Of a stretch of DNA of 37,274 nucleotides, positions 1 through 37,274 are shown in pieces (within the stretch, counting starts at the first letter, position 1; each line of letters begins with the position of its first letter). Origin of the DNA: Streptomyces otsuchiensis (GTDB taxonomy: Bacteria > Actinomycetota > Actinomycetes > Streptomycetales > Streptomycetaceae). The DNA lies in contig NZ_BHZI01000018.1 of the NCBI RefSeq assembly GCF_004305975.1, forward strand, positions 1 to 37,274, in the 5' to 3' direction. A program made the position numbers and the translations under genes. The notes under the pieces are model-generated. The model did not search any database. It saw nothing but the letters and a program-made list of their open reading frames with translations, and was not told where the DNA came from.

Positions 1-55
1 GGAAGCCCAGTAATGGGTGGAGTTGACTGGTACTAATAGGCCGAGGGCTTGTCCA
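1..55 (+). rRNA. 23S rRNA, 3' end (partial)
   Basis: The window opens inside the last bases of a 23S rRNA gene. The stretch ggtactaataggccgagggc at about 29-48 is the conserved 3' terminus of bacterial large-subunit rRNA in its actinobacterial form. The gene is cut by the left edge of the window. The 3' end is placed near 55 by analogy with other bacteria and is approximate to a few bases. A short spacer of about 93 nt separates it from 5S rRNA. Confidence 0.93.
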
Positions 56-148
56 TAGTTGCTTGCGTCCACTGTGTTGGTTCTGAAACCACAACCATGT
101 TTCTGCCCCTGTTTTTTGGGGGGTGGATCGGTGAGTGTGTTTCGTAGT

Positions 149-267
149 GTTTCGGTGGTCATTGCGTTAGGGAAACGCCCGGTTACATTCCGAACCCGGA
201 AGCTAAGCCTTTCAGCGCCGATGGTACTGCACGGGGGACCGTGTGGGAGAGTAGGTCGCCGCCGAAC
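149..267 (+). rRNA. rrf: 5S ribosomal RNA
   Basis: A full 5S rRNA of about 119 nt. The 5' segment ttcggtgg (151-158) pairs with ccgccgaa (259-266) to close the molecule. The internal core with cattccgaacccggaagcta is the canonical 5S loop region, almost identical to Streptomyces 5S as I remember it. It is the last gene of the rRNA operon, and a rho-independent-type hairpin follows 12 nt later. The ends are accurate to one or two bases. No tRNA lies in the 23S-5S spacer. Confidence 0.97.
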
Positions 268-279
268 TACTTGTTGGAG

Positions 280-311
280 AGGGCCTTACCGGCTTATGTC
301 GGTAGGGCCCT
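280..311 (+). terminator. rRNA operon terminator
   Basis: agggccttaccg (280-291) pairs with cggtagggccct (300-311) over 12 bp with one G-U wobble and an 8-nt loop, followed by ttt. It lies 12 nt after 5S rRNA and is a classic intrinsic terminator for the rRNA operon. Confidence 0.9.
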
Positions 312-525
312 TTCTGCGTTTCCGGAAGTTTCTGACGCGGCTACCGCTATCAACTACCCGCAGCCCCGCAGACTGTCATGGGCCCCGGAGTGGCAGAGCG
401 GCCGTTCCCGCCTCGTTGCCCCCGCCCCCGCCTGCGCCTGGAGCAGGTGAGCGGAGCCCTGGGAGTACTGAAGCAGACCAGGCACACCGTGAGGGAACCA
501 CCGGCGCTCTCCGCGTTCCGTCTCG

Positions 526-562
526 GGGGCGAGGCGGAGAGCCTGCTCCGTCGGCTCGCCCC
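526..562 (-). terminator. probable terminator of the MoxR operon
   Basis: ggggcgag (526-533) pairs with ctcgcccc (555-562), and inside it cggag (535-539) pairs with ctccg (546-550). It lies 16 nt beyond the stop codon of the DUF58 gene on the minus strand. There is no clear T-run, which is usual for Streptomyces terminators. The rest of 312-578 holds nothing I can name. Confidence 0.55.
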
Positions 563-578
563 GGGAGAGCAGAACGGC

Positions 579-1886
579 TCAGAGTCGGCCTGCGGCCTTG
601 AGGGCGAGGTAGGCGTCGGCCAGCGCCGGCGGCAGCTTCTCCGGCGGTGCGTCGACCACCGTCACGCCGAGCTTGCGGAGCCGGGCCGCCGTCTGGCGGC
701 GCTCGGCCGCGTACCGGGCGCCGGCCGCCGCCTCGTAGACGCCCGTGACGGTGCCGCGGGTGGCCGCCATCTCCTCGATACGCGGGTCCGAGACGGCTGC
801 CACCACCACGTTGTGGCGATGCGTCAGCCGCGGGAGGACCGGCAGCAGGCCCTCCTCCAGCGGTCCGCTGTCGAGGCTGGTGAAGAGAACGATCAGTGAG
901 CGACGTGGCGCCGCCGCCAGAGCGGCTGCGGCCATGCCGCGGGTGTCGGTCTCGATCAGCTCGGGCTCCAGCGTGGTGAGCGCGCGCACGACCGACGGCA
1001 GGACCTCGCGGCCGCTGCGGCCCCGCACGGTGGCGCGTGGCCGCCGGTCGTAGGCCAGCAGGTCCACCCGGTCTCCCGCCCGTGAGGCGAGCGCGGTCAG
1101 GAGCAGGGCTGCGTCCATCGCCGCGTCCAGCCGGGGCGTGTCGCCGACCCGGCCGGCCGCGGTCCGGCCGGTGTCCAGCACCAGCAGCAGATGCCGGTCG
1201 CGTTCCGGGCGCCAGGTGCGGACGGTCACCTCGGACTGGCGGGCGGTGGCGCGCCAGTCGATCGAGCGCACGTCGTCGCCCGGGATGTACTCGCGCAGGC
1301 TGTCGAACTCGGTGCCCTCACCGCGGATCAGGACGGACGTCCGCCCGTCCAGCTCCCGCAGCCGGGCCAGCTTCGCGGGCAGATGCTTGCGGCTGGCGAA
1401 CGGCGGCAGCACCCGGACCGTCCACGGCACGCGGTGGTTGCCCTGGCGGGCGGCGAAACCCAGCGGGCCGTACGAACGGACGGTGACCCTCTCGGCATGG
1501 CGTTCCCCGCGACGGACCGGCCGCAGCACGGTGACGACGCGTCGGCGCTCACCGGCGGGTACGTCCAACCGGTGCCGGGCGGCCTCGTAGGAGGTGCCGG
1601 GCTGCCAGCTGCTCGGCGGCCAGGCGTCACGCAGTCGCCCGCGCAGCGCTCGGCCCGAGGTGTTGGTGACGGTCAGCTCGACCCGGGCCTCCTCGCCCTG
1701 GCGCACCGAGCCGGCGCCCGCGCGGCTCAAGGTGAGCGTGCGGACCGGGGCCGCCAGCGCCAGGTCGACGAGGACGACGGCGAGCAGCGGCACCATCACG
1801 AGCAGGATGCCGGGCCAGCCGGGCAGGAGCCAGGCCACCGCCGCGCCGAGCGCCGCGACCAGGGAGGTACGTCCGGTGAGTGCCAT
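579..1886 (-). CDS. DUF58 domain protein (MoxR-associated, vWA-like)
   Basis: 435 residues. Two hydrophobic stretches at the N-terminus (about 8-22 and 25-46) anchor it in the membrane. The DUF58 signature is clear at residues 198-216: REYIPGDDVRSIDWRATAR. Beyond it is a von Willebrand A-like fold whose first strand reads LLLVLDTG (233-240). The metal-site DxSxS motif is incomplete there. DUF58 proteins are regularly encoded beside MoxR ATPases and are thought to act with them in assembling or activating membrane or secreted complexes. The exact role is not known here. It is the last gene of the five-gene operon, 10 nt after the MoxR stop, with no strong Shine-Dalgarno, which suggests translational coupling. 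Confidence 0.9.
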   Translation of the reverse strand: MALTGRTSLVAALGAAVAWLLPGWPGILLVMVPLLAVVLVDLALAAPVRTLTLSRAGAGSVRQGEEARVELTVTNTSGRALRGRLRDAWPPSSWQPGTSYEAARHRLDVPAGERRRVVTVLRPVRRGERHAERVTVRSYGPLGFAARQGNHRVPWTVRVLPPFASRKHLPAKLARLRELDGRTSVLIRGEGTEFDSLREYIPGDDVRSIDWRATARQSEVTVRTWRPERDRHLLLVLDTGRTAAGRVGDTPRLDAAMDAALLLTALASRAGDRVDLLAYDRRPRATVRGRSGREVLPSVVRALTTLEPELIETDTRGMAAAALAAAPRRSLIVLFTSLDSGPLEEGLLPVLPRLTHRHNVVVAAVSDPRIEEMAATRGTVTGVYEAAAGARYAAERRQTAARLRKLGVTVVDAPPEKLPPALADAYLALKAAGRL

Positions 1887-1896
1887 GACCGGCGGG

Positions 1897-2874
1897 TCAG
1901 CGCGGAACGGGGACGCGGGACAGGATGCCGGTGAGCACGCTGTCCGCGCTCACCCCCTCCATCTCGGCCTCGGGCCGCAGCCGCAACCGGTGGCGGAGGG
2001 TAGGCAGCGCCAGTGCCTTGACGTCGTCCGGGGTGACGTAGTCCCGGCCGGAGATCCAGGCCCACGCGCGTGCGGTGGAGAGCAGCGCGGTGGCGCCACG
2101 CGGGGAGGCGCCCATGGCCAGGGACGGCGACTCGCGCGTGGCGCGGCAGAGGTCGACGATGTAGCCGGCGATGTCCGTGCTGACCGTGACCCGGGCGACG
2201 GCGTCGCGTGCGGCGGCCAGTTCCGTGGCGCCGGCCACCGGGGTGACGCCCGCCGCGGCCAGGTCGCGCGGGCTGAACCCGTCCGCGTGGCGGCGGAGCA
2301 CGTCGATCTCCTGCTCGCGGCCGGGCACCGGCAGGTTGAGCTTCAGCAGGAACCGGTCCAGCTGGGCTTCGGGCAGGGGGTAGGTGCCCTCGTACTCGAC
2401 GGGGTTCTGGGTGGCGGCGACCAGGAACGGCTCCGGGAGCGGCCGAGGGGTGCCGTCGACCGTCACCTGGCGCTCCTCCATGGCCTCCAGGAGCGACGCC
2501 TGGGTCTTGGGAGGCGTCCGGTTGATCTCGTCCGCCAGCAGCAGGTTGGTGAAGACCGGGCCCTCCTGGAAGGAGAACTGAGAGGTGCGGGAGTCGTAGA
2601 CCAGCGAGCCGGTGATGTCGCTGGGCATCAGGTCGGGGGTGAACTGCACCCGCTTCGTGTCCAGTTCGAGGGAGGCCGCCAGCGCGCGCACCAGCAGCGT
2701 CTTGGCGACTCCCGGGACGCCTTCGAGCAGCACATGGCCGCGGCACAGCAGCGCGACGACCAGACCGGTGACGGCGGAGTCCTGGCCGACGACGGCCTTG
2801 GCGATCTCGCCGCGCACGGCTTCGAGGGCGGCACGGTGGCTTCCGGTCGTGGCTCCGGTCGTGTCTTCCGTCAC
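1897..2874 (-). CDS. MoxR-family AAA+ ATPase
   Basis: 325 residues, the full length of the MoxR family. Walker A is GVPGVAKT (52-59), Walker B is LLLADE (111-116), sensor 1 lies in ATQNP (154-158), and PEAQLDRF (168-175) carries the arginine-finger region. MoxR ATPases are cytoplasmic chaperone-like machines that remodel partner proteins, usually together with a vWA-domain partner such as the DUF58 protein next door. The start is GTG at 2874. It overlaps the stop of the upstream DUF4350 gene by 4 bp (GTGA), so the two are probably translationally coupled. The client protein cannot be told from sequence. Confidence 0.95.
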   Translation of the reverse strand: MTEDTTGATTGSHRAALEAVRGEIAKAVVGQDSAVTGLVVALLCRGHVLLEGVPGVAKTLLVRALAASLELDTKRVQFTPDLMPSDITGSLVYDSRTSQFSFQEGPVFTNLLLADEINRTPPKTQASLLEAMEERQVTVDGTPRPLPEPFLVAATQNPVEYEGTYPLPEAQLDRFLLKLNLPVPGREQEIDVLRRHADGFSPRDLAAAGVTPVAGATELAAARDAVARVTVSTDIAGYIVDLCRATRESPSLAMGASPRGATALLSTARAWAWISGRDYVTPDDVKALALPTLRHRLRLRPEAEMEGVSADSVLTGILSRVPVPR

Positions 2875-4202
2875 GGGGTGTCCTTCGTGGGTCGGTCGTT
2901 CGGGCTGCCGGTCGGCGAGGGGCGCTGCCCGGCTGCCCGGGTGGCGGCGGTGGTCGGGGCGGGGGAGATGCGGCGTTCCAGGGCGTCGAGACGGTCCGCC
3001 AGCGCCACCAGTTCGGAGTCGTCGGCCGGAGCGGGCCCGGCCAGCACGTCGTGGACCTCCGCGACCGGCAGCCGGGCGCGGTCGGCGATCGCACCCGTCA
3101 GCTCCTCGACCGGGGCGCCGGCACCGGTGCCGACCAGCGGGGCCAGCCGGTCGCGGGCCGCCTCCCGCAGCGCTTCGGCGGCGCGGTCCCGGGCGCCGGA
3201 ACGGTGGTACAGCCGCGCCCGCCCCTCGGTGGTCTCGGCGGCGCGGACGCGTACCGGCAGTCGCTCGGAGACCACCGGGCCCAGCCGCCGCATGCGCCAG
3301 ATCGCGGTGATCAGCGCCGCGACGGCGAGCTGGCCGGCGGCCCAGCGCCAGTTGTCGCCCGCCAGCTCCAGCAGTCCGCGTTCGTCCTGCGGGGGCGGGG
3401 CCTCCTCGCCGTTGGGCAGGTACCAGGCGACATCGGGGCGGGTGCCGAGCAGGCCGAGGGCGAGTGCGGCGTTCCCGTGGTCGGCCAGCGCGTCGTTGGT
3501 CAGGACGGCCCGGTTGCCGAGCAGGACGGTGTCGCCCGGGGCGTCAAGCGTCGTGCCGTCGGGGGTCCCGTCGCCTTCGCCTTCGCCGAGGATCACCAGG
3601 GTCGGCAGGTTGTACTCGCTGTAGCAGCCGGTGGCCGGGCCGACGGTCCCGCCGGAGGCGATGTCGAAGTAGCGTCCGCCCATGGTCGCGCTGCCCGCGC
3701 GCTCGGCGGTGGCGTCGGAGCAGTCGGGGTCCAGCTCACGGCTGTCGTCGTCCCCGGCGACCATCACTCCCGGTGCCACCCGGTCGAGGGCCTCCTGGCC
3801 CGGGGAGACCAGCACCATCCGTCCGCCGGCCGCGATGACGTCCTCGTGCAGCGCGGCGAGCCGGCTGGGCGGGACGGCCTGGGGGAACGCGACGACCACG
3901 GTGGAGTCCGGCCCGGCGGCCTCGGCCGCCTCGGCCGACGTACCGACCAGCGTGGTGGTGACGCCCTGGTCGGCGAGGAGTTCGGTCACCGCGAGGCTGC
4001 CGTCGGGCGTGGGGGACTCCGGGTGCAGCGTGCCGCCGTCGCCGGAGCGGACCAGGGCCAGCGCCACCCCGGTCAGCAACAGCACCAGGACGCCGATCAG
4101 AGGGCCGCGGCCGCCGCGCCACAGCGCACGGGCGTCCGGGGAGTCGGAGGTGGAGGAGGGGGCGGCCGCGGCGCCGTGCGCGGGGGCCTCAGCGGTGGTC
4201 AC
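2871..4202 (-). CDS. DUF4350 domain membrane protein
   Basis: 443 residues from GTG 4202, which overlaps the stop of the upstream DUF4129 gene by 4 bp (GTGA); this decides the start over longer open frames. A Pro/Ala-rich cytoplasmic start is followed by a transmembrane segment (about 34-51), an extracytoplasmic DUF4350 domain (about 60-275) and a second transmembrane segment (286-303). A charged C-terminal cytoplasmic part (about 305-443) follows. The DUF4350 domain has a glutamine-amidotransferase-like Rossmann pattern (TVVVAFPQ, GGRMVLVSPG) but no visible catalytic triad. It is a fixed member of actinobacterial MoxR/DUF58 clusters. Its function is unknown; a scaffold or sensor role is inference. 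Confidence 0.88.
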   Translation of the reverse strand: MTTAEAPAHGAAAAPSSTSDSPDARALWRGGRGPLIGVLVLLLTGVALALVRSGDGGTLHPESPTPDGSLAVTELLADQGVTTTLVGTSAEAAEAAGPDSTVVVAFPQAVPPSRLAALHEDVIAAGGRMVLVSPGQEALDRVAPGVMVAGDDDSRELDPDCSDATAERAGSATMGGRYFDIASGGTVGPATGCYSEYNLPTLVILGEGEGDGTPDGTTLDAPGDTVLLGNRAVLTNDALADHGNAALALGLLGTRPDVAWYLPNGEEAPPPQDERGLLELAGDNWRWAAGQLAVAALITAIWRMRRLGPVVSERLPVRVRAAETTEGRARLYHRSGARDRAAEALREAARDRLAPLVGTGAGAPVEELTGAIADRARLPVAEVHDVLAGPAPADDSELVALADRLDALERRISPAPTTAATRAAGQRPSPTGSPNDRPTKDTP

Positions 4203-4891
4203 CGGGCGGCTCCGCTCGTCGGTGCGGTCTCGGTGCCGTCCACGGGGTGGCGGGGGCGGGCGCGGCGTACGGTCTCGTCGAGTTCCCGCAGCCGGCTGTG
4301 GTCGTCCTCGCCGGCGGGCGCGCCGCCGTAGGTGACGGCGTCGAAGAGGCGGGCCGCGCTCCGGACCCGGCCGGCCAGTTCGGGCAGGGCGGCGCCCGCC
4401 TCGGTCGCCGCCTCGTCGGCGGTACGTCCGGGACGGGGGTCGAGCAGGGTGCGTTCCTCCAGCGACCGGACCAGGGCGCGCATCCGTTCCTGGACCGCCT
4501 CGCGCCAGCGGCCCGCCGCGGCATGCCGGTCGGCGGCCGCGCGGTGCTCGGCCGCGCTCAGCACGACGTCGCCGTCCAGCGGGGCGCGGCGCGGGCCTGC
4601 GGCCGAGCGCAAGGTGCCGAGCCGTAGCCGCAGCGCCACCAGCAGGGCGACCACCACCAGGACGATGATCAGGAGCCCGACCCAGCCGCCGGGCGGGCTC
4701 AGCGCCACGTCCAGCAGCTTGCCGAGCTGCTCCCACAGCCAGTCGAAGGCCCGGCGGGCGATGCCCGGGCGATGCTCGGTGTAGATCTCCCGGGAGAGTT
4801 CACGCCGTGCGGCCTCCCGGGCCGGGTCGCGGCCGATGTCCACCGGCGGTTCGTCCGCGGCGGTCAGTGCCGCGGCCACTGCGCCCGTCAT
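4199..4891 (-). CDS. DUF4129 domain membrane protein
   Basis: 230 residues. A short region outside the membrane (about 15-68, rich in Arg and Glu) precedes one transmembrane segment at 69-89. The C-terminal cytoplasmic part (about 100-225) matches the DUF4129 pattern: an alpha-helical ARAAADRHAAAGRW-like start and a LLDPRPGRTADE motif. DUF4129 often occurs at the end of transglutaminase-like proteins and in MoxR clusters. The function is unknown. The stop overlaps the start of the DUF4350 gene by 4 bp. The start at 4891 is the only in-frame ATG that keeps the transmembrane and N-terminal parts. Its Shine-Dalgarno is weak and it follows the membrane protein gene by 59 nt. Confidence 0.88.
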   Translation of the reverse strand: MTGAVAAALTAADEPPVDIGRDPAREAARRELSREIYTEHRPGIARRAFDWLWEQLGKLLDVALSPPGGWVGLLIIVLVVVALLVALRLRLGTLRSAAGPRRAPLDGDVVLSAAEHRAAADRHAAAGRWREAVQERMRALVRSLEERTLLDPRPGRTADEAATEAGAALPELAGRVRSAARLFDAVTYGGAPAGEDDHSRLRELDETVRRARPRHPVDGTETAPTSGAAR

Positions 4892-4950
4892 ACGTCCACT
4901 GCCCCGGTCATCCGCGCCGCTCCGCCGTCATCGGTCTCCGTCCGCCGCCC

Positions 4951-6180
4951 TCAGTAGCCGGGGCCGGTGGGCGGTGCGCCCGTTCCGGAGCCCGTGTCGT
5001 CGAGACCGGCGGCACGGGCCAGTTCCAGGTCGAGCGCCTCGCGGCGGATGCGCTGGTCCATGTACAGCAGCGCGGTCACGCCCGCGGTCAGCGGCAGCGT
5101 GACGACCGCCGCCAGCACCGAGCCGACACCGGCGATGGCCAGCCCGGTCCAGCTGGTGTCGAGCCCCATCGTGGCGGTGGAGGAGTCGGAGAAGAGGCTG
5201 GCCAACAGCGACGACGGCACCTGGACCACCGAGCTGACGACGAACACCAGCACCAGGATCAGCAGCTGGATGCCGAAGACCCGCCACCACGAGCCGGTCA
5301 CCAGCCGCCAGGAGCGGCGCATCGCCGCGAAGACTCCCTGGCGCTCCAGCATCAGCGCGGGCGCGGCCAGCGACAGGCTGACCCAGGTCCACACCGCCAG
5401 CGGGATGCCGATCAGGAAACCGAGGAGGATCAGCAGGTCCATTCCGGTGGCGACGGTCAGCAGGATCGGGGCGAGCAGCGCCGCGACCGCGGCGACCGTG
5501 ACCATCAGCACCAGGCCGAGCAGCCGCAGGATGCGTCCGCGGGAGTCCTCCCACGCCTCGGCCACCGAGACGCCCCGGCCGAGGACCGCACGGCTCACGA
5601 CGATGGTGAGCATGGCGGTGGCCAGTACCGAGCCGAGCAGTTGCACGATGCCGACGACGGCGCTGAACGAGAAGAGGTCGGCCAGCGCGTCCTGGAGCTC
5701 GGCGGTGGTCGGGTCGGGGTTGTTCTCCAGCGCGGCGAAGCCCGAGGTGTCGGAGAACCAGGTGCGGATCGCCAGCATCGAGATCAGCTCGGAGATGACG
5801 GCGATGCCCAGGGCGATCGCCAGCACCGGCCGCCAGTGGGCGCGCGCCGTGGAGACCGCGCCGTCAAGGATCTCGCCGACGCCGAGCGGGCGCAGCGGGA
5901 TCACCCCGGGCTTGGCCGCTTGCGGCGGCTGGTTCCAGCCGTGCGGCCCGGGCGGCGGCACGCTCCAGCCCTGCGGCGGACCGCCGCTCCAGCTCTGCTG
6001 CGGGCCGGGAGCCGAACCCGGAGGCGGGCTGCTCCATCCGCCCTGCGGGGGCTGACCGCCGCCACTCCAACCGGGCTGCTGCGGGGGCTGCTTGCCCAGG
6101 TCGGTGGGTTCGCCCGGACCGGTGCGGTCGGGGCCGTCCTCGGGAGGAGGTCCCCCAGGCGAGGTCCAGCGGTCGCTCAT
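4951..6180 (-). CDS. polytopic membrane protein with proline-rich N-terminus
   Basis: 409 residues, first gene of the MoxR operon, with a good Shine-Dalgarno (ggag, 9 nt before ATG 6180). Residues 1-93 are low-complexity Pro/Gly/Gln with repeated PPQ-GW units. RPLGVGEILDGAVSTARAHW (97-116) is the hallmark start of the membrane domain related to glycerophosphoryl diester phosphodiesterase membrane regions (GPDPase_memb or DUF7544-like). About six hydrophobic segments follow (near 117-137, 172-197, 218-246, 247-275, 300-322, 345-373). No enzymatic domain is attached. Proteins of this type are common in actinobacteria and uncharacterised; a link to MoxR function is inferred from the operon. Confidence 0.85.
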   Translation of the reverse strand: MSDRWTSPGGPPPEDGPDRTGPGEPTDLGKQPPQQPGWSGGGQPPQGGWSSPPPGSAPGPQQSWSGGPPQGWSVPPPGPHGWNQPPQAAKPGVIPLRPLGVGEILDGAVSTARAHWRPVLAIALGIAVISELISMLAIRTWFSDTSGFAALENNPDPTTAELQDALADLFSFSAVVGIVQLLGSVLATAMLTIVVSRAVLGRGVSVAEAWEDSRGRILRLLGLVLMVTVAAVAALLAPILLTVATGMDLLILLGFLIGIPLAVWTWVSLSLAAPALMLERQGVFAAMRRSWRLVTGSWWRVFGIQLLILVLVFVVSSVVQVPSSLLASLFSDSSTATMGLDTSWTGLAIAGVGSVLAAVVTLPLTAGVTALLYMDQRIRREALDLELARAAGLDDTGSGTGAPPTGPGY

Positions 6181-6573
6181 CCGTCGCTCCTTCACGGGAA
6201 TCCGGCATACACATCGTGCCACGTCATGGCCAGGGCACCTCGGGCACGGTGGGCACCGACGGCCCGGTCGCGCGTCCGTGTGTCCCCCTCCGCACCGCCC
6301 CACATCCCCGCGGCGCCCCGGATCACCGCCGCGGTCACGCCGCGCTGGTACGGGCTGCTGGGCCCGGAGCGGCGGACGCGGAACGGTGTCCTCGGCGTCC
6401 GTCTGCCCGCCCGGCGGCCTCCGCACACCTGCTCCGGGTGCCGTGGCGTCGGATCCCCGCCGGTTCGCGGCCGGTTCGGCGACGGGTCCGGGAGGGGGAC
6501 CGGACGCGCTCCGCGGAGCACCGGGGACGTTCGGCCGCAGACCGGAGGGGCATGGACCGGGCAGACTGTGCGG
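6181..6573. promoter_or_regulatory. divergent intergenic region, MoxR operon / mtnA-mtrAB operon
   Basis: 393 nt between two divergent operons, so both promoters should lie here, but I see no convincing -35/-10 pair. Candidates are tatgcc (minus strand, around 6203-6208) for the MoxR operon and cagact (6562-6567), 6 nt before the mtnA ATG. Three copies of gggcac at 6233, 6242 and 6251 have an exact 9-bp period. Open frames that run through this region on both strands look like GC-driven shadows. Confidence 0.5.
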
Positions 6574-7668
6574 ATGGCTGATGAGATGACAGCGGTGCTG
6601 CGCTGGGCCGAACCGCCCGAAGGGCCGGCCGTGGTGCTGCTGGACCAGACCCGGTTGCCCCGTGAGGAGGCCGCGCTGCGCTGCGGCGACGTGCCGGAAC
6701 TGGTCGACGCGATCCGGACCCTGGCCGTGCGGGGCGCGCCGCTGCTGGGGCTCGCGGGGGCGTACGGAGTCGCGCTGGCGGCAGCGCGCGGCGCGGACGT
6801 GGAGTCGGCCGCCGACCAGCTGGCGGCGGCCCGGCCGACCGCCGTCAACCTCGGTTACGGCGTGCGCCGGGCGCTCGCCGCCTGGCGCGAGGCTCCCGCG
6901 GGCGAGCCGGCGGCCGGGGCCGCGCTGGCGGCCGCCCGCGACCTGCACGCGGAGGACGCCCTGGCCAGCACCGCCATGGCCGAGCACGGGCGGGTACTGC
7001 TGGAGTCGCTGCTGCCCGAGCGGGCGGGAGGCCACCGGCTGCTGACCCACTGCAACACCGGCGCGCTGGTCTCCGGCGGCGACGGCACGGCCCTGGCCGT
7101 GGTCCGCGCCGTCCACGGCTCGGGCCGGCTGGAGCGGCTGTGGGTGGACGAGACCAGGCCGCTGCTCCAGGGCGCCCGGCTGACCGCGTGGGAGGCCGGC
7201 CGGTGGGGACTGCCCTACACCGTGCTGGCCGACAACGCCGCCGGGTCGCTCTTCGCGGCTGGGCGGGTCGACGCGGTGCTGATCGGCGCCGACCGGATCA
7301 GCGCGGACGGCTCGGTGGCCAACAAGGTCGGCAGCTACCCGCTGGCGGTACTGGCCCGCCACCACGGGGTGCCGTTCGTCGTGGTGGCGCCGGTGAGTAC
7401 GGTCGACCCCGGCACGGGGGACGGGGCGGGCATCACCATCGAGCAGCGCCCCGGCCACGAGGTCACCAGCTTCGCCGGTGTGGCGCACACGCCGGACGGT
7501 GCCGTGGCCTACAACCCGGCCTTCGACGTCACACCCCCGGAACTGGTGACGGCGGTGGTCACCGAGCACGGCGTCGCCGCCCCGGTGACCAGGCAGAACC
7601 TTGAGAGAGTGTGCTACAGCTCACGTGAGGCCGAGTGGCGAACAGGTGATGGGATGATGAAGGCATGA
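6574..7668 (+). CDS. mtnA: methylthioribose-1-phosphate isomerase
   Basis: 364 residues. It isomerises 5-methylthioribose 1-phosphate to methylthioribulose 1-phosphate in the methionine salvage pathway, in the cytosol. Family motifs include RGAPLLGLAGAYG (about 54-66), the catalytic cysteine C160 in LTHCNTGAL, and D240 in IGADRI followed by VANKVGSY. C160 and D240 fall at the same numbers as in the Bacillus enzyme. The ATG at 6574 starts at the expected family position, although the frame is open far upstream. There is no Shine-Dalgarno; a weak cagact box lies 6 nt before, so the transcript may be leaderless. The stop overlaps the mtrA start by 4 bp (ATGA). Confidence 0.95.
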   Translation: MADEMTAVLRWAEPPEGPAVVLLDQTRLPREEAALRCGDVPELVDAIRTLAVRGAPLLGLAGAYGVALAAARGADVESAADQLAAARPTAVNLGYGVRRALAAWREAPAGEPAAGAALAAARDLHAEDALASTAMAEHGRVLLESLLPERAGGHRLLTHCNTGALVSGGDGTALAVVRAVHGSGRLERLWVDETRPLLQGARLTAWEAGRWGLPYTVLADNAAGSLFAAGRVDAVLIGADRISADGSVANKVGSYPLAVLARHHGVPFVVVAPVSTVDPGTGDGAGITIEQRPGHEVTSFAGVAHTPDGAVAYNPAFDVTPPELVTAVVTEHGVAAPVTRQNLERVCYSSREAEWRTGDGMMKA

Positions 7669-8342
7669 AGGGACGCGTACTCGTCGTCGACGACGACACC
7701 GCTCTGGCGGAGATGCTCGGCATCGTGCTCCGTGGCGAGGGCTTCGAGCCGTCGTTCGTCGCCGACGGGGACAAGGCGCTGGCCGCCTTCCGGGAGGTCA
7801 AGCCGGATCTGGTGCTGCTGGACCTGATGCTTCCCGGGCGGGACGGCATCGAGGTGTGCCGGCTGATCCGCGCCGAGTCCGGCATCCCGATCGTGATGCT
7901 GACGGCCAAGAGCGACACGGTGGACGTGGTGGTCGGGCTCGAGTCCGGAGCCGACGACTACATCGTCAAGCCGTTCAAACCGAAGGAACTCGTGGCCCGT
8001 ATCCGGGCCCGGCTGCGCCGCTCCGAGGAGCCGGCGCCCGAGCAGCTCGCCATCGGTGACCTGGTGATCGACGTCGCCGGTCACTCGGTCAAGCGCGCCG
8101 GGCAGCCGATCTCGCTGACACCGCTGGAGTTCGACCTGCTGGTGGCGCTCGCGCGCAAGCCGTGGCAGGTCTTCACCCGCGAGGTGCTGCTGGAACAGGT
8201 CTGGGGCTACCGGCACGCGGCCGACACACGGCTGGTCAACGTGCACGTCCAGCGGCTGCGCTCCAAGATCGAACGCGACCCGGAGCGCCCGGAGATCGTG
8301 GTGACCGTGCGCGGCGTCGGCTACAAGGCGGGATTCAGCTGA
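7665..8342 (+). CDS. mtrA: MtrA, OmpR-family response regulator
   Basis: 225 residues. The receiver domain (1-118) has the acidic pair D9-D11, phospho-acceptor D53 in LLDLMLPG, T80 and K102 (VKPFKP). The C-terminal winged-helix domain (about 130-225) carries the recognition segment NVHVQRLRSKIE. MtrA is an essential or global regulator in actinobacteria, controlling cell-cycle, envelope and, in Streptomyces, development and antibiotic genes. It is phosphorylated by MtrB encoded next. The ATG overlaps the mtnA stop by 4 bp, so it is cotranscribed and probably coupled to mtnA; an internal promoter inside the end of mtnA is also possible. The sequence is almost identical to Streptomyces MtrA as I remember it. 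Confidence 0.98.
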   Translation: MKGRVLVVDDDTALAEMLGIVLRGEGFEPSFVADGDKALAAFREVKPDLVLLDLMLPGRDGIEVCRLIRAESGIPIVMLTAKSDTVDVVVGLESGADDYIVKPFKPKELVARIRARLRRSEEPAPEQLAIGDLVIDVAGHSVKRAGQPISLTPLEFDLLVALARKPWQVFTREVLLEQVWGYRHAADTRLVNVHVQRLRSKIERDPERPEIVVTVRGVGYKAGFS

Positions 8343-8343
8343 C

Positions 8344-10248
8344 GTGTCGGTGACCCCGGGGCGTAACTGGCGCACCACCCGGCTGCTGCCCGAAGGGGCG
8401 ACGGGCAGCCGGGCCCAGCCCGCCATACGCATCTTCGGGCGCTGGGCGCGCGGCCCGCTGCTGCCGGTCACCCGACTGTGGCGGCGCAACATCCAGCTCC
8501 GGGTCGTCGCCTCCACGCTGCTGCTGTCCATCGCCGTGGTCCTGGTGCTGGGCGTGGTCGTCATCGGGCAGGTCCGCAACGGGCTGCTCGACGCCAAACG
8601 GCAGACCGCGCAGAGCCAGGCCGACGGGGGCTTCGCCGTCGCGGCGGACGCCGCCGGTGCGGGCGAGGACGCCCTCGACGGCCGTGTCGTCGACCCCGGG
8701 GTGTGGCTGACCGGCATGGTGCAGCAGCTCGCCAGCGGTGGGCAGGGCGTCTACTCGGTGGTGGCGCTGCCCTCCGAGCAGGCCGCCAGCACGGTCGGCG
8801 AGGGCACCCCGGGCGCGCCGCGCGGCCCGCGCGCCTCCCGGGACGTGAGGCCGGAGGAGAGCATCTCCGCCGACCTGCGGGCAGCGGTCGACAGCGATCT
8901 GGTGCCGCACCGGCAGTACGGGACGATCGTCCGGCCCGACGGCGGTTCCGAGGCCGCGCTGATAGTGGGCAAGCGCCTCAACGACAACCACGGCAACCAG
9001 TACCAGCTCTACTACCTCTTCCCGTTCACGCAGGAGGAGAAGTCGCTGGCGCTGGTCAAGGGCACCATCGCCACGGCGGGAGTGTTCCTGGTGGCGCTGC
9101 TGGGCGCCATCGCCTGGCTCGTCGTCCGGCAGGTGGTGACGCCGGTGCGGATGGCCGCGCGGATCGCGGAACGGCTCGCCGCCGGACGGCTCCAGGAGCG
9201 GATGAAGGTCAGCGGCGAGGACGACATCGCCCGGCTGGGCGAGTCCTTCAACAAGATGGCGCGCAACCTCCAGGTCAAGATCCACCAGCTGGAGGAGCTG
9301 TCGCGGATGCAGCGCCGGTTCGTCTCCGACGTCTCCCACGAGCTGCGCACCCCGCTCACCACGGTCCGCATGGCGGCCGACGTCATCCACGAGTCGAAGG
9401 ACGAGTTCGACGCGATCACGGCGCGCTCCGCCGAGCTGCTGATCGGGCAGCTCGACCGGTTCGAGTCGCTGCTCGCCGACCTGCTGGAGATCAGCCGGTT
9501 CGACGCGGGCGCCGCCTCGCTGGAGGCGGAGGCCACCGACCTGCGGGACGTGGTGCGCCGGGTCGTCGAGGGCGCCGAACCCCTCGCCGAGCGGAAGGGC
9601 GGCCGGCTGCTGGTGCGCGGTGACGAGCGGCCGGTGGTCGCCGAGGTCGACGCCCGGCGCATCGAGCGGGTGCTGCGCAACCTCGTCGTCAACGCCATCG
9701 AGCACGGTGAGGGCAACGACGTGGTGGTGCTGCTGGCACCGGCGGTCGACGAGAGCGGCGCGGTCGCGGTCGCGGTCCGCGACTACGGCATAGGTCTGGG
9801 CCCCGGGGAGGCCGAGCGGGTCTTCAACCGCTTCTGGCGTGCCGACCCCGCCCGCGCCCGCACCACCGGCGGCACCGGGCTGGGGCTGTCGATCTCCGCC
9901 GAGGACGCGCATCTGCACGGAGGCACCCTCGACGCGTGGGGCGAGCGAGGGCGGGGCGCCCAGTTCCGCCTGACGCTGCCGCGCACCATCGGCGGAACAC
10001 TGCGCGCCTCCCCGATCCTGCTGGTCCCGGCCGACTCCGGGAGCGAGCGCACCCCCGCCGCGCCCGAGGCCGGGCCCGACGCGGTGGCCGACGCCCCGAC
10101 GGCGGACGTACTGGCGGCGGACGTACCGGCCGTCCCGGACGAGGACCGTGGAGTCGGAGCGGCGGCCGGACACCGGGCGGGCTCCGCGCCCGGCCGGACA
10201 ACCGACGGGCCCCGCCCGGGAGAAGGCGGTGCCGGCCATGGCGGCTGA
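8344..10248 (+). CDS. mtrB: MtrB, sensor histidine kinase
   Basis: 634 residues from GTG 8344, one base after the mtrA stop. A transmembrane segment at about 55-75, an extracytoplasmic sensor region (about 80-235), a second transmembrane segment (about 240-262), then HAMP. The HisKA H-box is SHELRTP with H332. The ATPase domain has N450 in NLVVNAIEHG, D480 in RDYGIGLG (G1) and GGTGLGL from G510 (G2). It phosphorylates MtrA in response to envelope or cell-wall state. The last ~70 residues are an Ala/Asp/Pro/Gly-rich tail that contains a 5-residue in-frame tandem duplication (10101-10130). Its last codons overlap lpqB. Confidence 0.97.
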   Translation: MSVTPGRNWRTTRLLPEGATGSRAQPAIRIFGRWARGPLLPVTRLWRRNIQLRVVASTLLLSIAVVLVLGVVVIGQVRNGLLDAKRQTAQSQADGGFAVAADAAGAGEDALDGRVVDPGVWLTGMVQQLASGGQGVYSVVALPSEQAASTVGEGTPGAPRGPRASRDVRPEESISADLRAAVDSDLVPHRQYGTIVRPDGGSEAALIVGKRLNDNHGNQYQLYYLFPFTQEEKSLALVKGTIATAGVFLVALLGAIAWLVVRQVVTPVRMAARIAERLAAGRLQERMKVSGEDDIARLGESFNKMARNLQVKIHQLEELSRMQRRFVSDVSHELRTPLTTVRMAADVIHESKDEFDAITARSAELLIGQLDRFESLLADLLEISRFDAGAASLEAEATDLRDVVRRVVEGAEPLAERKGGRLLVRGDERPVVAEVDARRIERVLRNLVVNAIEHGEGNDVVVLLAPAVDESGAVAVAVRDYGIGLGPGEAERVFNRFWRADPARARTTGGTGLGLSISAEDAHLHGGTLDAWGERGRGAQFRLTLPRTIGGTLRASPILLVPADSGSERTPAAPEAGPDAVADAPTADVLAADVPAVPDEDRGVGAAAGHRAGSAPGRTTDGPRPGEGGAGHGG

Positions 10249-12145
10249 TCACGGTGAGACGGCGGCGCGTGGGGCCGCGGGCGGCACCGGGCGTGCGCCG
10301 CGCCCCGGGAAGCGGATACCGGGTGGTAGTCGGATACGCCGAGCCGGGCGGGGCGGGGCCGTCCTGTTGGCGAGCGCGCTGCTGGCCGCCGGCTGCGCCT
10401 CGATGCCGGGCGGCGGCGAGGTGCAGCGGGTCGACTCCGCGCAGCGGGGGGAGGGCGACTCCCAGGTGCGGGTCTTCGGGGTCAGCCCGCAGGAGGGTGC
10501 CCAGCCGGAGCAGATCGTCCGGGGCTTCCTGGAGGCGATCACCAGCGACGAGGCGGACTTCGGTACGGCCCGCGAGTACCTCACCGAGGACGCCGAGAAG
10601 AGCTGGCAGCCGATGGACGGCACCTCCGTGCTGCTCGACGGCCCCGGGCTGCCCGTCCGGGACGGGGAGATAGCCGCAGACGGCGAGTCGGTCCGGTTCG
10701 AGGTCAGCGGCGAACGGCTCGCCGTGGTCGACGAACAGCATGTCTACCGGCCGGACAACCGCCGGTTCCGGGCCCAGTTCGAGCTGCGGCGCGTCGACGA
10801 CGAGTGGCGGATCGCGGGGCTGCCCGACGGGCTGATCCTCGGCGAGCAGGACTTCCTCCGCATCTACCGGTCGGTCAGCACCTACTTCTACGCGGCGCAC
10901 TCGACGGCCGCCGAGGCGGCACCCCGCGCCGCCGCCACCCTGGTCGCCGACCCGATCTACCTGCGGCACCGCGTCGACCTGGTCGGGGAGACGGTCAAGG
11001 CGCTGCTGGCCGGGCCCAGCGAGTGGCTGGAGCCGGTGGTCCGGACCCAGTTCCCCGGCGAGGTGTCGCTGGCGCCCGGCGCGCGGCCGTCCATCGACGA
11101 CGAAGGCGTCCTCACGGTCCGGCTCAGCGGTCTCCCCGCCCGCCTCGGGGGCGACACCTGCTCGCGGATGGCGGCGCAGCTCTACTACACGGTGCGGGAC
11201 CTGGGCACTGCGGAGCTGAACGAGGTGCGCGTCTCCGGCGGCGCCGGAAAGATCTGCGGCCTCACCGCCGGAGAGGCCCGTGACAACGCGCCCGGTCTGA
11301 TGATCGGCCAGCAGGACCGGCAGTTCTTCATCGACGACGACAACCGGCTCACGGTGGTGCAGGACGACGAGGACCCGCGCCCGGTCGCCGGACCGCTGGG
11401 GCGGGGCGAGGCGGCCCTGCGCTCGGTGGCGGTGGCCCGCGACGCCAAACGTGCCGCAGCCGTCTCCGAGGACGGCTCCTCCCTGTACATCGACGACCTC
11501 TCCGGCTCCGACCCGCTGGAGGCGCCCGTCTACTCCAGCGCTTCGGCCGGCGAAGGGACCGGACTCTCCGCGCCGAGCTGGGACGGCCTGGGCGACCTCT
11601 GGTTCGCCGACCGCGACCCGGCCCAGCCCCGGCTGATGCGCATGACCGGCGGCACCGGCGTCGCCACACCCATCGAGGTGGCCGGGCTCGGCGAGGGACG
11701 GAGTGTGGAAGGGCTGCGGGTGGCGTCCGACGGTGTGCGGATCGCTCTGCTGATCCGCGACGGCGAGGACCGCACCACCCTCCAGCTGGGACGGATCGAG
11801 CGCACCCTCGTCGACGACAGTCTGCAGGTCGTGGTCGAGGGGCTGCGGCCCGTCGCGCCGCACCTGGAGAACGTGGTGGCCGTCTCCTGGGCCGGCGGCA
11901 GCCGGCTGGTGGTGGTCGGCAGGCCCGCCGGTGGCGCCGAGCAGATGAGCTTCGTCAACACCGACGGGTCCACGATCAACGCCACCAGCGTCGCCGGGCC
12001 CAGTGAGGTCACGGGGGTCGCCGCGTCGGAGCAGGAGGAGCATCCGCTGCTGGCGCAGTCCGGCGACGGCATCGCCCGCCAGCACCAGGACGGCACCTGG
12101 CGCATCGTCAGCCCCGAGGGAACCTCGCCGGCCTACCCGGGCTGA
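10238..12145 (+). CDS. lpqB: LpqB, MtrAB-associated lipoprotein
   Basis: 635 residues from ATG 10238, overlapping mtrB by 11 bp. The signal peptide is twin-Arg-like in charge, with a hydrophobic core ending in a lipobox LAAGC (C53), so a secreted lipoprotein. After C53 comes a GerMN-type domain (about 75-330) and then a C-terminal beta-propeller-like domain (about 340-620) with repeated SVAVARDAKRAA-type blades. LpqB binds the sensor part of MtrB and modulates it in mycobacteria. The start was chosen for its agaagg box 11 nt upstream; an in-frame GTG at 10148 would give an implausibly long N-region. Confidence 0.95.
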   Translation: MAADHGETAARGAAGGTGRAPRPGKRIPGGSRIRRAGRGGAVLLASALLAAGCASMPGGGEVQRVDSAQRGEGDSQVRVFGVSPQEGAQPEQIVRGFLEAITSDEADFGTAREYLTEDAEKSWQPMDGTSVLLDGPGLPVRDGEIAADGESVRFEVSGERLAVVDEQHVYRPDNRRFRAQFELRRVDDEWRIAGLPDGLILGEQDFLRIYRSVSTYFYAAHSTAAEAAPRAAATLVADPIYLRHRVDLVGETVKALLAGPSEWLEPVVRTQFPGEVSLAPGARPSIDDEGVLTVRLSGLPARLGGDTCSRMAAQLYYTVRDLGTAELNEVRVSGGAGKICGLTAGEARDNAPGLMIGQQDRQFFIDDDNRLTVVQDDEDPRPVAGPLGRGEAALRSVAVARDAKRAAAVSEDGSSLYIDDLSGSDPLEAPVYSSASAGEGTGLSAPSWDGLGDLWFADRDPAQPRLMRMTGGTGVATPIEVAGLGEGRSVEGLRVASDGVRIALLIRDGEDRTTLQLGRIERTLVDDSLQVVVEGLRPVAPHLENVVAVSWAGGSRLVVVGRPAGGAEQMSFVNTDGSTINATSVAGPSEVTGVAASEQEEHPLLAQSGDGIARQHQDGTWRIVSPEGTSPAYPG

Positions 12146-12231
12146 GCCGGCGCCGACCGCAGGGCGTGCCGCGCGGACGCACGTGATCGCCGCGGCCGCG
12201 AGGTGCCGCGGTGCGCGGACGCGCGCGGGAG

Positions 12232-12240
12232 TTATCCACA
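12232..12240 (+). promoter_or_regulatory. perfect DnaA-box sequence upstream of the ComF gene
   Basis: ttatccaca is the consensus DnaA box of enterobacteria and one base from the Streptomyces form ttgtccaca. It lies in the 134-nt gap between lpqB and the ComF gene, 39 nt before the ComF start. Only one copy is seen here, so an origin is excluded. It may mark DnaA control of the ComF gene or be chance. Confidence 0.5.
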
Positions 12241-12279
12241 GGGGTTGCGGCGCGAACCGGCCCGGGCGACCGTGGGGAC

Positions 12280-13023
12280 ATGCGCGGCGCGTGGCAGGAA
12301 CTGGCATCGCTGCTGCTCCCGGTCGCGTGCGCCGGCTGCGGCGGCCGGCGGGGACCGCTGTGCGGGCCGTGCGGCGCGGAGTTGACCGAGCTCCGGCCGC
12401 GCAGGGTGACGCCGCGCGCAGCCCCTCCGGGGCTGCCGCCGGTGTGGGCGGGCGGCGGCTACGCGGGGGCGCTGCGCTCCGTGCTGCTCGCGCACAAGGA
12501 ACGCGGCGCGCTGCCGCTCGCCGAGGTGCTGGGGCGGGTGCTGGCCGCCGCCGTCCTCGCGGCGCTGGCGGCTCGTCCGCTCCCGGGTGTGGCGACGTCC
12601 ACGCCGCTGCTGCTGGTTCCCGTCCCCTCCGCCCGTGCGGCGACCGCGCGCCGTGGGCACGATCCGCTGCGGCGGATCACCCTGGCCGCCGCCGGTCAAC
12701 TCCGCGCCTCCGGCCGGGCCGTGCGTATGACGCCTCTGCTGCGCCAGCGCCGTGCCGTTGCCGACCAGGTCGGGCTGGACCGGGCGCAGCGTCACGCCAA
12801 CCTCGACGGCGCCCTGGCGGCGCACTCCGGCCGCACCGGTGGTCCCGGCAGGGCGGGGCCACCGGCGCCGATGGTGCTGGTGGACGACCTGCTGACGACC
12901 GGAGCGTCCCTGGCGGAAGCCGGCCGGGCGCTGCGCGCAGGCTCGGACGGGCACGGTCCGGTGGTCGCCGCAGCCGTCATCGCGACTCCGCTGCGTCACC
13001 CGATCGGGGGTACGCGTCGGTAA
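12280..13023 (+). CDS. ComF-family phosphoribosyltransferase-like protein
   Basis: 247 residues. The N-terminus has a four-cysteine zinc-binding motif, C17-x2-C20 and C28-x2-C31. The C-terminal type I phosphoribosyltransferase domain has the PRPP loop VLVDDLLTTG (199-208). RRGHDPLRRI near residues 126-135 is the usual ComF motif. Family members act in DNA uptake in competent bacteria (ComFC). In actinobacteria, which are not known for competence, the role is unclear, perhaps DNA repair or replication-associated. It sits between lpqB and hpf, as in mycobacteria. The start at 12280 is set by gtgggg 4 nt upstream and by the domain; an ATG at 12211 in frame would add 23 residues without family support. 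Confidence 0.92.
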   Translation: MRGAWQELASLLLPVACAGCGGRRGPLCGPCGAELTELRPRRVTPRAAPPGLPPVWAGGGYAGALRSVLLAHKERGALPLAEVLGRVLAAAVLAALAARPLPGVATSTPLLLVPVPSARAATARRGHDPLRRITLAAAGQLRASGRAVRMTPLLRQRRAVADQVGLDRAQRHANLDGALAAHSGRTGGPGRAGPPAPMVLVDDLLTTGASLAEAGRALRAGSDGHGPVVAAAVIATPLRHPIGGTRR

Positions 13024-13043
13024 GGGTGCCGCATGTCCACCGT

Positions 13044-13087
13044 TGGGGGTACTTTCGAGGGAAGGGATCGAAACAGCCGTACCCCCA
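13044..13087 (+). terminator. large hairpin after the ComF gene
   Basis: tgggggtac (13044-13052) pairs with gtaccccca (13079-13087), and directly inside it tttcga (13053-13058) pairs with tcgaaa (13068-13073), leaving a 9-nt loop and a 5-nt bulge. It begins 20 nt after the ComF stop. It is most likely a terminator without a T-run, but it could also be the first element of the hpf leader. Confidence 0.6.
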
Positions 13088-13145
13088 CAACTCAATGAGC
13101 GATCTCTGCCACCGCTCCGGGTGATCCGAGCATCGCCCGGCACGC

Positions 13146-13185
13146 GGGGGGATTGTGATCCCCCCGCCGGGGGAGAAGGAGGTGA
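13146..13185 (+). promoter_or_regulatory. hpf leader: perfect hairpin plus orphan Shine-Dalgarno
   Basis: ggggggat (13146-13153) and atcccccc (13158-13165) form a perfect 8-bp stem with a tgtg loop. Eleven bases later comes aaggaggtga (13176-13185), fully complementary to the 16S 3' end, but no start codon lies 5-10 nt after it. The real hpf start is 120 nt downstream and has its own ggag. This could be a regulatory leader or the remnant of a leader peptide. It resembles no riboswitch I can name. Confidence 0.45.
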
Positions 13186-13304
13186 AAGCCGCAACCCGAC
13201 GTCGCCGGAGGGCTACCGGACCGCATGGTCGGGGCCGTTCGGCAACAGTGCACCAAAGGATGCGCACCGCCTCGTCAGCGGAGCGATCCGGAACGGAGTT
13301 CTGC

Positions 13305-14009
13305 GTGGACATCGTCGTCAAGGGCCGCAAGACAGAGGTGCCGGAGCGATTCCGGAGGCACGTGGCCGAGAAGCTCAAGCTTGACAAGATCCAGAAGATC
13401 GACACCAAGGTGATCCGTCTCGACGTAGAGGTGTCCAAGGAGCCCAACCCGCGGCAGGCGGGCCGGTCGGACAGGGTGGAGATCACGCTGCGGCACCGCG
13501 GTCCGGTGATCCGGGCCGAGGCCTCGGCGGCAGACCCCTACGGCGCGCTCGACCTCGCGGTGGAGAAGCTGGAGACGCGGCTGCGCCGCGGCCACGACAA
13601 GCGCACCTCACGCCGCGGCAAGCGGCGTATCCCGGCCAGTGAGGTCGGAGAGGTGGTGCCGGACGCCGCCGTGATCAACGGCAATGGCGAACTGGTCGCC
13701 AACGGCGCGGTCGGTGAGGAGACCGAGACCGCGACGGAGCAGTCCAAGGCCGGACCGCTGGAGGTCGACGGCGAGGGCCCGCTGATCGTCCGCGAGAAGG
13801 TCCACACCGCCGCACCGATGTCTCTCGACCAGGCTCTGTACGAAATGGAGCTGGTGGGACACGACTTCTACCTCTTCGTGGAGTCGGACACCAAGCAGCC
13901 GAGCGTGGTGTACCGCCGGCACGCCTACGACTACGGCGTGATCCACCTGGAGACGGACCCGCTCGCGGACAACGAGCCGCGCGGCGGCGGAGACGCGCTC
14001 GCCGGCTGA
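13305..14009 (+). CDS. hpf: long-form ribosome hibernation-promoting factor
   Basis: 234 residues from GTG 13305, with ggag 6 nt upstream; the family starts with the same MDIVVKGRK segment, so the open frame further upstream is not used. The N-terminal S30AE domain (about 1-105) binds the decoding region of the 30S subunit. A linker rich in Glu/Gly/Ala (about 110-165) follows, and the C-terminal dimerisation domain (about 175-230) has ALYEMELVGHDFYLFVES and YRRHAYDYGVIHL. Long HPF dimerises 70S ribosomes into inactive 100S particles during stress and stationary phase. It stands alone between two hairpins, so it is probably monocistronic. Confidence 0.96.
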   Translation: MDIVVKGRKTEVPERFRRHVAEKLKLDKIQKIDTKVIRLDVEVSKEPNPRQAGRSDRVEITLRHRGPVIRAEASAADPYGALDLAVEKLETRLRRGHDKRTSRRGKRRIPASEVGEVVPDAAVINGNGELVANGAVGEETETATEQSKAGPLEVDGEGPLIVREKVHTAAPMSLDQALYEMELVGHDFYLFVESDTKQPSVVYRRHAYDYGVIHLETDPLADNEPRGGGDALAG

Positions 14010-14083
14010 CGAACCGGACTGATCGACCGGCCCGGAGACGGTGACCGACCTGCCGTCCCCGGGCGATCGCACCGCACCGACGA

Positions 14084-14119
14084 CGCCCTTGGCCGAATCC
14101 ATGGATCCGGCCAAGGGCG
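14084..14119 (+). terminator. terminator after hpf
   Basis: cgcccttggccg (14084-14095) and cggccaagggcg (14108-14119) form a perfect 12-bp stem. The 12-nt loop between them can pair further (atccatggat is itself a palindrome). It lies 75 nt after the hpf stop. Confidence 0.8.
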
Positions 14120-14194
14120 CCGCCATGGGATCATGGGCCGTGTCCGGCCGGTCACGGTGAGCTGGCGTGGGAGAGGTGTGCAGGGGGAATGCAG

Positions 14195-14956
14195 ATGGTC
14201 GAGGGCTTCGGACCGACGATGGGGCGGGTGCCGCACGGCGGCGCGCTCCAGGACGACGGCGCCCCGACCTCCGCGGAGAGAGCAGGCGAACCGATCCGGG
14301 TGCTGGTCGTCGACGACCACGAACTGTTCCGGCGGGGACTGGAGATCGTCCTCGCGCAGGAGGAGGACATCGAGGTCGTCGGTGAGGCCGGGGACGGCGC
14401 CGAGGCCGTGGAGAAGGCCGCCGACCTGCTGCCCGACATCGTGCTGATGGATGTCCGGATGCCCCGGCGCGGCGGGATCGAGGCATGTACCTCCATCAAG
14501 GAAGTGGCCCCCAGCGCGCGGATCATCATGCTGACGATCAGCGACGAGGAGGCCGACCTCTATGACGCCATCAAGGCGGGGGCGACCGGCTACCTGCTGA
14601 AGGAGATCTCCACGGACGAGGTGACCGCGGCGATCCGGGCGGTGGCCGACGGCCAGTCCCAGATCAGCCCGTCGATGGCGGCGAAGCTGCTCACCGAGTT
14701 CAAGTCGATGATCCAGCGCACCGGTGAGGACCAGCGGCTGGTCCCGGCGCCCCGGCTGACCGGCCGGGAGCTGGAGGTGCTCAAGCTGGTCGCGACCGGC
14801 AAGAACAACCGTGACATCGCGCGGGTGTTGTTCATCAGCGAGAACACCGTGAAGAACCACGTGCGCAACATCCTGGAGAAGCTTCAGCTGCACTCCCGGA
14901 TGGAGGCCGTGGTCTACGCGATGCGGGAGAAGATCCTCGACCTGGAGAACGGCTGA
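14195..14956 (+). CDS. orphan NarL/LuxR-type response regulator
   Basis: 253 residues from ATG 14195; an ATG at 14189 is in frame, but the aggggga box (14182-14188) directly touches it and is 6 nt from 14195. A ~30-residue variable N-terminal extension precedes the receiver domain, whose phospho-acceptor is D86 in VLMDVRMPR, with MLTI and LLKEIS further on. The C-terminal LuxR helix-turn-helix reads LTGRELEVLKLVATG to NTVKNHVRNILEKL. No histidine kinase lies nearby, so its partner is unknown. It occupies the slot between hpf and secA in Streptomyces. Targets cannot be read from sequence. Confidence 0.93.
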   Translation: MVEGFGPTMGRVPHGGALQDDGAPTSAERAGEPIRVLVVDDHELFRRGLEIVLAQEEDIEVVGEAGDGAEAVEKAADLLPDIVLMDVRMPRRGGIEACTSIKEVAPSARIIMLTISDEEADLYDAIKAGATGYLLKEISTDEVTAAIRAVADGQSQISPSMAAKLLTEFKSMIQRTGEDQRLVPAPRLTGRELEVLKLVATGKNNRDIARVLFISENTVKNHVRNILEKLQLHSRMEAVVYAMREKILDLENG

Positions 14957-14958
14957 CG

Positions 14959-14988
14959 CCGGCGGCGGTGAGACCGGCGGCGGTGACA
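14959..14988. repeat. 15-bp tandem duplication
   Basis: ccggcggcggtgaga (14959-14973) is followed directly by ccggcggcggtgaca (14974-14988), one mismatch, and a third partial copy ccggc. It fills most of the 39-nt gap between the convergent response regulator and YcaQ-like genes. No hairpin terminator is seen between them. Confidence 0.85.
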
Positions 14989-14995
14989 CCGGCCC

Positions 14996-16210
14996 TCAGG
15001 CCGCCGGCGCCCCCGGCGCGGTACGCACGGCGCCCACCAGTGGCTCCCGCAGGGCCGCAGGTGCCATCTGCTCGATCCTGACCTCGGTGCAGCCCACCCA
15101 GCCCGCGGCCTCCCACAGCGCGCCCGCCACCTCCGGCAGCACCTGTTCCGCGGCGCTTCCCTCCGCCTCCAGCGTGACCCGCCGGGCGACCAGCGTGCCG
15201 CCCTCCCGGGCCGGATCGACCCGCGCGACCAGCCGGCCGCCGGCCAGCAGCGGCATCGCGAAGTAGCCGAACCGGCGCTTGGGCGCGGGGGTGTACGCCT
15301 CCAGGCGGTGGGCCATCCCGAAGATCCGCTCGGTGCGCGCGCGGTCCCAGACGAGGGAGTCGAACGGCGAGAGCAGCGTGGTGCGGTGACGGCCGCGCGG
15401 GGGTGTGGCGAGCGCCGCCGGGTCGGCCCACGCCCGATGCCGGGCGCCCCCGGCGGGCCAGCCGGCGACCGTCACCGGGACCAGCCCGGAGTCGGCGACC
15501 GCCGCCTGCACCTGGGCGGCCTTGAGCCGGTGGTAGTCGGCGAGATCCGCCTGGGTGGCGACGCCCAGCGCCGCTCCGGCCTGGGCGACCAGCCGCCGCA
15601 GACAGGCCGCGTCGTCGAGGTCGTCGTGGAAGAGGCCGTCCGGGACCGCCCGCTCGGCGAGGTCGTAGACACGCTTCCATCCCCGGCGCCGGGTGCAGAC
15701 CACCTCGCCCGTGTCGAGCAGCCACTCCACTGCGATCTTGCTCTGGGACCAGTCCCACCACGGGCCGCCGTTCTTCGCGCCGCCCAGTTCGGTCGCGGTG
15801 AGCGGCCCCTCGGCGGCCAGCCGCTCGCGGATCGCGTCGAGGCTGCGCCCGGTGTCCTCCAGGTGATGCCAGCGACGGCCCCGTGCGCGGCACTCGCGGC
15901 GGCGGAACGAGAACAGCGGCCACTCCTCAATCGGCAGCACGCACGCCGCGTGCGACCAGTACTCGAAGGCCGTGCCGCCCGACCAGTAGGCGTCCTCGAC
16001 GGCCTGCCGTCCGACCGGGCCGAGCCGGGCGTAGGGGACCAGCTCGTGGGAGCGGGCGAGGACGGAGATCGTGTCGAGCTGCACGGAGCCGAGGTGCCGC
16101 AGTACCCCCCTGACCCCGGCGCGTCGATCGGGGGCGCCCAGCAGCCCCTGTGCACGCAGCGCGATCCGGCGTGCCTCGTCCGTGGTCAGCTCCAGGGGTG
16201 CGGCAGTCAT
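14996..16210 (-). CDS. YcaQ/AlkX-like winged-helix DNA glycosylase
   Basis: 404 residues. It belongs to the HTH_42 superfamily (AlkZ/YcaQ) of DNA glycosylases that remove bulky or crosslinked alkylated bases. The catalytic QxD motif typical of the YcaQ/AlkX branch is Q44-L45-D46 in SVQLDTISVLARSHE; AlkZ enzymes have QxQ instead. Further family motifs are AFEYWSHAACVLP (about 81-93), PKRRFGYFAMPLL and DPARE near the C-terminus. It probably acts on interstrand crosslinks in the nucleoid. It is convergent with the response regulator and divergent from secA. ATG 16210 has no Shine-Dalgarno but has tacgat 7 nt before it, so the transcript is probably leaderless. Confidence 0.85.
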   Translation of the reverse strand: MTAAPLELTTDEARRIALRAQGLLGAPDRRAGVRGVLRHLGSVQLDTISVLARSHELVPYARLGPVGRQAVEDAYWSGGTAFEYWSHAACVLPIEEWPLFSFRRRECRARGRRWHHLEDTGRSLDAIRERLAAEGPLTATELGGAKNGGPWWDWSQSKIAVEWLLDTGEVVCTRRRGWKRVYDLAERAVPDGLFHDDLDDAACLRRLVAQAGAALGVATQADLADYHRLKAAQVQAAVADSGLVPVTVAGWPAGGARHRAWADPAALATPPRGRHRTTLLSPFDSLVWDRARTERIFGMAHRLEAYTPAPKRRFGYFAMPLLAGGRLVARVDPAREGGTLVARRVTLEAEGSAAEQVLPEVAGALWEAAGWVGCTEVRIEQMAPAALREPLVGAVRTAPGAPAA

Positions 16211-16217
16211 AGGGTGG

Positions 16218-16223
16218 ATCGTA
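16218..16223 (-). promoter_or_regulatory. leaderless -10 box of the YcaQ-like gene
   Basis: On the minus strand tacgat ends 7 nt before ATG 16210, which would place transcription start at or next to the A of the start codon. No good -35 hexamer is visible. Confidence 0.55.
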
Positions 16224-16233
16224 GGGCGCAGCA

Positions 16234-16263
16234 CTGACACCCCGCTTCGCCCTCGCATACGAT
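16234..16263 (+). promoter_or_regulatory. secA: secA promoter
   Basis: ctgaca (16234-16239), an 18-nt spacer and tacgat (16258-16263) match the housekeeping sigma consensus well (5 of 6 at -35). Transcription should start near 16270, giving a ~65-nt leader that ends in the aaggag ribosome-binding site of secA. Confidence 0.75.
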
Positions 16264-16336
16264 GGCCGGTGCGGCGGGGCCCCGCCCTGACGGGAAGCCG
16301 CGCCCAAGCATCCGACCGGCAAGGAGACCAGCCCTC

Positions 16337-19141
<2,805 letters not shown>

Positions 19142-19185
19142 GTGAGTGAGGCGCCCCGCGCGGGCGTCCGGGCGTGAACGGGCCC

Positions 19186-19219
19186 GGGGCCGTGTCCCAC
19201 TTCGGTGGGACGCGGCCCC
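19186..19219 (+). terminator. secA terminator with UUCG tetraloop
   Basis: ggggccgtgtcccac (19186-19200) and gtgggacgcggcccc (19205-19219) pair over 15 bp with one G-U wobble and a ttcg loop, followed by tt. It lies 44 nt after the secA stop and 17 nt before the convergent Rv3235-family gene, so it may serve both strands. Confidence 0.9.
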
Positions 19220-19236
19220 TTCGCTGTTTCCGGGGC

Positions 19237-19698
19237 TCAGCGGCGGGCCGGTGAGCGGCGTTGCGGCCGGGGGCCGAGCTCGACGGCGCAGCACCACCAT
19301 CTGCCGCCGCGCCGCTCCAGCCGGAACGCCAGGGCGTGGACGCGTTCGTCCGAGCCGACGCGGGCGAACGCCTCCAGCACTCCCGTGGCGGGGCGGCAGA
19401 CGCCGACCTGCCGGACGGCCGGAGGCCGCCAGCCCTCCGGTGCCGACGCCGGACCCAGCGGCGCGGTGAGCGAGAGCCTGGTCAGCTGGTCGAAAGCCTC
19501 GCCCTGGACGTGTCCCAGCAAGCTGTGTACCGGGCGCTGCCCGCTCAGCACCAGCAGCAGCCGCTGGGCGAACCAGTGCTGCGGCCGGGCGCCGTCGGGG
19601 ACGGCCGGCCTCTCCAGCGGGCGGCCCCGCCCTGGGCCGCCGGGCCCGGGCCGGCGCTGCGATGTGACGGTGACCGGGCGACGCGTACTGGCCCGCAT
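19237..19698 (-). CDS. Rv3235-family protein (DUF6459)
   Basis: 153 residues. The first ~38 are Arg/Pro/Gly-rich and probably disordered. The rest matches the small Rv3235 family: PQHWFAQRLLLVLSGQRPVHSLLGHV (about 39-64), a WRPPAVRQVGVCRPATGVLE strand region (about 90-109) and ALAFRLERRGGRWWCCAVELG at the end (about 122-142). No enzyme motif is seen. In mycobacteria the relative also lies near secA1 and mtrAB, which supports the call. The function is unknown. The start at 19698 is fixed by ggggagg 5 nt upstream. Confidence 0.85.
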   Translation of the reverse strand: MRASTRRPVTVTSQRRPGPGGPGRGRPLERPAVPDGARPQHWFAQRLLLVLSGQRPVHSLLGHVQGEAFDQLTRLSLTAPLGPASAPEGWRPPAVRQVGVCRPATGVLEAFARVGSDERVHALAFRLERRGGRWWCCAVELGPRPQRRSPARR

Positions 19699-19745
19699 GA
19701 TGACCTCCCCGTGAAGCTACTCATCGGTAATAACTGCGGAGTGTA

Positions 19746-19758
19746 ATCACGTGATCAC
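19746..19758. promoter_or_regulatory. overlapping palindromes in a divergent promoter region
   Basis: atcacgtgat (19746-19755) is a perfect palindrome around cacgtg and overlaps gtgatcac (19751-19758), also perfect. They lie in the AT-richer part of the 168-nt gap between the divergent Rv3235-family and DUF6912 genes. A candidate operator; the regulator is unknown. Confidence 0.45.
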
Positions 19759-19853
19759 ATCGTTCGCAACCCCGCGAGACGGTGACCCGGCACCGCCGCC
19801 CGCGCCGGCCGCCCGGCGGGGACCACCGGCCGGTCCCCTCCGCCGGCGGGACG

Positions 19854-19859
19854 TATTCT
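19854..19859 (+). promoter_or_regulatory. leaderless -10 box of the DUF6912 gene
   Basis: tattct ends 7 nt before ATG 19867, and the gene has no Shine-Dalgarno. This is the geometry of leaderless Streptomyces promoters. No clear -35 is seen. Confidence 0.6.
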
Positions 19860-19866
19860 GATATCC

Positions 19867-20370
19867 ATGCGCGTCTACCTCCCGCTCACCCTGCCCGGAC
19901 TGGCCGAGCTGCACCGTTCGGGGGAGGTGGCGCCCGCCCCGCTCACCGGCTACGCCGTCACACCCGCCCTGCGCGAGTGGTATCTCTCCGGCACCGAGGA
20001 GGAGTTGGAGTACGCCGCGCTCGGCCGCGCCGCACAGGCCGTGCTGCCGCTGCTGGCGGCCGACCCGGGAGCGCCGACGCGGCGCGTGGTGGTGGCGGTC
20101 GAGGTCGGGCCGCGCGACGCGCACGCCGACCCGGACCGCGCCCTGGACGCGGAGACCCTCGGAGAGGTCACCGTCGACCGGCCCGTCACCCTCGCGGAGG
20201 TGGCCGCCGTGCACGTGGACGCCGACGAGGCCGCCGAGGACGTGGCCGCCGCCGTCGGGGCGCTGGAGGCCGCCGCGAAGGGCGATGAGGACGCCCGGAT
20301 CGCCGTGGACGGTGCCGCCGACCACGAACTGCTCTGGTACGGCGTCCAGGAGATCGACACCCTGGTGTGA
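19867..20370 (+). CDS. DUF6912 family protein
   Basis: 167 residues, cytoplasmic, acidic. The family start MRVYLPLTLPGLAELHRSGE is clear, followed by GYAVTPALREWYLSGTEEEL (28-47) and an acidic C-terminal half ending in ADHELLWYGVQEIDTLV. Found throughout actinobacteria as a single core gene. I know of no assigned function and see no catalytic motif. The start is decided by the tattct box 7 nt upstream and by conservation of the N-terminal MRVY. The HAD gene starts 77 nt after its stop. Confidence 0.85.
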   Translation: MRVYLPLTLPGLAELHRSGEVAPAPLTGYAVTPALREWYLSGTEEELEYAALGRAAQAVLPLLAADPGAPTRRVVVAVEVGPRDAHADPDRALDAETLGEVTVDRPVTLAEVAAVHVDADEAAEDVAAAVGALEAAAKGDEDARIAVDGAADHELLWYGVQEIDTLV

Positions 20371-20435
20371 CCGTTCCTGATGCCACGGGGACCCGTGCGG
20401 CGGTTATCACCGAGCGCGCTGTCGGTGGGTTCCCG

Positions 20436-20441
20436 TACGGT
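20436..20441 (+). promoter_or_regulatory. leaderless -10 box of the HAD gene
   Basis: tacggt ends 6 nt before ATG 20448, with no Shine-Dalgarno before that ATG. No clear -35 is seen. Confidence 0.5.
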
Positions 20442-20447
20442 CATGGG

Positions 20448-21221
20448 ATGGAGAACGGAGCGCCGCCCGCCGGAACATCCGCCGCGGCCGTCATCGCGAC
20501 CGCGACGGCCGCAGCAGCGACCGAGACGACCGCCACGACCACCGAGGCCACCGAAGCCGCCCGGGCCGGGGCCCACATCGTGTGGGACTGGAACGGCACC
20601 CTGCTGCACGACATCGACGTCGTCCTGGAGGCCACCAACGCCTCCTTCCAGGAGATCGGCATACCGCCGATCACGCTGGAGCGCTACCGCGAGCTGTTCT
20701 GCGTTCCCATCCCGCGCTTCTACCAGCGGCTGCTCGGCCGGGTGCCGACCCCCGCCGAGTGGGAGGTGATGGACGGCACCTTCCACCGCCACTACTTCGC
20801 CCGCTCCGAACGGGCCGCCCTCACCGACGGCAGCGCCGAACTGCTGGCGGGCTGGGTCGCCGAGGGCGGAACGCAGTCGGTCTGCTCGCTGGCGCCGCAC
20901 GACCGACTGCTGCCCTGGATCAGCCGGCTGGGCATCGGCTCCCACTTCCTTTGCGTCGACGGGGACCACGGTGGCGGCACCAGACTCGGCAAGGCGGCCG
21001 CGATGACCCGTCACGTCTCCGGGCTGCCGGGCGTGGCGCCCGCCCGTACGGTGGTCATCGGGGACGCCGCGGACGATGCGCTGGCCGCCGCCCACGCGGG
21101 CGCCAAGGCCGTTCTCTACACCGGGGGTTCGCACAGCCGCGCCAGTCTGGAGCGGGTCGGGGTGCCGGTGGTGGACACCCTCGGCGACGCGGTGCGCGTC
21201 GCCCGGGAACTGGTCGGCTGA
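20448..21221 (+). CDS. HAD-superfamily hydrolase, phosphoglycolate phosphatase-like
   Basis: 257 residues. The first ~42 are a low-complexity Ala/Thr-rich extension. The HAD core starts at HIVWDWNGTLLHD: nucleophile D47, but the usual second aspartate of DxDGT is asparagine (N49), a variant I recall in several actinobacterial proteins. A cap domain follows (about 60-140). Motif IV GDAADDALAAAHAG (about 202-215) supplies the metal-binding acids. The likely reaction is hydrolysis of a small phosphate ester; the substrate is unknown. An upstream in-frame GTG at 20367 overlaps the stop of the DUF6912 gene and would allow coupling, but the tacggt box and ATG 20448 are the better start. Confidence 0.85.
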   Translation: MENGAPPAGTSAAAVIATATAAAATETTATTTEATEAARAGAHIVWDWNGTLLHDIDVVLEATNASFQEIGIPPITLERYRELFCVPIPRFYQRLLGRVPTPAEWEVMDGTFHRHYFARSERAALTDGSAELLAGWVAEGGTQSVCSLAPHDRLLPWISRLGIGSHFLCVDGDHGGGTRLGKAAAMTRHVSGLPGVAPARTVVIGDAADDALAAAHAGAKAVLYTGGSHSRASLERVGVPVVDTLGDAVRVARELVG

Positions 21222-21590
21222 GGCCGGTGCGCCGCCGCGGGACACGCGCCGGGGTGACGCGTTTCTGTCCGGAAGGGCCAATATCCGTGCCCCGATTTGC
21301 CCAGAGCGGCCATGTCCCCCGCCCCACCGCGAGACGATAGCCTTGCGGCGTGATCAGTGCGATAACCGCCGGGGGCAGCGTCGCCTCCCCCGCCGTACCG
21401 GCTCCCACCGGCGCCCGTGACGGCGCGGCGAGCGGACCGCCGATCCCGCCCGCGGGCAGGAGCACCGCGAGGCCACAGGACGGCCGATGTCGACCCGGGT
21501 GACGCCCCACCGGACCGGCCCCGAACCGACACCACCGACCGACATCCCGACAACCACGTCCCGCAACGGCGCGTGACAGGAGCCCGAGGT
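21222..21590 (+). promoter_or_regulatory. leader/promoter region of the glutamate dehydrogenase gene
   Basis: 369 nt without a confirmed gene. tagcct (21338-21343) lies 6 nt before a GTG at 21350 that opens a 50-codon frame (to 21502) rich in Pro, Ala and Gly. This may be the promoter with its start site at 21350, giving a ~240-nt leader, with or without a leader peptide. aggag (21578-21582) is the ribosome-binding site of the downstream gene. The frame is also open from 21417 into the gene, but family conservation begins only after 21591. Confidence 0.45.
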
Positions 21591-24500
21591 ATGCACACCA
21601 AGCTGGATGAAGGCAAGGCCGAACAACTGGAGCGGGCCGCCGACGTCGCGGCCCGGGGGCCGGCCGGCGGCCAGCCCTCGCACGGTATGGACGCGGCCGC
21701 GCTCCGCGCCTACCTGCAGCGCTACTACCTGTTCGTCGCCCCCGAGGACCTCGCCGGCCGCGACCCGGTGGACGTCTACGGCGCCGCCCTCTCCCACTTC
21801 CGGCTCGCCGACACCCGCCCCCAGGGCACCGCCAACGTCCGGGTCTACACCCCGACGGTGGACGAGATGGGCTGGACGTGCAGCCACACGGTCGTCGAGG
21901 TGGTCACCGACGACATGCCCTTCCTCGTGGACTCCGTCACCAACGAGCTGTCCCGCCAGGACCGCGGCATCCACATCGTCGTCCACCCGCAGATGATCGT
22001 GCGCCGTGACATCACCGGCAAGCTGCTCGAAGTCCTGGACGTCGGCCGCGACCCGTACGGCGAGAGCGCCACCAACTACCACCCGGACGACCTTCCGCCG
22101 GACGCCGTCATCGAGTCGTGGATCCACGTCGAGATCGACCGCGAGACCGACCGCGACGACCTCAAGGAGATCGAGGGAGACCTGCGCCGGGTCCTCAGCG
22201 ACGTCCGCGAATCCGTCGAGGACTGGCAGAAGATGCGGGAGCGGGCACTCAGCATCGCCGACAGCCTGCCGGGGGACGTGCCCGGCGACCATGTCGCGGG
22301 CCAGGAGGTCGAGGAGGCGCGGGAGCTGCTGCGCTGGCTGGCCGCCGACCACTTCACCTTCATCGGCTACCGCGAGTACCGCCTGGACCGCGAGGACAAC
22401 GGCGGCCAGAACGACCTGCTCACCGCCGTCCCCGGCAGCGGACTGGGCGTGCTGCGCTCCGACCCCACCCACTACGTCGAGGGCAATCCGCCCTACCACC
22501 CCGGCGTCGAGCGCCCCGCCTCGGCGGCCTCCCCGGCGTTCAGCCGGCTGTCGGCGGCGGCCCGTGCCAAGGCCCGCGAGCCGCGGGTGCTGGTGCTGAC
22601 CAAGGCCAACAGCCGGGCCACCGTCCACCGCCGCTCCTACCTGGACTACGTCGGCGTCAAGACCTTCGACGAGGACGGCAACGTCACCGGCGAGCGCCGC
22701 TTCCTCGGGCTGTTCTCCTCCGCGGCCTACACCGAGTCGGTTCGGCGCGTCCCGGTGATCCGCCGCAAGGTCTCCGAGGTGCTGGCCGCCGCCGGGTTCG
22801 CTCCCGACAGCCACAGCGGACGCGACCTGCTCCAGATCCTGGAGACCTACCCGCGTGACGAGCTGTTCCAGACGCCGGTGGAGACGCTGCGTGCCATCGC
22901 CACCGCCGTCCTCCAGCTCCAGGAACGCCGCCGGCTGCGGCTCTTCCTGCGCCAGGACGAGTACGGCCGCTACTACTCGGCGCTGGTCTACCTGCCGCGC
23001 GACCGCTACACCACCTCGGTGCGGCTGCGGCTGGTCGACATCCTCTCCGAGGAACTGGGCGGCGCCAACGTCGACTTCACCGCCTGGAACACCGAATCGG
23101 TTCTGTCCCGGCTGCACTTCGTCATCCGGATCGCACCCGGCACCGAACTGGCCGAGCTGACCGACGCCGACGTCGACCGGATCGAGACCCGCCTCGCCGA
23201 GGCGTCCCGCTCCTGGACGGACGGCTTCACCGAGGCGCTGCTCGCGGAGTGCGGCGAGGAACAGGCCGCCGAGGTCGGCCGCCGGTTCCACAACGCCTTC
23301 CCCGAGGGGTACAAGGCGGACTTCCCGCCCCGCGCGGCCGTCGCCGACCTCCAGTACGTCCTCGAACTCGACCAGCCCGGCGACGCGCCGGCCGGTACCG
23401 GAGTCACCGCCGACTCCGACCACGCCTTCGCGCTCAGCCTCTACGAGCCGGTCAGCGCCGCACCCGGCGAACGCCGCCTCAAGATCTACCGCACCGGCGC
23501 CCCGGTCTCGCTCTCCGCCGTGCTGCCGGTGCTGCACTGCCTCGGCGTGGAGGTCGTCGACGAGCGGCCCTACGAGCTGCGCCCCACCGACGGCTCCACC
23601 GCATGGATCTACGACTTCGGGCTGCGCATCCCCGAACACCTCGCCTCCGGGCTCACCAGCGACACCCGCGAGCGCTTCCAGGACGCCTTCTCCGCCGCCT
23701 GGACGGGCGCCGCCGAGAACGACGGCATCAACGCCCTGGTGCTGGCCGCCGGGCTCACCTGGCGCCAGTCCATGGTGCTGCGCGCCTACGCCAAGTACCT
23801 CTGGCAGGCCGGCGCCCGGTTCTCGCGCGAGAACATGGAGGAGACGCTCCGCAAGAACGTCCACACCACCCGGCTGCTGGTCTCCCTCTTCGAGGCCCGG
23901 CTCAACCCCGAACGGCAGACCGCCGGACGGGAGCTGACCGACGGCATCCTGGAGGAGCTGGACGGCGCGCTGGACCAGGTCTCCAACCTGGACGAGGACC
24001 GCATCCTCCGGGCGTTCCGCACCGTCATCAACGCCACGCTGCGCTGCAACTACTTCCAGACCGACGACGACGGCGCGCCCCGCCCGTACCTGTCGATGAA
24101 GCTCGACCCGCAGGCCATCACGGACCTGCCCGAGCCCCGCCCCGCGTACGAGATCTGGGTGTACTCGCCGCGCGTCGAGGGCGTCCACCTGCGCTTCGGC
24201 AAGGTCGCCCGCGGCGGGCTGCGCTGGTCCGACCGGCGGGAGGACTTCCGCACCGAGATCCTCGGCCTGGTGAAGGCGCAGGAGGTCAAGAACACCGTCA
24301 TCGTGCCGGTCGGCGCCAAGGGCGGGTTCGTCGCCAAGCGGCTCCCCGAACCGGGTACCGACCGCGACGCCTGGCTCGCCGAGGGCATCGCCTGCTACCG
24401 CACCTTCATCTCCGGCCTGCTGGACATCACCGACAACCTGGTCGACGGCGATGTCGTGCCGCCGCGTCAGGTGGTGCGCCACGACGGGGACGACACCTAC

Positions 24501-26621
24501 CTGGTCGTCGCCGCCGACAAGGGCACCGCGACCTTCTCCGACATCGCCAACGAGGTCGCCCAGTCCTACGGCTTCTGGCTCGGGGACGCCTTCGCCTCCG
24601 GCGGCTCCGCGGGCTACGACCACAAGGGCATGGGCATCACCGCGCGCGGCGCCTGGGAGTCGGTGAAGCGGCACTTCCGCGAACTGGGCCACGACACCCA
24701 GACCGAGGAGTTCACCGTCGCCGGCATCGGCGACATGTCCGGTGACGTCTTCGGCAACGGCATGCTGCTCTCCGACCGGATCCGGCTGGTCGCCGCCTTC
24801 GACCACCGCCACATCTTCATCGACCCCGACCCCGAGGCGGCGTCCTCCTTCGCCGAGCGCCAGCGGCTGTACGACCTGCCCCGCTCCTCGTGGGCGGACT
24901 ACGACACCTCGCTGATCTCCAAGGGCGGCGGGGTCCACTCCCGCAGCGCCAAGTCCATCCCGATCACCCCGCAGGTGCGCGCGGCCCTGGGCATTGCCGG
25001 CAAGACGGTGGCGATGCCGCCCGCCGAGCTGATGCAGGCGGTGCTGCGCGCCCCCGTCGACCTGTTGTGGAACGGCGGCATCGGCACCTACGTCAAGTCC
25101 TCCCACGAGAGCCAGGCCGACGCCGGGGACCGCGCCAACGACGCGATCCGCGTCGACGGCCGCGAGGTCCGCGCCAAGGTCGTCGGCGAGGGCGGCAACC
25201 TCGGCATGACGCAGCTGGGCCGGATCGAGTTCGCCGAACGCGGCGGCCACTGCAACACAGACGCCATCGACAACAGCGCGGGCGTCGACACCTCCGACCA
25301 CGAGGTGAACATCAAGATCCTGCTCAACGGCGTGGTCGCCAACGGCGACCTCACCATCAAGCAGCGCAACAAGCTGCTGGCCCGGATGACCGACGAGGTC
25401 GGCACCATCGTGCTGCGCAACAACTACGCGCAGAACGTCGCCCAGGCCAACGACATGGCTACATCGCCCGGACTGCTCCTCGCCCACCAGCGGCTGATCC
25501 GCCAGCTGGAGGCGGACGGACGGCTCGACCGCCGGCTGGAGTTCCTGCCGGACGACGAGCAGATCCACGAGCGGCTGCACAGCGGAGAAGGGCTCACCCA
25601 GCCCGAACTGGCCGTGCTGCTGGCGTACTCCAAGCTCGCCATCACCGAGGAGCTGATGGGCACCGGCCTGCCGGACGACCCGTACTCCCAGGGCCTGCTT
25701 CAGCTCTACTTCCCCACGGCGCTCCGCGAGCGGTTCCCCGAGGGCGTGGAGAGCCACGCGCTTCGGCGCGAGATCATCAACACGATGCTGGTCAACGACA
25801 CCATCAACGTGGGTGGTTCGTCGTTCGTGCACCGGATGCGCGAGGAGTCCGGCGCCTCCGTCGAGGAGATCGTGCGCGCGCACACCGCCGCCCGCGCCAT
25901 CTTCGCGCTCAACCTGATCTGGGACACGGCCGAGCGGCTGGACAACCAGGTCGACGCCCAGATGCTCACCCGCATCCGGCTGCACTCGCGGCGGATGGTC
26001 GAGCGCGGTGCCCGCTGGCTGCTGAACAACCGTCCGCAGCCGCTGCAACTGGCCGAGACGATCGACTTCTTCGCGGGCCGGGTCGGGCAGGTCTGGCAGG
26101 AGCTGCCCAAGCTGCTGCGCGGCCAGGACCTCGAATGGCACACCTCGGTCCACGACGAACTGGTCGAGAGCGGCGTCCCGGGCGAACTGGCCCAGCAGGT
26201 CGCCGGGTTCTCCGCGGCCTTCCCCGCGCTGGACGTGGTCGCCGTCGCGGACCGCACCGGGCGCGAACTGCTGGACGTGGCGCAGGTCTACTACCACCTC
26301 GCCGACCAGCTGGGCATCTCCCGCCTCCAGGACCGGATCAGCGAGCTGCCGCGAGCCGACCGCTGGCAGTCGATGGCCCGCACCGCGATCCGGGAGGACC
26401 TGTACGCGGCGCACCAGCTGATCACCGCCGACGTGCTCTCGGCCGGTGACAGCAACGACGACCCGGAGCAGCGGGTCGCCGCCTGGAGCGAGCGCAACCA
26501 GGCCATCCTGGGCCGCGCCCGCGCCACGCTGCGGGAGATCCAGGAGTCGGACACCTTCGACCTGGCCAACCTCTCGGTCGCGATGCGCACCATGCGCACC
26601 CTGCTGCGCAGCAACCGCTGA
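21591..26621 (+). CDS. gdh: large NAD-dependent glutamate dehydrogenase
   Basis: 1676 residues, in the size range of the ~180-kDa NAD-GDH class first described in Streptomyces clavuligerus. It oxidises glutamate to 2-oxoglutarate and ammonium, feeding amino-acid carbon into the TCA cycle. The long N-terminal half (about 1-700) carries the ACT-like and helical regions typical of the class. The catalytic core begins near 860 with ARGGLRWSDRREDFRTEILG and the lysines of VKAQEVKN and GAKGGFV. The nucleotide-binding region follows, with VGEGGNLGMTQLGRIEF near 1198-1214. AGGAG lies 8 nt before ATG 21591. It appears monocistronic, ending in two strong hairpins. Confidence 0.97.
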   Translation: MHTKLDEGKAEQLERAADVAARGPAGGQPSHGMDAAALRAYLQRYYLFVAPEDLAGRDPVDVYGAALSHFRLADTRPQGTANVRVYTPTVDEMGWTCSHTVVEVVTDDMPFLVDSVTNELSRQDRGIHIVVHPQMIVRRDITGKLLEVLDVGRDPYGESATNYHPDDLPPDAVIESWIHVEIDRETDRDDLKEIEGDLRRVLSDVRESVEDWQKMRERALSIADSLPGDVPGDHVAGQEVEEARELLRWLAADHFTFIGYREYRLDREDNGGQNDLLTAVPGSGLGVLRSDPTHYVEGNPPYHPGVERPASAASPAFSRLSAAARAKAREPRVLVLTKANSRATVHRRSYLDYVGVKTFDEDGNVTGERRFLGLFSSAAYTESVRRVPVIRRKVSEVLAAAGFAPDSHSGRDLLQILETYPRDELFQTPVETLRAIATAVLQLQERRRLRLFLRQDEYGRYYSALVYLPRDRYTTSVRLRLVDILSEELGGANVDFTAWNTESVLSRLHFVIRIAPGTELAELTDADVDRIETRLAEASRSWTDGFTEALLAECGEEQAAEVGRRFHNAFPEGYKADFPPRAAVADLQYVLELDQPGDAPAGTGVTADSDHAFALSLYEPVSAAPGERRLKIYRTGAPVSLSAVLPVLHCLGVEVVDERPYELRPTDGSTAWIYDFGLRIPEHLASGLTSDTRERFQDAFSAAWTGAAENDGINALVLAAGLTWRQSMVLRAYAKYLWQAGARFSRENMEETLRKNVHTTRLLVSLFEARLNPERQTAGRELTDGILEELDGALDQVSNLDEDRILRAFRTVINATLRCNYFQTDDDGAPRPYLSMKLDPQAITDLPEPRPAYEIWVYSPRVEGVHLRFGKVARGGLRWSDRREDFRTEILGLVKAQEVKNTVIVPVGAKGGFVAKRLPEPGTDRDAWLAEGIACYRTFISGLLDITDNLVDGDVVPPRQVVRHDGDDTYLVVAADKGTATFSDIANEVAQSYGFWLGDAFASGGSAGYDHKGMGITARGAWESVKRHFRELGHDTQTEEFTVAGIGDMSGDVFGNGMLLSDRIRLVAAFDHRHIFIDPDPEAASSFAERQRLYDLPRSSWADYDTSLISKGGGVHSRSAKSIPITPQVRAALGIAGKTVAMPPAELMQAVLRAPVDLLWNGGIGTYVKSSHESQADAGDRANDAIRVDGREVRAKVVGEGGNLGMTQLGRIEFAERGGHCNTDAIDNSAGVDTSDHEVNIKILLNGVVANGDLTIKQRNKLLARMTDEVGTIVLRNNYAQNVAQANDMATSPGLLLAHQRLIRQLEADGRLDRRLEFLPDDEQIHERLHSGEGLTQPELAVLLAYSKLAITEELMGTGLPDDPYSQGLLQLYFPTALRERFPEGVESHALRREIINTMLVNDTINVGGSSFVHRMREESGASVEEIVRAHTAARAIFALNLIWDTAERLDNQVDAQMLTRIRLHSRRMVERGARWLLNNRPQPLQLAETIDFFAGRVGQVWQELPKLLRGQDLEWHTSVHDELVESGVPGELAQQVAGFSAAFPALDVVAVADRTGRELLDVAQVYYHLADQLGISRLQDRISELPRADRWQSMARTAIREDLYAAHQLITADVLSAGDSNDDPEQRVAAWSERNQAILGRARATLREIQESDTFDLANLSVAMRTMRTLLRSNR

Positions 26622-26625
26622 CGGC

Positions 26626-26655
26626 GTGGGCGCGCGCCGCACGGCGCGCGCCCAC
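26626..26655 (+). terminator. first hairpin after glutamate dehydrogenase
   Basis: gtgggcgcgcgccg (26626-26639) and cggcgcgcgcccac (26642-26655) are perfectly complementary over 14 bp, so a 13-bp stem with a gcac loop is realistic. It starts 4 nt after the stop codon. Confidence 0.8.
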
Positions 26656-26659
26656 ACAG

Positions 26660-26699
26660 ACCGCGCCGGCCCCGGGCATCCGCCCGGGGCCGGCGCGGT
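26660..26699 (+). terminator. second hairpin after glutamate dehydrogenase
   Basis: accgcgccggccccgggc (26660-26677) and gcccggggccggcgcggt (26682-26699) form a perfect 18-bp stem with an atcc loop. There is no T-run. With the previous hairpin it makes an unusually strong tandem barrier before the next gene. Confidence 0.85.
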
Positions 26700-26757
26700 G
26701 CCGGGCGTCGCGTCACCCGTACCGCCCATCCGGCGGGTGGGATCGCGCTCCGCTGCC

Positions 26758-26763
26758 TACCGT
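26758..26763 (+). promoter_or_regulatory. leaderless -10 box of the glycosyltransferase gene
   Basis: taccgt ends 6 nt before ATG 26770; no Shine-Dalgarno precedes that ATG. No clear -35 is seen. Confidence 0.55.
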
Positions 26764-26769
26764 GACCGT

Positions 26770-27627
26770 ATGAAGCCCGCGCGTACCACCACGGGGACCG
26801 GCCCCACAGCGCTGCCGGGCTGGTCCGGGGCCGTGCCCCGCGCCGGCCGGGTGCGGCGCCGTACACCGCTGCCCCTGCCCGCCGAATGGGCGGCGACGCC
26901 GCTGACCGTCGTCATGCCGACGTACAACGAGGCGCTGACCCTCCCGGTGGTCGCCGACGCCCTGCTGGCACTGCCGCTGCCGGGGCTCCGGCTGCTGGTG
27001 GTGGACGACGCCAGCCCGGACGGGACCGGACGGCTCGCCGAACGCCTCGCGCTGCGCCACAACGCCCCCGGCCGTCCCCGGATGGCGGTGCTGCACCGCC
27101 CCGGCAAGGCCGGGCTGGGCCGTGCCTACGCGGCCGGGATGCGGCAGGCGCTCGCCGACGGCGCGGGCTACGTCCTGCAGATGGACGCCGACGGCAGCCA
27201 CCCGACGGCCGTCGTCCCGGCGATGCTCGGGGTGGCGCGCTCCACCGGGGCGGGGCTGGTGATCGGCAGCCGCTATGTCGCGGGTGGTGCCCTCTCCGCC
27301 GAGTGGGGGCTGCACCGGCGGCTGCTCTCCGGCTGCGCCAACCTCTACGCCCAGGCGGTGCTCGCCTCGCGGGTCCGGGACCTGACCGGCGGGTTCAACC
27401 TGTGGAGTGCGCAGACGCTGCGCGCCCTGCGGCCGGGCACCGCCGGCAGCGCCGGGTACGCCTTCCAGATGGAGCTGAAGTACCGGGCGTTGCGACGTGG
27501 CTGCCGGCCCGTGGAGGTGCCGATCACCTTCACGGAACGGCGGGCGGGCGCCTCCAAGATGTCGGCGGCCGTCCAGGTCGAGGCGGCGCTGCTGCCCTGG
27601 CGGCTACGGCTGCGCGCCCACCGCTGA
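26770..27627 (+). CDS. GT2 glycosyltransferase, polyprenol-phosphate mannosyltransferase-like
   Basis: 285 residues. A basic ~42-residue N-terminal extension precedes a GT2 catalytic domain. TVVMPTYNEA (46-55) binds the nucleotide sugar, VVDDASPDGT (77-86) follows, and the DAD metal motif is at 139-141 in YVLQMDADGSHP. GSRYVAGG (167-174), DLTGGFNLW (204-212) and the C-terminal ERRAGASKM (256-264) are the signature of dolichol/polyprenol-phosphate mannose synthases. No transmembrane segment is present, so it is of the soluble, membrane-associated type. It probably makes polyprenol-phosphate-mannose for protein or glycolipid mannosylation. Other hexoses are possible. The stop codon lies in the first unit of the repeat array that follows. 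Confidence 0.88.
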   Translation: MKPARTTTGTGPTALPGWSGAVPRAGRVRRRTPLPLPAEWAATPLTVVMPTYNEALTLPVVADALLALPLPGLRLLVVDDASPDGTGRLAERLALRHNAPGRPRMAVLHRPGKAGLGRAYAAGMRQALADGAGYVLQMDADGSHPTAVVPAMLGVARSTGAGLVIGSRYVAGGALSAEWGLHRRLLSGCANLYAQAVLASRVRDLTGGFNLWSAQTLRALRPGTAGSAGYAFQMELKYRALRRGCRPVEVPITFTERRAGASKMSAAVQVEAALLPWRLRLRAHR

Positions 27628-27797
27628 CCGGTGGGCGCGTGGGCGCCGCGCCGTTGACCGGCGGGCGCGTGGGCGCGTGGGCGCCGCGCCGTTGACCGGC
27701 GGGCCGTTGATCGCGACGCCGTTGACCGGCGGGCCCTTGATCAGCGGGGCCCTCGGCCGGTGGTGCCCCTTGGTCAGCGGTGCCCCTTGGTCAGCGG
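27621..27797. repeat. degenerate repeat array between convergent genes
   Basis: Units related to ccgttgaccggcgggc begin at 27621 (variant ccgctgaccggtgggc), 27651, 27689 and 27719. gcgtgggcgc-type units lie between the early copies. tgccccttggtcagcgg occurs twice in direct tandem (27764-27780 and 27781-27797), with a relative cccttgatcagcgg at 27734. ccgctgacc and ggtcagcgg are reverse complements, so the array has inverted symmetry. Its first unit contains the stop codon of the glycosyltransferase and its last contains the stop of the opposite PPOX gene. Confidence 0.8.
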
Positions 27798-28222
27798 ACC
27801 CGCGCGCCGTAGACGTGGTCGACCGTGAGCGTGATCAGCACCCGGCGGTCGGCGACCATCGCCGCCCGGTACTCGTCCCAGTCGGGGTGCTCGCCCGCGG
27901 CCGCCCGGTAGTAGTCCACCAGCGCCTGCACCTCCGGTCCGTGCGGGTCGGTTCCCGGCCCGTCGAGGGTGACCGTGCCCTCGGCGGTCGCCCACTCCCA
28001 GCCGTCCGGCCCGGTCACCTCCAGCGCCGCCCGGGGGTCCCGGCGGAGGTTGGCCGCCTTCGCGGTCCTCGCCGAGGTGGAGACGCGGATGACTCCGGCG
28101 TCGCGGTCGTAGGCGGGTGTCACCGGGGAGAGCTGGGGGCGGCCGTCGGACCTGAGGGTGGCGAGGACGCCGAGGCGGCTCTCCGCGAGCAGCGCGTGCG
28201 GGTCGAAAGAGGTCTCCGTCAT
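27791..28222 (-). CDS. PPOX-class flavin/F420-dependent oxidoreductase
   Basis: 143 residues, the usual size of this split-beta-barrel family. The N-terminal signature is LLAESRLGVLATLRSDGRPQ (10-29), then LSPVTPAYDRDAGVIRVST and ARTAKAANLRRDPRAALEV. Members bind F420 or FMN and reduce varied small molecules; the cofactor cannot be decided from sequence alone, though the actinobacterial TIGR03618-like form favours F420. ATG 28222 has no Shine-Dalgarno and no clear -10 box, so the start is less certain. The last codons are built from the repeat array, which suggests that the 3' end of the gene was shaped by it. Confidence 0.85.
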   Translation of the reverse strand: MTETSFDPHALLAESRLGVLATLRSDGRPQLSPVTPAYDRDAGVIRVSTSARTAKAANLRRDPRAALEVTGPDGWEWATAEGTVTLDGPGTDPHGPEVQALVDYYRAAAGEHPDWDEYRAAMVADRRVLITLTVDHVYGARVR

Positions 28223-28273
28223 GTCGGGACCAACTCGCCGCCCCGCGCCGCGTATTCCGAGCCGCCCGGCGCG

Positions 28274-28347
28274 TCCCCCGGCCGGGTGAACGGCCGGTCG
28301 GGGGATGCCCGGGTGACCGGGCCGGGCCGCGGTGTCGCCGGCCCGGC
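28274..28347 (-). terminator. two hairpins after the Stealth gene
   Basis: Just beyond the stop of the Stealth gene, gccgggccg (28321-28329) pairs with cggcccggc (28339-28347). Further on, tcccccggccg (28274-28284) pairs with cggcc (28291-28295) and, across a 4-nt bulge, ggggga (28300-28305). Both are GC-rich without a T-run. They separate the Stealth gene from the PPOX gene. Confidence 0.55.
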
Positions 28348-28362
28348 TCTCGCGGGCGGCTG

Positions 28363-30240
28363 TCAGCCGCCGGCGGGGACGGGCGGTGCGGGCGCCGGGC
28401 CGCCGGCGTCGGCCGGTGACCGGGAGTCCGGGGCGGCCCCGTCGGCGCCGCTGCTGACCCGCTCGAAGGGGCTGGCGAACGGGTAGTACGCCTGGAGGAA
28501 GGGCTGCATCACGGCGAGCTGCTGGTCGAGGTCCGCCTCGCTGGAGACCGTGTCGTTGAGGCAGAACACCGCTCGGTCGCGGGCCGCCAGCAACCGGCCG
28601 AGTCGCGCCGGGGTGTGCGGGTGCGCCATGTCGAAGTAGTTGTAGACCATGTCGCCCGGCACCGCGCGGCCGGTGAGGAACGCGTAGTAGTGGTGCAGCG
28701 AGGAGGTCACCGACAGGTCGTTGAGCTCGCGGAACCGGTTGGCCGCGGTGTCGCGGTGCCGCTCGGCGAACTCCTCCTCGATCTCCTCCAGCACGCTGCG
28801 CTGCAGGGCGTGCGGCACGTGCTTCATCTTCTGCGTGATGACGCTGCCGAATCGTTCCTCGATCACGGCGCGGTTGTTCTTGCCCGCCACCGACACCGGT
28901 ACGTCCTCGCTGGAGGGGCGGCCGAAGGGCACGTGCGCCTTGGAGAGGAAGAACTTCGACAGCCCGTTGGCGAGGAAGAAGTCCTGCGGGGTCGCCAGGC
29001 GGCCGAGGAAGACGTCGTCGTTGAGGTAGAGGAAGTGCTCGGACAGCCCCTCGATGTGGTGCAACTGGCTTTCGATGGCGTGCGAGTTGAACGTCGGGAG
29101 GACCGAGGGGTCGCGGAAGATCTCGCGGTGGCTGACGACGGTGATCCCGGGGTGGTCGGTGTCCAGCCACTCCGGCGTCTGGTCGTCGGTCACCAGGTAC
29201 ACGTGGTTGATCCACGGTGCGTACTGGGCGAGGGAGCGCAGCGAGTACCGCAGCTCGTCCCGGCTGAGGAAGCGCGCCGCGTTGGCGGCCTCCTCGTGAT
29301 AGCCCTCGCCGGAGAACTCGGCACGGCGCCGCAGCCACGCCGGGTCGGACCCGTCGACCCATGTGTACACGGCGTCCACGGGGAAGCGGATGTCGTCGGG
29401 CAGCGGGTGGGCGAACTCGGGGAGGGTGCGGACCTTGACGTCGGCCGCGGCGTCCCGGGCCAGCAGCGGGCTCACCCGGGCGAGCGGAACGGTGACGCGC
29501 TCCTCGTCGGGCGGCACCTCGTCCGTGCAGCGGTTGGGGCGGGGCGCCGTCAGCCCGCCGAGGCCGTCCGCGGGCCAGAACTCGATGTCGCAGCCGAAGC
29601 GGTCACCGATCGACGCCGTGCCGTGCTCGTCGGTGAAGTACCAGCAGAGGCGTATCACCCGTGCCTGCAGCTGACGGCGGGTGCCGGCGCCGCCGACCGG
29701 GGTGGTGCGGGGGCCCGCCCGGCGGGTCTGCTCGGCCACCAGGTAGCCGGCGGTGCGGGAGCACAGGGCGGTCAGGGCGGCCAGGGCCTCGGCCCGGCGG
29801 TCGGCGGGCACTCCCACGCAGCCGGCGGCCGGGTCGGTGCCGCGGACCACGAAGTGGTCGACGCCGGCCTGGTCCAGCGCGTCGCAGATCCACTCCGTCG
29901 CCTGGGCCTGGGCCTGGAGCGGAGAGGGGTAGGCGCGCACATGCGCTGCCTTGGGGCGCCGGTTCACCGTCACCAGACGGCGGCCCTTCGCCGCGTACAC
30001 CTGTGGGGCGCGGCGCAGCGCCAGTGCCGCCCGGCGCTCGGCGATCCGGTCGGGGACCGCCTGCGACAGGGTCAGCGAGCGCTTCACAGCCGAGCGCAGC
30101 CGCAGCGAGGATCTTCCGGCCACCGCACGCCGTGCCGCCACGGGCACCAGCTTGCGGTACAGGGCGACCAGGCTCGACGCCTCCGGGTTACGGACGGGAC
30201 CACCCGCCTGGCCACCGTCCTGCTCGGGTTGTGCGCTCAT
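28363..30240 (-). CDS. Stealth-family sugar-phosphate transferase
   Basis: 625 residues from ATG 30240, with ggaggag about 10 nt upstream; a GTG at 30276 is in frame but less likely. Stealth proteins transfer hexose-1-phosphate to make phosphodiester-linked capsule or cell-wall polymers. Conserved region 1 is FPVDAVYTWVDGSDP (286-300). Region 2 runs from RDELRYSLRSL (327-337) and VYLVTDDQTPEWL through FLYLNDDVFLG (403-413). Region 3 has AHVPFG (435-440) to LHHYYAFLTGRAVPG (515-529), and region 4 has FCLNDTVSSE (559-568). The N-terminal ~280 residues are a less conserved domain typical of long actinobacterial members. No transmembrane segment or signal is seen. It stands alone; the acceptor polymer is unknown. 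Confidence 0.92.
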   Translation of the reverse strand: MSAQPEQDGGQAGGPVRNPEASSLVALYRKLVPVAARRAVAGRSSLRLRSAVKRSLTLSQAVPDRIAERRAALALRRAPQVYAAKGRRLVTVNRRPKAAHVRAYPSPLQAQAQATEWICDALDQAGVDHFVVRGTDPAAGCVGVPADRRAEALAALTALCSRTAGYLVAEQTRRAGPRTTPVGGAGTRRQLQARVIRLCWYFTDEHGTASIGDRFGCDIEFWPADGLGGLTAPRPNRCTDEVPPDEERVTVPLARVSPLLARDAAADVKVRTLPEFAHPLPDDIRFPVDAVYTWVDGSDPAWLRRRAEFSGEGYHEEAANAARFLSRDELRYSLRSLAQYAPWINHVYLVTDDQTPEWLDTDHPGITVVSHREIFRDPSVLPTFNSHAIESQLHHIEGLSEHFLYLNDDVFLGRLATPQDFFLANGLSKFFLSKAHVPFGRPSSEDVPVSVAGKNNRAVIEERFGSVITQKMKHVPHALQRSVLEEIEEEFAERHRDTAANRFRELNDLSVTSSLHHYYAFLTGRAVPGDMVYNYFDMAHPHTPARLGRLLAARDRAVFCLNDTVSSEADLDQQLAVMQPFLQAYYPFASPFERVSSGADGAAPDSRSPADAGGPAPAPPVPAGG

Positions 30241-30576
30241 CGCACCGGTTCTCCTCCCACGGGCGCCGCCCGTCACGTACGAGGACGGCCTCGTCGGGCG
30301 GCGACTTTCGAAACGTCACCGATTTCCGTCAGTGTGCCGTACGTCACCAGGGGTTCCGGCCGTTTCGGGCACGATCCGGCCGGATGACCCGGTGCGGTAC
30401 ACATCGGCACGGTACTCCTTCCCAGCCTTTGTCAAAGGAGGCATCACCGGACTGTCGACGATCCGGTACGCAGCCGCGCCGGGCCCGGAGACGCGGAATG
30501 CCCGTTCACTCCTGAGAGTGAACGGGCATCCCTGGTCACGGGGCCGGGGCGACGCTTCGGCCCGGACGGGGGCGGG
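30241..30576. promoter_or_regulatory. intergenic region between the Stealth gene and the ABC operon
   Basis: 336 nt that should hold the Stealth promoter (minus strand), although no clear -35/-10 pair is visible. cctttgtcaaagg (30426-30438) is a perfect 13-bp palindrome around a central t. It runs into aaaggagg, a full Shine-Dalgarno-like sequence with no start codon in range. gtgacg on the minus strand occurs three times between about 30276 and 30345. The ABC operon terminator lies at 30498-30529. Confidence 0.5.
30498..30529 (-). terminator. terminator of the ABC importer operon
   Basis: atgcccgttcactc (30498-30511) and gagtgaacgggcat (30516-30529) form a perfect 14-bp stem with a ctga loop, 47 nt beyond the stop of the last permease gene on the minus strand. 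It is less GC-rich than other hairpins here but fully paired. Confidence 0.85.
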
Positions 30577-31431
30577 CTACTTCACCGCGCCGCCCATCAT
30601 CCCCGCGACGAACTGCTTCTGGAACGCGAAGAAGATCGCCAGCGGCACCAGCATCGACAGGAAGGCGCCGGGCGCCAGCACGTCGATGTTGGAGTCGAAC
30701 TGCCGCATCTGCTGCTGCAGCGCCACCGTCATCGGCGGCGAGCTGGGGTCGGCGAACACCAGCGCCACCAGCATGTCGTTCCACACCCACATGAACTGGA
30801 AGATCGCCAGCGCGGCGATGGCGGGACCGCCCAGCGGCAGCACCACCCGGGTGAAGAGCCGCAGCTCACCGGCGCCGTCCAGCCGCGCGGCCTCCAGCAG
30901 CTCCCGCGGGATCTCCGCGAAGAAGTTGCGCAGCAGGAAGATCGCGAACGGCAGACCGAACGCGGCGTGGAAGATCACCACGCCGAAGGTGGTCTCGAAC
31001 AGGCCGAGCGTGTTGAACAGACGCGCGACCGGGATCAGCGCCACCTGGATCGGCACCACCAGCAGTGCCACCACGCCGATGAACCACCAGTCCCGGCCGG
31101 GGAAGTCCAGCCACGCGAAGGCGTAGGCGGCCATCGCGCCGAGGACCAGCACCAGCAGGGTGGCGGGCACGGTGATGAGCGCGGTGGTCCACAACGAGCC
31201 GGTGATGGCGTCGTTCTGGAGGATCTCCGTGTAGTTGGCCCCGGTCAGCTGGCCGGGGTCGGTGAAGACCGTCCACCAGCCGCTGGAGGCCATGTCCCGC
31301 GGGTCGCGGAACGAGGACAGCAGCAGTCCGGCGGTGGGCATCAGCCACAGCAGGGCCAGGACGATCAGCACCGCCCGGACCAGGCCCCCGGAGGCGAACG
31401 ACGCGATGCGCGACGCGACGGAAGTCTTCAT
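30577..31431 (-). CDS. carbohydrate ABC transporter permease, MalG type
   Basis: 284 residues with six predicted transmembrane segments. The cytoplasmic EAA loop that contacts the ATPase reads EAARLDGAGELRLFTRVVLP (about 178-197). The C-terminus is the normal short form (FQKQFVAGMMGGAVK). It is the second permease of a sugar importer, last gene of the operon. Its ATG overlaps the stop of the preceding permease by 4 bp (ATGA). No ATPase gene lies nearby; Streptomyces importers commonly share the MsiK ATPase, which is the likely partner here by inference. The sugar is unknown. Confidence 0.94.
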   Translation of the reverse strand: MKTSVASRIASFASGGLVRAVLIVLALLWLMPTAGLLLSSFRDPRDMASSGWWTVFTDPGQLTGANYTEILQNDAITGSLWTTALITVPATLLVLVLGAMAAYAFAWLDFPGRDWWFIGVVALLVVPIQVALIPVARLFNTLGLFETTFGVVIFHAAFGLPFAIFLLRNFFAEIPRELLEAARLDGAGELRLFTRVVLPLGGPAIAALAIFQFMWVWNDMLVALVFADPSSPPMTVALQQQMRQFDSNIDVLAPGAFLSMLVPLAIFFAFQKQFVAGMMGGAVK

Positions 31432-32726
31432 CGCTGGGCCTCCTTACGCAGCCGGCGCACGTTGACGATCATCACCGGGATCACCAGCAGCAGCAGGAAG
31501 ATCGCGATCGCCGAGCCCAGGCCCTGGTTCGATCCGGCGCCGAAGGACACCGTGTACAGCTGGAGCGCCAGCACGTTGGCGTCGGGTTGGACCGACCCGG
31601 GCGCGATGATCAGCACCAGGTCGAAGACCTTCAGCACGTTGATCATCAACGTCACCATCACCACCCCGAGGACCGGGGCGAGCAGTGGCACGGTGATCCG
31701 GCGGAACACCTGCCACTCGTTGGCGCCGTCCACCCGGGCGGCCTCCATGATCTCCCGGGGCACACCGGCCAGTCCGGCCGCGATGAGCACCATCGCGAAG
31801 CCGGCCCACATCCACACGTAGCTGCCGATGATCGCCGGCGTCACCAGCGACGGGCCGAGCCAGTCGACACCGTTGTAGCTGGCCGCGAAGTTGGACGCGG
31901 CCAGCCGCAGCTGGGCCCCGTCCGCCTCGGCGGGCAACGAGAAGGTGCCGTCGGCCTGCGTGGTGGCGGACGCCACCACCGAGCCGTCCTGGACCGCCTG
32001 CACGGTGATCCCGGCCAGGGCCTTCTCACCGTCGTCGATCACCCCGGGCTCGCCACCACCGCCCTGGGTGAAGTCGAGCCAGACGGTGCCCGTGACCCCG
32101 TCCGAGGACGACGCGGCGGGCACCGCCTGTTCGGCGTCGGCCACGGCCGGCGGCGCCACCCGCACCAGCGGGAGCAGCACGGAGTCACCCGCGGAGACCG
32201 CCTGGTCCAGCACGATCGCGCCGTCCGGCTCCTCCGACATGCCGTCGTCGGGGCGCGGATGGGCGCCCGGCCACGGCGCGCCCTCCGAGAAGGTGTCGTG
32301 CACCGAGACCGCGACCGCGTTGGCCACGCCCCGGTCCGGGTCCGCCTCGTAGACGAGCCGGAAGATGATGCCCGCGGCCAGCATGGAGATCGCCATGGGC
32401 ATGAAAATCAACAACTTGAACGCGGTCGCCCAGCGGATCCGCTCGGTCAGGACCGCGAAGATCAAGCCGAGTCCGGTGGCGACAGCGGGCGCCACCGCGA
32501 TCCAGATGAGGTTGTTCTGCAACGCCTTTCTGATCGCCGGGTCCGTGAACAGCGACTGGTAGTTGCCGAAACCGACGAACCCGTCACCGGACGCGTCGAA
32601 GAGGCTTCGGTAGAGAGAGAAGATGATCGGATAGACCACCAGCGCGCCCAGGAGCAGCAGCGCCGGCAGCAGGAACGAGGCCACGATCCAGGGACGTCCC
32701 CGGAACATGGCTGGGCCTTTCGCCAT
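31428..32726 (-). CDS. carbohydrate ABC permease with extracytoplasmic Ig-like insert
   Basis: 432 residues, about 130-140 more than a normal MalF/UgpA-type permease. Transmembrane segments lie at about 13-36, 71-94, 103-124, 296-318, 350-375 and 405-425. The EAA loop is EAARVDGANEWQVFRRITVP (328-347). The extra segment (about 145-283) sits after VYEADPDRGVANAV and before YNGVDWLG, in an outward loop. Its second part (211-277: GTVWLDF, VIDDGEKALAGITVQAV, ATTQADGTFSLP) has the pattern of SdrD-B/CNA-B type beta-sandwich domains. ATG 32708 is an alternative start with a better gaaagg box. It overlaps the second permease gene by 4 bp. Confidence 0.93.
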   Translation of the reverse strand: MAKGPAMFRGRPWIVASFLLPALLLLGALVVYPIIFSLYRSLFDASGDGFVGFGNYQSLFTDPAIRKALQNNLIWIAVAPAVATGLGLIFAVLTERIRWATAFKLLIFMPMAISMLAAGIIFRLVYEADPDRGVANAVAVSVHDTFSEGAPWPGAHPRPDDGMSEEPDGAIVLDQAVSAGDSVLLPLVRVAPPAVADAEQAVPAASSSDGVTGTVWLDFTQGGGGEPGVIDDGEKALAGITVQAVQDGSVVASATTQADGTFSLPAEADGAQLRLAASNFAASYNGVDWLGPSLVTPAIIGSYVWMWAGFAMVLIAAGLAGVPREIMEAARVDGANEWQVFRRITVPLLAPVLGVVMVTLMINVLKVFDLVLIIAPGSVQPDANVLALQLYTVSFGAGSNQGLGSAIAIFLLLLVIPVMIVNVRRLRKEAQR

Positions 32727-32747
32727 GGTCGGCAGTCCGCCCGCGGA

Positions 32748-34142
32748 TCAGTCGCCGTAGGCGGCGGCCGCCTGCGACTCCAGGTACTCCTGGACGCCCT
32801 CGATGTCCTCGGGGTCGCGCAGGAAGTCCTGCAGCGCCTGCCACATGCCCTGCCCGGTGGTGCCACCGAAGGCGGCCGGGGCCAGGTCGGACATGTCGAA
32901 GCGGAAGTCGTCACCGGCGGAGATCAGCGCCTCGGCGATCTCACGCTGCACGTCGTCCGGGTAGGCGTCGAAGCCGAGCGCCTTGTTCGGCGAGAGGAAC
33001 CCGCCCTGGCCCGCCCAGGTGGCGGCCGCGTCGGTCGAGGCCAGGAACGCCATCAGCGCCTCCTGGGCCTCGGTCGCCTCGCCGGTGTCGGGGGAGAGCG
33101 CCACGGCGACGTCGCCGCCGCTGACCACGGGGGAGTCGTCACCGACCGCCGGGAACGGGAAGACCAGCGCGTCCTCGCCCACGACGGCGTCGGTGGAGTC
33201 GCTGATCACCGAGGCGACGAAGTCGCCCTCGTAGACCATGGCGGCCGACGGGGCCTCCAGGTCGGCGAAGGTCTGGGTCACCGAGGTCGGGAAGTCGGTG
33301 CGCAGCGCGCCGGCACTGCCGCCCGCCAGCAGCCGCTCCTGGCCGAACAGCTCGCCCAGGGTGGTGAGCGCCTCGGTCACCGACTCGTCGGTCCACGGGA
33401 TCTCGTGCGCGGCCAGCTGGTCGTACAGCTCCGGGCCGGCCTGCGAGAGGTAGATGTTCTCGAACCAGTCGGTCAGGGTCCAGCCGTCGGCGCCGCCGAC
33501 GGAGACCGGGTCCACGCCCGAGTCGGAGACGGTGCCCGCGGTCGCCACGAACTCGTCCCAGGTGGTCGGCGGCTCGACACCGGCGTTGGTGAACGCGGTG
33601 TTGTTGTACCAGACCAGGGACTTGTTGGCGGCCTTGACGTACACGCCGTACTGCTCGCCCTCGTAGGCGCCGAGGTCGCGCCAGCCCGCGTCGTAGTTCT
33701 CCGCCAGCTGCTCCTCGGCCAGGGCGCCCACCGGGGCGAGCCAGCCCTTGTCGGCGAACTCGTGCACCACGCCGACCTGGGCCACGATCGCCACGTCGGG
33801 GGCCGCGCCGCCGTCGATCTTCTGGCCGATGAACGTCGACAGGTTGTCGCCGGTCGGCACGAAGCTGACCTTGGCGCCGGTCTGCTCCTCGAAGTCGGCG
33901 ATGGCCGCCATGAAGTTGGACTGCTCGGCGCCGGTCCACACCGCGGCGACCTCCAGGGTCTCGCCGCTGAGGTCCGGCAGGTCCAGCGAGGCGCCGTTGT
34001 CACCACCGCCGCCACCGCCACCGGACCCGCCGCCGCTGTCGTCGCTGCCGCATGCCGTGAGGACCAGGGCCGCGGCGGTGGCGACCGCCGCGATCTGGCC
34101 GAGATGCCGTGTCCTACGGCTGGAACGGATGGCGCTGTTCAT
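32748..34142 (-). CDS. sugar-binding lipoprotein of an ABC importer
   Basis: 464 residues. A signal peptide with lipobox LTAC (C31) is followed by a Gly/Ser/Asp linker (about 33-50) and a solute-binding domain of the extracellular family 1 type. Typical pieces are WTGAEQSNFMAAIADFEEQT (69-88), YGVYVKAANKSLVWYNNTAF (about 165-184), WDEFVATA and TWAGQGGFLSPNKA. It captures a sugar or oligosaccharide outside the membrane and delivers it to the two permeases downstream (gap 21 nt). Its length and motifs suggest an alpha-glucoside or similar substrate only weakly. No regulator or glycosidase gene is adjacent. ATG 34142 has an aagggcgg box 6 nt upstream. Confidence 0.94.
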   Translation of the reverse strand: MNSAIRSSRRTRHLGQIAAVATAAALVLTACGSDDSGGGSGGGGGGGDNGASLDLPDLSGETLEVAAVWTGAEQSNFMAAIADFEEQTGAKVSFVPTGDNLSTFIGQKIDGGAAPDVAIVAQVGVVHEFADKGWLAPVGALAEEQLAENYDAGWRDLGAYEGEQYGVYVKAANKSLVWYNNTAFTNAGVEPPTTWDEFVATAGTVSDSGVDPVSVGGADGWTLTDWFENIYLSQAGPELYDQLAAHEIPWTDESVTEALTTLGELFGQERLLAGGSAGALRTDFPTSVTQTFADLEAPSAAMVYEGDFVASVISDSTDAVVGEDALVFPFPAVGDDSPVVSGGDVAVALSPDTGEATEAQEALMAFLASTDAAATWAGQGGFLSPNKALGFDAYPDDVQREIAEALISAGDDFRFDMSDLAPAAFGGTTGQGMWQALQDFLRDPEDIEGVQEYLESQAAAAYGD

Positions 34143-34252
34143 GATGACCGCCCTTTTTACCTGTGAACCATCGTCGCTTCATCGATAACGCGCAGGTACG
34201 GACCTGGAACGCCCCGAAGGCATGCCGAGACTCGCTCCCGCGCTGCTAGCCG

Positions 34253-34281
34253 TTCCTACGCTGCTCAGGCGTCACAGGCAA
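34253..34281 (-). promoter_or_regulatory. weak candidate promoter of the ABC operon
   Basis: On the minus strand ttgcct (34281-34276), a 17-nt spacer and taggaa (34258-34253) resemble a housekeeping promoter. It lies about 110 nt before the binding-protein ATG, in a 201-nt gap with locally raised AT content. I see no palindrome that fits a LacI-type operator. Confidence 0.3.
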
Positions 34282-34343
34282 GAGCGTTTAACTTCTCAAC
34301 ACCTCATTCGTGATGTGTCCGTTACGGGGACCAGGCGTCGGGC

Positions 34344-37076
34344 TCACGCGTTGGAGGCCGCCGGAGCCGCCTCGGAACGCGCGGCGGCGGTCGCCGCGCT
34401 GGCCAGCAGGGCGATGTCCGTCGGCCCGTTGCCCAGCTCGCGCACCGGTCGGCGGGCCGGCCGGTCACCGAGCCGCGCCCAGTCCAGCGCCGCCACCGAC
34501 GGCCGCAGCGTCGCCGTGCGCGGAATGCGGCCGGTCACCCGGCCGGCCTGGAACGGTATGCCGCCTCCGGCACCGACCAGCTCGGCCCGGCCCGGCGGGA
34601 GGCCGGTGAGCCGGATCCGCAACGCTCCGGGCGCCGAGGCCGCCTCGTCGGCGGCGATCAGATGCACACCGAGCCGGCCCCCCTCCCGCACCACGGCGTC
34701 CAGCACCCGCACCACCGAACCCGCCGCAGGCCGGCCCGGCGCCCCGAGCGCCGGGGCGCGCAGCGCGGCGACGTCGTCGGCGATCACCACCAACCGCGGC
34801 AGCGGGTCCGTGCCCTCCGGCGCGCAGGGCGCCGCCGTACCCGCGCCGTGGTCCTCGCCACGGCGTGGGCCGACCACGCGCAGCGGCGCAGCCGCCGGCT
34901 CACCCGTCCAGGTCTCGAACGGTCCCTCGCCCAGCAGCGCCGCCCGGCGGTTCAGTTCGGCGCGCAGTGCCTGCGCGAAGGTCCGCATGCGCACCGGGTC
35001 GGTCGTGCGCAGCCGCTCGCTCACCTGGGGCAGCTCCGCGCACGGTGCGAGCCCCTCGTCGGGGCCGTCCACCAGGAGCAGCGAGAGCCCTCGCGGCCCC
35101 GCCGTCGCACAGAGCGAGGCCGCCAGGGAGCACAGCAGCTCGGTGCGGCCCGAGCGGGCCGGCCCCTCGACGAGCAGCGGCCCCGGCGCCGCCGCCAGAT
35201 CGGTGGCGAGCGGGCCGTCGACCGCAGAGCCCAGAACCAGCGGCAGCCCTTCGGTCGCCTCCCAGCGGGTGCGGAGCGCCGCCGGAGTGACGCGGGGCAG
35301 CCGGAGGACATCCAGCAGCCGTGCCGACTCCGGAAGCGGCTCTGCGTCGCCCCCGGTCGCCTCGCGCAGCGGCGCCAGCGCGCGGGCCAGCCGTTCCGCC
35401 CAGGCGCCGGACACCCCGTCCATGGTGGCCGGCGGACCGGCCTCGCCGTCCGGGAGCAGCAGCCTCAGCGAGGTCGCGACCTCGCCCGCCAGTACCCCGC
35501 GCATGCCGCACGCCGCGAACGCGGGCAGGGCGTGCTGGGCGGCGGTGACCGTGTCGGTGACAGGCGAGGCGGGGGTGGCGGCCGGCGCCTCGGCCAGGCA
35601 GAGCAGATGGACGCCCGCGGCCGGGCCCTCGGCCGCCAGCCGGGCCAGGTCCCCCCGGAGCCGCTCACCGGCGAGGTCACCGTCGACCAGCACGACGGTG
35701 CGCCGCTCCGGGGAACCGGGCCGCACGCTCCGCCCGTGCCCCGGCCCGCCGGGCGAGGGCAGCCGGGCGATCAGCTCGGCGACCCGCGCGGCGGCCTGTT
35801 CGTGGTCGAAGGCCAGCAGCCGGTGGCAGGGCTGCGTGGTCGGACGGGTGTGCGGCAGCCAGCCCGTCCACGCCCACTCCGTGGCGCAGCCCGGAGCGAT
35901 CGTCACCAACTCCACGGCGCTGGGCGGGTGCAGGGCCGCCAGCTGGGCCACGGCGGCGCGGGCCAGCGCTCGCAGCCGGGGGCGCGGCCCGGCCAGGCCC
36001 AGCGAACCGGCGGCCGAGAGGCCGACCGTGACCGGGACCAGCGGCCCGGCGGCGCGCTGCCCGGAGCCGAGCCGGACGGTCAGGGCGTCCCGGTGGGCCG
36101 CGTCGCGTTCCCAGAGCGGGGCGTGGGACTCGACGGCGGCCAGCAGCAGTGTCGCCGGGTCCGGCCAGCGTTCCCGGCCGGACCCGCGGGGTGCCGGTGC
36201 GCCGGCCGGGCCCCTCCCGCTGCCGGAGACCGTCGCGCCCGCCGGACTTGTCGACCGGGCGGGGTGACCCGGCTCGGCGCCGTCCGGACGGCGAAGGTTC
36301 CAGCCGGGTCGCCTGCGGGCCGGATGTCCGGTGGTCGGCTCGCTGACGAGGTCGCTCGCGCCCCCGGGAGCGGGCCGTTCCCGGCCGGTTCCCGCCCCGC
36401 CGCGCGCGGACTGGCCCGGAATGGTCGCCCCGGCCGCCTCGCCCCGGTGGGTGGGGTGGGTGCGCTCGCCCGTGCCGCCCCCGCCGGGCAGACCCCCTCC
36501 GGACACGCCGTCGTCGAGGACCACCCGGAGCACCGACTCGCCGAGACGCAGCTCGGCGCCGAGCGGCAGCGTACGGGGCCGCTCGCCGACCGGCCGGCCG
36601 TCCAGGGTGGTGCCGTTGGTGGAGCCGGAGTCGCGCACGGTCAGCGTGCCGTCGGCGGCGACGGTGACGACGCAGTGCCGGCGGGAGACGTCCGGGTCGT
36701 CGAGCGGTACCTCGGCCGTGCCCGAGCGGCCGACCCTGATCTCGCCGCCGTGCAGCAGGTGGACGCCGCCGGCGTCCGGGCCGGAGACCACCAGCAGCCG
36801 CGCCCGTGCGCCGGTGGTGGCGGCCTCCGCCGGGCGCTGGAACGCCAGCACCGCGCCGTCCAGCAGGGGAGGGGCGCCGAGGACCGTGTCCTGGGGGTCG
36901 AGCCGCTCCGGTCCGCAGAAGACGGCGGACGGCGGACCCGCGCCCGGCGTCGCGGTCTCGGCGAGCGCGGGGAGCACCGCCGTGAGGGGGGTGCCGTCGG
37001 GGGCGGTGACGGTGACGTCGGTACCGGCGTCGTGGGCTCCGCCCTGCGGTCCGAGAACGGTCAACCTGAGCTGCAT
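34344..37076 (-). CDS. FHA-domain protein with EssC/FtsK-like architecture
   Basis: 910 residues, start fixed by gggag 6 nt before ATG 37076. An N-terminal ubiquitin-like region (1-80) resembles the first domain of EssC. The FHA domain (113-187) has GRS (116-118), SRRH (131-134) and STNG (152-155), the residues that read phospho-threonine. A Gly/Pro/Arg-rich linker (about 190-300) follows. The C-terminal half has two FtsK/SpoIIIE-like modules: a degenerate one near GLAGPRPRLRALARAAVAQL and one with a P-loop GPARSGRT (637-645) whose lysine is replaced by R644. The Walker B-like strand is RLVVIADDV. It is probably a membrane-free partner in secretion or kinase signalling. No ESX genes lie within view. 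Confidence 0.85.
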   Translation of the reverse strand: MQLRLTVLGPQGGAHDAGTDVTVTAPDGTPLTAVLPALAETATPGAGPPSAVFCGPERLDPQDTVLGAPPLLDGAVLAFQRPAEAATTGARARLLVVSGPDAGGVHLLHGGEIRVGRSGTAEVPLDDPDVSRRHCVVTVAADGTLTVRDSGSTNGTTLDGRPVGERPRTLPLGAELRLGESVLRVVLDDGVSGGGLPGGGGTGERTHPTHRGEAAGATIPGQSARGGAGTGRERPAPGGASDLVSEPTTGHPARRRPGWNLRRPDGAEPGHPARSTSPAGATVSGSGRGPAGAPAPRGSGRERWPDPATLLLAAVESHAPLWERDAAHRDALTVRLGSGQRAAGPLVPVTVGLSAAGSLGLAGPRPRLRALARAAVAQLAALHPPSAVELVTIAPGCATEWAWTGWLPHTRPTTQPCHRLLAFDHEQAAARVAELIARLPSPGGPGHGRSVRPGSPERRTVVLVDGDLAGERLRGDLARLAAEGPAAGVHLLCLAEAPAATPASPVTDTVTAAQHALPAFAACGMRGVLAGEVATSLRLLLPDGEAGPPATMDGVSGAWAERLARALAPLREATGGDAEPLPESARLLDVLRLPRVTPAALRTRWEATEGLPLVLGSAVDGPLATDLAAAPGPLLVEGPARSGRTELLCSLAASLCATAGPRGLSLLLVDGPDEGLAPCAELPQVSERLRTTDPVRMRTFAQALRAELNRRAALLGEGPFETWTGEPAAAPLRVVGPRRGEDHGAGTAAPCAPEGTDPLPRLVVIADDVAALRAPALGAPGRPAAGSVVRVLDAVVREGGRLGVHLIAADEAASAPGALRIRLTGLPPGRAELVGAGGGIPFQAGRVTGRIPRTATLRPSVAALDWARLGDRPARRPVRELGNGPTDIALLASAATAAARSEAAPAASNA

Positions 37077-37150
37077 CGGCTCTCCCGGTCACATCGGCGT
37101 CTGAAGCCTGCTGGCATCCTCGCACCTGCCGCCGACACCTCGCGCCACCT

Positions 37151-37177
37151 CGGACAGTTCGTGATCTTCACTGTCCG
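37151..37177. promoter_or_regulatory. inverted repeat upstream of the FHA gene
   Basis: cggacagt (37151-37158) and actgtccg (37170-37177) are perfect 8-bp inverted repeats with an 11-nt spacer, about 75 nt before the FHA start. The geometry fits a dimeric regulator. A second cggacag-like half site lies in ctgtccggaactg around 37171-37183. No -35/-10 pair is clear. Confidence 0.45.
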
Positions 37178-37274
37178 GAACTGACTGGATCTGATCGGCC
37201 AGAAGTGATCGTTCCGGCCCCGCACGCTCCCCACGCGCACTCCGGGCATCCGGCCCGCAGGCGACCCGGCTGGA

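Follow-up and report, generated by a model that had tools for sequence, protein, structure and literature searches.

Large extra extracytoplasmic domains in importer permeases are already known from MalF. In the maltose importer MalFGK2 of E. coli, this F permease of a CUT1 system carries such a domain, P2, which, according to an excerpt of PMC2246101, places 180 residues between the third and fourth of the eight TM segments of MalF, its function as a periplasmic domain being called unknown there at the time. A contact between P2 and the binding protein (MalE) is reported in titles cited by PMC3150292, and a passage of PMC8134467 describes a rigid-body motion of P2 around MalE. The MalG of Thermotogales, a different subunit likened here by description, also has a large hydrophilic maltose-permease region, noted as a lineage mark in the same excerpt of PMC2246101. 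On the other hand, SugA of the mycobacterial trehalose importer LpqY-SugABC has a chain of 305-307 residues without such an insert. Among actinobacterial agl-type systems, SCO2979/2980 of S. coelicolor were assigned in silico as aglFG, a presumed alpha-glucoside permease (excerpt of PMC7581861), and expression of aglEFG in Actinoplanes was lower on glucose than on maltose (excerpt of PMC6828939); both are likened to the present operon by name. No paper on a corresponding insert in an agl-type permease was found by title or abstract start in the literature searched, which leaves out most subscription journals.

We analysed a stretch of 37,274 nucleotides from Streptomyces otsuchiensis (contig NZ_BHZI01000018.1, positions 1 to 37,274; hereafter the window). 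It contains, on the minus strand, an importer operon in the order substrate-binding protein (SBP), first permease (F), second permease (G), with the following features:

30577..31431, minus strand: second permease (AglG-like), 284 aa, without insert (PF00528, 58.4 bits)
31428..32726, minus strand: first permease (AglF-like), 432 aa, six predicted TM segments
31866..32294, minus strand: insert in the TM3-TM4 loop, about aa 145-287, delimited by loop counts; predicted folded beta domain in two models
31872..32108, minus strand: C-terminal, SdrD_B/CarboxypepD_reg-like half of the insert, aa 207-285
32025..32075, minus strand: D218...D231..E234, conserved acids in the insert (sequence counts and SdrD alignment)
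32109..32264, minus strand: predicted N-terminal beta part of the insert, aa 155-206 (two models and structure matches)
32748..34142, minus strand: substrate-binding lipoprotein (AglE-like), 464 aa (PF01547, 92.4 bits)

The first permease matches BPD_transp_1 with 66.3 bits (cut-off 26.4) and has the EAA motif EAARVDGA (aa 328-335) between TM4 and TM5, the core residues of which are invariant in 41 aligned sequences. Merging of overlapping hydrophobic stretches in its hydropathy profile gave six TM segments (aa 11-43, 72-95, 99-126, 297-323, 340-379 and 397-427); the insert separates the third of them from the fourth. An earlier note on this DNA had located an extra segment at 31878-32294(-), residues 145-283 of the frame 31428-32726(-); these coordinates are right, and the motifs VWLDF, DDGEKALAGITVQAV and DGTFSLP are present in the protein as quoted there. 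Its description of the segment as an insertion in a sugar-importer permease, exposed outside the membrane, agrees with the TM order and the position of the EAA motif: since the insert occupies the TM3-TM4 loop and the motif follows TM4, the usual permease topology would place the insert on the outer face of the membrane.

The partner genes expected of a CUT1 importer, a second permease and a binding lipoprotein (with a lipobox-like LTAC, identified by eye), are present in the operon. No ATPase gene was called adjoining it within the window, and the MalK-type candidates of this genome are on other contigs (the best at 57%). This does not argue against CUT1 membership, since Streptomyces importers usually share one ATPase, MsiK. 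Directly downstream of the operon lies a gene for a Stealth-family protein (CR1 to CR4 by Pfam; 28363-30276(-)), a presumed sugar-phosphate transferase, and upstream of the SBP gene one whose product combines FHA with FtsK/SpoIIIE domains (Pfam; 34344-37076(-)). At three related loci (L103, L123 and L141) the neighbourhood also includes kinase-like genes (L103 916-2259 being Pfam-checked) and an apparent prfB, recognized by eye.

The solved permeases closest in sequence are SugA, AlgM1 and MalF. Among 80 loci retained in the comparison, the first permease is most similar to those of two named species, S. bohaiensis (89%) and S. lonarensis (88%). Two agl-like operons, one on pSymB of S. meliloti and one in Rhodovulum, have the same SBP-F-G order as the window and continue with a GH13 gene and UgpC (in S. 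meliloti: SBP, F, G, alpha-glucosidase, UgpC). The S. meliloti SBP is 33% identical to that of the window over 401 aa, the two halves of F are 41-44% identical, and G is 42% identical to the second permease over 251 aa. The named aglEFGAK of S. meliloti is, we take it, chromosomal, and the pSymB operon is not equated with it here. GH13 genes also accompany insert-bearing permeases in other genomes: together with an SBP gene one stands beside a second insert-bearing permease at locus L142 (Pfam) and beside that of an S. anthocyanicus plasmid (L192, by annotation), and L144 and L148 resemble the L142 arrangement by eye. In other families (L149 by Pfam; L151, L158 and L161 by eye) a MalK-type ABC ATPase gene precedes SBP and F. 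Many same-genus genomes have a second insert-bearing permease, 59-62% identical to the first. A second, GH13-linked copy in the window genome was considered and rejected, a single insert-bearing permease having been found there, and no GH13 gene was seen adjoining the window operon, the checked neighbours being the Stealth and FHA/FtsK genes. Overall, these relatives suggest that the importer, a type I (CUT1) system, is probably of the agl type, for which alpha-glucosides would be the substrate.

The insert lengthens the loop by about 135 residues compared with that of insert-free relatives. Counted between positions aligned to window residues 126 and 305, loop length is bimodal in 201 sequences (the window included; overlapping loci may enter some genes twice), with 179-188 residues in 172, 42-49 in 29, and none between. 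The informative part of these counts is the gap between the two lengths; the ratio of 172 to 29 does not reflect frequency, since some of the sequences were gathered with insert profiles and the others with a query that lacks the insert. The window permease shares on average 73.6% identity with 29 aligned relatives in TM1-3, 40.1% and 62.5% in the first and second half of the insert, and 80.5% in TM4-6; because identity is kept in this way, the insert is more than chance sequence. The corresponding means for 15 hand-picked distant insert-bearing sequences are 57.5%, 30.7%, 46.1% and 67.1%. Within the insert, D218, G260, F280 and G286 occur in 172/172 insert-bearing sequences, E234 in 171/172 and D231 in 162 (E in 9).

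The earlier note had also proposed that the second half of the insert is a beta domain of the SdrD_B/CarboxypepD_reg kind, and a search against profiles did find an Ig-like family match, although the window protein taken by itself is below the curated Pfam cut-offs for both CarboxypepD_reg (23.6 vs 32.3 bits) and SdrD_B (17.6 vs 29.7 bits). The insert alone scores 25.5 and 19.8 bits, respectively. At E up to 0.1, CarboxypepD_reg matches 40 of 41 family inserts (best E 1.2e-10) and SdrD_B 31 of 41 (best E 1.3e-10), and the family profile (A5) matches SdrD 10ps with E 4.4e-12 for the chain and 2.1e-5 for the best single stretch. The cut-offs thus overlook the domain in the window protein. Elsewhere in the same genome SdrD_B gave one weak match, under the cut-off.

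Structure prediction is in line with this assignment. Modelled alone, the insert has a pLDDT of 89.9 and a pTM of 0.85, and it is folded also inside the full-length permease model; a disordered segment is thus not what is predicted, beta strands appearing in both models. The earlier suggestion of a Pro/Ala/Glu-rich stalk at aa 145-210 was not supported. The region is indeed rich in Pro, Ala, Glu and Gly (mean fraction 0.50 over 41 sequences), but the stalk reading was rejected because this region too is predicted to be folded, with strands at 163-165, 171-176 and 182-188 and a block pLDDT of 89-95 in the full-length and 91-96 in the insert-alone model. Among the seven best structure matches of the insert, only 4zjg and 4zjh begin well inside the N-terminal beta part. 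We propose, on the basis of the models, that the insert is a composite, in which a short N-terminal beta part is joined to an SdrD_B-like domain. The latter (aa 207-285), a putative beta-sandwich, resembles SdrD_B and CarboxypepD_reg domains in profile and predicted fold, and its conserved D218, D231 and E234 align with acids in the first loop of the SdrD B repeats. These repeats bind calcium. Unlike SdrD B domains, the insert is a single domain within a membrane permease, its Gly-rich loop is about 5 residues longer (an alignment gap), and it has the extra N-terminal beta part, which SdrD B lacks.

The architecture is common to a large actinobacterial family. A query with the whole permease gave nearly full-length matches in 35 of 36 same-genus genomes; for the sole exception (G008, best E 3.4e-19), the absence is either a true loss or a gap in its 740-contig assembly. 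The insert profile matched 87 of 394 genomes in the class survey, 69 of them at E < 1e-30, each of these in a frame of 439 aa or more; the other 18 are weak (19 matches, E 2.3e-10 to 6.2e-4). In the phylum draw it matched 76 of 396 genomes, of which 25 reach E values of 1.5e-18 or lower; 13 of these 25 lie outside the class (one with a frame of just 112 aa). Both insert-profile lists consist of matching genomes, so that same-genus misses are not countable in them. Beyond Actinomycetota the distribution rests on the plasmid collection, where 11 of 2301 records, all Streptomyces or Nonomuraea, align with 80% or more of the permease; 19 further matches listed, mostly alpha-proteobacterial, cover 55-61% in two pieces with the insert skipped. 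Insert-free AglF relatives occur in many genomes, and in three (G105, loci L154/L204; G171, L205; G201, L201) one with a loop count of 45 is found together with an insert-bearing permease.

A tree computed by maximum likelihood from the TM core, without the insert, of 40 hand-picked sequences of the 172 and all 29 insert-free ones has all 40 on one side of a single branch and the 29 on the other (support 100/99; 100% of 200 bootstrap trees), with a long-branch joining warning for L233. The tree is midpoint-rooted, and therefore by itself leaves gain and loss indistinguishable. Gain is favoured because F of S. meliloti and Rhodovulum is insert-free (loops of 45 and 42 residues) and the SugA chain is short; an ancestral actinobacterial AglF thus probably acquired the insert once.

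The two alpha-proteobacterial operons have an insert of their own in the other permease, between TM1 and TM2 of G, where 131 and 139 residues were counted vs 39 in the second permease of the window. These AglG-like inserts, of about 90-100 residues (L193 5803-6945(+) and L194 5825-6979(+)), had no match to any Pfam family, and the S. meliloti G insert as a query retrieved 18 plasmid records, all from alpha-proteobacterial genera. The idea that an insert is always present in one of the two permeases, F or G, fails as a rule: a partner G was found for 20 of the 29 insert-free sequences, and 18 of these 20 have 39-45 residues at this site, the remaining two being the alpha-proteobacterial ones (131 and 139). 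Identity of the AglF insert with MalF P2 was likewise rejected. Within the six-TM core P2 would come after helix 1, since model residue 8 aligns, going by the ranges, to MalF 57, whereas the AglF insert follows helix 3; MalF was also not among the structure matches of the insert, which is no proof of difference.

As to function, the reading we prefer, at about even confidence, is that AglF of this CUT1 agl-type importer has gained a composite beta domain whose most likely role is docking of the SBP. The domain would project from the external side of the pore and most likely hold or position the lipid-anchored SBP over it, by analogy with P2, which does this job in the enteric maltose importer. 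Distances of the insert correlate with those of the SBP, the partial r, controlled for the TM core, for a neighbouring FHA/FtsK-like gene and for the second permease, being 0.44 for the second half of the insert and 0.46 for the first, with 0 of 300 permutations as high; the values are 0.23 and 0.17 against the second permease and 0.00 against the neighbour gene (74 of 136 loci, those also holding the neighbour gene; some genes possibly counted twice). Since the TM core shows a similar link to the SBP (0.51), this correlation fits shared operon history as much as contact.

That the domain is a passenger, acquired once and kept since the loop folds around it, with no part in transport, appears unlikely to us. 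The single split on the TM-core tree, the faster evolution of the insert relative to the core and the many genomes with insert-free relatives would all be expected of a passenger, but none of the 201 sequences has an intermediate or truncated loop, and four insert positions (D218, G260, F280 and G286) are near-invariant. We give somewhat less weight still to an envelope anchor, by which the SdrD_B-like domain would bind peptidoglycan, a wall polymer or a surface glycan and fix the importer in the wall. It is favoured by the domain family, which is common in wall-anchored surface proteins (SdrD and UafA are among the profile matches), by the 16 of 19 weak class-survey matches that fall in frames of 1114-2689 aa, and by the glycosyltransferase-like genes (by eye) and the Stealth gene near the operon. 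That the insert itself binds the oligosaccharide at the mouth of the pore, as a substrate gate or capture device, seems improbable.

A broader extension of SBP docking, which we put forward tentatively, is that extracytoplasmic clamps for the binding protein arose independently as beta domains entered different outer loops of CUT1 permeases: after helix 1 of F in MalF (P2), after helix 1 of G in the alpha-proteobacterial AglG-like permeases, and after helix 3 of the actinobacterial AglF, which would have domesticated an SdrD_B-like module from surface proteins. Calcium might perhaps stiffen the AglF clamp, which would keep the lipoprotein on its importer where the envelope has no outer membrane.

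What the locus presents is a membrane transporter with a module of the surface-adhesin type incorporated in it, a combination retained by 35 of 36 same-genus genomes and also present in other actinobacterial families. If the docking role is true, the insert would provide a natural test of why some importers grip their binding protein twice, because a single phylum has related AglF permeases of both kinds, insert-bearing and insert-free, and three genomes have the two together.
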